A stretch of DNA of 64,000 bases from Gammaproteobacteria bacterium (lineage in GTDB: Bacteria > Pseudomonadota > Gammaproteobacteria > Steroidobacterales > GCA-2729495): positions 62,001 through 126,000 of the forward strand of contig JADZBS010000003.1 in assembly GCA_020851975.1 (NCBI GenBank), read 5' to 3'. Below, piece by piece: positions 1 to 64,000 of the stretch. A program made the position numbers and the translations under genes. Under the pieces are notes generated by a model. The model was not told where the DNA came from, searched no databases, and saw nothing but the letters and a program-made list of their open reading frames with translations. Positions within the stretch are counted from its first letter, which is position 1; every line of letters begins with the position of its first letter.

Positions 1-201
1 ACCGCCGCCGTCTTCGGCCGCGGGGACACCGCACCCGGCAGGACCGCCGACGCGGGTGGCCTCGCCCCGCCAGCCGTCGCCATGGACGAAGTCGACACCA
101 GCGCCACCGGCATGCTGCGCCTGCAGGATCTCGACGAGCGTTTCGCCGAGACGATCTTCGGCAAGGAAGCCGAGGACGCCGTCGCCCGCCGCGGCCACTG
201 A
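1..201 (+). CDS. C-terminal fragment of an unidentified protein
   Basis: An open frame runs from the first base of the window to a TGA at 199-201 and encodes the last 66 residues of a protein that begins upstream. The tail is Ala/Gly/Pro-rich, then becomes acidic and helical (LRLQDLDERFAETIFGKEAED). I do not recognise a family. It converges with the lhr gene, whose stop lies 8 bases further on, and this tight packing supports a real gene end. Codon use resembles the neighbours. It could still be a chance open frame in G+C-rich DNA. Confidence 0.4.
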   Translation, partial: TAAVFGRGDTAPGRTADAGGLAPPAVAMDEVDTSATGMLRLQDLDERFAETIFGKEAEDAVARRGH

Positions 202-208
202 GCGCGAC

Positions 209-3200
209 TCAGTTCTTCCGCGACGTCTCGGGTACCAGCAGCCGCTCGCGCTCGGTGCGGATCAGCGCGTTGCGCGCGGACCATTGCTGGCGCGCATCGA
301 GCGACGCGAGCCACTGCACCTCCCCGGCCATCGCCACGGCCACGGGCACGCCGCCGCGGTAGAGGACGCGATTGCGCGGCCCGGCTGCAACGCGCGGCCC
401 CGGGGTAACGATGCCACAGAGATTCAGCGGATCGGCCGCGGCGAGGGCGATCTCCTCGTCGCGACGCGCGGCCTCGCGCATGCCGCGCAGCCCTTCCACG
501 GCCTCGCTGCGTGCGAACTGCTCGCCGCTGAAGCTGCTCACGAAGCGTCCGCCACGGACTTCGCCGCGCGCCTCGAGCCGGCGCAGCACGCGCACGAGAT
601 CGCGCCACGGCGGCAGCCACCAGGCCTCCCGCTGCAGCAGCGCGCGAAACACCACGCCGTAGCGATCGAGCAGCGCCCAGGCGACGGCCTGCATTGCCGC
701 GTCGTCGGTACGCTCGGCGGCGGAAATGGCCGCCGGCTCGACGAGCGACCAGCGCCCCGCCGCGTCCAGGCTCACCGCCCCGGGACGCAGCGGACGCGCA
801 AAGCTCGCCCGGCGCGCCGGCGGCGTGACGAGGGCGCGCAGGCCACCGAATCCGTCCGAGGTGGCGAGACCCCAGGCGACGAGTTCGGCGAGTCCCTGCT
901 CGACCTGCGTGCGCAGGAGCCCCGTGGCGCGGACGAGGTCGACGAAGAACATGGCACCGCGCTGCCCGAGCACCGCGCGCACCGCGCGCGCACTCGCCGC
1001 GAGGGGCAGCTCGCCCGCATCGGAGGGCGCCAGCCACGGCAGCCAGGCCTCCGCTTCACCGCGTTCCAGGAACACGATCGGCGTGGCGCGCACGGGAGCC
1101 GCGCGCCGCTGGGCCTCCCGGCGCTCAGCGAGCGCACGCAGCCAGGTGAACTGGCCTGCCCCGAGCACGGTGTCGAGGTCGCCCGCCAGGTAGTGTTCGA
1201 CGCGCGCCGCGAGCAGTGCCGGTTCCCAGGCGGCGGCGGTCACCGGGAACCCGCGCAGCCGGTGCAGGGCCTGACGCACGGCCTCGGCTCCGGTGGCGCG
1301 CTCCTCGCCGAGCCCATGCCAGGCGAACAGGAACCGCATGAACACGGCGGGACTGACCGGCTCGACCTGTGAACGCAGCCGCTGCAGGGTCTGGCGATGG
1401 ATGCGCGCGAGGAGGCGCCGGTCGCACCACTCCTCGTCGGCCGCCGGCGGGCTGCGATACTGGCCGCGCATGGCGACGCCCTCGGCCTCGAGGGCGAGCA
1501 GCGCCATGCCGACCTCGCCGGCCGGCAGTCCGAGCGGGGCGGCGAGTTCCTCCGCGGTGACCGGCCCGAGGGTTTCGAGGCGGGCACGGATGAGCTCACG
1601 CAAGGCGTCGGCGCGCGTCGCTGCCGCGCTGCGGGCACCGGCGGTCACGGGCGTGATCGGTGGTTGCAGCGTGATTCCCGGCAACACCGCCAGCAACTGG
1701 GCGAGCCGCTCGGCCGCCACCCAGAGGCGGCGCCCGCCAGCGGTCACCGCGACCGTGGCGCGACGTGCCGCCACCAGCGTTTCGAACCAGGCCAGCCAGC
1801 CGCCGGAATCTCCCGGCTCGAGTCCCGCCTCCTCCTCGACGATGAAGCCGCCGAGCACCAGCGCATCGTGCAGTTCGTCGGCATGGCGCGGGTCGGGCCA
1901 GGCCTCCTGGCACACGCGGTCAATGGCAGCCGGATCGAGGCGCGCAAGATCGGTGGCTTCGGCCGGATCGAGCAAGTGGCGTGCGCGCACGGCCTGCGTA
2001 CGTCGTTCCTCGGCCGGGGCATCGTCGAGGAAGGCATAAGGACGGGCACTGAGGATCTCCTGCGCCAGCGGCGAGGGCGTGGTGACGTCGCGCGCGAGCA
2101 CGCGCACCGCACCGGACTCGATGCGCGCCAGCAGCGCCTCCAGGCCCTCGATGTCCATCAACTCGTGCAGGCAGTCGTGCAGCGCCTGGGCCACCAGCGG
2201 ATGGTCGGGCACCTGGCGGTCGCCGACGAGGTTCTCGGCGCAGGCGATCTGGTCGGGGAATACCAGCGCCAGCAGGTCCTCGGCGTCGCTGCGCTGGAAC
2301 TGTGGCGGTACCTTGCGGCCGTCACGGAAGCGGCGCAACGCCAGCGCCGTGGTCGCCACCCAGCGCCAGCGCGTCGGGAACATGGGAGCCGCGAGCAGCG
2401 CCTGCACCAGCACCTGGCGCACGCTGCCGGCCTTCAGCCAGGAGGCCACCTCGGCCAGCACGAAGCTGTGTACCGGCCCCAGCGAGATGACGATGCTGTC
2501 CTCGAGCGCAGCTGCCTGCAGCTCGTAGTTGAACTTGCGGCAGAAGCGCTTGCGCAGGGCAAGGCCCCAGGCGCGGTTGATGCGCGAGCCGTAGGCCGAA
2601 TGGATCACCAGGTGGCAGTCGCCGATCTCGTCGAAGAAACGCTCGAGGATGATCGTCTCGCGTGTCGGCACCTCGCCAAGCGCCACGCGCGCGGTGCCGA
2701 GGTAATCCACGAGCTGTGCGGCGGCGGCCGGCACCAGGCCGAGCTCGCGCTCGAGCCGGGCGCGGGCCCGCCCGGTGCCGAGTTCGGCGTCGGCAGCCAC
2801 CTGGTCGCGCAGCCGCGAGACCGCGTGGGAGAGTTCGTCGCTGCGCCCGGGTGCCTCGCCGAACCAGAACGGGATGTTCGGGGGCTGGCCGCCGGCATCC
2901 TCCACCAGCACCCGACCGGTTTCCACGCGCGCGATGCGATAGGACGCATTGCCAAGCTGGAAGATGTCGCCCGTGAGGCTCTCGAAGGCGAAATCCTCGT
3001 TGACCGTGCCGATCGCCAGCTCCTCGGGCAGCAGGACCACGTCGTAGTCGAACTGGTCCGGAATCGCCCCGCCGTTGGTGATGGCGGTGAGCCGCGCCCC
3101 GGTGCGTCCGCGCAGCAACCCGTTGACGGCGTCGTGATGCACGTGCAGCGACCGGCGCCCGCGACGGGTCGTGAAGCCATCGGCCAGCATCGCCACCACC

Positions 3201-4528
3201 TGATCGAAGCTCGCCCGAGGCAGGGTGCGATACGGTGCCGCGCGCCGCACCAGGGCGTACAGCCCGTCCACCGTCCACTCGCGCGCGGCGACCTCGGCGA
3301 CGATCTGCTGGGCAAGCACGTCGAGCGGGGCGCCAGGCGGACGGATGGCGTCGAGCTCACCGCGGCGCACGGCATCGAGCAGCGCCGTGCACTCGACCAG
3401 GTCGTCGCGCGACAGCGGAAACAGCCGGCCCTTCGGCAGCGCATCCACACCGTGGCCCGAGCGGCCCACGCGCTGCAGGAAAGTCGCGATGGCCCGCGGA
3501 CTGCCAATCTGGCAGCACAGGTCCACGTCGCCGATGTCGATGCCGAGTTCGAGCGAGGCGGTAGCGACCAGCGCCTTGAGCTCGCCGGCTTTCAACCGCT
3601 GCTCGGCGTCCAGCCGGTGATCGCGCGCGAGACTGCCGTGGTGGGCAGTCACCACACCCGGATCGAGCCGCTCGGCGAGATGGCGCGCGACGCGTTCCGC
3701 GAGCCGCCGCGTGTTGACGAAAATGAGCGTGGAACGGTGCTCGCGTACCAGTGCCGCCAGCCGGTCGTAGGCCTCCTGCCACACCTCGGTGGCCATCACC
3801 GGCGCCAGGGGCGAGGACGGCAACTCGATGGCGAGGTCGCGCTCGCGCACGAAGCCGGTGTCGACCACCTCGCAGGGTTCCTGCCGGTCGCCCAGGAGGA
3901 ATCCGGCCATGCGCTCGAGCGGCTTCTGCGTGGCCGAGATGCCGATGCGCAGCGGCTCGCTGGCACACAGCGCCGCGAGCCGCTCGAGCGACAACGCCAG
4001 GTGCGCGCCGCGCTTGTTGCCGGCGAGTGCATGCAACTCGTCGACGATCACCGTGCGCACCGTCGCGAGCATCTGCCGGCCCGAGGCCGTGGTGAGCAGG
4101 ATGTAGAGCGATTCGGGCGTGGTCACCAGGATGTGCGGCGGCTGCCGGCGCATGCGCGCGCGCTCGGCTGCCGGCGTGTCGCCGGTGCGTACCGCAGCGC
4201 GGATCCCGAGCGGTTGCAGCACCAGCGCCTGGATGCCGGCGAGCGGCTCCTCGAGATTGCGGCGGATGTCGTTCGACAGCGCCTTCAGCGGTGACACGTA
4301 GAGCACGCGTACTTCGTCGGGCAGCGGCCCGGACGCGGCCTCGCGCACCAGCTCGTCGATGGCTGCCAGGAAGGCGGCGAGCGTCTTGCCCGATCCGGTC
4401 GGTGCGGCGAGCAGCGCGTGACGGCCCGAACGGATCGCTGGCCAGGCGCGCCGCTGCACCGACGTCGGCGCCGCAAAGCGCGTCGCGAACCAGCGCGCCA
4501 CGGCAGGATGAAAATCGTTCTCCGGCAT
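209..4528 (-). CDS. lhr: Lhr-type ATP-dependent DNA helicase (large helicase-related protein)
   Basis: Superfamily 2 helicase of the long Lhr family, 1439 residues, which is the usual size for proteobacterial Lhr. Visible motifs are the Walker A APTGSGKT (residues 42-49), a DELH Walker B box near residue 165, SAT (GISATQKPL) and the motif VI region QRVGRSGH. The helicase core is followed by the long Lhr-specific winged-helix and C-terminal regions. Family members are 3'-5' DNA translocases linked to DNA repair. The ORF track extends 73 residues further upstream, but that extension is low-complexity and the family starts near [14 protein letters not shown], so I use the ATG at 4528. The gene is divergent from qor with only 70 bases between the starts. 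Confidence 0.93.
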
Positions 4529-4586
4529 CGGTTGCCTGCGCCCTGACGGGCTTCTCCTTATACGCCCACCCCCCGGCGCCAGTCGA

Positions 4587-4592
4587 TATACT
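4587..4592 (+). promoter_or_regulatory. -10 hexamer TATACT immediately before qor
   Basis: TATACT is followed by only 6 bases (gacccg) before the ATG of the quinone oxidoreductase at 4599. Transcription normally starts about 7 bases after a -10 hexamer, so the mRNA would begin at or next to the A of the start codon. No convincing -35 box is seen. No Shine-Dalgarno sequence precedes the ATG, which agrees with a leaderless transcript. Confidence 0.45.
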
Positions 4593-4598
4593 GACCCG

Positions 4599-5609
4599 AT
4601 GCGCGCTGTCGAGATCAGGGAGCCCGGCCCACCGGAGGTGCTCGTCGTCACCGAGCGCCCGGTCCCCGTCGCCGGACCGGGCGAGATCCTGATCCGCGTC
4701 GCCGCAGCCGGCGTCAACCGCCCCGACTGCCTGCAGCGGCGCGGCATCTATCCCGCCCCGCCCGGCGCCTCGGACCTGCCCGGCCTCGAGGTCGCCGGCC
4801 ATGTCGCTGCGCTCGGCGCCGGCGTGACCGGCTGGCAGCCGGGCGAGCGGATCTGCGCGCTGCTCGCCGGCGGCGGCTATGCGGAGTTCTGCGCCGCACC
4901 GGCCGTGCAATGCCTGCCCGTGCCCGCCGGCCTGTCGCTCACCGCGGCTGCGGCCGTTCCGGAAACCTTCTTCACCGTGTGGACCAACGTGTTCGAGCGC
5001 GGCGCGCTCTCGGCCGGCGAGACCCTGCTGGTGCACGGCGGGGCGAGCGGCATCGGCACCACGGCGATCCAGCTCGGCCGGGCTTTCGGCGCCGAGGTGC
5101 TGGCGACCGCCGGCAGCGCGACCAAGGCGGCGCTCTGCCGCCAGCTCGGTGCCGTGCGGGCGATCGACTACCGCAGCGAGGACTTCGCGTCGGCCGTGCG
5201 CGCGCACACCGGCGGGCGCGGTGTCGACGTCATCCTCGACATCGTCGGCGGCAGCTACCTCGAAGCCAACATCGCCGCGCTCGCCCCCGGCGGGCGCCTG
5301 GTGGTGATCGGCCTGCTGGGCGGTGCCCGCGGCCAGCTCGACCTCGGCCGACTGCTCACGCGCCAGCTCACCGTCACGGCCTCGACGCTGCGCCCGCGCA
5401 GCCCCGCCGAGAAGGGCCGGATCGCCTCGGCGCTGCGCGAGCGCGTCTGGCCGCTGCTCGCCACGGGCCGCGTGGCGCCGGTGATCCAGGCGACGCTGCC
5501 GCTCGCCGAGGCCGCCACGGCCCACCGCATCCTCGAGTCCAACGAAGCCATGGGCAAGCTGGTGCTCGTGGTCGACCCCGCCGCAGCCGGCAGACAGGAC
5601 GCCCGATGA
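4599..5609 (+). CDS. NAD(P)H quinone oxidoreductase, PIG3-like zinc-independent MDR family
   Basis: A 336-residue medium-chain dehydrogenase/reductase resembling PIG3/QorA proteins. The GroES-like N-terminal half carries the family opening ([15 protein letters not shown]) and [21 protein letters not shown]. The Rossmann nucleotide-binding segment is [23 protein letters not shown], near residues 145-168. Cysteine ligands of catalytic zinc are absent, as expected for quinone reductases, which transfer hydride from NADPH to quinones or enones. The stop overlaps the start of xdhC (ATGA), so it is the first gene of a forward run with xdhC, moeA and an ABC exporter. Confidence 0.9.
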
Positions 5610-6688
5610 GCACGCGCCGGATCCTCGAGGCTTTCGAGCACTGGCGTGACGCGCACGCCCCGCTGGTGCTGGTCACGGTCGTCGATACCGAGGGCTCGAC
5701 CTACACCAAACCCGGCCACCGCATCCTCATCTGCGGCGCCGGCGGCTTCCAGGGACTGGTGAGCGGCGGCTGCCTGGAGGGCGATCTCGCCGAACATGCG
5801 CGCGAGGTGCTCGCCAGTGGCCGGGCACAGCTGCTCACCTACGACCTGCGCGACGACCACGACGGCATCTTCGGCCTCGGCATCGGCTGCAACGGGCTGT
5901 TCCGCGTGCTGCTGCAGGCACTCGATGCCGATGCGGGCCATGCACCGTTCGACGCCATCGCCGCCGCGCTCCTCGGCGATGCGCCAGGCTGCGTCGCCAC
6001 GGTGGTGGAGAGCGCCGACCCGGCCCTGCCGCCGGGCGCGACGCTGGTCACGGGCAACGACACCGAGTCGGCCTGCGGCGTGCCGGCCGCGTGGCGCGAC
6101 GTCCTGCGCCGCGGCTGCCGCGAGCACCGGCAAGCGCCCCGCGCCCTGTCCGTCACCGAGACGCTGTCGGGACCGAAGGCGCGCGTGCTCTACGCGCCGC
6201 TCCGGCCGCTGCCGCGCCTGCTGGTGCTCGGCGCCGGACTCGACGCCGTGGCGCTGCTGGAGATCGCCCGCGAACTCGGCTGGCGGGTGACGGTCGCCGA
6301 CCATCGGCCGGCCTATCTCGCCCGCGGTGATCTCGCGGCCGCCGATCGCACGCTGCAGGTCGTCCCGGCGGAGCTCGCGCGCAACCTCGACCTGGCGCAG
6401 TACACTGCGGCGGTCGTCATGAGCCACCACCTCGTCACGGATCGCGCCTATCTCGCGGCGCTCGCCACCACGGCCCTGCCCTACGTCGGCCTGCTCGGAC
6501 CGCGTGCGCGCCGCGACCGCCTGCTCGCCGACCTCGGCAGCGCCGCCGAGAGCCTGCGCGGACGCCTGCGTGCCCCGATCGGCCTGCCGATCGGCGCCGA
6601 TTCGCCCGAGACGATCGCGCTCGCCATCCTCGCCGAGATCCACGCCACGCTCAGCGGACGGCTCGACCTCGTGGCGGCGGGAGACTGA
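5606..6688 (+). CDS. xdhC: XdhC/CoxF family protein, molybdenum-enzyme maturation
   Basis: A 360-residue two-domain XdhC protein. The N-terminal XdhC/CoxI domain shows VVDTEGSTYTKPGHRILI and the signature VSGGCLEGDLAEHA. The C-terminal Rossmann domain shows LLVLGAGLDAVALLEIARELGWRVTVADHR. XdhC proteins bind molybdenum cofactor and help load it, in sulfurated form, into xanthine-dehydrogenase-type enzymes. The start is fixed by the ATGA overlap with the upstream gene. moeA follows after one base, which places the gene in a cofactor context, but no molybdo-hydroxylase structural gene lies in this window. Confidence 0.9.
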   Translation: MSTRRILEAFEHWRDAHAPLVLVTVVDTEGSTYTKPGHRILICGAGGFQGLVSGGCLEGDLAEHAREVLASGRAQLLTYDLRDDHDGIFGLGIGCNGLFRVLLQALDADAGHAPFDAIAAALLGDAPGCVATVVESADPALPPGATLVTGNDTESACGVPAAWRDVLRRGCREHRQAPRALSVTETLSGPKARVLYAPLRPLPRLLVLGAGLDAVALLEIARELGWRVTVADHRPAYLARGDLAAADRTLQVVPAELARNLDLAQYTAAVVMSHHLVTDRAYLAALATTALPYVGLLGPRARRDRLLADLGSAAESLRGRLRAPIGLPIGADSPETIALAILAEIHATLSGRLDLVAAGD

Positions 6689-6689
6689 C

Positions 6690-7907
6690 ATGGCCGGCCT
6701 GCGCCAGCGCATCGACGTCGCGGAAGCCGCCGCGCTCGTCGCCGACACCATGCCGCGCTGGCCGGCGGTGCGGGTGCCGCTCGCCGCCGCGCTCGACGGC
6801 GTGCTGCGCGAGCCCGTGCGCGCCGAGCGCGACCAGCCGCCGTTCGACCGCATCACCATGGACGGCATCGCCTTCGCCGGCGCGGCCTGGGCAGCCGGGC
6901 GGCGGCGTTATCGCATCGCCGGCACGCAGGCGGCCGGTGCGCCGGCACTGCAGCTCGCTGCGCCGGAAGATTGCCTCGAGGTCATGACCGGCTGCGTGCT
7001 GCCGCTCGGCACCGACACCATCGTGCCCGTGGAGCGGATCCGTCGCGAGGACGGCTGGGCCAGCGTGGAAGCCGGCTATCCGGCAGCACCGCGGCAGTTC
7101 GTCCACCCGCGCGGTTCCGACCACCGGCAGGGCGCGGAGCTGCTTGCCGCCGGGACGCGCATCGGCGTCCCGGAGATGGCGATCCTCACCATCGGCGGCA
7201 GCGCCGAAGTGGCGGTCGCGCGGCCACCGCGCATCGCGGTGGTGTCCACCGGCGACGAACTCGTCGACGTCGGCCTGCCGATCGCCGATTTCCAGATCCG
7301 CTCCTCCAACGACCGTGCGTTGGAAGCCGCGCTGCGCCGGCGCGGATTCCACGGCGTGGAGCGACGCACGCTCGCCGACGACCCGGCCCTGCTGCAGGCC
7401 GAGATCGGCCGCCTGCACCGCGACTGCGATCTCGTGATCCTCTCCGGCGGCGTGTCCATGGGCCAGTTCGATCACGTACCGGCCACGCTCGCGCAGCTCG
7501 GCGTCGCGGCGATCTTCCACAAGGTGCTGCAGCGGCCCGGGCTACCGCTCTGGTTCGGACGCGATGGCGCCGGCAAGGCCGTGTTCGCGCTGCCGGGCAA
7601 CCCCGTATCGAGCCTGGTGTGCCTGGTGCGCTACGTCGTTCCCGGTATCGAGGTCGCCCTCGGCGCCACACCGCGTGCGGTGCCGCGCGTGCGCCTCGCC
7701 GAGGCGGTGGAGTTCAAAGCCGATCTGACCTGCTTCCAGCCGGTCACGCTCGACTGGAGCCCGACGGGCGAGGCCACGGCACGACCGCGCGCGACCAACA
7801 CCTCGGGTGACTTCGTGGCACTCGGCGGCACTGACGGCTTCGTCGAGCTGCCGCGCGGTCAGGACCTGTTCCCGGCCGGCTACGCCGCGTCCTTCTACGC
7901 CTGGTAG
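6690..7907 (+). CDS. moeA: Molybdopterin molybdenumtransferase MoeA
   Basis: A 405-residue MoeA protein. It inserts molybdenum into adenylated molybdopterin in the last step of molybdenum cofactor synthesis. Visible landmarks are FDRITMDGIAF near residue 50, MTGCVLPLGTDTIVP, the MoCF-binding core VVSTGDELVD...DFQIRSSN with LSGGVSMGQFD, and FALPGNPVSS. The C-terminal beta-barrel domain is present. One base separates it from xdhC and five from the ABC gene. A moaB homologue lies 16 kb away, so the Mo cofactor genes are scattered. Confidence 0.94.
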   Translation: MAGLRQRIDVAEAAALVADTMPRWPAVRVPLAAALDGVLREPVRAERDQPPFDRITMDGIAFAGAAWAAGRRRYRIAGTQAAGAPALQLAAPEDCLEVMTGCVLPLGTDTIVPVERIRREDGWASVEAGYPAAPRQFVHPRGSDHRQGAELLAAGTRIGVPEMAILTIGGSAEVAVARPPRIAVVSTGDELVDVGLPIADFQIRSSNDRALEAALRRRGFHGVERRTLADDPALLQAEIGRLHRDCDLVILSGGVSMGQFDHVPATLAQLGVAAIFHKVLQRPGLPLWFGRDGAGKAVFALPGNPVSSLVCLVRYVVPGIEVALGATPRAVPRVRLAEAVEFKADLTCFQPVTLDWSPTGEATARPRATNTSGDFVALGGTDGFVELPRGQDLFPAGYAASFYAW

Positions 7908-7912
7908 CGCCG

Positions 7913-9799
7913 GTGTCCACGCCCCTGCCCCGGCTCCCGACGCATGCCCAGGGCGCCGCACGCAGCGCGCCACCGCCACGCGACTGGCGCGAAGCTTTCC
8001 TGCGCCATGCCGCCGTGCTCGGCTACACGCGCCGCGCCATCGACCTTGTCTGGTCCACCAACCCGCGCGTGGCGCTGCTGCTCGGGGCGCTGACGCTCGC
8101 CGCCGGCGTGCTCCCCGCGGCCGCCGCCTGGGTCGGCAAACTGGTGATCGACGCCGTGGTGGCACAGATCGGCGTCGTGCAGGGCGGCGGCACCGCCGTC
8201 TATGCCGGCGTGCTCGAGCTGGTGGCGCTCGAAGGCGCCGTGATGGCACTTTTCGGCGCCGCGCAGCGCGGCATCAACGCCTGCCAGTCGCTCCTGCGCG
8301 CCCAGCTCGGCTATCGCGTGAACGAGATGATCCTGCAGAAGGCGCTCAGTCTCGACCTGACGCAGTTCGAGGACGCGGAGTTCTACGACAAGCTGCAACG
8401 GGCGCGGCGTGAGGCCTCGATCCGGCCGCTGTCGCTGGTGATGCGCACCTTCGCCCTGCTGCAACAGCTCGTGGCGCTGGCGAGCTTCAGCGTGCTGATC
8501 GCCCAGTTCTCGCTCTGGGCGCTGGCGCTGCTGGTCGCCGCCGGCCTGCCCGCCTTCGCCGCCGAGACCAAGTTCTCCGGCGACGCCTTCCGCCTGTTCC
8601 GCATGCGCGCCCCCGAGGCCCGGCTGCAGAATTACCTCGAAATCGTCATGGCGCGCGAGGACCACGCCAAGGAAGTGCAGCTGTTCCAGCTCGGGCCGAT
8701 GCTGCTCGACCGTTACCGCGGCATCTTCGACAAGATCTACCGCGAGGACCGTGCGCTCACCTTGCGCCGCGAGACCTGGGGCATGCTGCTCGCGCTGGTC
8801 GGCACCGCGGCGCTCTACGGCGCCTATGCCTGGATCGCCGTCGCCGCCGTCACCACCGCCATCACGCTCGGCGAGATGACCATGTATCTGCTGCTGTTTC
8901 GCCAGGGCCAGGGAGCGGTCTCGGCGAGCCTCGGGTCGATCGGCGGCATGTACGAGGACAACCTCTACCTCACGAACCTGTACGAGTACCTGGAGCAGGC
9001 GCCGGCCTACCAGTGGGGCCACTCACCCGGTGGCCCCCACCCCGAGGAAGGCGTCAGCTTCGAGCACGTGTCCTTCACCTACCCCGGGGCGAAGACACCC
9101 GCCCTGCAGGACGTGACGCTGCAGATCCGCCCGGGCGAGAGCCTGGCCCTGGTGGGCGAGAACGGCGCCGGCAAGTCCACGCTGATCAAGCTCCTCTGCG
9201 GCCTGTACCAGCCCGACAGCGGCCGCGTGCTGGTGCACGGGCAGGACGTGCGCGAGTGGGATCCGCAGGCGCTGCGCCGGCAGATCGGCGTCATCTTCCA
9301 GGACTTCAACCGCTACCAGTTCACGGTGGGCGAGAACATCGGCGCCGGCGACGTCACCGCCTTCACCGACGAGGAGCGCTGGGCCGACTCCGCCCGCAAG
9401 GGCATGGCGATGTCCTTCATCGAGAAGCTCGAGAAGCAGTTCGCCACCCAGCTCGGCAGCTGGTTCAAGGGTGGCAAGGAACTGTCCACCGGCCAGTGGC
9501 AGAAGATGGCGCTCTCGCGTGCCTTCATGCGCCGCTCGGCCGACGTGCTGGTCCTCGACGAGCCGACCGCCTCGATGGACGCCGCGGCCGAGGCGGAACT
9601 CTTCGCCTACTTCAAGGAGCACACCCGCGGGCGCACCTCGATCCTGATCTCGCACCGCGTCTCCACGGTGCGCCAGGCCGACCACATCGCCGTCATCGAG
9701 CACGGCCGCATCAGCGAGTACGGCACGCACGAGCAGCTGCTGGCGCGCAATGGCCTGTACGCGCGGCTGTTCCGGCTGCAGGCCGAGGGCTATCGCTGA
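7913..9799 (+). CDS. ABC exporter, fused membrane and ATP-binding domains
   Basis: A 628-residue half-transporter of the exporter type: a membrane domain of about six helices (residues 45-330) followed by an ATPase domain. The nucleotide-binding site has Walker A GENGAGKST, Q-loop FQDFNRY, an atypical signature LSTGQWQKMALSRA instead of LSGGQ, Walker B VLVLDEPTASMD and the H-loop SHRVSTV. The start is GTG, 5 bases after moeA. The substrate cannot be read from sequence. Location after xdhC-moeA does not prove a role in molybdenum metabolism, because the run may be read-through only. Confidence 0.88.
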   Translation: MSTPLPRLPTHAQGAARSAPPPRDWREAFLRHAAVLGYTRRAIDLVWSTNPRVALLLGALTLAAGVLPAAAAWVGKLVIDAVVAQIGVVQGGGTAVYAGVLELVALEGAVMALFGAAQRGINACQSLLRAQLGYRVNEMILQKALSLDLTQFEDAEFYDKLQRARREASIRPLSLVMRTFALLQQLVALASFSVLIAQFSLWALALLVAAGLPAFAAETKFSGDAFRLFRMRAPEARLQNYLEIVMAREDHAKEVQLFQLGPMLLDRYRGIFDKIYREDRALTLRRETWGMLLALVGTAALYGAYAWIAVAAVTTAITLGEMTMYLLLFRQGQGAVSASLGSIGGMYEDNLYLTNLYEYLEQAPAYQWGHSPGGPHPEEGVSFEHVSFTYPGAKTPALQDVTLQIRPGESLALVGENGAGKSTLIKLLCGLYQPDSGRVLVHGQDVREWDPQALRRQIGVIFQDFNRYQFTVGENIGAGDVTAFTDEERWADSARKGMAMSFIEKLEKQFATQLGSWFKGGKELSTGQWQKMALSRAFMRRSADVLVLDEPTASMDAAAEAELFAYFKEHTRGRTSILISHRVSTVRQADHIAVIEHGRISEYGTHEQLLARNGLYARLFRLQAEGYR

Positions 9800-9836
9800 A
9801 GGCAGTGGGCCGTCGCGGCGCGAAGCGCGGGGACCG

Positions 9837-10391
9837 TCAGCGCGATCCGTGCCGCGGCAACATGCGCATCAGCACGTCGTTCTTCGCGATGAAGTGGTGC
9901 TTCAGCGCCGCCGCCACGTGCAGCGCGATCAGCGCGAGCATGACGTTGCCCGCCAGCTCGTGCACTTCCTCGACCAGCTTCTCCGTCTCCTCGCCGCCCG
10001 TGAGCGGCAGCACCGGCAGATCGAAGAAGCCGAAGACGCTCACCACCTCGCCCTCGAGCGAGGCGAGCGTCCAGCCCGACATCGGCAGCACCAGGAGCAG
10101 CGCGTAGAAGGCAACCACCAGCGCCCCGGCGAAGAGCGCCTGGCCGCGCGTCGTGCCGGGCGGCTCGGCCGGCACCGTGTGGGTCGCCCGCCAGCCGATG
10201 CGCACCAGCATCAGCGCCAGAACCAGCACGCCCAACGCGGCGTGCAGCGCAAAGCGACTGCCCTCCTCGCCGGGTTCGACCTCGCCGAGCTTGCCCAGGC
10301 CGAGCTGCACGAACACGAGCACGGCGATGGACCAGTGCAGGGCCTGGATCATCGGGGCATAGCGTAACGGTGCGGTCTGGGTCGTCGCCAT
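9837..10391 (-). CDS. Cytochrome b561 family membrane protein
   Basis: A 184-residue integral membrane protein with four hydrophobic helices. The histidines expected to bind two b-type hemes are in ALHWSIAV (helix 1), RFALHAALG (helix 2), EEVHELAGN and IALHVAAALKHH (helices 3 and 4). Bacterial relatives (CybB/YodB type) move electrons from quinol across the cytoplasmic membrane, or act as superoxide:ubiquinone oxidoreductases. It converges with the ABC exporter and appears to be monocistronic. Confidence 0.9.
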   Translation of the reverse strand: MATTQTAPLRYAPMIQALHWSIAVLVFVQLGLGKLGEVEPGEEGSRFALHAALGVLVLALMLVRIGWRATHTVPAEPPGTTRGQALFAGALVVAFYALLLVLPMSGWTLASLEGEVVSVFGFFDLPVLPLTGGEETEKLVEEVHELAGNVMLALIALHVAAALKHHFIAKNDVLMRMLPRHGSR

Positions 10392-10451
10392 GGCGGTCCT
10401 CCCGGGCAGGTGGTGCGGTCGATTATCGGACGGTCTGCAGCGCGCGCTGCA

Positions 10452-11018
10452 CTAAGGGTTTGTATCCAAGGCATCGATGTCAAGCCCCGGCAGGCCATCG
10501 AGGCTGCGGCTGTTCTGACGCTCGGCCTGGGCCCGCAGTTCGTCAGTCGTCATGCCGGCGACGGCCCGGGCAATGTCGTCGCGTTGCTGGCGGAACTCGT
10601 ACAGCGGCACGCCCCAGCCGCAGGAATCCGCCACCCGGCCCACTTCGATGCGGACCAGGGCCCGGCAGACGGGCGGCGGCGGGAACAGCGCCAACAATCG
10701 CGCGAAGTCGGCGTGGTTTCGTTCGACCACCTCGCCCCGACCGTGGCAGCGCACGATGCGCGGTGCCCCCTCGAAGGCGCAGAACATGAGCACGATGCGT
10801 CCGTTCTCCTTCAGGTGCGCCACGGTCTCGATGCCGCTGCCGCCGACGTCCAGCCACACGATCTCCGTGGGCGAGACGATGCGCAGCGTGTCCAGGCCCT
10901 TGGGGGAGCAGTTGACGAGGCCGTCGGCGGCCAGCGGCGCCGTGGCGACGAAAAACATCTGCTGCCGGGTCATCCAGGCGGCCAGCGTCGCGTCGATGTC
11001 CTGATGGATCCTGCCCAT
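10452..11018 (-). CDS. Pyridoxamine 5'-phosphate oxidase (PPOX) family protein
   Basis: A 188-residue split-barrel flavin-binding-like protein. The characteristic pattern is NCSPKGLDTLRI, VWLDVGGSGIETVAHLKENGRIVLMFCAFEGAPRIVRCHGRGEV and DSCGWGVPLYEF. This subgroup is not the vitamin B6 enzyme PdxH. It groups with proteins of unknown substrate that probably bind FMN or F420-like cofactors. It is divergent from the S9 peptidase with 182 bases between. A damaged second copy of the same motif block lies near 13.9 kb. Confidence 0.85.
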   Translation of the reverse strand: MGRIHQDIDATLAAWMTRQQMFFVATAPLAADGLVNCSPKGLDTLRIVSPTEIVWLDVGGSGIETVAHLKENGRIVLMFCAFEGAPRIVRCHGRGEVVERNHADFARLLALFPPPPVCRALVRIEVGRVADSCGWGVPLYEFRQQRDDIARAVAGMTTDELRAQAERQNSRSLDGLPGLDIDALDTNP

Positions 11019-11108
11019 GGTGTTGATCCTGCTGCCGGCTCCGAGTTATTCACACTGGCAGGCGTGGAGCCAACCGAATCCGCCAATGTCCCCACGACAA
11101 GCACCCGT

Positions 11109-11147
11109 CATCGTACGACATGCCTTTCACGGAATCGTAGTACGATG
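11109..11147. promoter_or_regulatory. Pair of palindromes, likely operator, between PPOX gene and S9 peptidase
   Basis: Two palindromes with the same core lie in the divergent intergenic region: TCGTACGA at 11111-11118 and ATCGTA-G-TACGAT at 11134-11146. Their outer halves also form CATCGTAC...GTACGATG. Centres are about 25 bases apart, compatible with two regulator dimers on similar faces of the helix. No regulator gene is adjacent. Function is inferred from symmetry only. Confidence 0.5.
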
Positions 11148-11200
11148 AATCCGGAACTCCGACCGTCCGCCACCGGATCGGAGTCAAGGCGGGTCGAACC

Positions 11201-13210
11201 ATGAATGTTCTGGCACCGGCTCTGATCGCGCTTGCCACCCTGTTTCTCCTGCCAGCGTTGCACGGCCACGCCGCCGCTGATGCGGGAAACGCGGCAGGTT
11301 CGACCGACGACAGCGCACCCTCACCCATTCCGCCGCTGATCGCCATCAGCGCATTCGCGGGCAAGCCCGGCTTTACCGATCCAGTCCTTTCGCCGGACGG
11401 CCAGGTCGTGGCCGCAAGAATGCGCAACGGTGGCGAGGAAATGCTGCTGCTTCACCGGCTTTTTTCGACGGGAGCAGCGCCGGCACCTCCCCAGTACATT
11501 CGGCTGGGCAGGGCAACCCTCAATTGGCTGGAGTGGGCCAGCGATCGCTACCTGGTCGGTTCTTTGCGACTGACCAGGATCACTTCCTCCGGAGGAGAAG
11601 TGGCCGCCGACCGCCTGATCCTGGTGGATCGCGAACACCCGGACCAGGTGAAGTACCTGGGTCCCGAGAGGGCGGATCCCAACGGCGACGATGTCATCTT
11701 CTGGGCTCCTGATGGCAGCTACATCCTGCTCAGCGTGGCGAAGAGCATATTCAGCTGGCCGCGAGTCGTGCGCGTCGACATTCCGTCCAACACCATCACC
11801 GAGGTCCAGCACGAGAAGATCCCGATCTACTTCTGGTCTGCCAACAGCAGCGGCGAGGTCGTGGCCGGCATGGGTTTCAGCTACGACGGCTTGCGTGTCA
11901 TCTACCGGGCCGGGGCCTCCGATCGGTTCGAGACGGTCCTCAGGCTGCGCGGCAACGACGAGGACCCGGAGCCGTTGTATATCGTACACATCGCTGCCGA
12001 CACTCAGACAGGCTATGTCGTTTCGCGCCGTGGCGGCGACCGTTGGGGTCTCCACGAATACGATTTCAAGTCGCGCACCTTCGGCACGCCGCTGTTCTCT
12101 CACGACAAGGTGGACCTCGACAATCTCGAACTCGATCGCCAGGGCAGGCTACGCTGGGTCAGCTTCGTGGACGACCGCTGGCGCATGCAATGGTTCCAGG
12201 AGGAGGAGAAGCTGTTCTACGGCGACCTCGAAAAGGCGGTGCCCGACAGGATGGCGTTCGTGAACAGCGCGTCCGCCAGCAAGGAGATCAAGATCATCAG
12301 GACGGAGGCACCCACCGATCCAGGCACTTTCTACGTCTATACCGCCGGCTCCGGCAAGATGCGTCTGCTCGCACACGTGAACGACGAGCTCCGGGGCAAG
12401 CGCCTGGCACCGGTTCAGCACGTTTCGTATCCGGCTCGCGATGGCCTGCAGATACCGGGTTATCTGACGCTTCCCGTCGGGCGCGCCGACACCAGACTGC
12501 CACTCATCGTCATGCCTCATGGCGGGCCGTTTCATCGCGACAGATGGGGCTTCGATTTTCTGGCTCAGTACCTGGCCAATCGCGGGTATGCCGTCCTCCA
12601 GCCGAACTTCCGGGGCTCCACGGGCTATGGAAAGGCATTCGAGGAACGCGGCTACGGCCAGTTCGGCAAGGCCATGCAGGACGACGTCGACGATGGCGTG
12701 AAATGGCTGGTGGACAAGGGGCAGGTGGATCCGGCGCGGGTATGCGTCGTCGGCTGGTCCTATGGCGGATACGTCGCCCAGGTGGCGTCGTTTCGTAATC
12801 CGGAAACCTATCGCTGCGCCGTGAGCATCGCCGGAATCTCCGACCTGCCGGCCATGATCCGCTATGACCGGCGCTTCATGTATGGCACGACCTATCGCAA
12901 GTGGCGTGATCGCATCCAGGGCGACAGCTCACGGCGCGCACTGAGCGACGTGTCGCCGCTGTCGCAAGTCAGGTCCATCGCGGTGCCGCTGCTGCTGGTC
13001 CATGGCACAGAAGACCACAACGTTCCGGTCTCGCAGTCCGACAGGCTCGCCAGGGAACTCAAGCAGGCGGGCAACAGGCCCTTTTCCTATGTCAGGATCG
13101 AGGATGGCGATCACTCGTTGTCGGACGTGAAGCAACGCGAGCAGCTGCTCCGTGCGCTGGAAACCTTCCTGGCAGCCCACAACCCGACCGATGTGCTGGG
13201 GAACCTCTGA
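11201..13210 (+). CDS. Secreted S9 family peptidase (prolyl oligopeptidase / acylaminoacyl-peptidase type)
   Basis: A 669-residue serine peptidase. It begins with an export signal (MNVLAPALIALATLFLLPALHGHAAA), then a beta-propeller-like region (about 45-400) and an alpha/beta hydrolase domain. The nucleophile elbow is GWSYGGY, the Asp lies in HGTEDHNVPV and the His in EDGDHSLSD, giving a complete Ser-Asp-His triad. The oxyanion region is MPHGGPFHRD. Family members release dipeptides or acylated residues from short peptides. The likely place is the periplasm. A purine-rich RBS (aaggcggg) precedes the ATG. Confidence 0.92.
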   Translation: MNVLAPALIALATLFLLPALHGHAAADAGNAAGSTDDSAPSPIPPLIAISAFAGKPGFTDPVLSPDGQVVAARMRNGGEEMLLLHRLFSTGAAPAPPQYIRLGRATLNWLEWASDRYLVGSLRLTRITSSGGEVAADRLILVDREHPDQVKYLGPERADPNGDDVIFWAPDGSYILLSVAKSIFSWPRVVRVDIPSNTITEVQHEKIPIYFWSANSSGEVVAGMGFSYDGLRVIYRAGASDRFETVLRLRGNDEDPEPLYIVHIAADTQTGYVVSRRGGDRWGLHEYDFKSRTFGTPLFSHDKVDLDNLELDRQGRLRWVSFVDDRWRMQWFQEEEKLFYGDLEKAVPDRMAFVNSASASKEIKIIRTEAPTDPGTFYVYTAGSGKMRLLAHVNDELRGKRLAPVQHVSYPARDGLQIPGYLTLPVGRADTRLPLIVMPHGGPFHRDRWGFDFLAQYLANRGYAVLQPNFRGSTGYGKAFEERGYGQFGKAMQDDVDDGVKWLVDKGQVDPARVCVVGWSYGGYVAQVASFRNPETYRCAVSIAGISDLPAMIRYDRRFMYGTTYRKWRDRIQGDSSRRALSDVSPLSQVRSIAVPLLLVHGTEDHNVPVSQSDRLARELKQAGNRPFSYVRIEDGDHSLSDVKQREQLLRALETFLAAHNPTDVLGNL

Positions 13211-13348
13211 CTCATCAGCGCCCGAGCCAGGCCGGGACAGGGCGACTGGCGGGGGTGAAGGAAGCTCGAGGGAGTACCAGTTCCGTTCAGGCGGCGCTTG
13301 TCTCCACCCGCGACGGCGACCTCGTCGCTGTCCACGTGCGCGAGCTCG

Positions 13349-13368
13349 TCTCACCCGATGGGGTGAGA
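13349..13368. terminator. Hairpin between convergent S9 peptidase and phnA-like gene
   Basis: Perfect stem TCTCACCC / GGGTGAGA with loop GATG. It lies just beyond the stop of the phnA-like gene and downstream of the peptidase. There is no T-run on either strand, so it is not a classical intrinsic terminator. It may protect a 3' end. Confidence 0.35.
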
Positions 13369-13378
13369 ACATGATCCA

Positions 13379-13732
13379 TCACGCCTTCTTCACGAACCCC
13401 GACTTCAGTCCCATGGCACCGACGCCGTCGATCCGGCAGTCGATGTCGTGGTCGCCGTCGACGAGGCGGATGTTCTTCACCCTGGTCCCGACCTTCACCA
13501 CCAGGGACGAGCCCTTCACCTTCAGATCCTTGATGACGGTGACGGCGTCGCCGTCCTGCAGGACGTTGCCCACGGCGTCGCGTACCACCCGGCCGGCCTC
13601 CGGCGCCTCAGCCGCCGCGGCCGCCGCGGCCACCGGCGACCATTCGTGGGCGCATTCCGGGCAGACGTGGAGATCGCGGTCCTCGTAGGTGAACGTGGAG
13701 CCGCACTTCGGGCAGGGAGGCAGGCTGGGCAT
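13379..13732 (-). CDS. PhnA/YjdM-type zinc ribbon domain protein
   Basis: A 117-residue protein matching the PhnA (YjdM) family. The N-terminal zinc ribbon is [25 protein letters not shown], followed by an Ala-rich linker and the conserved C-terminal domain [17 protein letters not shown]...[19 protein letters not shown]. Despite its old name the family is not phosphonoacetate hydrolase and has no proven role in phosphonate use. A GGAG RBS precedes the ATG. No phosphonate genes are nearby. Confidence 0.92.
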
Positions 13733-13756
13733 GGGAGTCTCCGCTGAAACGCGGCG

Positions 13757-13980
13757 GCAGCTTAACCGATCCGCGGGCGGGCGTTGCGCTGCATGAAACC
13801 CGAGAACTTCGGCCGATTCGCGCGAGGTGCACCGGGGATCGCGGCACTACGATGGCCGTCGTGGGCATCTCCCACGTCGCTGTCGAGTTGGGCATTCCCG
13901 TCCGGCCGGACCTCGCCGTGCACCCCCTCGAAGGCACAGAACATGCGCACGAAACGCAGGAATCTTCGCCACGGCACCAG
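13757..13980 (-). pseudogene. Decayed fragment resembling the PPOX-family gene
   Basis: The 376-base gap between the phnA-like gene and the CTERM gene holds a minus-strand open stretch containing RMFCAFEGVHGEV. This matches the MFCAFEGAPRIV core of the PPOX protein at 10.5 kb. The similarity continues at DNA level around atgttctgYgccttcgaggggg and a short distance upstream (gtggcg). The other conserved blocks (NCSPKG, DSCGWGVP) are missing and no start is credible. It is best read as a remnant of a second PPOX gene. Confidence 0.45.
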
Positions 13981-14108
13981 ACATAATGCTGCCGCACCCG
14001 TTTGGGGGAGTGACAGCGCAGTCAGGGAGGGTGTAGCCTCGAATTTCGGCACAAGAATTTGAACGCCGTACCGCCCGGCCAGCACCGGAAAACTGGGGGA
14101 GGAAGATC

Positions 14109-14744
14109 GTGAAACGGTTGCCTTTGGGTATTGCCCTAGCGGTCTTGCTGGTCTCATCAGCCAATGCGGCGCTGCTGAGCCGGCTCGGCGGACAGGCGTA
14201 TTACGACTCCGTACTCGATATCACATGGCTGGCTGATGCGAACTACGCGCAAACGTCTGCCTATGACGGCGACGGCCTGATGAATTGGGCCTCGGCGCAG
14301 TCGTGGATCACTTCACTGAACAGCGCCGGTCATCTTGGCGCCAGCGACTGGCGGTTACCGACGACCCTGCAGCCGGACATCAGTTGCCAAACACAAAATG
14401 TGGTGCCTGGGTATCCCAATCAGAGTAGCGGCTATTTTTGCACCGGCAGCGAGATGGGGCACTTGTTCAATGTAGACCTCATCAGCAATGCCAGCCCGAA
14501 CCCGTTCAGCAACGTGCAGCCCGGCTTCTACTGGTCGGACACTTCCTATGCGCCAGATACCAGTCTCGCGTGGGCGTTCCGCTTCAACTTCGGCAGCCAA
14601 AGTGCCAATACCAAGACTGGTAATGCTTACGCATGGGCAGTGCGCTCCGGCGACATAGGTACGGTTCCAGTGCCTGCTGCCGTGTGGCTGCTGGGCTCGG
14701 CACTGGGCGTGATGGGCGTGATGCGACGAAAGATCCGTGGCTAG
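14109..14744 (+). CDS. Secreted DUF1566-type protein with VPxPA-CTERM sorting tail
   Basis: A 211-residue exported protein. The signal peptide MKRLPLGIALAVLLVSSANA is followed by a DUF1566-like domain with the repeated landmarks YYDSVLDITWLADANYAQTS, WASAQSWITSLN, DWRLPTT and GFYWSDTSYA...WAFRFNFGSQS. The C-terminus is a sorting tail: VPVPAAVWLLGSALGVMGVMRRKIRG, that is a VPxPA motif, a membrane helix and a basic end. Proteins of this kind are thought to be processed by an exosortase-like system. The start is GTG, supported by the RBS gggggaggaag. Confidence 0.85.
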   Translation: MKRLPLGIALAVLLVSSANAALLSRLGGQAYYDSVLDITWLADANYAQTSAYDGDGLMNWASAQSWITSLNSAGHLGASDWRLPTTLQPDISCQTQNVVPGYPNQSSGYFCTGSEMGHLFNVDLISNASPNPFSNVQPGFYWSDTSYAPDTSLAWAFRFNFGSQSANTKTGNAYAWAVRSGDIGTVPVPAAVWLLGSALGVMGVMRRKIRG

Positions 14745-14768
14745 AGGCCAGCCAATAGCCTGACCAGG

Positions 14769-14797
14769 GAAACCCGCTTCGGCGGGTTTCTTGTTTA
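14769..14797 (+). terminator. Rho-independent terminator after the CTERM gene
   Basis: Stem GAAACCCGC / GCGGGTTTC with a TTCG tetraloop, followed by ttgttt. It sits 24 bases after the stop of the 14109 gene. This is a textbook intrinsic terminator. Confidence 0.88.
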
Positions 14798-15020
14798 TGG
14801 CATGGTCACTTTGCCGTCATGTTACGTGGACCCGGGCTGGAGTTGCCCCGCTTCCGTGGGCAGTGTTGGACTTGACCCGCTGATCCGATCGATTGCCGGT
14901 ACGCCGGGAAGGCGCAGCGTTGGAGGCAGCGCTCAACGAGTGCACCCGGACGCCGAGGCTGGAGCGTCAGCGTCAGAAAATGAGCCGCGGAGAAAACCTT
15001 CGAAACTTCGACCCGGCACC
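14798..15020. other. Intergenic stretch without a supported gene
   Basis: Between the terminator and the stop of the TPR gene I see no supported gene. A minus-strand open frame covers it, but it has no start, no RBS and an amphipathic Arg/Pro-rich translation. No repeat or tRNA is visible. Confidence 0.4.
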
Positions 15021-16793
15021 TTACCCAGTTTCCGGCAACCCGAGCCTCGCGAGCATGGCCCGGTAGCGCGGGTCGGACTTCAGCAGGGCGACGTGCCGGC
15101 TGGTGAGCATCTCGGCGAGCCCGCCATCCCGCTGCCGGAACGCGCGCTCGAGCCACGTGAAGGCCTCATCGCGCTCGCCGCGGAACGCGTAGACCTCGCT
15201 GATCTGGTAGGCGGCAACCGTGCCGTATCCTGCCACCAGCGCCTCGAGCGCCGCATCCGCTGGTGCCTGCCGGCCACGTGCGAACTCGATCATGGCCTCG
15301 CCATAGGATTTCCAGAGCGGATCGCTCTCGTGCGCGATGACGCCGGCGGCTTCGTCCGCCCTGCCTTGCGCGAGCAGCGTTTCGGCGAGCAGAACGTACA
15401 GGCCCGCACCCGAGGGCATCATCCCGATGACCCGTCGGGCGAGTGCTTCGGCATCCCGGTCCTGGCCGCGCACCAGATAGACGCGTGACAGGTTGTAGGA
15501 GAGCGCGGCCCGCAGCGGGTCGAACCCGATCGCCTGCCGGTAGCGGGCGATGGAGCGCTCGAAACGCCCCATGGTCTGGTCCTGCAGCGCGGCCTTCATC
15601 AGGATGTCCGGGTCGCGCGGCGCAAGCTGGATGGCGCGCTCGATGCTCGCGTCGGCCGCCGGCCAGTTCCAGTCGTAGACCGCCTGGATGTAGCCGAGCG
15701 CCGCATGCGCATGGGCAAGCGCCGGATCGAGCGCGAGCGCGCGCTCGACCGCTTCCCGGCCGAGGCGATAGCCTTCGTCGAGCGACAGTTGCGAGGTATA
15801 CGAGGCCCGCGAGGTATAGGTCTCGGAGAGCCCGACCCAGGCCAGTGCGTCGCGCGGTTCGAGTTCGATCGCCGCCTTGAAATGCGCGAGCGCCAGGTCG
15901 AGCGACTCGCGGCTGCGCAATTCAAGCTGGTAACGGCCCTGCAGATAGCGGGTGTAGGCCTCGATATCACGCTCCGCGCGTGTGCCGGCCGGTCCGGGGA
16001 CGGCCAGGCGCACCTTGAGCGCACCGGCCACCGCTGCCGCAATCTCGTCCTGCAGGACGAAGATGTCATCGACCTTGCGGTCGTAGATTTCGGACCAGAG
16101 CTGCGAGCCGTCGGCGGCGCGGATGAGCTGTGCCGTGATCCGCAGGCTGTCACCCGACTTGCGCACGCTGCCCTCGAGAAGATGGGCCACGCCGAGCGAC
16201 TCGCCGATCGCGCGCAGGTCCTCGTCCCGGCCCTTGTACTGGAACGACGAGGTGCGGCCGACGACGCGCAGGTCCTCGATGCGCGCCAGCACGGTCATCA
16301 ACTCCTCCGAAAGCCCGTCGGCGAAATACTCCTGGTCGCGTGACTGGCTCATGTCCATGAAGGGCAACACGGCGATGGAGCGTGCATCTGCGGTGACCCG
16401 GTCCTGCGCTGGTGCAGCCGGCGCCGGCACCGCCACCGGCGCCGCGCGCTCGGGCATCAGCCGGTCGACCGCGATCGTGCCGATGGCGATGGCCGCAAGC
16501 ACGCCGATGGCGATATCGAGCTTGCGGCGGGTGGCGGCCGCTGCCGAACCACTGGCCTGCGCCCCTTCGAACCGGCGCAAGCCATCGGGCGTGATTTCAT
16601 AGATCCACGACAGGACGAGCGCCACCGGAAACCCGAGCACGAGCAGCACGAGCACGAGCTTGCCGGCCCATGTCGGTACATCGAGCACGCCGAACAGCAC
16701 ACCCGCGGACCGGAGAATGGCCCACGACGTGACGACATAGAGGACGGCGATGCGCGCGACGTTCCGGCGCTTCAGCTCGGCGAACACGGACAC
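15021..16793 (-). CDS. Membrane-anchored TolB-like / TPR protein (adenylate-cyclase-associated type, no cyclase domain)
   Basis: A 590-residue protein. Residues 1-75 form the opening MSVFAELKRRNVARIAVLYVVTSWAI with two to three membrane helices and the conserved YEITPDGLRRFEG. One more helix follows near residue 90. Then comes the TolB-like N-terminal domain (SIAVLPFMDMSQSRDQEYFADGLSEELMTVLARI...VVGRTSSFQYKG) and several TPR repeats to the end. This architecture is common in gammaproteobacteria, often fused to a cyclase or CadC-like DNA-binding domain, and both are absent here. I moved the start to the GTG at 16793 because AAGGAGGG lies 7 bases before it and the family starts with SVFAELKRRNV. 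Confidence 0.85.
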   Translation of the reverse strand: MSVFAELKRRNVARIAVLYVVTSWAILRSAGVLFGVLDVPTWAGKLVLVLLVLGFPVALVLSWIYEITPDGLRRFEGAQASGSAAAATRRKLDIAIGVLAAIAIGTIAVDRLMPERAAPVAVPAPAAPAQDRVTADARSIAVLPFMDMSQSRDQEYFADGLSEELMTVLARIEDLRVVGRTSSFQYKGRDEDLRAIGESLGVAHLLEGSVRKSGDSLRITAQLIRAADGSQLWSEIYDRKVDDIFVLQDEIAAAVAGALKVRLAVPGPAGTRAERDIEAYTRYLQGRYQLELRSRESLDLALAHFKAAIELEPRDALAWVGLSETYTSRASYTSQLSLDEGYRLGREAVERALALDPALAHAHAALGYIQAVYDWNWPAADASIERAIQLAPRDPDILMKAALQDQTMGRFERSIARYRQAIGFDPLRAALSYNLSRVYLVRGQDRDAEALARRVIGMMPSGAGLYVLLAETLLAQGRADEAAGVIAHESDPLWKSYGEAMIEFARGRQAPADAALEALVAGYGTVAAYQISEVYAFRGERDEAFTWLERAFRQRDGGLAEMLTSRHVALLKSDPRYRAMLARLGLPETG

Positions 16794-16928
16794 GCTGATG
16801 CCCTCCTTCGGCACTGCGGTCGGCGGCGTTCCTACTCTAGCGCATCGCCCCGCCGCGCCGCGATCCCTGCCGGCACGTAATGGCCGGGCGCCGCGAGCGT
16901 CCCTGCGAGACCAGGCTGCAGCGCCGCG

Positions 16929-18008
<1,080 letters not shown>

Positions 18009-18023
18009 CTAGCGCTCCACCGG

Positions 18024-18072
18024 TGTTGCGTAAAACGATATATTTGCAACGTTGTATCCTGTTTTGTGCAAC
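18024..18072. promoter_or_regulatory. Probable IlvY operator region between ilvC and ilvY
   Basis: Two inverted repeats abut: GTTGC (18024-18028)...GCAAC (18046-18050), then GTTGT (18051-18055)...GCAAC (18068-18072). The TTGC/GCAA half sites resemble the tandem operators to which the LysR-type activator IlvY binds in E. coli. The region is A+T-rich compared with the flanks (taaaacgatatatttgcaac). It ends 10 bases before the ilvY start, so autoregulation is likely. Direct sequence observation; binding is inferred. Confidence 0.65.
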
Positions 18073-18082
18073 ACTGGCCGGC

Positions 18083-18973
18083 ATGGACCTGCGCCAGCTG
18101 CGCCAGTTCGTGCATCTTGCCGAGGCCCTGCACTTCGGACGGGCCAGTGCCGCGAGCCACGTCAGCGCCTCGGCGCTGAGCCGCAGCATCCGCCAGCTCG
18201 AGACGGAACTCGGCGCGGCGCTCTTCGATCGCGACAACCGCACGGTCACGCTCACTCGCCAGGGCGAGACCCTGCTCGGCTGGGCCCGCGAAGTGCTCGG
18301 CGGCTGGGACGTGGTCCGGCACCGGCTGCAGGCGCAATCCGGCGAACTGCAGGGCGAGGTCAGCCTGTACTGCTCGGTCACCGCCAGCTACAGCTTCCTC
18401 TTCGAACTGCTCGGCCGGTTGCGCCGCGACCATCCACGCATCGAGATCAAGCTGCACACGGGTGACCCCGAGCACGCCATCGAACGCGTGCGGGCCGGCA
18501 GCGAGGACATCGCGATCGGCGCGCGGCCCGACGCCCTGCCGGCCGGACTCGCTTTCCGTCCGATCACGCGCTCACGCCTGGTGTTCGTCGCACCGGTGCG
18601 CCACCCGCAGCGGCGCGAACTCGCCCGACGCCGGCCCGACCCGCAGCTCTGGGCGGCCACGCCGATGATCCTCCCGGAGAGTGGCCTCGCCCGCCAGCGC
18701 GCCGACCGCTGGTTCCGTGCGCTCGGCCTGCGACCGCGGATCTACGCCCAGGTAGCCGGCAACGAGGCCATCGTCAGCATGGTGAGCCTGGGATTCGGCG
18801 TCGGCGTGGTGCCGCAGATCGTGCTCGACGCCAGCCCGCTCGCCGGCGAGGTCGCCGTGCTCGGCGTGCAGCCGGCGCTCGCCCCCTACGAGGTCGGCCT
18901 GTTCACACTGGAAAAGAAGCTGCGCAGCCCGCTGGTCGCGGCCTTCTGGGCGCAGCGGCTGTCGGGGGATTGA
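18083..18973 (+). CDS. ilvY: LysR-type regulator, IlvY
   Basis: A 296-residue LysR-family transcription factor. The N-terminal winged helix-turn-helix is MDLRQLRQFVHLAEALHFGRASAASHVSASALSRSIRQLETELGAALFDR, and the periplasmic-binding-like effector domain follows. The HVSASALSR stretch and divergent position next to ilvC identify it as IlvY, which activates ilvC in response to acetolactate. The track ORF begins 40 residues earlier, but that extension spans the operator, so the ATG at 18083 is preferred. Confidence 0.92.
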   Translation: MDLRQLRQFVHLAEALHFGRASAASHVSASALSRSIRQLETELGAALFDRDNRTVTLTRQGETLLGWAREVLGGWDVVRHRLQAQSGELQGEVSLYCSVTASYSFLFELLGRLRRDHPRIEIKLHTGDPEHAIERVRAGSEDIAIGARPDALPAGLAFRPITRSRLVFVAPVRHPQRRELARRRPDPQLWAATPMILPESGLARQRADRWFRALGLRPRIYAQVAGNEAIVSMVSLGFGVGVVPQIVLDASPLAGEVAVLGVQPALAPYEVGLFTLEKKLRSPLVAAFWAQRLSGD

Positions 18974-19027
18974 TCCCTCCCGGACAACGACGGGGACCGC
19001 GGGCCGCGCGGATCGATCCAGCAGCGG

Positions 19028-20119
19028 CTACTTCAATGCCACCGCCTCGAATCGCAGGGTCACGGCCCCGGTCGCATCCAGGAGTTCGAGGTGGCTGCCC
19101 CGGATGCGGAACCGCTCCACCTGCGCGAGCGTATCCAGGAATTTCCTCTCCTCCATGCCCTCGGGACAGGCCATCATGGTCGATGCCATGCGGCCGAAGC
19201 GCAGTTTCTCACCGTCGATCTCGAACCCGCCGATGAGGCGGTTGCAGCCGCCGCTGCCAGAGACGCGCGCCTCGTCGGTGGCCAGCACGAGATGCGCCTC
19301 GCGCTGCTTCATGGACGCCACCACAGGCGCATCGCCGAGCCGCACGAGTTTCCAGTAGGTGCCGCGAAGGGGACTCTCGGCCAGGGTGTTGCCACAGGTC
19401 TCGCGCGGCCAGACGCCGATGAACCGCTCGACCACCAGCGTGGCCTGCGGAGGCCGGTTTTCCTCCATGGACGGACGCCCCGTGATCAGCCCTTGGAGGT
19501 TGACCAGCAGCGGTTGCCCCGGTTGCAGGCGGGCCTCCAGATAAGCGGCCTCGAGCGCCTGGTAGTCGGCCTCCATGGCAACCGGCAGGCGCTGGCCGTC
19601 CACGCACAGGGTGATGCTGGCCGCATCGGCCATGTAGGTGAACATGCCGGTCAGCAGCAACCGCGGCTCGATGAGTGCGGGCGCCGGCAATCTCGCCAGC
19701 CGATCGTTCGCTCTGGATTCGATCGGCTGGCCGTGGAGGTCGAGCTTGCGCAGCGCAGCGCCCCCGTCCACCGGCAGCAGGAAGATCGGCGCTTCCCGCC
19801 CGCCCCGCAACACGATCCGCCCGGAATCACTCTCGCGCGTCCAGCGGCCGATGTCGTCGAAGCGATTCGGTTCCGGCTTGCCGACATGGGTCGTGCGCAG
19901 CCGGTAGCGCCCTTCGGGCAACAGGTCCACGTGCCAGAGGATCGGGTTGCCGGCACCGGGCAGCTCTCCTTCATAGGAGGCGGGCAGTGCCATGCGCTCA
20001 CGATAGAAGGCAGTGCCCTGCACCGTGCCGCTCCAGGCCGGGCTCCACCCCAGGACGAGGAGAGCCCAGCCGATGAATCCGCATCGCCATGAACCGATCA
20101 TGTCCGACACCACACCCAT
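19028..20119 (-). CDS. Exported NlpE-like plus META (HslJ-like) domain protein
   Basis: A 363-residue exported protein. The signal peptide lies within residues 1-30 (ends ...GWSPAWS). The central region resembles the NlpE N-terminal domain (ASYEGELPGAGNPILWHVDLLPEGRYRLRTTH). The C-terminal META domain shows LRGTYWKLVRLGDAPV, GSGGCNRLIGGFEIDGEKLRFGRMASTMMACPEGMEERKFLDTL. The lipobox cysteine of typical NlpE is not obvious. It starts 11 bases after ald and is probably the last gene of that operon. Envelope stress sensing or copper resistance is the family theme. Its link to alanine metabolism is unclear. Confidence 0.8.
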   Translation of the reverse strand: MGVVSDMIGSWRCGFIGWALLVLGWSPAWSGTVQGTAFYRERMALPASYEGELPGAGNPILWHVDLLPEGRYRLRTTHVGKPEPNRFDDIGRWTRESDSGRIVLRGGREAPIFLLPVDGGAALRKLDLHGQPIESRANDRLARLPAPALIEPRLLLTGMFTYMADAASITLCVDGQRLPVAMEADYQALEAAYLEARLQPGQPLLVNLQGLITGRPSMEENRPPQATLVVERFIGVWPRETCGNTLAESPLRGTYWKLVRLGDAPVVASMKQREAHLVLATDEARVSGSGGCNRLIGGFEIDGEKLRFGRMASTMMACPEGMEERKFLDTLAQVERFRIRGSHLELLDATGAVTLRFEAVALK

Positions 20120-20130
20120 GAATCTCTCAC

Positions 20131-21246
20131 TCAGGCCAGCGCCCGCTGCGGCGTCGTGGACGCCACGTGCTGCGCATCGGCCACGGCCTCGCAGGTGAGC
20201 GATCCGCGGTGCACGTTGAGCCCGGCCAGCAGGTGCGGGTCATCGAGCAGCGCCTGGCGGTAACCCTTGTTCGCCAGGGCCATCGTGTAGGGCAGCGTGG
20301 CATTGTTGAGCGCGAAGGTGGAGGTCCGCGGCACGGCGCCCGGCATGTTGGCCACGCAGTAGTGCACCACACGCTCCTCCACGTAGGTCGGGCTCGAGTG
20401 CGTCGTCGGGCGGCTGGTCTCGAAGCAGCCGCCCTGGTCGATGGCGACATCCACCAGCACGGAGCCGGCGCGCATCTCGCGCAGCATGGCGCGGGTGACG
20501 AGCTTCGGGGCCTCGGCGCCTGGCAGCAGGACCGCGCCGATCACCAGGTCGGCGTCGGCGACGTACTGCTCGATCGCGCCCACGGTGGAGTAGATGGTAT
20601 TGAGCCGGCCGCCGAACTGGAAATCCAGTTCCTTCAGCCGCGGCAGCGAGCGGTCGATCACCGTCACCTGCGCTTCCATGCCCATGGCGACGCGGATGGC
20701 GTTGGTGCCGACCACGCCACCGCCGATGACCACGACGTTCGCGGCCTTCACGCCGGGCACGCCGCCGAGGAGGATGCCGCAGCCGCCCGCCTCGCGCTCC
20801 AGGCAATGGGCACCGGCCTGCACCGCCATGCGACCGGCCACTTCGCTCATCGGCGACAGCAGCGGCAGCGTGCTGTTGGGGCCGGTGACGGTCTCGTAGG
20901 CGATGCCGACGACGTCTGCCGCGAGAAGCTCTCGTGTCTGCCCGGGGTCGGGCGCGAGGTGCAGGTAGGTGAACAGCACCTGGCCCGGGTGCATCAGCGG
21001 AAACTCGACGGCCTGGGGCTCCTTCACCTTGACGATCAAGTCGGCGGCGTTCCAGACGGCGGCCGCGTCGGGACCGATCGCCGCACCGGCGCGACGGTAG
21101 TGCCCGTCATCCATGCCGATGCCGGCACCCGCCCCGGTCTCCACCACCACCTCGTGCCCGCGTGCGGTCAGTTCGCGCACGCTGGTCGGCGTGAGCCCGA
21201 CGCGGTACTCGTCCTCCTTGATCTCCCTCGGGACACCGATGCGCAT
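20131..21246 (-). CDS. ald: Alanine dehydrogenase
   Basis: A 371-residue enzyme that deaminates L-alanine to pyruvate and ammonia with NAD+. It begins with the family hallmark [20 protein letters not shown]. It has DLIVKVKEP (catalytic Lys), the nucleotide-binding [28 protein letters not shown] and [21 protein letters not shown]. The track starts at a TTG two codons earlier. I prefer the ATG at 21246, preceded by a run of seven G. It lies downstream of the omega-aminotransferase and mmsA and would regenerate the pyruvate consumed by the transaminase. Confidence 0.95.
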
Positions 21247-21282
21247 GAGCAACCCCCCCGTCGCCGGTGCCGGTGCCAGGGC

Positions 21283-22806
21283 TCAGCGGCCCGGCGTCGG
21301 CATGCTGAAGCCCCCGGTCGCCTCGCCGCCGCCAGGCCAGCGCGACGTCACCGTCTTCAGGCGCGTGTAGAAGCGCACGCCCTCGGTGCCGTGCATGGCG
21401 CTGTCGCCGAACAGCGAGTGCTTGTTGCCACCGAAGCTGAAAAATGCCATCGGCACCGGAATCGGCACGTTGACACCGACCATGCCGGCATCGACCCGCG
21501 CAGCGAACTCGCGCGCTGCCCGCCCGCTGGCGGTGAAGATCGCCGCGCCGTTGGCGTACTCGTGGCCGTTCACCAGCGCCAGCGCCTCCTCGGCGCTGGC
21601 CACGCGCACGATGCAGAGCACCGGGCCGAAGATCTCCTCGCGCCAGATGCGCATCGACGGGCGCACGCGATCGAAGAGCGTCGGCCCGACGAAGAAGCCC
21701 TGCCCCTGACCGGCCGGCGGCACCACCCGGCCATCGACGACGAGTTCGGCGCCCTCCGCCACGCCGGCCTCCACGTAACCGAGCACGCGCTCGCGGTGCC
21801 CGGCGCTGATGAGCGGCCCCATGTCCGTCGCCGGGTCCGTGCCGGCGCCGACGCGCAGCCGCGCGATCCGCCCGACCAGCGCCTCACGCAGGCGATCGCC
21901 TGCCTCCCCCACGGCCACGGCGACGGCGATCGCCATGCAGCGCTCGCCAGCCGAACCGTAGGCTGCACCCATCAGGGCTGCCGCGGCCTGTGCCATGTCG
22001 GCGTCCGGCATCACGACCAGGTGGTTCTTGGCCCCGCCGAGCGCCTGCACGCGCTTGCCCTGCGCCGCGCCGCGCTCATAGACGTGCCGCGCCACCGGCG
22101 TGGAGCCGACGAAGCTCACGGCTGCCACCGCCGGATCGTCGAGCAGCGCATCCACGGCCTCCCGGTCCCCGTGCACCACGTTGAGCACGCCATCCGGCAG
22201 GCCCGCCTCGGTCAGCAGCTGGGCCAGGCGCAGCGCACACGAGGGAACCTTCTCCGAGGGCTTCATGATGAAACTGTTGCCGCAGGCGATGGCGAGCGGA
22301 AACATCCACAGCGGCACCATCGCCGGGAAGTTGAACGGGCTGATGCCGGCGCACACGCCGAGCGGTTCGCGCAGGGCGGTGCAGTCGATGCCCGCGCCGA
22401 CGTCGCGGCCCGCCTCCCCCTTCAGCAGGTGCGCGATGCCACAGGCGAACTCCACCACCTCGATCCCGCGCTGCAGGGAACCATCGGCATCGGCGAGCGT
22501 CTTGCCGTGCTCGGCGGTGATGATCGCGGCGAGTTCCGCGCGGTGCTGCTCGAGGAGCGCGCGGAAGCGGAACATCACGCGAGCGCGCTGCAGCGCCGGG
22601 GTGTCACGCCAGGCGGGATACGCCGCGCGGGCCGCGGCCACGGCACGACCCACCAGCGCCGCGTCCGCGAGCGGCACGAGGCCGGTCAGCCGGCCACTGG
22701 CCGGGTCGACGACATCGCCGAGGCGCTGGCCCTCGTGAACGGCGCGAGCACCGATCCAGTGCGGGATCCGCACCGGCGCCGGCGCCTCGCGCGTGACGGC
22801 ACTCAT
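21283..22806 (-). CDS. mmsA: CoA-acylating methylmalonate/malonate semialdehyde dehydrogenase
   Basis: A 507-residue aldehyde dehydrogenase of the MmsA subfamily. It oxidises malonate semialdehyde or methylmalonate semialdehyde with NAD+ and CoA, releasing CO2 and giving acetyl-CoA or propionyl-CoA. Evidence is the catalytic Cys in GSAGERCMA (about residue 285), PLGVCAGISPFNFPAMVPLWM, and the subfamily-diagnostic tail PMAFFSFGGNKHSLFGD...HGTEGVRFYTRLKTVTSRWP. The start overlaps the stop of the aminotransferase (ATGA). Paired with that enzyme, malonate semialdehyde from beta-alanine is the likely substrate. Confidence 0.95.
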   Translation of the reverse strand: MSAVTREAPAPVRIPHWIGARAVHEGQRLGDVVDPASGRLTGLVPLADAALVGRAVAAARAAYPAWRDTPALQRARVMFRFRALLEQHRAELAAIITAEHGKTLADADGSLQRGIEVVEFACGIAHLLKGEAGRDVGAGIDCTALREPLGVCAGISPFNFPAMVPLWMFPLAIACGNSFIMKPSEKVPSCALRLAQLLTEAGLPDGVLNVVHGDREAVDALLDDPAVAAVSFVGSTPVARHVYERGAAQGKRVQALGGAKNHLVVMPDADMAQAAAALMGAAYGSAGERCMAIAVAVAVGEAGDRLREALVGRIARLRVGAGTDPATDMGPLISAGHRERVLGYVEAGVAEGAELVVDGRVVPPAGQGQGFFVGPTLFDRVRPSMRIWREEIFGPVLCIVRVASAEEALALVNGHEYANGAAIFTASGRAAREFAARVDAGMVGVNVPIPVPMAFFSFGGNKHSLFGDSAMHGTEGVRFYTRLKTVTSRWPGGGEATGGFSMPTPGR

Positions 22807-24134
22807 GCGGTTGCCTGGATCGCCCCGCGCAGGGTATCGACGATCTGCGCGATCTCGCTCTCCGAGATGATCAGTGGCGGCGTGAGGGCGAGGATGTCGC
22901 CGGTGGTACGCACCAGCACGCCGGCATCGTAGCAGCGGCGGAAGACATCCATGGCGCGCTGGGTCGGCTCTCCGGCACGCGGCGCGAGTTCGACGGCGCC
23001 CATGAGCCCCAGGTTGCGGATGTCGATGACGTGACGACAGCCGCGCAGGCCATGCAGTGCCTCCTCGAACACCGGCGCCAGGCGCCTGGCACGCTCGAAC
23101 AGGCCCTCCTCGCGATAGACCTCCAGCGCAGCGAGCCCGGCGGCAGCGGCCAGCGGGTGGCCCGAGTAGGTGTAGCCGTGGAAGAACCCCACGGCGTAAT
23201 CGGGTCCCGTCATGAAAGCGTCGTAGATGCGACGGTCCACCAGCACCGCACCCATCGGCACCACGCCGCTGGTGATGCCCTTGGCAACGGTCATCAGGTC
23301 GGGCTGGACGCCGAAGGTCTGCGCCGCGAAATTCGCGCCCGTACGCCCGAAGCCGGTGATGACCTCGTCCAGGATCAGCAGGATGCCGTGGCGGTCGCAG
23401 ATCGCACGCAGGCGCTCGAGGTAGCCGGCCGGCGGCGGCAGCACGCCGGCGGACCCGGCGACCGGCTCGACGATCACGGCGGCGATGGTGGACGGATCGT
23501 GCAGCGCGACGATGCGCTCGAGGTCGTCGGCGAGATGCGCTCCCCAGGCGGGCTGGCCGCGGCTGAAGGCGTTGTGCGCCAGGTCGTGCGTGTGCGGCAG
23601 GTGATCGACGCCGGGAAGCATGCTGGCGCTGAACATGCGCCGGTTGGCGACGATGCCGCCAACCGAGATGCCGCCGAAACCCACGCCGTGGTAGCCGCGC
23701 TCGCGGCCGATCAGCCGCGTGCGCTGCGCTTCACCGCGCGCACGGTGATAGGCGAGCGCGATCTTGAGTGCCGTGTCTACGGCCTCGGAGCCGGAGTTCA
23801 CGAAGAACACGTGATCGAGGCTGCCCGGCGCGAGCGCCGCGACCTGGCCGGCGAGTTCGAAGGCGGCCGGATGCCCGAGATTGAAGGCGGTGGCGTAGTC
23901 GAGGCGACCCGCCTGCTCGCGCACCGCGGCGACGATCTTCGGATGGCAGTGGCCTGCATTGCAGCACCACAGGCCGGCGATGCCGTCGAGGATGCGCCGG
24001 CCGTCGTGCGCCGTGTAGTACATGCCCTCGGCGGCGACCAGCAACCGCGGATCCTTCTTGAACTGCCGGTTCGCGGTGAACGGCATCCAGAGCGGCTCGA
24101 GGTCCGGCAGGGTGACGGGCGCGGCAGGACTCAT
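22803..24134 (-). CDS. Omega-amino acid (beta-alanine):pyruvate transaminase, class III
   Basis: A 443-residue PLP-dependent class III aminotransferase. N-terminal LWMPFTANRQFKKDPRLLVAAEGMYYTAHDGR is typical of omega-amino acid:pyruvate transaminases. PLP contacts are NSGSEAVDTALKIA, LILDEVITGFGRTG and the Schiff-base Lys in MTVAKGITSGVVPMG. The predicted reaction converts beta-alanine and pyruvate to malonate semialdehyde and L-alanine. It is the first gene of the mmsA-ald run, and both products are substrates of the following genes. Confidence 0.92.
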   Translation of the reverse strand: MSPAAPVTLPDLEPLWMPFTANRQFKKDPRLLVAAEGMYYTAHDGRRILDGIAGLWCCNAGHCHPKIVAAVREQAGRLDYATAFNLGHPAAFELAGQVAALAPGSLDHVFFVNSGSEAVDTALKIALAYHRARGEAQRTRLIGRERGYHGVGFGGISVGGIVANRRMFSASMLPGVDHLPHTHDLAHNAFSRGQPAWGAHLADDLERIVALHDPSTIAAVIVEPVAGSAGVLPPPAGYLERLRAICDRHGILLILDEVITGFGRTGANFAAQTFGVQPDLMTVAKGITSGVVPMGAVLVDRRIYDAFMTGPDYAVGFFHGYTYSGHPLAAAAGLAALEVYREEGLFERARRLAPVFEEALHGLRGCRHVIDIRNLGLMGAVELAPRAGEPTQRAMDVFRRCYDAGVLVRTTGDILALTPPLIISESEIAQIVDTLRGAIQATA

Positions 24135-24193
24135 GGATCGGGGCTTTCGCGTGCGGGCAGGCGCTGCTTCGTCGCCGTACCGTAGCGCCTTTT

Positions 24194-24237
24194 CCGGCGC
24201 CGGACAATATTCGTGCCGGCGCCGTTGGCGCTAGAAT
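24194..24237 (+). promoter_or_regulatory. Divergent promoter region for the transaminase operon and moaB
   Basis: Two copies of CCGGCGCCG (24194-24202 and 24216-24224) flank the A+T-rich core gacaatattcgtg. A TAGAAT -10-like hexamer lies at 24232-24237 on the plus strand, about 45 bases before moaB. The -35 match (TTCGTG) is weak. The repeated palindrome may be a regulator site. Confidence 0.35.
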
Positions 24238-24282
24238 GCCGTGACGGCGTGCATCCTGCCGCCCCACCCCGCGGAGATCGCC

Positions 24283-24816
24283 TTGGCCCACGACGACGAC
24301 GCACAGCGCACGTTCCAGCCGCTCGGCATTGCCGTGCTGACGGTGTCGGACACGCGCACGGAAGCCACCGACAAGTCCGGCCAGTTGCTGGCCACACGCA
24401 TCACGGCGGCCGGCCACCGGCTGGCCGCACGCGCCATCGAGCGTGACGACCGCTACCGCATCCGCGCCGTCGTCTCGGCCTGGATCGCCGATCCGGCGGT
24501 CGACGCCATCATCACCACCGGCGGCACCGGACTCACCGGCCGCGACGGCACGCCCGAAGCCGTCGCTCCGCTGCTCGACAAGGAGGTGCAGGGTTTCGGC
24601 GAGCTGTTCCGTGCCTTCTCGCTCGAGGACATCGGCACCTCGACGCTGCAGTCGCGCGCACTCGGCGGCGTGGCCAACGGCACCTTCGTGTTCTGCCTGC
24701 CCGGGTCGACGGGCGCCTGCGCCACCGGCTGGGATCGCATCCTCGTGCAGCAGCTCGACAGCCGCACGCGGCCGTGCAACTTCGTCGAGCTGATCCCGAG
24801 GCTGCTGGAGAAATGA
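24283..24816 (+). CDS. moaB: Molybdenum cofactor biosynthesis protein B
   Basis: A 177-residue MoaB/Mog-like protein that follows E. coli MoaB closely: [91 protein letters not shown]. The family binds molybdopterin; in organisms with MoaB it can substitute for MogA in adenylation. I use the TTG at 24283 because GGAG lies 7 bases before it and the length then matches the family. The track's GTG at 24241 would add 14 unrelated residues. gloB follows after 4 bases. Confidence 0.9.
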
Positions 24817-24820
24817 CCCG

Positions 24821-25615
24821 ATGATGGGCACCGGCCGCAATGCCAGCGCCGCCCTCGAGGTCCACCAGTTCCCGTGCCTGGAGGACAACTACGGCTACCT
24901 GCTGCGCGATGCGGCGACCGGCCTCACCGCCGCCGTCGACACGCCCGATGCGGCGGCGATCCTGCGCGAACTCGACCGGCACGGCTGGCGGCTCGATTTC
25001 ATCCTCAACACGCACCACCACGGCGACCATGCTGGCGGCAACCTGGAGCTCAAGGCGCGCACGGGCTGTCGCATCATCGGTGCGCGTGCCGATGCCGCGC
25101 GGATCCCGGGACTCGACGTCGGGCTCGGCGAGGGCGAGGTCTTCGAGTTCGGCACGCGCCGGGCGCGCGTGCTCGAAACGCCGGGGCACACCGTCGGCCA
25201 CATCGTCTATGTGTTCGACGCCGACGGTGCCGCTTTCGTCGGCGACACGCTGTTCGCCATGGGCTGCGGGCGCCTGTTCGAGGGCACGCCCGCACAGATG
25301 TGGGATTCCCTAGGCAAACTGCTCGCGCTGCCGGACGACACCCGCCTGTACTGCGCCCACGAGTACACGCAGAAGAACGCCCGCTTCGCCCTGACGCTGG
25401 AACCCGCCAACGCCGACCTCGTCGCACGCGCCGCGGCCGTCGACCGCCTGCGCGCCCAGGGCCTGCCCACCGTGCCGACCACGGTCGGCGAGGAACGGCG
25501 TACCAACCCGTTCCTGCGTGCCGACAGCGCCGCCCTGCAGGCATCGCTCGGCCTCGCCGGGACGGACCCGGTGACGGTGTTCGCCGAAGCACGCCGGCGG
25601 CGCAACGCGTTCTGA
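24821..25615 (+). CDS. gloB: Hydroxyacylglutathione hydrolase (glyoxalase II)
   Basis: A 264-residue metallo-beta-lactamase-fold hydrolase that releases D-lactate and glutathione from S-lactoylglutathione in methylglyoxal detoxification. Metal ligands are in [10 protein letters not shown] (residues 64-72), [27 protein letters not shown] and [14 protein letters not shown]. The C-terminal substrate-binding domain is complete ([17 protein letters not shown]). It is probably cotranscribed with moaB (4-base gap). Confidence 0.95.
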
Positions 25616-25722
25616 CCCGCCCGGGGGCATAGGCAGCCGGAAGCGGAACGGTTACACTTCCGCGCCCTGCGAACGACGCGGCGCCGGTTCAGGCGGCCGC
25701 GTCCTTCATCGCCACGTGCCGC

Positions 25723-25799
25723 GCGCCCGTAGCTCAGCTGGATAGAGCACCAGGCTACGAACTTGGGGGTCGGGAGTTCGAATCTCTCCGGGCGCGCCA
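25723..25799 (+). tRNA. tRNA-Arg (ACG)
   Basis: A 77-base cloverleaf with acceptor stem GCGCCCG/CGGGCGC, D-arm GCTCAGCTGGATAGAGC, anticodon stem CCAGG/CTTGG with loop CTACGAA (anticodon ACG), T-arm GGGAG-TTCGAAT-CTCTC, discriminator G and an encoded CCA. ACG (read as ICG after editing) decodes CGU/CGC/CGA. A single tRNA gene, about 107 bases after gloB. Confidence 0.97.
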
Positions 25800-25809
25800 T
25801 TTCCTCCCG

Positions 25810-25831
25810 CCTGGCAGCGCCAGGGTCTTTT
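25810..25831 (+). terminator. Likely terminator of the tRNA-Arg transcript
   Basis: Hairpin CCTGGC-AGC-GCCAGG followed by gtctttt, 10 bases after the tRNA CCA end. The stem is short and the T-run is interrupted by a C. Confidence 0.6.
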
Positions 25832-25849
25832 CCACGTACTGTAAAAAAG

Positions 25850-25881
25850 CGCTGCAAGTCCATGGACTAACAGCGTATATT
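25850..25881 (+). promoter_or_regulatory. 26-bp dyad overlapping a -10-like hexamer
   Basis: CGCTGcaAGTCCATGGACTaaCAGCG (25850-25875) is symmetric at all but two base pairs, with the perfect core GTCCATGGAC. It abuts TATATT (25876-25881), a -10-like hexamer. A dimeric repressor bound here would block transcription into the small ORF at 25942. No -35 box is clear. Confidence 0.45.
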
Positions 25882-25941
25882 GACCCTGCTGCCGGGCCTG
25901 CCGGCGGCAATCGGGCACACAAGAACAACCAGAGGGCCCGC

Positions 25942-26097
25942 ATGCGCGACACCGCTCCCCGCAGCATTCACGCCCCCCGCTTCCGGCTCGCCGGCCCCGG
26001 CGCCCGCCGCGCCTACGCCCGGCGCGTCGCCGGGGCACGCCACACCGTGCGGCGCATCCTGGTGCGTGTCATGCGCACCTCGCTGCCTGCCGGTTGA
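25942..26097 (+). CDS. Small Arg-rich hypothetical protein
   Basis: A 51-codon ORF (MRDTAPRSIHAPRFRLAGPGARRAYARRVAGARHTVRRILVRVMRTSLPAG) preceded by an agaggg RBS 5 bases before the ATG and by the dyad/-10 region. It is strongly basic and may be an amphipathic helix. I recognise no family. Such ORFs arise easily in G+C-rich DNA, so the promoter and RBS are the main support. Confidence 0.35.
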   Translation: MRDTAPRSIHAPRFRLAGPGARRAYARRVAGARHTVRRILVRVMRTSLPAG

Positions 26098-26144
26098 CCC
26101 CGGACCTGTCCGACGACGGATGGGCGCAGCGGACACCCGCCCGG

Positions 26145-26807
26145 TCAGCGCTTGCGCGCGAGCATCAGGCCGTCACCAATCGGCACGAGCACCATGTCGA
26201 CGCGTGGATCGTGGCGCAGCTTGAGATTCAGCGCGCGGATGGCGGCGGTGTCGGGATCCTGACGAGCGGTATCGATCACGGCACCGCCCCATAGCGTGTT
26301 GTCGATGGCGATGAGCCCTCCCGTGCGCAGCAGTGACAGGGCACGTTCGTAGTAGCCGTCATAGTTGGCCTTGTCGGCATCGATGAAGGCGAAGTCGAAG
26401 CGGTGCGCGCCACCCTGGGCCAGCACGGCATCGAGCGTGTCGAGTGCAGGGGCGAGCCGCAGGTCGATGCGCGCAGCAACCCCGGCCTGCTCCCAGTACG
26501 GCCGGCCGATGGCTGTCCATTCAGCCGACACATCACAGGCGAGTATCGTGCCGTCGGGGGGCAGTGTCTCGGCCACCACCAGTGCCGAGTAACCGGTGAA
26601 GGTGCCGACTTCCAGGGTACGACGGGCGCCGATCAGCCGGACCAGCAGCTGCATGAAGGCGCCCTGCTCGGGCGAGATCTGCATCCGCGCCATCGGCAGC
26701 GTGGCGGTCGCCTCGCGCAGGCGGCGCGCCACGTCGGATTCCCGCACGCCCGTGGCGAGCAGGTAGCGGTAGAGATCGTCCGTCAGGGAGAGGGTACGCG
26801 TCGACAC
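26145..26807 (-). CDS. SAM-dependent O-methyltransferase (CCoAOMT family)
   Basis: A 220-residue class I methyltransferase. SAM-binding motif I is RTLEVGTFTGYSALVVAETLPPDG, the acidic residue is in ILACDVSAEW, and the metal/catalytic region is FDFAFIDADKANYDGYYERAL with IAIDNTLWGGAV. Family members methylate catechol-like hydroxyls with Mg2+. The substrate here is unknown. The track start at 26915 lies inside the upstream zinc-ribbon gene, so I use the GTG at 26807, where TRTLSLTDDLYRYLLATGVRE begins. It lies 19 bases after that gene. Confidence 0.9.
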   Translation of the reverse strand: MSTRTLSLTDDLYRYLLATGVRESDVARRLREATATLPMARMQISPEQGAFMQLLVRLIGARRTLEVGTFTGYSALVVAETLPPDGTILACDVSAEWTAIGRPYWEQAGVAARIDLRLAPALDTLDAVLAQGGAHRFDFAFIDADKANYDGYYERALSLLRTGGLIAIDNTLWGGAVIDTARQDPDTAAIRALNLKLRHDPRVDMVLVPIGDGLMLARKR

Positions 26808-26826
26808 GCCGGCAACCGGCCCGCGC

Positions 26827-27216
26827 TCAGGCCTTGCGCGGTGGCGAGTCCGGACAGAACACCTCCACCGCGAGGTTGAAGGTCCGCTGTTCGAGCGGCT
26901 GGAGCGCGCCGACACCGACCACCTGCCGGCTGATCTCTTCGCCCCGCTCGTTGCGTACCGTCAGCACCACCGAGTATTCCCAGGCCCCGCCGCGGTCGGG
27001 ATGCTGGATGGTGGCCGACACCCGCAGCGGCGAGAGTTCCGGCACCGGCTGCGGCACCGAGGTCGGGTCGTAGCGCAGGTAGCCCTGGCAGGCGGGACAG
27101 ATGGCCGCGCTGTCGAGGATGGTGGTCTTGCAGTGCGGGCACGCGCGGGTCCTGCCGGCCGTGGATTTCACGACCGGCCCCCTGCCGAACAGCGTCGGTC
27201 GGGCGCCCTGTGACAT
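26827..27216 (-). CDS. Zinc ribbon protein of unknown function, next to bactofilin
   Basis: A 129-residue protein with an N-terminal zinc ribbon (CPHCKTTILDSAAICPACQGYLRYD, about residues 26-50) and a C-terminal beta-rich domain (LRVSATIQHPDRGGAWEYSVVLTVRNERGEEISRQVVGVGALQPLEQRTFNLAVEVF). It has no signal peptide, so it is probably cytoplasmic. It is encoded 17 bases after bactofilin and the two are likely cotranscribed. A role in bactofilin assembly is possible but only inferred from position. Confidence 0.75.
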   Translation of the reverse strand: MSQGARPTLFGRGPVVKSTAGRTRACPHCKTTILDSAAICPACQGYLRYDPTSVPQPVPELSPLRVSATIQHPDRGGAWEYSVVLTVRNERGEEISRQVVGVGALQPLEQRTFNLAVEVFCPDSPPRKA

Positions 27217-27233
27217 CGTGCGATGCGCCGTTC

Positions 27234-27725
27234 TCAGCCGGCAGCGAGCGACTTGACGTTCTTCTCTTCCCAGCCGAACTCGGCGTGACCGCGCATGCGC
27301 GAGCCGGCCGCCACGGTGAGCGTGCCAGCCTTGACGTCGCCGGCGAGCACACCCGATTCGAGCAGCTCGACGCGGGCGGCGCCGTTGATGTTGCCGTGCA
27401 GTTCGCCGGCGATGATCACGGTCTTGGCGTATACCTGCCCGGTGAGGTGGGCACCATGCTCGACGGTGAGGTTGCCATCGACGTGCACGTCGCCCTTGAA
27501 GCGACCGGCGATGCGCACATGGCCCGAGCCCTCGATCTTGCCCTCGATGGCGAGGTCGGCGGCGATGACCGATTCCTTGGCTGGCGCGCGCTCCACGCGG
27601 CGCGCCTCGGCGGCCACGGCGACCGGTGCCGCCCGCTCGGCCTCGCGCACGGGCGAGGGCGCTGCGGTCGGTGATGCCGGTGATGGCACGGGCGCGGGGG
27701 AAGTCTGATCTTTCCAGAGTGCCAT
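27234..27725 (-). CDS. Bactofilin, polymer-forming cytoskeletal protein
   Basis: A 163-residue bactofilin. The disordered Pro/Ala-rich N-terminus (residues 1-50) precedes the right-handed beta-helix core: SVIAADLAIEGKIEGSGHVRIAGRFKGDVHVDGNLTVEHGAHLTGQVYAKTVIIAGELHGNINGAARVELLESGVLAGDVKAGTLTV. Bactofilins form nucleotide-free filaments that localise cell-wall enzymes or shape cell poles. The start has agaggg upstream. The NamZ-like muramidase gene 3 kb away is a functional neighbour only in theme. Confidence 0.93.
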   Translation of the reverse strand: MALWKDQTSPAPVPSPASPTAAPSPVREAERAAPVAVAAEARRVERAPAKESVIAADLAIEGKIEGSGHVRIAGRFKGDVHVDGNLTVEHGAHLTGQVYAKTVIIAGELHGNINGAARVELLESGVLAGDVKAGTLTVAAGSRMRGHAEFGWEEKNVKSLAAG

Positions 27726-27928
27726 GACTTGAGCCCTCTATCTTCTTGTTGTCCGAAGAGGCTGTTTACACTGAAAATACCGCCGCCGTCAAACCCGCCT
27801 GCCACCCGGCTGCCGGCAGCGGCGACCGGCCCGCTACAATGCCCGCCATCTGCAGGCTGTCGCAGGTCGCGCATGCACCACGCCCGGCTCTGGTTCGTCC
27901 GTCTGGTCACGGCCACGGCAGTCAGCCC

Positions 27929-29362
27929 GTGACCGGCGACACCGCGCTCGCCGACGCCCCGGTCCTCGCCCGCTCGCTGCATTCCCGGCACGTCACCATG
28001 ATCGCCATCGGCGGCATCATCGGTGCCGGCCTCTTCGTCGGCAGCAGCGCGGCGATCGCGGCCGCAGGCCCGGCGATCATCCTCAGCTACCTGGCCGCCG
28101 GACTGGTCATCGTGCTGGTGATGCGCATGCTGAGCGAGATGGCGATCGCCCACCCGCACATCGGCGCCTTCACCGAGTTCGCCCGTCTCGGACTCGGCCA
28201 CTGGGCCGGCTTCGTCTGCGGCTGGCTGTACTGGTACTTCTGGGTGGTGGTGGTGGCGATCGAGGCGATCGCCGGCGCACAACTGCTCGCCCTCTGGCTG
28301 CCGCTGCCGGTGTGGCAACTGGTGCTCGGCCTGATGGTGGCGCTGACCGCCGTGAACCTGCTGTCGACGCGTTCCTACGGCGAGTTCGAGTTCTGGTTCG
28401 CATCGATCAAGGTTGCCGCGATCCTGGTCTTCATCGCGGTGGCCGGCGCCGCAGTGCTCGGCTTCGCACCCGTGGACAGCCCGCGCGGCTTCGGCAACCT
28501 GGTGGCGCACGGCGGCTTCGCGCCATTCGGCGCCACGGCGGTGCTGGCCGGGGTCACCACGGTGATCTTCTCGCTCTGCGGTGCCGAGATCGTCACCATC
28601 GCGGCGGCCGAGTCGCGCGAAAGCGCGCGTACCATCTCGCGGCTCACCCTCGACATCGTGCTGCGCATCCTGCTCTTCTACGTGCTGTCCGTGCTGCTGA
28701 TCGTCGTCATCGTGCCCTGGCGCGAGATCGAACCCGGGCTGTCGCCCTTCGCCACGGCGCTCGACCGCATCGGCATCCCCTGGGCCGGCACGCTGATGAA
28801 CGGTATCGTGCTGACTGCCGTGCTGTCCTGCCTGAATTCCGGGGTCTACGTCACCTCGCGTGTGCTGTTCACGCTGGCCGCCAACGGCGATGCGCCGCAG
28901 GCCCTGGTCGCGCTCGACGCACGGCGGGTGCCCGCGCGCGCCATCCTCATCGGCAGCTCGTTCGGCTACGCGGCGGTGATCGCCGCCGTCGTATCCCCGT
29001 CGGGTGTCTTCGCCTGGCTGGTCAATGCCTCGGGCGCCATCATGCTGATGATCTACCTGGTGCTGGCACTCGCCGAGATCCGCGTGCGCCGGCGTCTGGA
29101 GCGCGAGGATCCCGGGCGCCTGAAGATCCGCATGTGGCTGTTCCCGTGGGCGAGCCTCTTCGTGGTGGCTGCGATCCTCGCGGTGCTGGTGGCGATGGCG
29201 CTCACCCCGGCGCTGGCGAGCCAGCTGTGGGCAAGCCTCGCCTGCCTCGCGGTCGTGGTCACGGCGTGGTGGACGATCGGGCGGCGCCGGCATCGAACGA
29301 CGTCGGCACCGGTTCGAACGCCGCCACCGCCACCGGCCCGTAGCGCACCGCCGTCACGGTGA
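27929..29362 (+). CDS. Amino acid permease, APC superfamily (AroP/GabP/ProY-like)
   Basis: A 477-residue integral membrane protein with about 12 hydrophobic helices. It carries the family N-terminal signature LHSRHVTMIAIGGIIGAGLFVGSSAAIAAAGPA and the later CGAEIVTIAAAESRESARTI segment. It imports amino acids by proton symport. The substrate cannot be told. I use the GTG at 27929, 17 residues before the LHSRH signature; the longer track ORF reads through the 5' leader. The last 104 bases overlap the 3' end of greB on the other strand. Confidence 0.88.
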   Translation: MTGDTALADAPVLARSLHSRHVTMIAIGGIIGAGLFVGSSAAIAAAGPAIILSYLAAGLVIVLVMRMLSEMAIAHPHIGAFTEFARLGLGHWAGFVCGWLYWYFWVVVVAIEAIAGAQLLALWLPLPVWQLVLGLMVALTAVNLLSTRSYGEFEFWFASIKVAAILVFIAVAGAAVLGFAPVDSPRGFGNLVAHGGFAPFGATAVLAGVTTVIFSLCGAEIVTIAAAESRESARTISRLTLDIVLRILLFYVLSVLLIVVIVPWREIEPGLSPFATALDRIGIPWAGTLMNGIVLTAVLSCLNSGVYVTSRVLFTLAANGDAPQALVALDARRVPARAILIGSSFGYAAVIAAVVSPSGVFAWLVNASGAIMLMIYLVLALAEIRVRRRLEREDPGRLKIRMWLFPWASLFVVAAILAVLVAMALTPALASQLWASLACLAVVVTAWWTIGRRRHRTTSAPVRTPPPPPARSAPPSR

Positions 29363-29894
29363 GTTCGCTCGTCCCGCCTGGCGAGCGCAGCACGACCGCG
29401 TCTCCCACACGCGCCTTCATCAAGGCCCGCGCCAGCGGCGACACCCAGCTCACGTGGCGCCGGTCGAGGTCGATCTCGTCGACACCGACGATGGTGACCG
29501 TCGCCTCGCTGCCGGACTCGTCCGCATACGTGACCGTGGCGCCGAAGAACACCTGCCCGGCCTGCGCCGCGGAACGCGGTGCGGCCGGGTCGACGATTTC
29601 GGCGAGATCGAGCCGCCGGGTCAGGAACCGGACGCGCCGGTCGATCTCGCGCAGCCGCCGCTTGCCGTACTGGTAGTCGGCGTTCTCGCTGCGATCGCCG
29701 TTACCGGCCGCCCAGGCGACCACGGCCGTGACGTTCGGCCGGTGCACGGTCAGCAGGTACTGCAACTCCTCGCGCAGACGCCGGGCACCGCCCGGCGTGA
29801 TGTAGTTGCGCGCGCCGGCGGGCAGCGCCGCGGCCGGCGGCAACTCGTCCGCCTCCTCGTCGCCTTCGGACTCACGGGTGAAAGCCTTGCTCAC
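29259..29894 (-). CDS. greB: Transcription elongation factor GreB (long form)
   Basis: A 211-residue Gre factor. The coiled-coil domain is ITPGGARRLREELQYLLTVHRPNVTAVVAWAAGNGDRSENADYQYGKRRLREIDRRVRFLTRRL, with the acidic tip (GDRSENADY) that stimulates transcript cleavage by RNA polymerase. The FKBP-like domain ends near SELTVTAVRYGP. The basic loop and RVRFLTRRL favour GreB over GreA. It is longer than the usual 160-170 residues because of an N-terminal MSKAFTRESEGDEEAD segment and a C-terminal 20-residue tail. The tail is encoded in the overlap with the permease gene. Confidence 0.93.
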   Translation of the reverse strand: MSKAFTRESEGDEEADELPPAAALPAGARNYITPGGARRLREELQYLLTVHRPNVTAVVAWAAGNGDRSENADYQYGKRRLREIDRRVRFLTRRLDLAEIVDPAAPRSAAQAGQVFFGATVTYADESGSEATVTIVGVDEIDLDRRHVSWVSPLARALMKARVGDAVVLRSPGGTSELTVTAVRYGPVAVAAFEPVPTSFDAGAARSSTTP

Positions 29895-29974
29895 GGTGTC
29901 GCTGCGCGCCTGGAACGATGTCGGCCATAATAGGCGCCCTTGCCGGCGCCAGCACGCGCCGGGGAGCCCTGCCG

Positions 29975-30406
29975 ATGCACACCCGGATCGCCATCGCCCT
30001 GCTCCTCGCCACGAGCGCGCCCGCCGCGCTGGCGGGGGATGCCAACCTGCGTGTCGTCGGCACCGGCATCGAGGGCAGTGCCGGCAGCTTCATCGTGCGG
30101 GTCTATCAGGATGCCGATGCCTGGCTCGGCGACGGTTGGCGCACGCAGAAAGTCGTCGCCGTGGCCGGCCATGCGAAAGACGGGACGATCAGCGTCGAAC
30201 TCACGTTGCCGCCAGGCGAGTACGCGCTCTCGGTATTCCACGATGTCGACGACGACGGCAGGCTCGCGCGCAACTTCATCGGCATCCCGAAGGAGCCGGC
30301 AGGGCTCTCGAACAACGTGAGGCCGAAGTTCGGCCCGCCGCGGTTCAAGGATGCGAAGTTCAGCGTCGGCACGACACCGGTCGAACAGCGCATCGCGCTC
30401 GACTGA
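29975..30406 (+). CDS. Exported DUF2141 family protein
   Basis: A 143-residue protein with a cleavable signal peptide (MHTRIAIALLLATSAPAALAG) and a DUF2141 beta-sandwich: LTLPPGEYALSVFHDVDDDGRLARNFIGIPKEPAGLSNNVRPKFGPPRFKDAKFSV. The family is periplasmic and its function is unknown. GGGGAG precedes the ATG. The track start at 29918 is ignored because the signal peptide begins at 29975. Confidence 0.88.
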   Translation: MHTRIAIALLLATSAPAALAGDANLRVVGTGIEGSAGSFIVRVYQDADAWLGDGWRTQKVVAVAGHAKDGTISVELTLPPGEYALSVFHDVDDDGRLARNFIGIPKEPAGLSNNVRPKFGPPRFKDAKFSVGTTPVEQRIALD

Positions 30407-30449
30407 TGCCGATGCCGGCCGATTGCCCGCCCCTGCACCCCGGCACCGG

Positions 30450-30479
30450 TTGAGCCCGCCTCGCGCCCGGCCCTACAAT
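30450..30479 (+). promoter_or_regulatory. Promoter TTGAGC-N18-TACAAT before the FmdB-like gene
   Basis: A -35 TTGAGC (30450-30455) and a -10 TACAAT (30474-30479) are 18 bases apart. Only 6 bases then separate the -10 from the ATG at 30486, so transcription should start on the A of the start codon. No Shine-Dalgarno is present, and a leaderless mRNA is predicted. Confidence 0.6.
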
Positions 30480-30485
30480 CCCGGC

Positions 30486-30743
30486 ATGCCGACCTACGAC
30501 TACCTCTGTGAAGCCAACGGCCGCGTGGTCGAAGTCTCGCACCGCATGAGCGAGAGCCTCGCCACCTGGGGCGAGCTGTGCGCGCTTGCCGGCGTCAACC
30601 CGGGCGACACGCCCGCCACCGCGCCCGTGCGGCGCCTCATCACCGGCGGTGCGGTGGTGTCGAGCGCCAACCTCGGCAGCACCGAGCGCCCCTGCGACTA
30701 CGGCTCGCCCTGCGGCAGCTGCGCCTGCGATCCTGGCGGCTGA
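30486..30743 (+). CDS. FmdB-like zinc ribbon protein
   Basis: An 85-residue protein beginning MPTYDYLCEANGRVVEVSHRMSES, typical of the FmdB/putative regulatory zinc ribbon family. The usual CxxC pair is degenerate at the N-terminus (one Cys in YLCEANG). A Cys cluster appears at the C-terminus (CDYGSPCGSCACDPGG), which could bind metal. The function of the family is not established. The start is fixed by the family opening MPTYDY. Confidence 0.8.
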   Translation: MPTYDYLCEANGRVVEVSHRMSESLATWGELCALAGVNPGDTPATAPVRRLITGGAVVSSANLGSTERPCDYGSPCGSCACDPGG

Positions 30744-30821
30744 TTCCGGCACGACAGCCCACAGACTGCCGACGGGCGGATCGATAGGTCGTCCGTCAGC
30801 GACCAGTCGCCCGGCACGGCA

Positions 30822-32021
30822 TCAGTAGAGCAGCACCTCGCGACGCGCCTCGCGCCAGGCCGCTTCGTCGCGGGCCGCCAGCGCCTCGAGATCGGCCACG
30901 CCGGCCTCGGGGTCGTCGACCCACTCGCGCAACTCGACGCCACCGTTGATGACATCGATGGCGCGCCGGTCGCGCTCGTATTCGTAGTCGAAGTCACGCC
31001 ACAGCGGGTAATCCGGCCGCAGCGTGCGCAGCGCCTTGAAGACGAGCGCCAGCAGCCGCCAGGGGCGGAAGCGGCGGTGGTCGTAGGCCGGGTCGTCGAC
31101 GTGGACCTGCAGGCCCGCACAGAGCTGGCCGGCGTGCTTGTGGAAGGTCGGCTCGAACCAGCATGGCCGCAGGCGACAGCCCGCCAGCCATTCCGGTGCC
31201 AGCTGGTGCATGCGCGCCAGGAGCGCGCCCGCATCGAGGTCCGGTGCGCCGCAGAGTTCGAGCGGCCGCGTGGTCCCGCGCCCTTCCGACAGCGTGGTGC
31301 CCTCGAGCATGACGGTGCCGGCGTAGCAGCGAGCCATGGAGAGGTTGGGCGCATTCGGGCTCGGGTTGACCCAGCTGCGCGTACCGGTCGGCCAGCCGAA
31401 TCCCGGCCCTGCCTCCGGGCGCCAGCCTTCCATCGCCACGACGCGATAGTCGAGATCGAGGCCGAGGTGACGCCGGAACCAGTGCCCGAGTTCACCCAGG
31501 GTCAGCCCATGGCGCATCGGCAGTGGCCCGGCACCGACGAAGCTCTCCTGCCCGGCGCGCAACAGCAGCCCTTCCACCGGCCGGCCGACGGGATTCGGCC
31601 GGTCGAGCACCCACACGGTCTTGCCTGCGCGAGCCGCGGCTTCGAGCACGTAGCGCAACGTGGTGATGAAGGTGTAGACGCGGCAGCCGAGGTCCTGCAG
31701 GTCGACCAGCAGCACGTCGAAGCTGTCGAGCATCGCCGGTGGCGGACGGCGCACCTCGCCATAGAGACTGAACACCGGGATGCCGAGGGCCGGATCATGG
31801 TAATCCGGCGACTCGATCATGTTGTCCTGCTTGTCGCCGCGCAGCCCGTGTTGCGGGCCAAAGGCACTGTCGAGGCGGATGCCCGCCGCGGGCAGCGCAT
31901 CAAGCGCGTGAGTGAGATCGGCCGTGACCGATGCCGGGTGGGCGAGCAGCGCCACACGCCGTCCGGCGAGGTCGCGCTGCAGGCCATCGTCAGCCAGCAG
32001 TCGTTCCAGGCCCGTCTTCAT
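30822..32021 (-). CDS. DUF1343 exo-beta-N-acetylmuramidase, NamZ-like
   Basis: A 399-residue NamZ (DUF1343) protein that removes terminal MurNAc from cell-wall fragments. Conserved blocks are LAHPASVTADLTHALD, SAFGPQHGLRGDKQDNMIES, PVFSLYGEVRRPPPAML, LLVDLQDLGCRVYTFITTLRYVLEAA, VLDRPNPVGRPVEG, PNAPNLSMARCYAGTVMLEGTTLSEGRGTTRPLELCGAP. No signal peptide is evident, so cytoplasmic recycling is likely. The true start is the ATG at 32021, overlapping the stop of the DOMON-like gene. Confidence 0.9.
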   Translation of the reverse strand: MKTGLERLLADDGLQRDLAGRRVALLAHPASVTADLTHALDALPAAGIRLDSAFGPQHGLRGDKQDNMIESPDYHDPALGIPVFSLYGEVRRPPPAMLDSFDVLLVDLQDLGCRVYTFITTLRYVLEAAARAGKTVWVLDRPNPVGRPVEGLLLRAGQESFVGAGPLPMRHGLTLGELGHWFRRHLGLDLDYRVVAMEGWRPEAGPGFGWPTGTRSWVNPSPNAPNLSMARCYAGTVMLEGTTLSEGRGTTRPLELCGAPDLDAGALLARMHQLAPEWLAGCRLRPCWFEPTFHKHAGQLCAGLQVHVDDPAYDHRRFRPWRLLALVFKALRTLRPDYPLWRDFDYEYERDRRAIDVINGGVELREWVDDPEAGVADLEALAARDEAAWREARREVLLY

Positions 32022-32563
32022 GGTGACGCTGCGCCTCCGGCGCGGCCGGGCAGCTTCAGCACGAAGCCCTCCCGGTGATGGAAATCCGCCGCGCCGGCCG
32101 GATGGCGCAGCGCCCAATGCGAAACCCTGCCCGAGCTGTCCTCGACCACGGCGCAGAGCCCGACCTCGACGCGGCCCGCGCCGGGCACGGCCGGCAGCGT
32201 GACCTCGAGTGCGATGGATCCTTCGCCCGATATCCAGTGTGCGCGCGGTGGCACCGGCAACGCCAGGGATGTCATGCCGTCACGATAGCCCGTGAAGGCA
32301 TATGCCGCCCAGTGTCCGGACGGCGCGAAGTTGAACTCGAGGTAACCGGCCGCACGAGGCGCAGCGACGAAAGCCTCGAAACAGGTGTGACGCCACAGGC
32401 CGTCGCGGCGCTCTGGCACGGTCGCTGCCGGCAGGCGGATGGCCCCCGGCGCAGCCTGCAGGCGCCATACCAGGTGGAGCGCGCCATCGGCAGCGCGGGC
32501 CGCCTCGGCCATGAAGCGTTGCACGGGCCCGCCCGGCTCATCCGGGTGCGGGAACAACTGCAT
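32018..32563 (-). CDS. DOMON-like domain protein
   Basis: A 181-residue protein matching the bacterial DOMON-like family: LHLVWRLQAAPGAIRLPA, RRDGLWRHTCFEAFVAAPRAAGYLEFNFAPSGHWAAYAFTGYRDGM, ALRHPAGAADFHHREGFVLKL. These proteins have a carbohydrate- or heme-binding-like beta-sandwich of unknown role. ATGA overlap with the NamZ gene suggests translational coupling, and perhaps a shared role in sugar or cell-wall recycling. This coupling is an inference. Confidence 0.82.
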   Translation of the reverse strand: MQLFPHPDEPGGPVQRFMAEAARAADGALHLVWRLQAAPGAIRLPAATVPERRDGLWRHTCFEAFVAAPRAAGYLEFNFAPSGHWAAYAFTGYRDGMTSLALPVPPRAHWISGEGSIALEVTLPAVPGAGRVEVGLCAVVEDSSGRVSHWALRHPAGAADFHHREGFVLKLPGRAGGAASP

Positions 32564-32580
32564 GGGTGTGTGCCGATCGC

Positions 32581-33165
32581 TCAGGCGGCGCCCGGCGGGC
32601 CCTTCACCTGCGTCGCCACGAAACCCTTCAGCGCGGCCATGCGCGCCACCCAGGCCGCGACCCGCGGGCAGGCGGAGTAGTCGAGCTGGCGGCCGAGCTT
32701 GGTCATGAGGTACGCGGCGATGGCGAAGTCGGCGACGGTGAGATCACCGAGCAGGCAGTCACGACCGTCCAGTTGCCGCTCGAGGATCGCGAGCAGCGGC
32801 GCCACCGCGGCGAGGTCCTTCTCCTCGGCGGTCTTCAGCGCGCCCATGGCCGGCGTGAGATGGCAGCTCTGCCAGTGCAGCCAGCGATCCAGATCGGCGC
32901 GGCCGCGCGCGTCGGCCGGCACCGAGCGGGTCTCGGGAAACTTCGTGCCGAGGTAGGTCAGGATGGCGTTCGACTCCCAGAGCCTGAAATCGCCATCGAC
33001 GAGCGCAGGCACCTTCCCCATGGGGTTGATCGCGAGATACGCCGGCGTCTGCGTTTCCTTGTCCTTGAAACTGACATGGTGAATGTCGACATCGAGGTCG
33101 AAATGCCGCACGAAGGCCTCGACCTTGCGGTTGTTCGGCGTGACGGTGAAGGTGTACAGGCGCAT
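32581..33165 (-). CDS. Glutathione S-transferase family protein
   Basis: A 194-residue GST. The thioredoxin-like N-terminal domain (MRLYTFTVTPNNRKVEAFVRHF...AINPMGKVPALVDGDFRLWESNAILTYL) includes the cis-Pro and the glutathione gamma-glutamyl site WESNAI. The helical C-terminal domain includes LTVADFAIAAYL. The usual catalytic Ser/Cys is replaced around TVTPNNRK, so activity is uncertain. It lies 17 bases upstream of the DOMON-like gene and may lead that operon. Confidence 0.9.
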   Translation of the reverse strand: MRLYTFTVTPNNRKVEAFVRHFDLDVDIHHVSFKDKETQTPAYLAINPMGKVPALVDGDFRLWESNAILTYLGTKFPETRSVPADARGRADLDRWLHWQSCHLTPAMGALKTAEEKDLAAVAPLLAILERQLDGRDCLLGDLTVADFAIAAYLMTKLGRQLDYSACPRVAAWVARMAALKGFVATQVKGPPGAA

Positions 33166-33268
33166 GGCCCACTCCGTAGTTCCGGGTCGGTCAACGACCC
33201 GGAGGATTATTGCGCGCCGCTACCCGGACTGCCATCGTCACGGGCGGCGGCGTTCCGCATTCTGCGAC

Positions 33269-33274
33269 TACAAT
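33269..33274 (+). promoter_or_regulatory. -10 hexamer TACAAT before the cytochrome c gene
   Basis: TACAAT ends 7 bases before the ATG at 33282, again predicting transcription from the start codon. An out-of-place ATG at 33273 overlaps the hexamer itself, so it cannot be the translated start. No -35 box is clear. Confidence 0.45.
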
Positions 33275-33281
33275 GCCGCGC

Positions 33282-33686
33282 ATGCGAATTGCGTCCGGCC
33301 CTGTCCTGCTCGTCCTGCTCGCGTGCGCCGTTGTGCCCGCCGGCGCCGACCCGACGACGGCCGCTGGTGCCGAACTCTACCAGCGCTTCTGCGCGAGCTG
33401 CCACGGCGCCGAAGGCCACGGCGACGGCCCGGCCGCCACAACCCTCGACCCGCCGCCGGCCGACCTCACGACCATCGCCCGCCGCCGTGCCGGCCGCTTC
33501 CCGGACGAAGAGATCCACGCCATCGTGGACGGACGTGCCGTGCTGCCTGCCCATGGCACCCGCGCCATGCCGGTGTGGGGTTATGAACTCGAGGCCCGCG
33601 CTCCGCCGCCCGCGCCCGGCCGCGCCAGCGCGCAGGCCATGACGCAACGACTGGTGGACTACCTGCGCGGTCTGCAGCGCGAGTGA
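33282..33686 (+). CDS. Small periplasmic c-type cytochrome
   Basis: A 134-residue protein with a signal peptide (MRIASGPVLLVLLACAVVPAGAD), one heme-binding CASCH (residues 37-41) and a probable axial Met in TRAMPVWG. It resembles class I cytochromes of the CccA type, which serve as soluble electron carriers. The start was moved from the track position, because the signal peptide begins at 33282 and a -10 hexamer covers the upstream bases. Confidence 0.88.
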   Translation: MRIASGPVLLVLLACAVVPAGADPTTAAGAELYQRFCASCHGAEGHGDGPAATTLDPPPADLTTIARRRAGRFPDEEIHAIVDGRAVLPAHGTRAMPVWGYELEARAPPPAPGRASAQAMTQRLVDYLRGLQRE

Positions 33687-33692
33687 GGGTGA

Positions 33693-34409
33693 TCAGCGCA
33701 CGCGGCGGCGATAGCGCAGCGCCGCAACCGCCGCGGTAGCGAGCAGCCAGCCGGCAGCCGGCGCCGGAACCGCGGCAAACGACGCCTGGTTGAAAACGAC
33801 GTTGCCCTGGACCTGGCCAGTCGCGCCCGTGAAGTTGAACGTGCCGAACGCCATGTTGTTGTTCAGTGAAACATTGCCCTGCAACCCGGCGATGACATCG
33901 AGCGCATCACCCGAGAACGGATTGCCGGTGAGGTTCAGGGTAGCGCCCGCCGAGAGGCGGTCGGTCGCGTTCCCGCCATCGACGCCGAAGATGACCTGAT
34001 CGAAACCGAAATAGTCATCCCGGATTTCGACGACCTGGCTGAAGTTGAACAGGAACGTGGCCGGAATGCTGAACACGTTGCCGTTGATGGTCGCACTGCC
34101 GGTGATGAAGCCCGGTGCCCCGATCGCACCATAGTAGCCGTCGGCGGGGTCGGCCGGAAAACCGTCCGCAGCCGTGTTCGAGGTATCGATCAGGAGCGAC
34201 AGGTTCAGCACCTGGCTGTTGCACGCGTTGCCGCCGCTGAGCCCCGTGCCGCAGGGATCGCCGCTGCCGACGAAGGTGTTGTCGGTGCCGCCGGTCAGGT
34301 TCAACTGCACGATCGCCGCTTCGACGGTCACGCCGATGAACAGGCTGATGGCGCCGGCGATGACGGCGTTGCGGCACGCGCTCGAGGGATGCAGTTCCGT
34401 GGTGCTCAT
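33693..34409 (-). CDS. Exported hypothetical protein with VPxPA-CTERM sorting tail
   Basis: A 238-residue secreted protein. An N-terminal hydrophobic segment (AVIAGAISLFIGVTVEA) precedes a Gly/Asn/Thr-rich beta-sheet body. The C-terminal tail is VPAPAAGWLLATAAVAALRYRRRVR, that is VPxPA, a helix and an Arg cluster, as in exosortase-type sorting signals. The body shows no known domain. A gggag RBS precedes the ATG. The gene is divergent from a second CTERM protein at 34596. Confidence 0.78.
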   Translation of the reverse strand: MSTTELHPSSACRNAVIAGAISLFIGVTVEAAIVQLNLTGGTDNTFVGSGDPCGTGLSGGNACNSQVLNLSLLIDTSNTAADGFPADPADGYYGAIGAPGFITGSATINGNVFSIPATFLFNFSQVVEIRDDYFGFDQVIFGVDGGNATDRLSAGATLNLTGNPFSGDALDVIAGLQGNVSLNNNMAFGTFNFTGATGQVQGNVVFNQASFAAVPAPAAGWLLATAAVAALRYRRRVR

Positions 34410-34595
34410 TGTTGTTCTCCCGGACTACGGGGATAGGACACCACAAGTCGCGCCGCAGGGCAATAACATTCTTTGGGTCGGCGTGCTGCAGACTCCCCAG
34501 GACGGCAGGATTATGTGAAAAGCCCTGAGATCGCCGTTGACCGGCTGCCCGACAGGCGTAGACTCAGCATCTGCGACAGCGGCTGGAGAACAACG

Positions 34596-35297
34596 ATGAA
34601 CAGGCTCGCTCGCGCTTCACTCGCCTTCGGTGGCACGGCATTGCTGGTGCTGGTCGTCCCGGCCCGTGCGGAGATCTACAACGGCGTCGACTTTCCGCAG
34701 GGCGCCGCATCCTTCGCCGATTCGGTGGTGAGCTTCAGTCCGGGGCCCGGTCCCGGTTCGGCGTTCCTCGATCCCGCCCAGTCGCTCGGCATCCCCGACG
34801 TGACGCTCACGTCCGGCCTCGCCTGCTTTCAGGTGCCGACGCCGCAGAACTGCAAGTTCACCTCGCTCGGTGACGGCGGCAGCCTCGTCCTGCGGTTCAT
34901 GGACAACGTGCTCACCGGCAGCAGCCTCAATGGCCTAGCCGACGGCTTCAACGACCTCTGGGTCGTCGAGGTCGGCGTCGCCGAGTCGACCAACGTGGAA
35001 ATCAGCACGGACGGGTCGAGCTGGACCGACGTCGGCGACATCGTCGCGGGCGGCGGCGGTTCAGTCGGCGTCTTCACCTACGGCTTCGATATCGACGCCT
35101 TCGGCTTCGACGTGAACGATGCCTTCACCTACGTGCGCCTGACCGACGTGCTGACCGATCCGGACACCAGCCCGCAGGGTGCCGACATCGACGCGGTGGG
35201 CGCCATCCAGACCGTGATCCCGCTGCCGGCCGGCGCCTGGCTCCTGCCCGCCGGGCTGGTCCTCGCCCGCTGGGTGCGCCGCCGCCCCCGCTGCTGA
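34596..35297 (+). CDS. Exported hypothetical protein with IPLPA-CTERM sorting tail
   Basis: A 233-residue secreted protein with signal peptide MNRLARASLAFGGTALLVLVVPARA, a beta-rich body (RFMDNVLTGSSLNGLADGFNDLWVVEVGVAESTNVEISTDGSSWTDVGDI) and the tail IPLPAGAWLLPAGLVLARWVRRRPRC. The body resembles carbohydrate-binding or adhesin-like folds, without a confident match. The ggagaa RBS decides the start. A family role in surface display or export of extracellular polymer factors is inferred from the tail. Confidence 0.75.
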   Translation: MNRLARASLAFGGTALLVLVVPARAEIYNGVDFPQGAASFADSVVSFSPGPGPGSAFLDPAQSLGIPDVTLTSGLACFQVPTPQNCKFTSLGDGGSLVLRFMDNVLTGSSLNGLADGFNDLWVVEVGVAESTNVEISTDGSSWTDVGDIVAGGGGSVGVFTYGFDIDAFGFDVNDAFTYVRLTDVLTDPDTSPQGADIDAVGAIQTVIPLPAGAWLLPAGLVLARWVRRRPRC

Positions 35298-35667
35298 CGA
35301 CCGCGCCAGCACTTCCTTCGCACTGACCCTGCCGACCACCCCGTCATGCACGGGGGCGGTTGGTCTGCGCCCGATGCCATCCACTCCGGTCGCCCCGCGC
35401 CTGCCCCGGGGATGGTGGATTGATCGGCCCGGGGGTACACTGCTGCACTGGGAGGATGTAAATCCACCTGGTGGGGGCCCGAGGTCACCAAACTCAACCG
35501 CCCGCTGGCGCCTGCCGGCCACGGGAGGGCGATACCGCGGATCCTTTCCGACCGGCTACGAGACAGAGCGACAGAAGCGAAATCGGCTCCTAACCGAACT
35601 GACAGCAGCTTGCGGCCACTCCGTCGTATACGAGCCATTCGATTGATCTGAGAGACCAGGAGCACAG
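35298..35667 (+). promoter_or_regulatory. Long leader region of the RRM protein gene
   Basis: A 370-base stretch with no supported gene. TACACT at 35436-35441 is the best -10 candidate, with only a weak -35 (TGGTGG) 17 bases upstream. Transcription from it would give a 5' untranslated leader of about 220 bases, as seen for cold-shock mRNAs, whose leaders refold with temperature. The last part (ctgagagaccaggagcacag) supplies the GGAG RBS of the gene. Confidence 0.45.
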
Positions 35668-36036
35668 ATGGAATCTAAGTTGTACGTTGGTAACTTGTCG
35701 TACTCCACGACGGAGGAAGACCTGCGCCAACTGTTTGCACAGGCCGGAAACGTGAAGTCCGTGTCGGTCATCAAGGACCGCGACACGGGCCGCTCGAAGG
35801 GCTTCGCCTTCGTCGAGATGGGCAGCGACGAAGACGCCCAGAAGGCGATCAGCCAGCTCAACGGGCAGTCGTTTCAGGACCGTTCGCTGAAGATCAACGT
35901 TGCGCGTCCGCGCGAGGACCGTCCTCGTGGCGGCGGCGGCTTCGGCGGCCCACGTGGCGGCGGTGGCGGCTTCGGCGGCCCGCGTGGTGGCGGCGGCGGC
36001 GGTGGCGACCGCGGCGGTCGCGGACGCTCCTGGTAG
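35668..36036 (+). CDS. RRM-domain RNA-binding protein with Gly/Arg-rich tail
   Basis: A 122-residue protein with one RNA recognition motif. RNP2 is KLYVGNLS (residues 4-11) and RNP1 is KGFAFVEM (44-51). A C-terminal run of RGGGGGFGGPRGGGGG repeats ends in RGRSW. Such RRM-Gly proteins occur in cyanobacteria and many proteobacteria, usually induced by cold, and act as RNA chaperones. The ATG is preceded by GGAG. It ends with a strong terminator. Confidence 0.94.
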   Translation: MESKLYVGNLSYSTTEEDLRQLFAQAGNVKSVSVIKDRDTGRSKGFAFVEMGSDEDAQKAISQLNGQSFQDRSLKINVARPREDRPRGGGGFGGPRGGGGGFGGPRGGGGGGGDRGGRGRSW

Positions 36037-36076
36037 GCTTCTTCCCCGGCCAGCCGGGGAACGCCTCCTGACTCTG

Positions 36077-36119
36077 CGGCCAGGCGCCTCGTGAAGACGG
36101 GGTGCCTGGCCGTTTTTTG
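36077..36119 (+). terminator. Rho-independent terminator of the RRM gene
   Basis: Stem CGGCCAGGC / GCCTGGCCG with an 18-base loop, followed by ttttttg. It lies 40 bases after the stop. Confidence 0.88.
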
Positions 36120-36142
36120 TCGGCAACGAGGCGGGGCGGCTC

Positions 36143-39133
36143 TCAGTGCGCCCCGGCAAGACCGAGTTCGGCGCTGATCCAGGCGCCGTCGCGAACCGTC
36201 ACCTGGCGTGAATCACCGCTCTTCACGCGCCCGATGGGAACCTGCCCCACCGTCGTGAGCGCCGTGGCAATGGCCTCGGCACGCGCCGTGCCGAGAGCCG
36301 CGAGCTCCTCGCCGGTCACGACCTGGGCAGCAGCGAGATCCGCGCGCAGCCGGTCGAGGTAGGCGAGTTCATCGAGGCGTGGACGGCCCTGCGGGTCGTC
36401 GGCCGGCGGGGCCTGGAAACCCGCCTGCAGCTCGCCGAGGTCGCGGTCCGGGAAGGTCGTTTCGTACAGCGACTCGATCGCCCGGCGTGTGCGCTTCTCC
36501 AGGCCACGTCCTGATTCCGGGGCGCCTGACGCAGCGAGATCCTGGTCGATCAGCGCCTGGGCCTTCGCGGTGCGCAGCACGGCGGCGTCGGCCTGTGGGT
36601 CGAACGCTGCGGGCACCTCGACCACGAGCTCGGGACGACGTGCCAGCGCCTCGGCGACGCGCAGCAGTTTCTCCTGCTCCGGCGGCAGCAGGTCGGCCCG
36701 GCCCGGCGGGAAGTCGATGCGGCCGAGGTCCTCCGATTCCATGCCGAGCAGGCTGCCGAGCAGGCGGAACGGAGCGGTGGCCACGCGCGTGACGAGGTTG
36801 ATGAAAGCCTTCCAGAGCACGCTGCCGATGCCGAACTGCGGGTCATCGAGACTGCCCGAGACCGGCATGTCGACGTCGATGCGCCCGTTGGCGTCCTTGA
36901 GCAGCGCCACGGCCAGGCCGAGCGGCAGGTCGACGGCATCCGGGTGCGGGACCTTTTCGCCGAGTTCCAGCTCATCGATGACGATCTTGTTGGTCCCGAC
37001 CATCTGCCGGTCCGCAAGCTGGTAGCGCAGGTCCAGGTTGATGCGCCCGCGCGCGATCTTGCGGCCCGCGAACTTCACCGTGTACGGCGAGAGCGGTGCC
37101 ATCTCGATGTTGCGGAAGAGGACCGTGACGTCGGCGAGGTCCGTCGGCGAACTGATGCGCACCTCACCGCCGACCTGCGCCAATCCGTACCGGTCGACCC
37201 GGCCCTCGAACGCCAGGCGCGACGGCGCCGTGCTACGGGTATCGATGGTGGTGACCTCGCCCTTCAGGTCCTCGACCCGCGCGGCGAACGGCAGTGGCAG
37301 GCTCAGGTCCGTGAAGTCCACCTCGCCGTTGCGCACGCGCACGGTACCGACCCGGGCGCGGAAGGGCTCGCCTGCCGGTGCCGGCGTCGCCGGCGGCGTG
37401 GCCTCGGCGGCGCCTGCCGCTGCCGGTGGCGCCTCGACGAAGAGATCACCGATGTTGGTCGACTGGTCGCGGGCGATGTAGATCCGCCCGAACGGCCGTT
37501 CCAGGCGCACGCGCGTGACGCGCGCGCGATTGCCGTCGAGCTGGAACTCGAGGTCGTCGAGCGCGAGTTCGCGCCAGGCGAGCAGCCGCTCCCGCTTGAT
37601 CATGTCCTCGGTATCGAGATCGCGCACCCGCAGGTCGCCCTCGAAGGCGAGCGACTCGCCGGTACCCGAGGCGAGATGCCCGTCGAGCGCGAGCGTGCCG
37701 CCACGGATCGCAATGCGCGCGATGTCGCTCACGTAGGGCTGCGCCTGGGCGAGTGCGATTCCTTCGGCCTTCAGCTCCCCGTCGAGGCTGAACTCCGGCA
37801 GCAGCGCCACCGTGCCGGCGAGCCGGATGTCACCACCGGCACCGAGGCGCGCCGCAGCTTCGAGTGGCAGGCGTGCGCCCGGTTCGGTCGTGACTTCGCG
37901 CAACGCCACGTCGAGGTCGGCGACCGTCAACTGGACCGGCTGCGGTCGGGCAGCATCGGTCAGCTCGAGCGCTGCATCGGCCAGCGACACCTCGCCGATG
38001 CGCACCGCCCAGTCGGATCCGGATGCCGGGGCGACCGGCGCGATGTCAGCGGGCGCCGCAGGCGGTGTGCCGGCCGCAGCCTCGGCCGGCGCGAGAAGGT
38101 CCTCGAGATCGATGCGCCCGCCCGCACCGAGGCGGGCGCGCAATATCAGGCCACCGAGGGTGACGGCCTGCGCGCTGACCTCGTTCGCTGGCCAGCGCAG
38201 CGCGCCCCCGGCGATGCGCAACTCCGACCAGCCGAGAAATTCGCCGGCCGAAGGCGCACTCAGGCGCACGTCGCGAAACGCGGCGGTGAGGTCACTGATC
38301 CCGGCCTCGACGCCGCCGTCCGGCGTACCCCGCAGGTCGAAGCGCAAGCCGATGTCGGTAGTACCACCGGCGAGATCGAACTGGAACTGGTCGCGAAGGT
38401 AGCGGTGCAGCAGGCCGAGGAAGGGTCCCTGGACGCCGATCTCGCCGGATGCCCGCAGCGGGTTGATCACCAGGTCGCCGGCGACCGTGATGCGCGTGCC
38501 CGACTCCAGCGTGATGGCGAGCTGATGCCTGCCGGTGGCGTCCGGCAGCGTGCTGATCTCGTCGAGCGCCACGTCGAAGGGCCCAACCCGCGTGTGGAAT
38601 ACGTCGGCCGGCAACGCGTCCGTGAAATCGAGCGCACCGCGGGAAAGGCGCAGCGCCCGCACGACGAGGCGCGGCGGTGCGTCGGGCGCCTCTGCAGCCG
38701 GTGCCGGCCCGGAGGGCACGAGGTGCAGCAGGTTGATGGCGCCATCGCGGCCGCGCATGACGTTCAGGTAGGGTGCATCGAGCCGCAGTTCGGCCAGCGT
38801 GAGGGCACGGCCGACGATGCTCGCGCCGGCGGCGAGGTCGACGTACAGCTCGTCGAGCCCGGCGAGCAGGCTGCCGTCGGTGTCCTTGAGCCGCAGGCCC
38901 GTGAGGCGCAACGTGAACGCGAAGGGATCGACCTCGACGGCAGCGACGCTGGCCTCGCGGCCGAGCGTCTCGCGCGCGATCTTCGGCAGTTCGCGTGCAA
39001 TGAGCCATGGCGCCAGCACGTAGCCCGCCAGCGCGTAGAGGACCAGGCCGAGCAGCCCTGCGAGTGGCCAGCGCCAGCGCCGCAGGAAACCCCGCACCGG
39101 ACCGGGCTCGTTCACTGCGGCAGGGTTGGCCAT
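36143..39133 (-). CDS. DUF748 domain protein (AsmA-like envelope protein)
   Basis: A 996-residue protein with one N-terminal membrane helix (residues about 22-42) and a long periplasmic part with DUF748/AsmA-type repeats: LARELPKIARETLGREASVAAVEVDPFAFTLRLTGLRLKDTDGSLLAGLDELYVDL and VTVLFRNIEMAPLSPYTVKFAGRKIARGRINLDLRYQLADRQMVGTNKIVIDELELGEKV. The tail may contain an OmpA-like helix region. AsmA-like proteins are thought to form grooves that carry phospholipids to the outer membrane. It follows the 39519 gene by 20 bases on the same strand. Confidence 0.88.
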   Translation of the reverse strand: MANPAAVNEPGPVRGFLRRWRWPLAGLLGLVLYALAGYVLAPWLIARELPKIARETLGREASVAAVEVDPFAFTLRLTGLRLKDTDGSLLAGLDELYVDLAAGASIVGRALTLAELRLDAPYLNVMRGRDGAINLLHLVPSGPAPAAEAPDAPPRLVVRALRLSRGALDFTDALPADVFHTRVGPFDVALDEISTLPDATGRHQLAITLESGTRITVAGDLVINPLRASGEIGVQGPFLGLLHRYLRDQFQFDLAGGTTDIGLRFDLRGTPDGGVEAGISDLTAAFRDVRLSAPSAGEFLGWSELRIAGGALRWPANEVSAQAVTLGGLILRARLGAGGRIDLEDLLAPAEAAAGTPPAAPADIAPVAPASGSDWAVRIGEVSLADAALELTDAARPQPVQLTVADLDVALREVTTEPGARLPLEAAARLGAGGDIRLAGTVALLPEFSLDGELKAEGIALAQAQPYVSDIARIAIRGGTLALDGHLASGTGESLAFEGDLRVRDLDTEDMIKRERLLAWRELALDDLEFQLDGNRARVTRVRLERPFGRIYIARDQSTNIGDLFVEAPPAAAGAAEATPPATPAPAGEPFRARVGTVRVRNGEVDFTDLSLPLPFAARVEDLKGEVTTIDTRSTAPSRLAFEGRVDRYGLAQVGGEVRISSPTDLADVTVLFRNIEMAPLSPYTVKFAGRKIARGRINLDLRYQLADRQMVGTNKIVIDELELGEKVPHPDAVDLPLGLAVALLKDANGRIDVDMPVSGSLDDPQFGIGSVLWKAFINLVTRVATAPFRLLGSLLGMESEDLGRIDFPPGRADLLPPEQEKLLRVAEALARRPELVVEVPAAFDPQADAAVLRTAKAQALIDQDLAASGAPESGRGLEKRTRRAIESLYETTFPDRDLGELQAGFQAPPADDPQGRPRLDELAYLDRLRADLAAAQVVTGEELAALGTARAEAIATALTTVGQVPIGRVKSGDSRQVTVRDGAWISAELGLAGAH

Positions 39134-39153
39134 CGATCGGGCCGCGCGCCGCC

Positions 39154-39519
39154 TCAGGCCGGCGTCACGTCCTCGTAGAACTCGTGGCTGTGTTCGGGCA
39201 ACAGGTGGGGAAACAGGTCACGGGCGCGGTTGGCGGTAGCGCTGCTGCGCGCAAAGCCGAGACGCTCGTCGACGCTGTCCCACTCCTCGACGATGATGAA
39301 GTGCGTGCCCTTGACCTCCGGGGCCGGATGACGCGCGAGTTCCTCGGCCGTGACGAACTTCCGGATGGCCTGGACCATGGTGCCGGTGCGGGCCTGCAGG
39401 ATGCGACGCCCGCGAAATCCCCTGGCTGCCTGCAGCAGCGACTCCTGTTCCTGATAGAAGCGTGCGACGTCGTTCTCGTGACCGGGCTTGGCCCAGACCG
39501 TGGCGATGTAGGGGATCAT
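39154..39519 (-). CDS. Antibiotic biosynthesis monooxygenase (ABM)-like protein
   Basis: A 121-residue dimeric alpha/beta-barrel (ABM) type protein: MIPYIATVWAKPGHENDVARFYQEQESLLQAARGFRGRRILQARTGTMVQAIRKFV...HFIIVEEWDSVDERLGFARSS. Family members act as heme-degrading or quinol monooxygenases, or are structural only. The start is at 39519, with GGAG upstream. The 900-residue track ORF that contains it is mostly the antisense of glgP. Confidence 0.8.
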   Translation of the reverse strand: MIPYIATVWAKPGHENDVARFYQEQESLLQAARGFRGRRILQARTGTMVQAIRKFVTAEELARHPAPEVKGTHFIIVEEWDSVDERLGFARSSATANRARDLFPHLLPEHSHEFYEDVTPA

Positions 39520-39609
39520 GGCGAGCTCCATCGTTGTCGTTGTTCGCCGCGCCGGCGACCACCGGCGAGTATAAACGAAGGGGTGACGACGGCTGCACGA
39601 ACCATCGCA

Positions 39610-39639
39610 TTGCCGCTGGCGGCGCATCCGGACCATAAT
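39610..39639 (+). promoter_or_regulatory. Promoter TTGCCG-N18-CATAAT for glgP
   Basis: -35 TTGCCG (39610-39615) and -10 CATAAT (39634-39639) with 18-base spacing. Transcription would start near 39646, giving a leader of about 40 bases before glgP. It faces away from the 39519 gene, whose start is 91 bases upstream. Confidence 0.5.
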
Positions 39640-39684
39640 TCGCGCCGTCCCCCCCGAACGCAGCATGCAACAGGCCCCCGATCC

Positions 39685-42303
39685 ATGGCTGGCCAGGAAT
39701 TCACCCTTCAGGTAAGCGCCCGCCTGCCGGCCAGGATTGGGCGGTTGACGGATCTCGCCGGCAACCTCTGGTTCAGCTGGCACCGGCCGACCCGCCAGTT
39801 GTTCGCCCTGCTCGACCGCGATCTGTGGTGGCGAGTCGGCCGCAATCCGAAGGTCTTCCTGCGCTGCGTCGACCAGGCCGTGCTCGACGTGGCCGCCGAG
39901 AACGAGACCTTCCTCGCCTCCTACCGGCGCGTCCTGGCGGAATTCGACGCCTACCGCGACCAGCAGCCGACGCGCTATGTACCGGCCGGCATCGGTGACG
40001 ACGACCTGATTGCCTACTTCTGTGCCGAGTACGGCTTCCACGACAGTGCGCCGCTGTATTCGGGCGGCCTCGGCATCCTCGCCGGCGACCACTGCAAGAC
40101 GGCCAGCGACCTGCGCCTGCCCTTCGTCGCCGTCGGTCTGCTCTACCGCCAGGGTTACTTCGCGCAGCGCATCGACGAGGCCGGCCGCCAGGTCGCCGAA
40201 TACCGCCACACGCCGGCGGAGAACCTGCCGGTGGTCCCGGCGCGCGACGCACACGGCGAGGAGATCACCGTGCAGGTCGCGCTGGCCGGCCAGGCGGTCA
40301 CGGTCAAGGTCTGGCGCGCGGACGTCGGCCGCATCCCCGTCATGCTGCTCGACACGGACGTGCGCGGCAACACCGAGGAACAGCGGCGCGTCACGCAGGT
40401 GCTCTACGGCGGCGACCAGTCGATGCGCATCAAGCAGGAGATCGTGCTCGGCATCGGCGGCGTACGGGCGCTGCGGGCGGCTGGTCTTGCGCCGACCGTC
40501 TGGCACATCAACGAGGGGCATCCGGCATTCCTGATCGTGGAGCGGGCGCGCGAGCTGACCCGGGAAGGCCTGCCGTTCGCGGCCGCGCTCGAGGCCGTAG
40601 CCGCCTGCACGGTATTCACCACGCACACGCCCGTCGCCGCCGGGCACGATGTGTTCCCGCCGGAACTCGTGCTCGCGCACTTTGGCGAGCACATCCGCGA
40701 CCTCGGTCTCGGCGACGAGGCGTTCCTCGCGCTGGGCCAGTCCGGCAACGGCGACGGACGCTTCAACATGACACGGCTCGCCGTGAACGGTGCGCGCTCG
40801 ATCAACGGAGTCAGCCGGATCCATGGCGGCGTCTCGGCCGAAGTACTGGCTGGCGCCTGGCCGGACGTGCCGCCGCAGGAAAACCCGGTCGGCTACGTGA
40901 CCAACGGCGTGCACGTGCCCACCTTCATGCGCGAGGAATGGTCCGACCTGCTCGACCAGACCCTCGGCGCCGCCTGGCGCTTCGAGCTGATGGACCGGTC
41001 GCTGATCGACGGGGTCATGGGCGTGCCGGACGGCCGCTTCTGGTACGTCAAGCAGCGCGTGAAGAGCGAGATGCTGAACGCCCTGCAGAGCCGCATCGGA
41101 CGCCAGCACTCGCGCAATCGCGTCAGCGGCGCCCACATCCAGCGCCTGCTGAAGTACGTGGATCCGGAAAACCCCGATGTCCTCACCATCGGCTTCGCGC
41201 GGCGCTTCGCCACCTACAAGCGCGCGACCCTGCTGTTCACGGACCTCGGCTGGCTGCAGGAGATCGTCGACCACGACGAACGTCCGGTGGTGTTCGTCTT
41301 CGCCGGCAAGGCCCATCCGGCCGACGCGCCCGGCCAGCACCTCATGCAGGAGGTGCACCGCGTGGCCAACCTGCCGCAGTTCTTCGGCAAGATCCTGCTG
41401 GTCGAAGGCTACGACATGGATCTCGCCAACCTGCTGACCTCGGGCGTCGACATCTGGCTCAACAACCCGATCTACCCGATGGAGGCGAGCGGCACCTCGG
41501 GAATGAAGGCTGCGATCAACGGCACCGTCAACCTGAGCGTGCTCGACGGCTGGTGGGCCGAGGGCTACGAGGGTGACAACGGCTGGGCGATCCCGCCGGC
41601 CGTCAACGACGGCGACGACGGCGAACGCGACCGGCAGGACGCACGTACCCTGTACGAGATCCTCCAGGACGACGTCATCCCGCTGTATTACAGGCGCGAC
41701 GAGAAGCTCGGCTATTCCCCCGGCTGGGTCGAGTTGTGCAAGCGCTCGATGGCCTCGATCCTGCCGCATTTCAACAGCCACCGGTTGCTGCACGACTACG
41801 CCTGCAACTACTACGGTCCGGCAGCCGTCCAGGGGCGGCGGGTGAGCGCACGCCACTTCGCCGCGGCGCGCGAACTAGCCGTCTGGAAGGCGCGCGTGCA
41901 CAGTGCCTGGAGCGGCGTGGCCCTGCGCCTGGTGCGGCCGGTCGCCGACCACGTGGGCTTCGATGGCCGCCTGCAACTGGAGGTTGCCGTGCGCCTCCAT
42001 GGCCTCGCCGCCCGTGACGTCCGCGTCGAGTGCGTGATCCACCGCGACCTGTGCTCGGAGGTCACGGTGCCCGTGAAGCAGTATTCGGCCCATGGCCGCT
42101 CCACCGACGGGGTACGCCACGTCGGCACCGAGACCCGCTTCGTGGCGCCGTTCCAGCCATTGGCAGAACACGGCGAGGAAGTCGTCTACCGCCTCGACCT
42201 CGAGCCACCCTGGTGCGGCGGCCTGCGCTACGAGATCCGCGCGCTGCCCCAGCATGCCAACCTCACCCACCCTTACGAGGCCGGCCTGATGCGCTGGCTG
42301 TGA
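39685..42303 (+). CDS. glgP: Alpha-glucan phosphorylase (DUF3417-type)
   Basis: An 872-residue phosphorylase of the alpha-glucan family with an N-terminal DUF3417 domain (LPARIGRLTDLAGNLWFSWHRPTRQLF). It releases glucose-1-phosphate from glycogen ends. Evidence: FCAEYGFHDSAPLYSGGLGILAGDHCKTASDL, THTPVAAGHD, FARRFATYKRATLL, the PLP-lysine region EASGTSGMKAAINGTVNLSVLDGWWAEGY. Length matches the family rather than the 800-residue E. coli GlgP type. glgX starts 1 base after the stop, so they are cotranscribed. Confidence 0.94.
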   Translation: MAGQEFTLQVSARLPARIGRLTDLAGNLWFSWHRPTRQLFALLDRDLWWRVGRNPKVFLRCVDQAVLDVAAENETFLASYRRVLAEFDAYRDQQPTRYVPAGIGDDDLIAYFCAEYGFHDSAPLYSGGLGILAGDHCKTASDLRLPFVAVGLLYRQGYFAQRIDEAGRQVAEYRHTPAENLPVVPARDAHGEEITVQVALAGQAVTVKVWRADVGRIPVMLLDTDVRGNTEEQRRVTQVLYGGDQSMRIKQEIVLGIGGVRALRAAGLAPTVWHINEGHPAFLIVERARELTREGLPFAAALEAVAACTVFTTHTPVAAGHDVFPPELVLAHFGEHIRDLGLGDEAFLALGQSGNGDGRFNMTRLAVNGARSINGVSRIHGGVSAEVLAGAWPDVPPQENPVGYVTNGVHVPTFMREEWSDLLDQTLGAAWRFELMDRSLIDGVMGVPDGRFWYVKQRVKSEMLNALQSRIGRQHSRNRVSGAHIQRLLKYVDPENPDVLTIGFARRFATYKRATLLFTDLGWLQEIVDHDERPVVFVFAGKAHPADAPGQHLMQEVHRVANLPQFFGKILLVEGYDMDLANLLTSGVDIWLNNPIYPMEASGTSGMKAAINGTVNLSVLDGWWAEGYEGDNGWAIPPAVNDGDDGERDRQDARTLYEILQDDVIPLYYRRDEKLGYSPGWVELCKRSMASILPHFNSHRLLHDYACNYYGPAAVQGRRVSARHFAAARELAVWKARVHSAWSGVALRLVRPVADHVGFDGRLQLEVAVRLHGLAARDVRVECVIHRDLCSEVTVPVKQYSAHGRSTDGVRHVGTETRFVAPFQPLAEHGEEVVYRLDLEPPWCGGLRYEIRALPQHANLTHPYEAGLMRWL

Positions 42304-42304
42304 C

Positions 42305-44389
<2,085 letters not shown>

Positions 44390-44435
44390 CCCTGTAGGAG
44401 CGACGCCAGTCGCGACCGACCCCCGCGCAACGCCA

Positions 44436-44626
44436 GATCAGCACCCCGTAGGAGCGACGCCAGTCGCGATCCTCTTCTTCCTCCCGCGACCTTCATCGCC
44501 ATCCCCGCGCCTCGCCGGTCGGACACCCGCCGGTGGAGGCTGGCGGGCGAGGCGGTGGGATGGTGGAAGAGAAGAATCGCGAAGACAAGGAATCGCGACT
44601 GGCGTCGCTCCTACGGGGTGCTGATC
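44436..44626. repeat. Perfect 35-bp inverted repeat framing 121 bp
   Basis: GATCAGCACCCCGTAGGAGCGACGCCAGTCGCGAT (44436-44470) recurs as an exact reverse complement at 44592-44626. The enclosed DNA continues an imperfect palindrome (cctcttcttcc with ggaagagaag; GCCTCGC 44509-44515 with GCGAGGC 44547-44553). Such a structure would fold into one long hairpin and looks like a unit that moves or duplicates as a whole. Confidence 0.85.
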
Positions 44627-44684
44627 GGGCGCAGGTGCTGGATTCGTCGCGACAGGGTGCTCCTGCACGTCGGCGCAGTCGGCA

Positions 44685-44821
44685 GCCTCGCCGGTCGGGC
44701 ACCCGCTGGCGGGCGTGTCGAGCCAGCGAGGCAGGATGCCGAGCGCCTGCGAGACCCGAGCGACCGCAGGGCAGGATGCCCGCAGGGAGCGTCCCGCCGG
44801 CGGGTGCCCGATCGGCGAGGC
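44685..44821. repeat. Second inverted repeat pair (29 bp) inside the nest
   Basis: GCCTCGCCGGTCGGGCACCCGCTGGCGGG (44685-44713) and CCCGCCGGCGGGTGCCCGATCGGCGAGGC (44793-44821) are reverse complements with two mismatches. A third related copy starts at 44509 (GCCTCGCCGGTCGGACACCCGCCGG). Confidence 0.75.
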
Positions 44822-44881
44822 GGTGGGTTGGGGGAAGATAAAGAATCGCGACTAAAGAATCGCGACTGGCGTCGCTCCTAC

Positions 44882-44920
44882 AAGTCGCTCCTACAAGGCG
44901 CTCCTACATGTCGCTCCTAC
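44882..44920. repeat. Three tandem 13-bp units
   Basis: aagTCGCTCCTAC, aagGCGCTCCTAC and atgTCGCTCCTAC follow one another without gap, directly after the last full 22-bp repeat. They are truncated copies of its outer half (GTAGGAGCGA read on the other strand). The stop codon of glgB lies in the second unit and its last sense codons in the third. Confidence 0.8.
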
Positions 44921-47144
44921 AGGTGCTGTTTCCGGCATGTGGGGCGTGAACGAGGACGATGCCGGCGAGCGGCGGGAGGGTCACCGCGATCGAGCAGGGC
45001 TGGTCCATCCAGGGAAGATCCCCGGCGTGCAGCGGCAGCGGATTGCCCAGGTCGCTGCCGCCGTAGAACCGCGAGTCCGAGTTGAGCGCCTCGTACCAGG
45101 TGCCTGGCGCCGGCACGCCGAGCCGGTAGCCATGGCGCGGCACCGGCGTGAAGTTCAGCGCCACCACCACCGCCGAAGCATCGTCGCGACGCACGAAAGC
45201 GATGATCGAATGGTCGGCGTCATCCCAGCGCAACCACTGGAAGCCGCGTGACTCGAAGTCGTGGCGATGCAGTGCCGGCTGTTCGCGATACAGGCGATTG
45301 AGATCGGCCACGAGCTGGCGCACGCCGCCGTGGCGCGGGTCGCCAAGCAGTGGCCATGCCAGCGTGCCGCGATGGTCCCATTCCTCCGCCTGCGCCAGTT
45401 CACCGCCCATGAAGAGCAGCTTCTTGCCGGGATAGGTCCACTGGAAGGTGTAGAGCAGCCGCAGGTTGGCGCGACGCTGCCACTCGTCGCCGGGCATGCG
45501 GCCGAGGAGCGAGCGCTTGCCGTGCACCACTTCGTCATGTGACAGCGGCAGGACGAAATTCTCGGTGAAGGCGTAGACGGGTCCGAAGCTCAGCTGGTCG
45601 TGGTGGAAACGCCGGTGCACCGGATCGTGCGCCAGGTACTGCAACGTGTCGTGCATCCAGCCCATGTTCCACTTCATCGAGAAGCCGAGGCCGCCGTGCT
45701 CCGTCGGCCGCGACACGGCGGGCCATGCCGTGGACTCCTCGGCGATGGTGACCGTGCCCGGGCACTCGCCGTGCGTGAGCTCGTTCAGGCGGCGCAGGAA
45801 GGCCACGGCCTCGAGGTTCTCGTTGCCGCCGTGGACGTTCGCCGTCCACTCTCCGGGCTGGCGCGAGTAGTCGAGGTAGAGCATCGAGGCGACGGCGTCC
45901 ACACGCAGGCCGTCGAAGTGGAATTCCTTCATCCAGTACAGGGCGCTCGACAGGAGGAAGCTCTGCACCTCGTGGCGGGCGTAGTTGAACACCAGCGTGC
46001 CCCAGTCGGCATGCTCGCCCTTGCGCGGGTCCCCATATTCGTACAGCGCGCTGCCATCGAATCGCGCCAGGCCATGGCCGTCACGCGGGAAGTGCCCGGG
46101 TACCCAGTCGAGGATGACGCCGATGCCGGCCTGGTGCAGCCGGTCGATCAGGTGGCGCAGGTCGTCGGGCTCGCCGAAGCGGCGCGTCGGGGCAAAGTAG
46201 CCCGATGGCTGGTAACCCCAGGATTCGTCGAGCGGGTACTCGGTCAGCGGCAGGAACTCGACGTGCGTGAAGCCGAGCTCCTGCACCCAGGCGACGAGCT
46301 GGTCGGCGATCGCCCGATAGCCGAGGAAGCTGCCATCCTCGCGTCGACGCCAGGAGCCGAGGTGCACCTCGTAGATGGACATCGGCGCCTCGAGCCAGCG
46401 CTGCCCGGCACGCCGGTGCAGCCATTCGCCGTCGCCCCACCGGTACGGCGACGGGCCGATGACGACGGAGGCCGTGGCCGGGCGCAGTTCGGCGAGCCGC
46501 GCCATGGGATCGCTCTTCAGCAGCACTTCGCCGCCGAAGCGGTTGCGGATCTCGTACTTGTAGACCGAGCGGGCGGCGAGTCCCGGCAGGAACAGTTCCC
46601 ACACGCCGCAGGCACCACGGCTGCGCATCGGGTGGCAGCGACCGTCCCAGGCGTTGAAGTCGCCGACGACGCTGACCCGTTCGGCCTCCGGGGCCCAGAC
46701 GGCGAAGCGCACGCCGGCCACGCCGTCGATGCTCACCAGGTGCGCGCCAAGGATCCACCAGGCGTGCCAGTGCCGGCCGGCGGCGAAGGCCTCGAGTTCG
46801 CGTTCCGGGATCTGTGGCGGAAAGCAGTACGGGTCGAAGAATTCGAGGACCCGACCGTCGTCGCGTTCGCATCGCAGCCGATAGCGCAACGGCAGGCCCT
46901 GCACCGGGCCGCAATACTCGAACAGGTCGCTGTCGCCGACGCGGTGCAACGCCACGTCGAGGTCGGGCAGCGTCATGCCCAGGGTGGCCGGCGCGAACGC
47001 GCGCACGCAGGCCTGGCCGCCGGGCAGCGGATGGCGGCCGAGCACGGCGAACGGGTCGTGGTGACGCGCCGCCAGCAGACGCGCAACGTCCGCATCGGCG
47101 GCAAGGGCAGTGGCTGAATCGTTCGCGTTCACGGGTGGCGGCAT
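44904..47144 (-). CDS. glgB: 1,4-alpha-glucan branching enzyme
   Basis: A 746-residue GH13 enzyme that cuts an alpha-1,4 chain and reattaches it by an alpha-1,6 bond. Two N-terminal CBM48-like modules (residues about 25-120 and 130-225) precede the barrel: [40 protein letters not shown] (nucleophile Asp), [10 protein letters not shown] (Glu) and [12 protein letters not shown]. The family normally ends near GIVLVHAP. Here 12 more residues ([11 protein letters not shown]) are present, the last of them encoded by the repeat nest, which also supplies the TAG stop. It is divergent from glgC. Confidence 0.95.
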
Positions 47145-47196
47145 TCTGGCATCATTCCGGCACTGGCGAGCGGCTTCCGCGGCAACCGGCGCGGGT

Positions 47197-47202
47197 TATA
47201 CT
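47197..47202 (+). promoter_or_regulatory. -10 hexamer TATACT for glgC
   Basis: TATACT lies in the 109-base gap between the divergent glgB and glgC starts, about 50 bases before the glgC GTG. No good -35 box is visible, so an activator may be needed. Confidence 0.4.
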
Positions 47203-47253
47203 GCCAGCGGGCAGCCCTGCTGCCCGGCCCGCAAGGACCACAGGGGCGAGCGC

Positions 47254-48552
47254 GTGAAACCGAGAAAATCCGGCCGCTTCGTCAGCCAGCTCACCAAGAG
47301 CACCATGGCGGTCGTCATGGCGGGCGGACGTGGGGAGCGGCTCATGCACCTGACGCGCCACCGCGCCAAGCCGGCCATGCCCTTCGGCGGCAAGTACCGC
47401 ATCATCGACTTCTCGCTGTCGAACTGCGTGAATTCCGGGATCCGCCAGATCCTCGTGCTGACGCAGTACAAGGCGCACTCGCTCATCCAGCACATCCAGC
47501 GCGGCTGGGGCTATCTGCGCGGCGAGCTCGGCGAGTTCGTGCAGCTCGTGCCGGCCCAACAGCGCATCGGCGATCACTGGTACCGCGGCACGGCGGACGC
47601 CGTCTACCAGAACCTCGACATCATCGCAGCCTATCACCCGGACCTCGTGCTCGTGCTCGCCGGCGACCACGTGTACAAGATGGACTACGGGCCGATGATC
47701 GCCTATCACGTCGAGAAGAATGCCGACATCACCGTCGGCGTGGTCCAGGTGCCCGTTTCCCAGGCACATGAGTTCGGCGTGATGACGGTCGACGACAACC
47801 AGCGCGTCACGCGCTTCATGGAGAAACCGGCCCGTCCCGAGCCCATGCCCGGACGCAGCGACGTGGCCCTGGTATCCATGGGCATCTACGTGTTCACCCG
47901 CGATTTCCTCGAAGCGCGCCTCGCCGCCGACGCCGCGGACCCGAGATCCTCGCACGACTTCGGCAAGAACGTCATTCCCGGCAACATTGCCGGCGGACGC
48001 GTCTATGCCTACTCATTCCAGGACGTGAAGACTGCGGCACAGGCCTACTGGCGCGATGTCGGCACCGTCGATGCGTTCTACGAAGCCAACATGGAGCTCG
48101 TCTACGTCACCCCGGAGCTGAACCTCTACGACGAGGACTGGCCGATCTGGACCTACCAGGAGCACGTGCCGGCGGCCAAGTTCGTCCTCGACGAGGACGG
48201 CCGCCGTGGCGAGGCGATCAACTCGCTCGTCTCGGGCGGCTGCATCGTCTCGGGTGCGACGGTGCGCGAGTCGCTGCTGTTCGTGAACAGCCATGTCGAC
48301 GAGCGCTCGTCGGTCTATCGCTCGGTGCTGCTGCCGAACGTCCGGGTCGGGCGCGACTGCCACATCGCCAGGGCCATCCTCGACGAGGGCTGCACGGTGC
48401 CGGACGGAATGCGCATCGGGTCCGACCTGGCGGAGGACGCGCAGCGTTTCTGCGTCACCGAACGCGGCGTCGTGCTGGTCACCCCCGGCATGCTCGCCGG
48501 ATTCGGCAGCGTGCGCGAGGATGCGCGCCGCGAGGCAAGGGGCCGGGGCTGA
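47254..48552 (+). CDS. glgC: Glucose-1-phosphate adenylyltransferase (ADP-glucose pyrophosphorylase)
   Basis: A 432-residue enzyme making ADP-glucose from ATP and glucose-1-phosphate, the committed step of bacterial glycogen synthesis. Motifs: VVMAGGRGERLMHLTRHRAKPAMPFGGKYRIIDFSLSN (nucleotide loop and allosteric region), HWYRGTADAVYQN, LAGDHVYKMDY, FMEKP, SSHDFGKNVIP and the left-handed beta-helix with IVSGATVRESLLF. I use the GTG at 47254 (RBS aggggcgag). The first 48 track residues are the promoter region. malQ follows after 13 bases. Confidence 0.95.
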   Translation: MKPRKSGRFVSQLTKSTMAVVMAGGRGERLMHLTRHRAKPAMPFGGKYRIIDFSLSNCVNSGIRQILVLTQYKAHSLIQHIQRGWGYLRGELGEFVQLVPAQQRIGDHWYRGTADAVYQNLDIIAAYHPDLVLVLAGDHVYKMDYGPMIAYHVEKNADITVGVVQVPVSQAHEFGVMTVDDNQRVTRFMEKPARPEPMPGRSDVALVSMGIYVFTRDFLEARLAADAADPRSSHDFGKNVIPGNIAGGRVYAYSFQDVKTAAQAYWRDVGTVDAFYEANMELVYVTPELNLYDEDWPIWTYQEHVPAAKFVLDEDGRRGEAINSLVSGGCIVSGATVRESLLFVNSHVDERSSVYRSVLLPNVRVGRDCHIARAILDEGCTVPDGMRIGSDLAEDAQRFCVTERGVVLVTPGMLAGFGSVREDARREARGRG

Positions 48553-48565
48553 AACCACCGTCGCG

Positions 48566-50017
48566 ATGAGCACCCTCCTCGACCGGCGTCGCGCCGGCGT
48601 CCTGCTGCACCCGACCTCGCTGCCGGGTTCCGGTGGCACCGGCACGCTAGGCGACGACGCCCGCCGGTTTCTCGACTTTCTCGCTGCCGGCGGCTTCACC
48701 GTGTGGCAGACGCTGCCACTCGGCCCGGTCGACCACAGCCGCTCGCCCTACCAGGTGAAGTCCGCGCATGCCGGCAATCCCGAACTCGTGGACCACGCCG
48801 GGCTGGTGGCGCGCGGCTGGCTCGCCGAGTCCGAGCGCACGCTGCCGGTCGTCGAGTGCCTGCAGCGTGCCTATGCGCGCTTTCGAGATTCGGCCGGCGC
48901 CGGCGAACGCGCCGCTTTCGATCGCTTCGTCCAGCAACAGCGCAACTGGCTGCTGCCTTACTCGCTGTTCGAGCACCACCGCCGCGAGACGGGTGGACGC
49001 CCGTGGTGGGAGTGGCCGGCACCGATCCGCGAGCGCCAGCCGGCGGCATTGACCGCGACGCTGGCGGCGGCCCGCGACAGCCTGCGGAGCATCGCCTTCG
49101 AGCAGTACCTGTTCGATCACCAGTGGCAGCAACTGCGCGACCAGGCAAGAGCGCGCGGCATCCTGCTGTTCGGCGACCTGCCGTTCTACGTCGATCTCGA
49201 CAGCGTGGAAGTCTGGTGGCACCGGCGATTCTTCCGGGTGGACGCCGCCGGCCAGCCCGCTGCCGTCGCCGGCGTGCCGCCCGATTATTTCAACGCCGAC
49301 GGTCAGCTCTGGGGCAACCCCCTCTACGACTGGGTTGCGCTCGAAGCGGACGGATTCCGCTGGTGGATCGACCGCATCCGCAGCCAGCTCGGCCGTTTCG
49401 ACCTGCTGCGTATCGACCACTTCCGCGCGCTGGAGTCCTACTGGGAGGTGCCGGCCGGCGCGACCACCGCTCGCGACGGGTGCTGGCAACCGGCGCCGGG
49501 TGCCACCCTGCTCGCCGCCCTCGCGCGCGATCTCGGCGAGATGCCGCTGGTGGCGGAGGATCTCGGCACCATCACCCCGGCGGTCAGGGAACTGCGCGAG
49601 TCCTTCGGCCTGCCGGGCATGCTGGTGCTGCAGTTCGCCTTCGACGGCTCGGCGCAGAACCCCTACCTGCCGGCGAACCACATCGAGAACGCGGTGGTGT
49701 ACACCGGCACGCACGACAACGACACCACGCTCGGCTGGTACGCCTCGCTCGATGCCGGTACGCGCGCACGCGTGGACGCCTGCCTCGCCAGCACGCCGGG
49801 CGACATGCCGGGTGCGCTGATCCGCGCCGCTTTCGCTTCCCCGGCCATGCTGGCCGTGCTGCCGATGCAGGATCTGCTGGGCCTCGGTGGCGAGGCGCGC
49901 ATGAATGTGCCGGGCACACCCGGCGGCAACTGGGCCTGGCGTTTCGGCTGGGAGCAGGTCGATGCAGCGCTGACGGACCGCTGCCGGCGCCTGGCGGTGA
50001 TGTCGGGACGGACCTGA
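48566..50017 (+). CDS. malQ: 4-alpha-glucanotransferase (amylomaltase)
   Basis: A 483-residue GH77 enzyme that transfers segments between alpha-1,4-glucans. Motifs: RRAGVLLHPTSLPG at the N-terminus, FGDLPFYVDLDSVEVW, LLRIDHFRALESYW (catalytic Asp), PLVAEDLGTITPAV (Glu) and YTGTHDNDTTLGWY (Asp). It probably works on maltodextrins released by GlgX and GlgP. It is transcribed with glgC and converges with glgA, leaving 21 bases. Confidence 0.94.
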   Translation: MSTLLDRRRAGVLLHPTSLPGSGGTGTLGDDARRFLDFLAAGGFTVWQTLPLGPVDHSRSPYQVKSAHAGNPELVDHAGLVARGWLAESERTLPVVECLQRAYARFRDSAGAGERAAFDRFVQQQRNWLLPYSLFEHHRRETGGRPWWEWPAPIRERQPAALTATLAAARDSLRSIAFEQYLFDHQWQQLRDQARARGILLFGDLPFYVDLDSVEVWWHRRFFRVDAAGQPAAVAGVPPDYFNADGQLWGNPLYDWVALEADGFRWWIDRIRSQLGRFDLLRIDHFRALESYWEVPAGATTARDGCWQPAPGATLLAALARDLGEMPLVAEDLGTITPAVRELRESFGLPGMLVLQFAFDGSAQNPYLPANHIENAVVYTGTHDNDTTLGWYASLDAGTRARVDACLASTPGDMPGALIRAAFASPAMLAVLPMQDLLGLGGEARMNVPGTPGGNWAWRFGWEQVDAALTDRCRRLAVMSGRT

Positions 50018-50038
50018 AGCAGGCGTCTGCAGCAGCGC

Positions 50039-51490
50039 TCAGCCACCCGCGAGGCGTGCGAACAGCGCCTCGTACTGCGGGCCCTGGTGATCCCAGGAGT
50101 AGTCCTGTCGCATGCCGTTCCTCACGAGCTGCTGCCAGGCGCGCTCGTCGCCGAACCAGTCGAGCGCGGTATCGAGGCCCCAGGTCAGGCCGCCAACGTC
50201 GGCGTCGCGGAACACGCAGCCCGTACCGATGCCCGTCGACGGGTCGAAGTGCGTCACCGTGTCGGCGAGTCCGCCCGTCATGCGCACCACCGGCACCGTG
50301 CCATAGCGCATGGCATAGAGCTGTGTCAGGCCGCAGGGTTCGTAGCGCGACGGCACCAGCAGCAGGTCGCTGCCGGCGATGATGCGATGGGCGAGCGGCT
50401 CGTCCTGCGCCTGCACGTGCGCCACCCAGCCCGGAAAGCGCTGCGTGAGTTCCTGCAGCCCGGCCACGTAGGCCGGCTCACCGTCACCGAGGAGGGCGCA
50501 GCCGAAAGGCCGCCGGTCGAGCATGGCAGGCAGGGCTTCGAGGATCAGGTCGATGCCCTTCTGCCCGGCGAGCCGCGAGACGAGGCCCACGAGAGGCACT
50601 CCGGCCGGCAGGGCGAGCCCGAGATCATCGAGCAATGCGGCGCGCACCACGCGCTTTCCGCACAGGTCAGCCGCCGAATAGTGCTGCGGCAGGTGCGGAT
50701 CGTGCTCCGGGCTCCAGCGGCCATAGTCCACACCGTTCAGGATCCCGGCGAGGCGGTGGCGGCGCGAGCGCAACAACTCGTCGAGCCCCATGCCGTATTC
50801 GGGCGTCTGGATCTCGCGCGCGTGCGTGGGACTCACCGTCGTCAGGGCGTCGGCGTGAGCGATGCCTGCCCTGAGGAAATTCACCTGTCCTTCGCGAAGA
50901 TCTTCGGCTGCGAACAACCGCGTGAGCGCCGCCTCCCCACAACGGGCCAGCAAGACGGCGTCGAACACGCCCTGGTAGCCGATGTTGTGGAGCGTCAGGA
51001 CCGTGTAGGCCTGCCGGAAGACGCGCTCGGCCGCGAAGCGCTCGCGCACCATGAGCGCTGCCGGCGCTGCATGCCAGTCGTGGCAGTGCAGGATGTCCGG
51101 CGCGAAGCCGGCCTCGACGGCCAGTTCGAGCGCGGCGCGCGACAGCAGCAGGAAACGCATGGCCTCGTTCTCGCCGCTCGAATACACGCTGCCACCGAAG
51201 AGATCCGGTGCATCGACGGCGTAGACGGCGGGCCCCGCCGGGTCGGCGCCGGCGAGACGATGGACGGCATAGCGGATCGGGTTGGCGCCAGCCTCCCAAT
51301 AGCGTGGTCCGACGACGGCGTGCGGCTCGAGGCGCACGCCCTGCGTGCGCAGAGCGCCGTAGTACGGCAGCACGGCGACGACCTGGTGGCCGCGCCCGCT
51401 CAGCCAGTGCGAGAGGCCGGCCGTGACGTCGGCCAGGCCACCGATCTTGGCGAACGGGGCAAATTCGGCGCAGAGCGTGAGGATACGCAC
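50039..51490 (-). CDS. glgA: Glycogen synthase (ADP-glucose dependent)
   Basis: A 483-residue GT5 glycosyltransferase that extends alpha-1,4-glucan from ADP-glucose. Family hallmarks: FAKIGGLADVTAGL near the N-terminus (KxGG, ADP binding), HCHDWHAAPAALM, TLHNIGYQG, NGVDYGRWSPEHD, VSRLAGQKG and SRYEPCGLTQLYAMRYGTVPVV (E-x7-E). I use the GTG at 51490 (VRILTLCAEFAPFAKIGG) because KxGG then sits at its usual distance. The track ATG at 51541 adds 17 residues and cannot be excluded, as neither start has a good RBS. It is the only glg gene of the island not in an operon with another glg gene. Confidence 0.92.
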   Translation of the reverse strand: MRILTLCAEFAPFAKIGGLADVTAGLSHWLSGRGHQVVAVLPYYGALRTQGVRLEPHAVVGPRYWEAGANPIRYAVHRLAGADPAGPAVYAVDAPDLFGGSVYSSGENEAMRFLLLSRAALELAVEAGFAPDILHCHDWHAAPAALMVRERFAAERVFRQAYTVLTLHNIGYQGVFDAVLLARCGEAALTRLFAAEDLREGQVNFLRAGIAHADALTTVSPTHAREIQTPEYGMGLDELLRSRRHRLAGILNGVDYGRWSPEHDPHLPQHYSAADLCGKRVVRAALLDDLGLALPAGVPLVGLVSRLAGQKGIDLILEALPAMLDRRPFGCALLGDGEPAYVAGLQELTQRFPGWVAHVQAQDEPLAHRIIAGSDLLLVPSRYEPCGLTQLYAMRYGTVPVVRMTGGLADTVTHFDPSTGIGTGCVFRDADVGGLTWGLDTALDWFGDERAWQQLVRNGMRQDYSWDHQGPQYEALFARLAGG

Positions 51491-51571
51491 GGATTCAGGG
51501 TCGCCGGCCCATGCCCCGGAGCAGCTCGCCGGGTGCGCCATCTGGCGCGAAGAGGACCCCGGCTCTCGTCG

Positions 51572-52012
51572 TCAGCCGCTGCGCACCGACAACACGGGGC
51601 AGGCCGCGTGACGCAGCACGGCCTCCGTCGTGCTGCCGAGGAGCACGTGCTTCAGGCCGCTGTAGCCGTGGGTGGTCATGACGATCAGGGCGGCCTTGTG
51701 GCTGTTCGCATAACTCACCAGTTGCTCGGCCGGCCGTCCGACCAGCACCCGCGTGGTGAAGCCGCCCAGCGCCTTCAGGTGAGCATCCACGAAGTTGGCC
51801 ATGCGCTTCTCGGCACTGCGGGTGAGTTCGTCGACGGACGGGATCGGCACCGGACCCATGTCGAGCGTGGCGTAGATATGCGGTTCCTCGACGACATAGA
51901 TCACGTGAACGTCCGCCTGCAACTGGTCCGCCATCCGCCGGACCCAGGGCAGCGCGCCGGCGGACATTTCCGAGAAGTCGGTGGGAAAGACGATGACGTT
52001 CCTGGCAGGCAT
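51572..52012 (-). CDS. Universal stress protein, UspA family
   Basis: A 146-residue single-domain Usp protein. It has the opening NVIVFPTDFSEMSAGALPWVRRMADQL, VHVIYVVE and the ATP-binding pattern G-2x-G-9x-G(S/T) in HGYSGLKHVLLGSTTEAVLRHAACPVLSVR. The role is resistance to starvation or oxidative stress. It lies just upstream of glgA on the same strand, a plausible link between stress and storage metabolism. Confidence 0.92.
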   Translation of the reverse strand: MPARNVIVFPTDFSEMSAGALPWVRRMADQLQADVHVIYVVEEPHIYATLDMGPVPIPSVDELTRSAEKRMANFVDAHLKALGGFTTRVLVGRPAEQLVSYANSHKAALIVMTTHGYSGLKHVLLGSTTEAVLRHAACPVLSVRSG

Positions 52013-52245
52013 GATGATTCTCCGTCCGCACGATACTGGACCGGATCCCGCTCCGCCTCAGGCGGACTCGAGCCGGCTGCTGGGGGTCGTGCGTCGTAGC
52101 TTAACGCAGACGTCGCCGGTGCGCGTCACGGCGCTGCCGGTGGCGTCCGGTCACATCGCCAGGGATGCGGAAGGAACCGCCGCCGCTGTTTCCGAACAGG
52201 CAGTTACGGTGGCGCCGGGAACGACCTGGTCCGTCACCGGAAGGT

Positions 52246-52722
52246 TCAGACCGCCGCGCGGGGACGTGGCAGCCCCGGGCTGCGCCGCTCTCCGGCCGGG
52301 CCGTACTCGGCTGCCGCCGCCGGCTTGCCACGCAGGCAGCGCAGCGTGCCCTCCACGCGCCGGCGCTGGCCGCGGATCATCTGGCCGTTGGCATCGTTCA
52401 GCGCGCGGCATTGCTGGGTCAGCGCCAGCACCTGCTGCCAGCGCTGGCCGATCCCGCCGTCGGCACTGAAGCTGCGTCCCGCACGACCCGGACGGTCGGC
52501 GAGGCCCAGGCGGTCGAGCGTCGCCTGACGGCGTTGTTCGATGCCGTCGGCGCCGGCAATGGCACTGGCCTTGTTGCTGACGGCCCGGAGCAGGGCCTCG
52601 CCGTCGCGCGCGGCGAGGGCGTCACGCTCGGACTCGAGTGCGAGCAGCACGGATTGCATGGCGTCGATCTGCTCGTCGAGCAACTGCGCCAGTTCGCGGT
52701 CGGGAAGGGTATCGCGCGGCAC
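52246..52722 (-). CDS. flgN: Flagellar export chaperone FlgN
   Basis: A 158-residue, mostly helical FlgN-like protein that binds the hook-filament junction proteins FlgK and FlgL before export. LAQLLDEQIDAMQSVLLALESERDALAARDGEALLRAVSNKASAI is the coiled-coil region. FlgN sequences diverge, so position (directly after flgM and next to the flagellar block) adds to the call. The start is GTG at 52722, with gagg upstream. Confidence 0.85.
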   Translation of the reverse strand: MPRDTLPDRELAQLLDEQIDAMQSVLLALESERDALAARDGEALLRAVSNKASAIAGADGIEQRRQATLDRLGLADRPGRAGRSFSADGGIGQRWQQVLALTQQCRALNDANGQMIRGQRRRVEGTLRCLRGKPAAAAEYGPAGERRSPGLPRPRAAV

Positions 52723-52729
52723 GGTGACC

Positions 52730-53041
52730 TCAGGCCAGATCCTGTTCCATGCGGATCAGGCGGGCGGCGATGCGCGCGGCATCGGGCCGGTAGTTGCCGG
52801 ACTCGATGCGTTCACGCAGCTCCTCGACCCGGGCGCGGTCCACGTCGGGAACCTCCGCGAGTCGCGCCTCGATGCCCTTGAGTCGCGCGGCGGTGCCGGT
52901 CAGTTCGACCTCATCGCGCGCAGCCCGGGCACGTTGCGTGGGGCCGGCCTCGGCGCTGCCCTGCGGGCGGCCGACGGCGCGGCTGCGCGTCGTGGGGACG
53001 TCGAGCCCCACCCTGCCGAAACTGCCGATCTTGTCCGCCAT
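52730..53041 (-). CDS. flgM: Anti-sigma-28 factor FlgM
   Basis: A 103-residue FlgM. It is disordered in the N-terminal half and has helices near the C-terminus (DRARVEELRERIESGNYRPDAARIAARLIRMEQDL) that hold FliA. When the hook is complete, FlgM is exported and FliA is freed. The start is MADKIGSFGRVG at 53041 (RBS gggagagcag); the track extension is the promoter. A sigma-28-type promoter precedes it, as expected for a gene under the control of its own target. Confidence 0.88.
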   Translation of the reverse strand: MADKIGSFGRVGLDVPTTRSRAVGRPQGSAEAGPTQRARAARDEVELTGTAARLKGIEARLAEVPDVDRARVEELRERIESGNYRPDAARIAARLIRMEQDLA

Positions 53042-53084
53042 CACTGCTCTCCCAAACTCCACGCCTGTCGGGTTCCCGCCGGTG

Positions 53085-53112
53085 TTATCGGCACCGAGCG
53101 GTCCGACCTTTA
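53085..53112 (-). promoter_or_regulatory. Sigma-28 (FliA) type promoter of flgM
   Basis: Read on the minus strand: TAAA-N16-GCCGATAA. The consensus is TAAA-N15-GCCGATAA, so the -10 is perfect and the spacer is one base long. It ends 43 bases before the flgM start. Confidence 0.65.
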
Positions 53113-53152
53113 GGGCGCAATAATCGCGCTGCGCCAACCCAGTCTGGTGCCC

Positions 53153-53872
53153 TCACGGCACCCGGATCTCGACCGACTTCTCATTCCGGACGACACCCTG
53201 GAGCACCCGGCGCGAGGACGGGTTCTCCACGCTGATGATTTCACCTAATGCGCCGTCGGCGCGCGCAATGCCCGCCATCTGGACCGCGATCGCCCCGGAC
53301 TTCGCCTCGAGGGTGACCTGCTGGCCCCGGCGGATCAGGACCGGCGCCGTCAGTTGCACCGGGGCGATGACGGCGCCTGCCGGCAGGCTGCGGCGCAGGA
53401 CCTGGCCGATGGCCGCACCGGTACTCGTGAGGTAGCCGCCCGGCACGGCGGCCACCACCCGGTCCGCCAAAATCACGTCGCCTGCCGCCAAAACTTTGCC
53501 ACGCTCGAGCGGCACAGCCGTCACGACCAGGGCCCGGCGCACCGTGACCTCGACGGGCACGCGCAGGCGCCAGGAACGCGGGCCATCGCACCGCACCTCC
53601 ACGCTGAACCGGCTGGCTTCGCCTGCCGCGTCCGGCACCGCTGCCTGCAGCGGCTGCCCGCAGGCAGGCAGACGCAGCCGCGGATCCACTGGCGCTGCGC
53701 TCACCTCGACGTGCTCGGCAGGATCCGTGTAGCGCGCCGCTACGACCTGCTCGGCGCTCGTGCCGATCGACGCGAGGTCCTGCCAGGTGTCAGCGCCGGC
53801 CTCGGGGCCGAACACCGCGAATCCCGCCAGCGCCACGGCATGAACCCTGCATCGGTAGGAGTGGTGTTTCAT
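53153..53872 (-). CDS. flgA: Flagella basal body P-ring assembly protein FlgA
   Basis: A 239-residue periplasmic chaperone for P-ring protein FlgI. It has a signal peptide (MKHHSYRCRVHAVALAGFAVFGPEAGA), then the SAF domain region: VTAVPLERGKVLAAGDVILADRVVAAVPGGYLTSTGAAIGQVLRRSLPAGAVIAPVQLTAPVLIRRGQQVTLEAKSGAIAVQMAGIA. The start at 53872 follows the signal peptide. The track ORF runs 138 residues further, across the intergenic region. It is divergent from flgB and encoded upstream of flgM on the same strand. Confidence 0.92.
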   Translation of the reverse strand: MKHHSYRCRVHAVALAGFAVFGPEAGADTWQDLASIGTSAEQVVAARYTDPAEHVEVSAAPVDPRLRLPACGQPLQAAVPDAAGEASRFSVEVRCDGPRSWRLRVPVEVTVRRALVVTAVPLERGKVLAAGDVILADRVVAAVPGGYLTSTGAAIGQVLRRSLPAGAVIAPVQLTAPVLIRRGQQVTLEAKSGAIAVQMAGIARADGALGEIISVENPSSRRVLQGVVRNEKSVEIRVP

Positions 53873-54033
53873 CGTGAACGGGATATTTGCAAGATCCATG
53901 CCGGCCGGTGGAAAGGCGGGGCGGGCTCGCCGGCGGCAAGTCGCTGCCCTCGTTGCAGGCCGTTGCCCCTGTCGTGGCAGGTCCTTGCCGTTCGGGCTGC
54001 ACGGCGCACGGCACCTGTCCCTACCGGTCGTCA

Positions 54034-54049
54034 TGGCACGCCTCTTGCA
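54034..54049 (+). promoter_or_regulatory. Sigma-54 (RpoN) promoter of the flgB operon
   Basis: TGGCACG-cctc-TTGCA matches the -24/-12 consensus of sigma-54 at every conserved base, with correct spacing. Transcription should start near 54061, 28 bases before flgB. Sigma-54 control of hook-basal body genes (FlrC/FleR-type activator) is known in polar flagellates such as Vibrio and Pseudomonas. Confidence 0.85.
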
Positions 54050-54088
54050 ACGCCCCCTGCAGGCAAGACACGCACACGGGAGTGAGCG

Positions 54089-54487
54089 ATGCCACTCGAC
54101 ATCAACCAGGTGTTCGCACCGCACGAGCGGGTGCTGACCACGGCGAGCCAGCGCATGGAACTGCTGGCCGCCAACATGGCCAATGCCGACACACCTAATT
54201 ACAAGGCGCGCGATCTCGACTTCCGCGCCGCCCTGCAGTCGGCGGAAGCCGGCAGCATGAGCCTCGCTGCCACGAACCCGGGGCACATCGGTAGAGCCAG
54301 TCGCGGCAGCGGCCGGGCCGAGGTGCTGTACCGCGTGCCCGACCAGCCCACGCTCGACGGCAACACCGTCGATGCCCAGAAGGAAAGCGCCGCCATCGCC
54401 GAGACCGCGACGCGCTACCAGGCGTCTCTCACCTTCCTCGACCAGCGCATCCGCGGGCTGCGCATGGCCATCACCGGAGGACGCTGA
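54089..54487 (+). CDS. flgB: Flagellar basal-body rod protein FlgB
   Basis: A 132-residue proximal rod protein. It has the rod-family N-terminal signature [27 protein letters not shown] and a matching C-terminal helix ([24 protein letters not shown]). gggag precedes the ATG. It is the first gene of the flg operon; flgC begins 2 bases after its stop. Confidence 0.95.
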
Positions 54488-54489
54488 TC

Positions 54490-54915
54490 ATGGCTCTCTT
54501 CAAGATCTTCGACATCGCCGGCTCCGCCATGAGCGCGCAGTCGGTGCGACTCAACGCCACCGCGAGCAACCTCGCCAACGCCAGCAGCGTCGCCGGCAGC
54601 CCCGAGGCCGCCTATCGCGCACGCCAGCCGGTGTTCCAGGCCGCCATGGCGGAGGCCACCGGCGACCTGCTGACGGACCCGGCCTCCGCCGGCGTGAAGG
54701 TCACCGGCGTGCTCGAGAGCCAGGCACCGCCGGCACGCGTGTACCAGCCCGGGCATCCGCAGGCGGACGCCGAAGGCTACGTCTACATGTCCAACGTCAA
54801 CGTCGTGGACGAGATGGTCAACATGATCTCGGCCTCGCGCACCTACCAGAACAGCGTCGAAGTGCTCAACACGTCCAAGGAGCTGCTGCTCCGGACGCTG
54901 AGCCTCGGCCAGTGA
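54490..54915 (+). CDS. flgC: Flagellar basal-body rod protein FlgC
   Basis: A 141-residue proximal rod protein. The N-terminal helix has [34 protein letters not shown], and the C-terminal helix [39 protein letters not shown] is typical of FlgC. Confidence 0.96.
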
Positions 54916-54933
54916 CGCCAGGAGCGATGACCC

Positions 54934-55614
54934 ATGGCCACGATCGACGGCAGCTCTTTCTACGGTGATCTCGGCTCGTCCTACCGGCTGCAGCAGCCGG
55001 CCCAGAAGGACCGCCAGGCCCTCGGCCAGGAGGAATTCCTGAAGCTGATGCTCACGCAGTTCCGCAACCAGGATCCGCTCAAGCCACAGGATCCGGCGGA
55101 GTTCCTGTCGCAGCTCGCGCAGGTCTCGAGCGTGACCGGCATCGCCGAGATGAAGAACTCCATCGCGACACTCGCCGACTCGCTGTACGCCGGCCAGGCG
55201 CTGCAGGCGGCGAGCGTCGTCGGCCGCAGCGTGCTCGCCCCGTCCGACGCCGCCACGCTCGCCGCCGGCGAGACCGTGCGCGGTGCCGTCGACCTGCCCG
55301 CCTCCACCCAGGCCGGGTTCGTGCGCGTGCTCGACGGCAGCGGCGCACTGGTGCGCGAAATCCCGCTCGGGCCGCGCGCCGCCGGACTGGCGAGTTTCGA
55401 GTGGGACGGTCGCACCGCCACCGGCCAGGGCGCCGCTCCGGGCAGCTACCGCATCGTCGCCGGCTACCGCAGCTCGGGCCAGGAAATCGCCGCCGATACC
55501 TTCGTCGCCAAGCGAGTCGCCAGCGTTGCCCTCGGCGGCGATGGCGGACGCACGGAAATCACCACCACGGACAACCAGACGCTCGGCCTCGGCGAAGTCC
55601 GGGCCATCTACTAG
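54934..55614 (+). CDS. flgD: Flagellar hook assembly scaffold FlgD
   Basis: A 226-residue hook cap protein. The conserved N-terminus LGQEEFLKLMLTQFRNQDPLKPQDPAEFLSQLAQVSSVTGIAEM is required for hook assembly. The Ig-like C-terminal part has FEWDGRTATGQGAAPGSYRI. It caps the growing hook and is discarded before filament assembly. Confidence 0.96.
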   Translation: MATIDGSSFYGDLGSSYRLQQPAQKDRQALGQEEFLKLMLTQFRNQDPLKPQDPAEFLSQLAQVSSVTGIAEMKNSIATLADSLYAGQALQAASVVGRSVLAPSDAATLAAGETVRGAVDLPASTQAGFVRVLDGSGALVREIPLGPRAAGLASFEWDGRTATGQGAAPGSYRIVAGYRSSGQEIAADTFVAKRVASVALGGDGGRTEITTTDNQTLGLGEVRAIY

Positions 55615-55637
55615 TCATCGACCAGAGGAGACGCCAC

Positions 55638-56834
55638 ATGTCTTTCCAGATTGCCCTCTCCGGCCTGAATGCCGCCTCGACGGACCTGCAGGTCACGTCC
55701 AACAACATCGCCAACGCCAACACCACGGCGTTCAAGTCCTCGCGCGCTGAGTTTGCCGACGTGTTCTCCGGCGATGCCATCGGCATCGGCAACGGCGTGC
55801 GCCTCGCCGAGGTACGCCAGGAGTTCACCCAGGGCAACGTCGAGATCACCGAGCGCCAGCTCGACCTCGCCGTCAGCGGCAAAGGGTTTTTCGTCGTCAA
55901 CGACAACGGCAGCTACCTGTACTCGCGCGTCGGCGCCTTCGGACTCGACCAGCAGGGCTACGTGCAGAACTCTGAAGCCGAGCGCCTGCAGGTCTATCCG
56001 CCGCACGGCGACGGCACGTTCAACATCGGGGCGCTGATCGACCTGCGGTTCACCACCGAGACGGCGCCGCCGCAGCCGACCGCCACGGTCGACATGAACA
56101 TCAACCTCCCGGCCGGCGCCGCACTGCCGCCGGTGTCGCCGTTCGATCCGACGGACCCGCAGACCTACAACCACAGCACGTCGACCATCACCTACGATTC
56201 CCTCGGCGCGGCCCACAACACCACGTTCTACTTCTACCCGACCGCCACCGGCTGGGATGCTGCCACCACCATCGATGGCAACGCCGTCGGCACGCCGCAG
56301 GCCTTCACCTTCACCTCGGCCGGCGTGCTCGCCACCCCGGCCAATGGCGTGATCAACTTCAACGGCTACGATCCCGGCAACGGCGCGCTCGCCATGAACC
56401 TCGCCCTCGACCTGTCGCCGACCACCCAGTACGGCTCGGACTTCGTGGTCAACACGATCAACCCGGACGGCCAGGCGGCCGGGCGCCTGCGCAGCATCGA
56501 GATCGACCCGACGGGCGTGGTCTTCGCGCGCTTCTCCAACGGCCAGTCCGATTCGCTCGGCAAGATCGCGCTCGCCAACTTCTCCAACCCGGAGGGGTTG
56601 CTGAAGGTGAGCGACACCTCGTTCCAGGAGACCTTCGCCTCCGGCGTGCCGCTGCGGGGCGAGGCCACGCAATCGGACTTCGGCGTGATCCAGTCCGGTG
56701 CGCTGGAGTCTTCCAACGTCGACCTGACCGAGCAGCTGGTGCGCATGATCACCAGCCAGCGGCTGTTCCAGGCGAACGCCCAGGTCATCTCGACCATGGA
56801 CAGCGTCACCCAGACGATCATCAACATCCGCTGA
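55638..56834 (+). CDS. flgE: Flagellar hook protein FlgE
   Basis: A 398-residue hook subunit: MSFQIALSGLNAASTDLQVTSNNIANANTTAFKSSRAEFADVF at the start, the FlgE/F/G domain (QLDLAVSGKGFFVV) and the C-terminal helix LESSNVDLTEQLVRMITSQRLFQANAQVISTMDSVTQTIINIR. The start is fixed by agaggag and the first conserved residues. A short to medium hook domain compared with the longer versions in some bacteria. Confidence 0.96.
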   Translation: MSFQIALSGLNAASTDLQVTSNNIANANTTAFKSSRAEFADVFSGDAIGIGNGVRLAEVRQEFTQGNVEITERQLDLAVSGKGFFVVNDNGSYLYSRVGAFGLDQQGYVQNSEAERLQVYPPHGDGTFNIGALIDLRFTTETAPPQPTATVDMNINLPAGAALPPVSPFDPTDPQTYNHSTSTITYDSLGAAHNTTFYFYPTATGWDAATTIDGNAVGTPQAFTFTSAGVLATPANGVINFNGYDPGNGALAMNLALDLSPTTQYGSDFVVNTINPDGQAAGRLRSIEIDPTGVVFARFSNGQSDSLGKIALANFSNPEGLLKVSDTSFQETFASGVPLRGEATQSDFGVIQSGALESSNVDLTEQLVRMITSQRLFQANAQVISTMDSVTQTIINIR

Positions 56835-56848
56835 CCGGGTACTGAGTC

Positions 56849-57592
56849 ATGGACCGCCTGATCTACGTGGCGATGACCGGGGCGCGCGAAGCGATGCGCG
56901 CCCAGTCGCTGGTCGCCCACAACATCGCCAACGCCGGCACCACGGGCTTTCGCGCCGTGCGCCACAGCGTCGAGGCGCAGGCCGTGCAGGGCCCGGGGCT
57001 CGCCACGCGCATCAACCCCGTCACCCTGCCCGACACGTGGAACGCGGCGAGCGGCACCATGATCCAGACAGGGCGGGAACTGGACATCGCCATCCAGGGT
57101 GATGGCTGGATCGCCGTGCAGGACACCGACGGCAGCGAGGCGTACACGCGCGCCGGCAGTCTGCGCATCAATGCGGCCGGCATGCTCGAGACAGCCGGCG
57201 GACAGCTCGTCAAGGGTAGCGGCGGGCCGGTGTCAATACCGGATTTCAGCGAACTGTACATCGGCAACGACGGCCAGATCTCCGTCGTGCCGAAGGGTCA
57301 GACGCCGGAGAGCCTGGCGGTGGTGGAACGCATCAAGCTCGTCGACCCGCCACAGGCGCAGATGATCGCCGCCGGCAACGGCCTCTACCGCATGGCCGAC
57401 GGCAGCGAAGCGGCGGCCGACGCCACCGTCACCATCGCCAGCGGCCAGCTGGAGTCCTCGAACGTGAACGCCACCGCCGCCCTGGTGGAAATGATCGAGG
57501 TCGCGCGCGCCTACGACATGCAGGTGCGCGTCATGCACTCGGCCGACGAGAACGCCGCGGCGGCCGCGCGGCTGATACGCACCGGCGGCTGA
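56849..57592 (+). CDS. flgF: Flagellar basal-body rod protein FlgF
   Basis: A 247-residue proximal rod protein: MDRLIYVAMTGAREAMRAQSLVAHNIANAGTTGFRAVRHSVEAQAV, then RELDIAIQGDGWIAVQDTDGSEAYTRAGSL and a C-terminal LESSNVNATAALVEMIEVARAYDMQVRVM. The opening MDRLIYVAMTGA is specific for FlgF. Confidence 0.96.
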   Translation: MDRLIYVAMTGAREAMRAQSLVAHNIANAGTTGFRAVRHSVEAQAVQGPGLATRINPVTLPDTWNAASGTMIQTGRELDIAIQGDGWIAVQDTDGSEAYTRAGSLRINAAGMLETAGGQLVKGSGGPVSIPDFSELYIGNDGQISVVPKGQTPESLAVVERIKLVDPPQAQMIAAGNGLYRMADGSEAAADATVTIASGQLESSNVNATAALVEMIEVARAYDMQVRVMHSADENAAAAARLIRTGG

Positions 57593-57625
57593 CGCCGCAC
57601 ACACGGACACTGAGGAGTCACGACG

Positions 57626-58408
57626 ATGGAATCACTCTGGGTTGCCAAGACCGGCCTCGACGCGCAGCAGACGCGCATGACCGTGGTCTCCAACAATCTC
57701 GCCAACGTGAACACCAACGGCTTCAAGAAGGGTCGGGTGATCTTCGAAGACCTGCTCTACCAGAATCTCTCGCAGGCGGGCGGCGCCACCTCCCAGAACA
57801 CCGAGCAGCCGACGGGCCTCAACCTCGGCACCGGCGTACGCGTGGTGGCCACCGAGAAGTCATTCAGCCAGGGAACCACGGTGAACACCGGCAATCCCTT
57901 CGACATCATGATCAGCGGCCGCGGCTTCTTCCAGATCCTCCTGCCCGACGGCAGCGAAGCCTACACGCGCGATGGCTCCTTCAAGATCGACTCCGAGGGC
58001 CGGCTGGTCACTGCCTCTGGCTACGAGGTGCAGCCCTCGATCACCGTGCCCAACGGCACGACCAGCATCACGGTATCGGGCGATGGCGTGGTGCAGGCCA
58101 CCGTCACCGGCCAGGTCGAGCCGGTCACGCTCGGTACGCTGCAGATCGCCGACGTCATCAACCCGGCCGGGCTGCAGCCGCGCGGCCAGAATCTGCTGGT
58201 GGAATCCGCCGCGAGCGGCACGCCGCAGCTCGGCAACCCCGGTCTCGAGGGCCGCGGTGAGCTGGTGCAGGGTTCCGTCGAGGGCTCCAACGTCAATGTC
58301 GTCGAGGAACTCGTGGGCATGATCGAGACGCAGCGCGCCTACGAGATGGCCTCGAAGGCCATCTCCACCAGCGAGCAGATGCTCCAGTACCTGAACAACA
58401 ACCTGTGA
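57626..58408 (+). CDS. flgG: Flagellar basal-body rod protein FlgG (distal rod)
   Basis: A 260-residue distal rod protein, the family length. MESLWVAKTGLDAQQTRMTVVSNNLANVNTNGFKKGRVIFEDLLYQNL at the start and VEGSNVNVVEELVGMIETQRAYEMASKAISTSEQMLQYLNNNL at the end are the FlgG hallmarks. A gaggag RBS precedes the ATG. Confidence 0.97.
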   Translation: MESLWVAKTGLDAQQTRMTVVSNNLANVNTNGFKKGRVIFEDLLYQNLSQAGGATSQNTEQPTGLNLGTGVRVVATEKSFSQGTTVNTGNPFDIMISGRGFFQILLPDGSEAYTRDGSFKIDSEGRLVTASGYEVQPSITVPNGTTSITVSGDGVVQATVTGQVEPVTLGTLQIADVINPAGLQPRGQNLLVESAASGTPQLGNPGLEGRGELVQGSVEGSNVNVVEELVGMIETQRAYEMASKAISTSEQMLQYLNNNL

Positions 58409-58446
58409 GGGTGACTCGTGCGCACACACCACCCGGAAGGTCACCG

Positions 58447-59127
58447 ATGAACGCCAGCCGATTCCCCGTCGCAGCCGCCGTGCTCGCGCTCGCCGCCCTC
58501 ATCGGCGGCTGCGGCAGTGTGGCCACGCGGCCCGGCGAGTACGCCCCGACCCCGCCGCGTGAGCCGGCTCCGCCACCGCCGGAGAGCGGTGCCGTGTACC
58601 GTCCGACCACGTCGATCTCGCTCTTCGAGGACCTGAAGGCACGCCGCGTGGGCGACACGCTCACCATCCGGCTCGCCGAGCGCACCCAGGCTTCCAAGAC
58701 CGCCAGCACGGATGCCAAGAAGGACACGAAGACCGACACCGGTGCGCCGGTACTGTTCGGCGACACGGTGACCCGCAATGGCGAGCAGATCCTCAGCAAC
58801 GAGTGGGAGACCGCCCAGGAGTTCGAAGGCGAAGGATCGAGCAGCCAGAGCAACCGGCTCGACGGCAACATCACCGTGACGGTGGCCGAAGTCCTGGCCA
58901 ACGGCAATCTCTACGTGCGCGGCGAGAAGTGGCTGGCGCTGAACCAGGGCGAGGAATTCGTGCAGGTCGCCGGTATCGTGCGCCCGTCGGACATCGGTGC
59001 CGACAATTCCGTGCCCTCCTACAAGATTGCCGACGCCCGCATCACCTACGGGGGCCGGGGCCTGATCAACGATTCCAACGAGCCGGGCCTGCTGGCCCGT
59101 CTGTTCATGAAGTTCTGGCCGCTGTAG
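58447..59127 (+). CDS. flgH: Flagellar L-ring lipoprotein FlgH
   Basis: A 226-residue outer-membrane L-ring protein. The lipobox LIGGC places the acylated Cys at residue 22. A Pro-rich linker follows, then [33 protein letters not shown] and LPLYVRGEK-like [32 protein letters not shown], ending in FMKFWPL. The true start is the ATG at 58447, after the track GTG. Confidence 0.96.
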
Positions 59128-59161
59128 CGGCGCTACGGCCGATCCCCGGGAGACACAAGCC

Positions 59162-60301
59162 ATGAAGTCCCGACACGACGCCCGCCTGGTGCAGACCGCC
59201 TGGCTCCTGACCGGCATGATGCTGGTGCTGCTGCAGGTGGCCGCCGAAGCGCGCGCCGAGCGCATCAAGGATCTTGCCTCCGTCGCCGGCGTACGCACCA
59301 ACCAGCTGGTGGGTTACGGCCTGGTCGTTGGCCTCGACGGCACGGGCGACCAGACCACGCAGGCCCCCTTCACCACGCAGAGCCTGATCAGCATGCTGGA
59401 GCGCCTCGGCGTGACGCTGCCACCGGGCACCAATCTGCAGCTGAAGAACATTGCCGCCGTGGCCGTGCACGCCGACCTGCCGCCCTTCGCCAAGCCAGGA
59501 CAGGGCATCGACGTCACCGTCTCCTCGATCGCCAACGCCAAGAGCCTGCGCGGCGGCACGCTGCTGATCACGCCGCTCAAGGGCCTCGACGGGCAGATCT
59601 ACGCCATTGCCCAGGGGAACCTCGCCGTGGGCGGCCTCGGTGTCTCCGGCCAGGACGGCTCGAGCATCGCCATCAACGTGCCGAGCGTCGGCCGCATTCC
59701 CAACGGCGCCACGGTGGAGCGTGCCGTGCCGACACAGTTCGCCGGCAACGATCACCTGACACTCAACCTGCACCAGCCCGACTTCACCACGGCCACGCAG
59801 CTTGCCGACACGATCAACAAGCTGCTCGGCGCCGGCACCGCCCTGCCGCTCGACCCGACCTCGATCCGCGTAAGCGCCCCGCAGGCGGCCGCCGATCGCA
59901 TCTCCTTCCTGTCCGCCATCGAGAACCTCGAACTGACGCCGGGCACCGCTCCCGCCAAGGTCATCGTCAATTCGCGCACGGGCACGGTCGTGATCAATGC
60001 GCAGGTGCGGGTGATGCCCGCTGCCGTGTCGCACGGTTCCCTGGTCGTCAGCATCACCGAAGACTTCGACGTCAGCCAGCCGCAGCCCTTCGCCGAGGAA
60101 GGCCAGACCGTGGTCACGCCGCAGACGAACATCGAGATCGCCCAGGCGGAGAACCGCATGTTCCTGTTCAAGCCGGGCGTGGAGCTCAACGACATCGTCA
60201 AGGCCGTGAACGAGGTTGGCGCCGCTCCGGGTGACCTGGTGGCAATCCTCGAAGCCTTGCGTGCCGCCGGCGCCCTGCGCGCCGAGCTGCTGGTCATCTA
60301 G
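59162..60301 (+). CDS. flgI: Flagellar P-ring protein FlgI
   Basis: A 379-residue periplasmic P-ring protein. After a signal peptide come [51 protein letters not shown] and [37 protein letters not shown], and the end is [39 protein letters not shown]. It needs the FlgA chaperone encoded upstream. Confidence 0.97.
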
Positions 60302-60308
60302 GACGACC

Positions 60309-61325
60309 ATGGCCACGCTCGCCCCGCTGCCGCAGGCCCCGAGCACGGCGACAGATTTCGCCGCGCTGGCCGAGCTGCGTGCCCGTGCGGGCGGCGAAGG
60401 CGGTGCGGAGGTCACGCGCGAAACCGCGCGCCAGTTCGAAGCGCTGTTCGTGCAGATGATGCTGAAAAGCATGCGCGAGGCTGGCGCTGCCTTCGGCGAC
60501 GGCAGCGACACCACTTACCGGGATCTCTTCGACCAGCAGATCGCGGTCGAGATCACCCGCGGCCGGGGCCTCGGCGTCGCCGAGATGCTGGCCCGCCAGC
60601 TCGAAGCCGGCAGCACCCAGAAAACGCCGGCGCTGCGTGCGCCCGGCACCGCCGACGTCGTGCCCTCACTCATACCGGCACCACCGACGCCACCGCCGGC
60701 ACGCTTCCAGCTCAGTGCGCCGGACGACACCGCGCTGCTCGCATCCGCCTCGGCACCGGCGTTTGCGCCCGACGGACCCACGACCGCCCGGGCGACGGAC
60801 ATCTGGCAGGACTGGAGGCCGGCCAGTCCCGAGGAATTCATCCGCGACCTGTGGCCGCACGCCGAGCGGGCCGGCAGCGAACTCGGCGTCGATCCGCGCG
60901 CGATCGTCGCGCAGGCGGCGCTCGAAACGGGCTGGGGCCGTCACGTCGCGCGCGACGCTCACGGCACCAGCGGCAACAACCTCTTCAACATCAAGGCCGA
61001 CACGCGCTGGAGCGGCGCGCGCCTGGCCGTGCGCACGCTCGAATTCCGCGACGGCCTGCCAAGGCAGGAGATCGCCGCATTCCGCGCCTACCCCGACCTG
61101 CCCGCGGCGTTCGACGATTATGTCGGGTTCCTGCGCGGCAATCCGCGCTACGCCGAAGCCCTCACCCACGGTGCCGAACCCGGGCGCTTTGCCGAAGCGC
61201 TGCAGGCAGCAGGCTACGCGACCGATCCCGGCTATGCCGACAAGTTACGTTCAATCCTCGCCAGCCCGCGCTTCGGCGATCTGGTCGGGGCGCTCAAGAA
61301 TCCCGCCGGTATGCCGAGACTCTGA
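60309..61325 (+). CDS. flgJ: Flagellar rod assembly protein / peptidoglycan hydrolase FlgJ
   Basis: A 338-residue two-domain FlgJ. The rod-binding N-terminal part (ETARQFEALFVQMMLKSMREAGAAFGDGSDTTYRDLFDQQIAVEITRGRGLGVAEMLARQL) is followed by a Pro/Ala linker and a GH73 glucosaminidase domain from about residue 180 (VDPRAIVAQAALETGWGRHVARDAHGTSGNNLFNIKAD, catalytic Glu in ALETGWG). The dual form is typical of gammaproteobacteria. It opens the cell wall for the rod. Confidence 0.95.
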   Translation: MATLAPLPQAPSTATDFAALAELRARAGGEGGAEVTRETARQFEALFVQMMLKSMREAGAAFGDGSDTTYRDLFDQQIAVEITRGRGLGVAEMLARQLEAGSTQKTPALRAPGTADVVPSLIPAPPTPPPARFQLSAPDDTALLASASAPAFAPDGPTTARATDIWQDWRPASPEEFIRDLWPHAERAGSELGVDPRAIVAQAALETGWGRHVARDAHGTSGNNLFNIKADTRWSGARLAVRTLEFRDGLPRQEIAAFRAYPDLPAAFDDYVGFLRGNPRYAEALTHGAEPGRFAEALQAAGYATDPGYADKLRSILASPRFGDLVGALKNPAGMPRL

Positions 61326-61375
61326 GGCAACGGTGACCCGCATGCCCCCGATACGCTGACGCACCGGATGCAGCC

Positions 61376-63268
61376 ATGTCGATGATCAGCACAGCCCTGT
61401 CCGGCCTCATCGCAGCCCAGCGCGGCCTCGAGGCGACGAGCAACAACGTCGCCAATGCCGGCACCGAGGGCTATGTGCGCCGTCGCACCCTGCAGGTGGA
61501 GGCAGTCACCGCCGGCTTCGGCCTGACGGCCGACCTCGGCTCCGGTGTGCGCGTCACCGACGTGCAGCGGCTGTACGACAGCTTCCTCGCCGATGCGCTG
61601 CGCGACACCACGAGCAGCGAACAGCGGGCCCAGGCGCTCGCCGACCTCACGGCGCGGCTCGACAACCTGCTCGGCAATCCCGACCTCGGCATCGGCACCA
61701 GCATCCAGGCGTTCTTCGACAAGGCGGAACTCCTCGCCCGCGATCCGACCTCGGCCGCCGGTCGCCAGCAGCTCCTGCTCGAGGGTGACTCGCTCGCGCA
61801 GCGCTTCAGCCAGCTCGACAGCCAGCTCGGTGCGCTCGGCGACGAGATCGACCGCCGGCTCGGCGACGTGACCGCGCGCATCAACGCCATCGCCGCCTCG
61901 CTGGCGGACATCAACGCGACCATGGCGCGCGGCACGGCCGGCACCAACGACCTCGAGGACCGCCGCGACGCGCTGCTGCAGGAACTCGCCACGCAGATCA
62001 ACGCGACCGTGGTCCGGGACGAGGGTGGCGGCGTCACCGTCATGATCGGCAACGGCCAGCCGCTGGTGCTCGGCAACGAGAGCGCCCGGCTCGAACTGGT
62101 CGCGGACAGCTTCGACCCGACGCGCCTGCAGGTGACGATCGACCTGGCCGGACAGTCGGTGCCCGTGTCGCGGCAGGTCTCCGGCGGTGCGCTGGGCGGC
62201 CTGCTGGCGTTCCGCAGCCAGTCCCTCGACCCGGCCCGGAACGAGCTGGGACTCCTCGCCACGACGCTGACGCAGGCCTTCAACCTGCAGCACGCCCAGG
62301 GGGCGGACAGCTACGGCAACCTGGGTGGCGCGTTCTTCGCCACCGGCGCGCCGGATGTGCTCGACTCGGCCGGCAACACGGGCGCGGCAACGGTCACCGC
62401 CAGCATCGCCGATGCCACGGCCCTGGCAGCCCGCGACTACGTGCTGCTCTGGAACGGCTCGGCGTGGTCGCTCACCGATGCGTCCACGGGTGCGCCGCTG
62501 GCGATGACCGGCAGCGGCACATTGGCCGATCCCTTCCGGTTCGACGGCCTGGCGGTCAGCGCCGGCGCCGGCGCAGCCGCCGGCGACCGATTCATGATCC
62601 GGCCCGTGGCAGGCAACGCCGGCCGCTTCGGTGTAGCCATCACGGACCCGGCCGCGATCGCCGCAGCCTCCCCCGTGCGCACTACCCGCTCGCTCGCCAA
62701 CAGCTCGGATGCCACGATCTCGCTCGCCGGTATCGCCGACGTGAACGACCCGGCCCTGCAGCAGGCGGTGGAGATCCGCTTCGAGGCCGCCGGCACGCTG
62801 CGGATCTTCGACAGCGCCAACAACGACCTCAGCGGACCGCTCGCCTATGCCAGCGGCGCGGACCTCACGTTCAACGGCTGGACGGTGCGCATCTCCGGGG
62901 CGGCGGCCGCCGGCGACGTGTTCTCCGTGTCCGCCAGCCCGCCCGGCAGCGGCGACAACGCCAACGCGCTCGCCCTGGCCGCAGTCCCCGGACGGGGTTT
63001 CCTCGGCGGCGGCCAGGTGTCGGTCGACCATCTCGCGGCGCGCCTGGTGTCGACCGTGGGCGCCACGGCACTGCGCCATCGGCAGGATCTCGATGTCCAG
63101 GCCGGGCTGCGCGAGCAGGCGCAGGTCGACCTCGATGCGGTGGCCGGCGTCAACCTCGACGAAGAGGCCGCCAACCTGCTGCGCTACCAACAGGCCTATC
63201 AGGCAGCGAGCAAGGTCATCGCGGTCTCCGACGAACTGTTCCGCTCGCTCCTCGGGATGCTCCGCTGA
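61376..63268 (+). CDS. flgK: Flagellar hook-associated protein 1 FlgK
   Basis: A 630-residue hook-filament junction protein. The N-terminus MSMISTALSGLIAAQRGLEATSNNVANAGTEGYVRRRTLQVE and the C-terminus VAGVNLDEEAANLLRYQQAYQAASKVIAVSDELFRSLLGMLR are the FlgK-defining helices. The middle is a variable beta-rich surface domain. FlgN, encoded at the start of the block, is its export chaperone. Confidence 0.96.
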   Translation: MSMISTALSGLIAAQRGLEATSNNVANAGTEGYVRRRTLQVEAVTAGFGLTADLGSGVRVTDVQRLYDSFLADALRDTTSSEQRAQALADLTARLDNLLGNPDLGIGTSIQAFFDKAELLARDPTSAAGRQQLLLEGDSLAQRFSQLDSQLGALGDEIDRRLGDVTARINAIAASLADINATMARGTAGTNDLEDRRDALLQELATQINATVVRDEGGGVTVMIGNGQPLVLGNESARLELVADSFDPTRLQVTIDLAGQSVPVSRQVSGGALGGLLAFRSQSLDPARNELGLLATTLTQAFNLQHAQGADSYGNLGGAFFATGAPDVLDSAGNTGAATVTASIADATALAARDYVLLWNGSAWSLTDASTGAPLAMTGSGTLADPFRFDGLAVSAGAGAAAGDRFMIRPVAGNAGRFGVAITDPAAIAAASPVRTTRSLANSSDATISLAGIADVNDPALQQAVEIRFEAAGTLRIFDSANNDLSGPLAYASGADLTFNGWTVRISGAAAAGDVFSVSASPPGSGDNANALALAAVPGRGFLGGGQVSVDHLAARLVSTVGATALRHRQDLDVQAGLREQAQVDLDAVAGVNLDEEAANLLRYQQAYQAASKVIAVSDELFRSLLGMLR

Positions 63269-63270
63269 CC

Positions 63271-64000
63271 ATGCGCACTTCCACCCGTACCCTGCAGATC
63301 CAGTGGCTGGCCGACGTCTACCGCCGGCAGGCCGAGATCGCCCGCATCCAGCGCCAGGTGAGTTCCGGCGTGCGCATCGCCACGGCCGGCGACGACCCGG
63401 CCGGTGCCGGGCAGGTGGTGTCCCTGCAGCAGGGCATCGACCGGCTGAGCAACTTCAACGCCAATGGGGAGGCCGCCCGCCGGCGCCTCGCACTCGAGGA
63501 AAGCGCACTCGACCGCTTCGGCGATTCGCTCACGCGCGTGCGCGAGCTGGCGGTCCAGGCCGGGGGCGGCACGCAGAGCCAGGAAACCCGCCGCGCCATC
63601 GCCGCGGAGATGCGCGAGATCCTCGCCGGGCTCATCGACACCGCCAACGTGCAGGACGGCGAGGGCCACTACGTCTTCGCCGGCACCGAGGTCCGCGGCC
63701 AACCGGTGACTGTCACCAACGGCGTGGCTGGCTACACGGGCGACGACGGCGTGCGCCAGCAGCGCATCAGCGACACACGCACCATCCGCGAGGGTGACGC
63801 CGGTTCGGAGGTCTTTTTCGCCATCCGCAACGGCAACGGCACCTTCGCCGTCGCACCGGCTGCCGGCAACCAGGGCACCACCTTCTTCCGATCCGCCACG
63901 GTGACGGACACCGCCGCCTGGGTACCCGATACCTCCACGATCACCTTCACCACACCGGGCACCTACACGGTCACCGACTCGCTCGGGGCCCCGGTGTCCA
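63271..64000 (+). CDS. flgL: Flagellar hook-associated protein 3 FlgL (cut by window end)
   Basis: The first 243 codons of FlgL; the gene continues beyond the window. The N-terminal helices match the flagellin-like domain: RTSTRTLQIQWLADVYRRQAEIARIQRQVSSGVRIATAGDDPAGAGQVVSLQQGIDRLSNF and a family block DTANVQDGEGHYVFAGTEVRGQPVT. It begins 2 bases after flgK, and the C-terminal helix is outside the window. Confidence 0.93.
   Translation, partial: MRTSTRTLQIQWLADVYRRQAEIARIQRQVSSGVRIATAGDDPAGAGQVVSLQQGIDRLSNFNANGEAARRRLALEESALDRFGDSLTRVRELAVQAGGGTQSQETRRAIAAEMREILAGLIDTANVQDGEGHYVFAGTEVRGQPVTVTNGVAGYTGDDGVRQQRISDTRTIREGDAGSEVFFAIRNGNGTFAVAPAAGNQGTTFFRSATVTDTAAWVPDTSTITFTTPGTYTVTDSLGAPVS

Follow-up and report, generated by a model that had tools for sequence, protein, structure and literature searches.

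A perfect 35-bp inverted repeat between glgX and glgB lies in a cluster of GTAG-type REPs and a second palindromic repeat in an uncultured gammaproteobacterium

The repeat cluster between glgX and glgB

The window analysed here, a 64,000-nucleotide stretch of the genome of an uncultured gammaproteobacterium, contains a cluster of palindromic repeats whose neighbours are the convergent genes glgX and glgB (Table 1). Four complete REPs occur in the order + + - -, and the second and third lie in arms that are exact inverted complements of each other, 35 bases each with 121 bases between them. Since the flanking base pair on either side is mismatched, 35 bases is the full length of the arms. About 1.6e-12 such pairs are expected in the window (69.5% GC), and all other exact inverted repeats longer than 14 bp within 700 bp, window-wide, fall inside the same cluster. 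Beyond the exact arms the palindrome extends outward, giving arms of 65 nt that are 82% complementary. As single-stranded DNA, the 191 nt from 44436 to 44626 are predicted to fold at -86.6 kcal/mol (z -12.9 versus shuffles). A sequence-only reading had described two perfectly complementary 35-base arms around 121 partly palindromic bases, and both parts of this description were borne out, the first by the exact match (chance about 1e-12) and the second by the inverted pair of decayed stems in the interior.

Table 1. Coordinates of the parts of the glgX-glgB cluster within the window
Feature	Position	Strand	Remarks
glgX	42305-44389	+	convergent neighbour
REP1, complete GTAG-type REP	44394-44415	+	exact GTAGGAGCGACGCCAGTCGCGA; begins 4 bp past the glgX stop codon
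Left 35-bp arm	44436-44470	+	flank GATCAGCACCCC, REP2 and T
REP2, complete REP	44448-44469	+	head-to-tail with REP1, period 54 bp
121-bp interior	44471-44591		TTCTTC-rich REP2 and REP3 tails containing TCGCGA copies; decayed second-element stems; core lost
Decayed stems of the second element in the interior	44499-44527 / 44535-44563		inverted pair
Right 35-bp arm	44592-44626	-
REP3, complete REP	44593-44614	-	GTAG outward; inverted partner of REP2
Flank common to other composite copies	44655-44684	-	GGTGCTCCTGCACGTCGGCGCAGTCGGCA; near-identical beside cores
Left stem, second element	44685-44713		93% complementary to 44793-44821
Conserved core, second element	44706-44800	+	two GGA-loop hairpins, GGCA-GGA-TGCC and GGGCA-GGA-TGCCC
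Right stem, second element	44793-44821		pairs with left stem
Tail-side ladder	44839-44867	-	14-nt unit with TCGCGA, 2.1 copies (TRF)
REP4, complete REP	44860-44881	-	end of the intact composite
Half-REP ladder	44871-44921	-	13-nt unit, 3.9 copies (TRF); outer end extends into the final codons of glgB
glgB	44904-47144	-	convergent neighbour

Each arm is made up of a 12-bp flank typical of the family (GATCAGCACCCC), the 22-bp GTAG-type REP (GTAGGAGCGACGCCAGTCGCGA) and a T. An intact composite repeat (about 44655-44921) adjoins the palindrome and consists of REP4, its tail, a stem, the core, the second stem and a shared flank; this flank, GGTGCTCCTGCACGTCGGCGCAGTCGGCA, is near-identical at one other locus (L142, on C92) and present in a shortened version at another (L041, on C128). 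When the tails of REP2, REP3 and REP4 were aligned, a pyrimidine-rich stretch containing extra TCGCGA was seen to be followed by a CCGCCTCGCC-type stem. Because the three tails align, we read the 121-bp interior as two ends of the composite repeat placed head-on with the middle lost. The two halves of this interior have diverged from each other.

In four sister species (G002, G003, G005 and G006) glgX and glgB end next to each other with no REP between them, and about 0.5 kb is present at this site in the window's genome. The site in G004 contains two GTGG-type REPs together with other DNA. In a check for target-site duplications, the empty glgX-glgB sites of the sister species proved too diverged for the junctions to be placed.

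A high-copy REP family with polar half-REP ladders

GTAG-type REPs are extragenic, high-copy palindromes of 20-40 bp, one end of which carries an unpaired GTAG or GTGG tag, and the 22-mer of the arms has all of these properties. Its fold comprises six unpaired bases that include the GTAG tag, a 5-bp stem (GCGAC/GTCGC) and a 4-nt loop. In the 2.85-Mb assembly it occurs in 206 copies at no more than two mismatches (104 forward and 102 reverse), and a reversed-pattern control returned no copies from the same assembly. The surroundings of the REPs were analysed for 165 copies in 74 clusters, these being the stretches fetched around matches to the REP or the second element; according to codon-model gene predictions made for this analysis, all but one of the 74 clusters (73) are extragenic, although 33 of these sit at contig edges or had no assignable gene on both sides. 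Closely similar GTAG REPs have been published, such as GTAGGAGCGCGCTCGCGCGCGA, which accompanies a RAYT in Xanthomonas campestris (PMC2817692). In common with the REPtrons of Xanthomonas and Stenotrophomonas (PMC2817692, PMC3733652), the family consists of a 22-bp GTAG-tagged imperfect palindrome with more than 100 extragenic copies, forms clusters in both orientations and is associated with a RAYT that lies between REPs of its own class, here in sister species. Unlike those REPtrons, it has a stem and loop sequence of the genus's own, a mostly head-to-tail arrangement with 31-35-nt linkers and ladders of half-REPs, and its cognate RAYT is absent from the assembly.

The exact 35-mer, by comparison with the 206 copies of the 22-mer, was found in the REP-bearing stretches fetched from the genome only as the two glgX-glgB arms. 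This rules out the 35-bp palindrome as the repeated unit, which the sequence-only reading had suggested it could be; the repeat is the 22-bp REP. Within the same stretches, the 34-mer that remains when the last T is removed occurs exactly 11 times, and 40 times within three mismatches. Because both arms carry a common form of the REP family, their exact identity needs no recent event of the kind that the earlier reading had inferred from it. Perfect inverted arms enclosing a non-coding interior are also what would be expected of a classical MITE bounded by 35-bp terminal inverted repeats and mobilised by a DDE transposase. We find such an origin barely credible, however, given that the exact 35-mer is confined to the two arms in the fetched stretches, that the repeat is a 22-bp REP whose arrays differ in order and spacing, and that a genome-wide DNA search returned just REPs and parts of the composite, with no copies of a bounded 191-bp unit.

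REP spacing in this genome is non-random. Direct pairs accounted for 73 of the 91 pairs of neighbouring REPs, with linkers mostly of 31-35 nt; 14 pairs were inverted with GTAG outward (linkers of 22-291 nt) and four had GTAG inward, all with linkers of 28-29 nt. The presence of REPs in both orientations, with segments between them, is shared with BIMEs, in which the inter-REP segments can capture other sequence such as rayt 3' ends (PMC2817692). Unlike in BIMEs with captured rayt ends, the segment captured here is a second dispersed repeat that is co-spread with the REP. The REP2-REP3 pair also resembles a REPIN (PMC3116915) in that the two REPs are inverted with GTAG outward and can fold as one hairpin, this being the one pair examined in this respect. 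It differs from REPINs in its spacer of 123 bp, which exceeds the 71 bp reported as the distance in GI REPINs (PMC3116915), and inverted doublets are not the main arrangement in this genome, where they make up a minority of 18 of the 91 neighbour pairs.

Within the fetched part of the genome, 33 runs of the REP 5' half were found at a period of 13 or 14 nt, and in 32 of these the last unit was a complete REP. The ladders always lie on the GTAG side of the REP, and none of the 165 REPs examined had a half-REP immediately adjoining its tail. An extra TCGCGA within 30 nt was present on the tail side of 34 of the 165 REPs and on the head side of six. Seventeen REPs had both a half-REP ladder and a tail-side TCGCGA, as compared with about 6.6 expected if the two were independent. 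Ladders of half-REPs on the GTAG side are unusual. Among the REP clusters retrieved for the sister species we found one adjacent pair of half-REPs only, and no mention of such ladders was found in the REP papers searched. At the glgX-glgB locus, the outermost half-REP (44904-44921) supplies the last codons and the stop codon of glgB.

Assembly breaks are frequent at REP arrays, with 29 of the 74 fetched clusters lying within 100 bp of a contig end (e.g., C45, C11, C99 and C144). Such breaks are compatible with the idea that the palindrome arose by repeat collapse or chimerism in the metagenome assembly. The glgX-glgB cluster, however, is located deep within a 152-kb contig, between genes that are also neighbours in sister species, and the same composite is present at other loci; we therefore regard an artefact as highly improbable.

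Classified by their flanking genes, 24 REP clusters lie between codirectional, 12 between convergent and four between divergent genes, indicating that REP clusters are rare at divergent promoters. This distribution, together with the convergent-gene location and the very stable fold of the palindrome, would agree with retention of the cluster for the benefit of the host, as a bidirectional terminator or a stabiliser of mRNA 3' ends between glgX and glgB. The same distribution is nevertheless expected if selection removes insertions from promoters, four sister species do without the cluster at this site, and a host function leaves the copy number of the REP unexplained. We consider such a role unlikely.

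RAYT genes in the genus and the origin of the palindrome

A Y1-transposase model identified two genes in the window's genome, L060 and L061, which scored 71 and 85 bits, respectively, with the NCBIfam model REP_Tyr_transpos (cut-off 80). Both are longer than the short RAYTs of sister species, and no REP was present near either gene in the 3.3 kb fetched; the proposed search for a REP-flanked RAYT thus yielded two Y1 genes, neither of them flanked by REPs, and no REP-flanked RAYT was found in the assembly. L060 (C76:18017-21343) has a weak DnaA-C-like match at its C-terminus. It is bordered by inverted flanks of its own, GGTGCCGGTGCATTTGATTATTTGATT and its partner, which are unrelated to the REP, and its flanks comprise the inverted repeats GGTGCCGG.GCATTTGA.TATTTGATT and short direct repeats, CGCTGACGGTGCC. 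In having REP-unrelated inverted flanks, this gene resembles the TIRYTs (Di Nocera et al., PMC3733652); it has no link to the glgX-glgB cluster.

In G004, G007, G008 and G009 we found short Y1 genes that have REPs of this class, as GTAG or GTGG variants, on their flanks. The three that were scanned (G004, G008 and G009) scored 130-151 bits with NF047646 (cut-off 80), and the short Y1 gene of G009 (L105), the sole one queried against solved structures, matched the E. coli TnpAREP structure 4er8 (5e-6). TnpAREP proteins cleave single-stranded REPs next to the GTAG-tagged hairpin (PMC8266576). In G002, G003, G005 and G006 neither a short RAYT nor a REP was found, and G001, at 73% completeness, yielded a single REP without a RAYT. 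Short RAYT and REP are accordingly present or absent together in eight of the ten species. Of the other two, G001 is too incomplete for such a call, and the window's genome is the exception, in which the REP is present and a short RAYT is absent from the 92%-complete assembly. A RAYT located between REP arrays would easily be lost from an assembly in which so many clusters lie near contig ends. The REPtron arrangement, a RAYT flanked by REPs of the same class, was found in the genus and not in this assembly.

The sequence-only reading had proposed that the palindrome could be mobile and moved by a RAYT-like transposase encoded elsewhere. This reading is partly supported: the arms are REP DNA of a high-copy, extragenic family, the site is empty of it in four sister species, and RAYTs flanked by the same REP class occur in the genus. 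No cognate RAYT was found in this assembly, so the case for movement by a RAYT comes from the sister species. We consider it probable, at roughly 85%, that four REPs of a high-copy GTAG-type family, spread by a RAYT, make up a BIME-like cluster with the palindrome at its middle, and that this cluster is interleaved with a second palindromic repeat. The REP family with its copy number and extragenic location, the empty sites, the RAYTs of sister species and the anatomy of the composite are all observed directly. From these we infer RAYT-driven movement in this lineage, and the order of events. REPs of this type do not move autonomously; a REP-associated tyrosine transposase (RAYT, Y1-HUH) recognises their GTAG tag and hairpin in single-stranded DNA, nicks beside the REP and then joins it at another site. 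Clusters grow by tandem and inverted copying. In the cluster described here, two facing REPs that share the 12-bp flank and have GTAG outward give rise to the exact 35-bp arms. Between these arms lie two copies of one composite end, each with the REP, the pyrimidine-rich tail and the second-element stem, the core having been lost. Counting against this explanation are the predominance of direct REP neighbours, unlike the inverted doublets typical of REPINs, and the lack of a REP-flanked RAYT in the assembly.

The inverted pair might instead have been made locally, if replication template switching copied one REP end in inverted orientation, with no need for two transpositions. The identity of the arms does continue for 12 bp past the REP, the 65-nt arms are still 82% complementary, and there is published precedent for template switching making the arms of inverted repeats alike (PMC8604942). 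Against this, the two halves of the interior have diverged, and the 34-mer has 11 exact occurrences in the stretches fetched from this genome, so that identical flanks need no local copying. Template switching at this locus is thus possible, if somewhat unlikely, and we favour assembly of the cluster from RAYT-spread REPs.

A second palindromic repeat family

The core of the second element gave 33 BLASTN matches in the window's genome (e.g., on C92, C121, C34 and C39). Across the genus, matches were obtained in seven of ten genomes by BLASTN and in nine of ten with a covariance model, which also gave weaker matches in nine other genomes of the order. When named genomes were scanned for an exact pattern, copies were found in MAGs titled Nevskiales bacterium PRO7, Gammaproteobacteria or Pseudomonadota. 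Several of these copies are identical in sequence to loci of the sister genomes, so that the genus is probably a Nevskiales-like lineage without cultured members. Since G001 has 23 BLASTN matches to the core and a single REP, the second element is independent of the REP, and it also occurs in genomes that lack the REP. No relevant description of it was found in the open-licence papers searched, and in a search of Rfam (4227 families) nothing appeared beyond matches to microRNA hairpins, all below threshold and located in the region of the interior stems.

In an alignment of 29 copies, 91.2% of pair cells were standard and 23 of 36 pairs had changed on both sides. The covariation score was 0.521, versus at most 0.112 for slid structures; the tested structure was derived from the same 29 sequences, so that the slid control favours it, although the gap is large nonetheless. 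Many positions of the outer stem had at least four pair types in this alignment. In helix 4, three of five pairs had changes on both sides and 94.5% were paired, with hairpin 1 being weaker (79.3% paired). The arms of 50 copies, taken at the best-fitting of several small offsets, showed a median length of 27 bp and 97% pairing, and their stems could be sorted into 22 sequence groups. The arms, of about 20-69 bp, keep their complementarity even though their sequences differ entirely from one locus to the next. A copy between dcd and fusA (L259, on C88) has perfect inverted arms of 69 bp. Copies are also present at prs-rplY in G003 and G006 (L170/L209) and at lipB-murU in G005 and G008 (L169/L208), where the arms of the two species are unrelated in sequence. 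As to whether the element inserts into ready-made palindromes, the sole empty site examined, at C3:60670 between divergent genes, was too diverged in the sister species for a comparison of its arms.

The second element has GGA in hairpin loops with covarying stems, and in its GGA-bearing small hairpin loops it resembles CsrA-decoy RNAs of the CsrB/RsmZ type. Some copies contain ACAGGGATGT, which we take to fit the CsrA selection consensus, and a CsrA gene is present in the genome. Beside codirectional genes, the GGA strand was sense in 16 cases and antisense in 11, and this absence of bias does not favour a read-through RNA. Unlike CsrB/RsmZ-type RNAs, the second element consists of dispersed repeats, known from DNA alone, without strand bias to neighbouring genes. 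A role as a CsrA sponge is a remote option at most: the GGA loops and the CsrA gene are present, yet strand bias is lacking.

Change of the arms with pairing retained would fit either selection on the hairpin or template switching. We tentatively suggest, while regarding it as doubtful, that this is an undescribed structured repeat whose conserved centre seeds or keeps palindromes with locally made arms. The centre, about 80-90 nt long and bearing two hairpins with GGA loops, would act as a palindrome seed, and a strand switch during replication at its hairpins would copy one flank across, creating arms from local DNA. In this genome, the REP family would have picked up the element and spread it as a REP-ended composite.

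In kind, the cluster between glgX and glgB is ordinary, a BIME-type group of GTAG REPs from a new lineage; what is unusual about it is the second palindromic family and the half-REP ladders, both of which stand apart from the definition of REPs. The REP/RAYT systems hereby gain a genus of uncultured Gammaproteobacteria. With their strict polarity, the half-REP ladders record REP growth and could help to discriminate between cut-and-join and slippage models. The second family, finally, provides a natural test of whether the arms of palindromes are kept alike by structural selection or by template switching.
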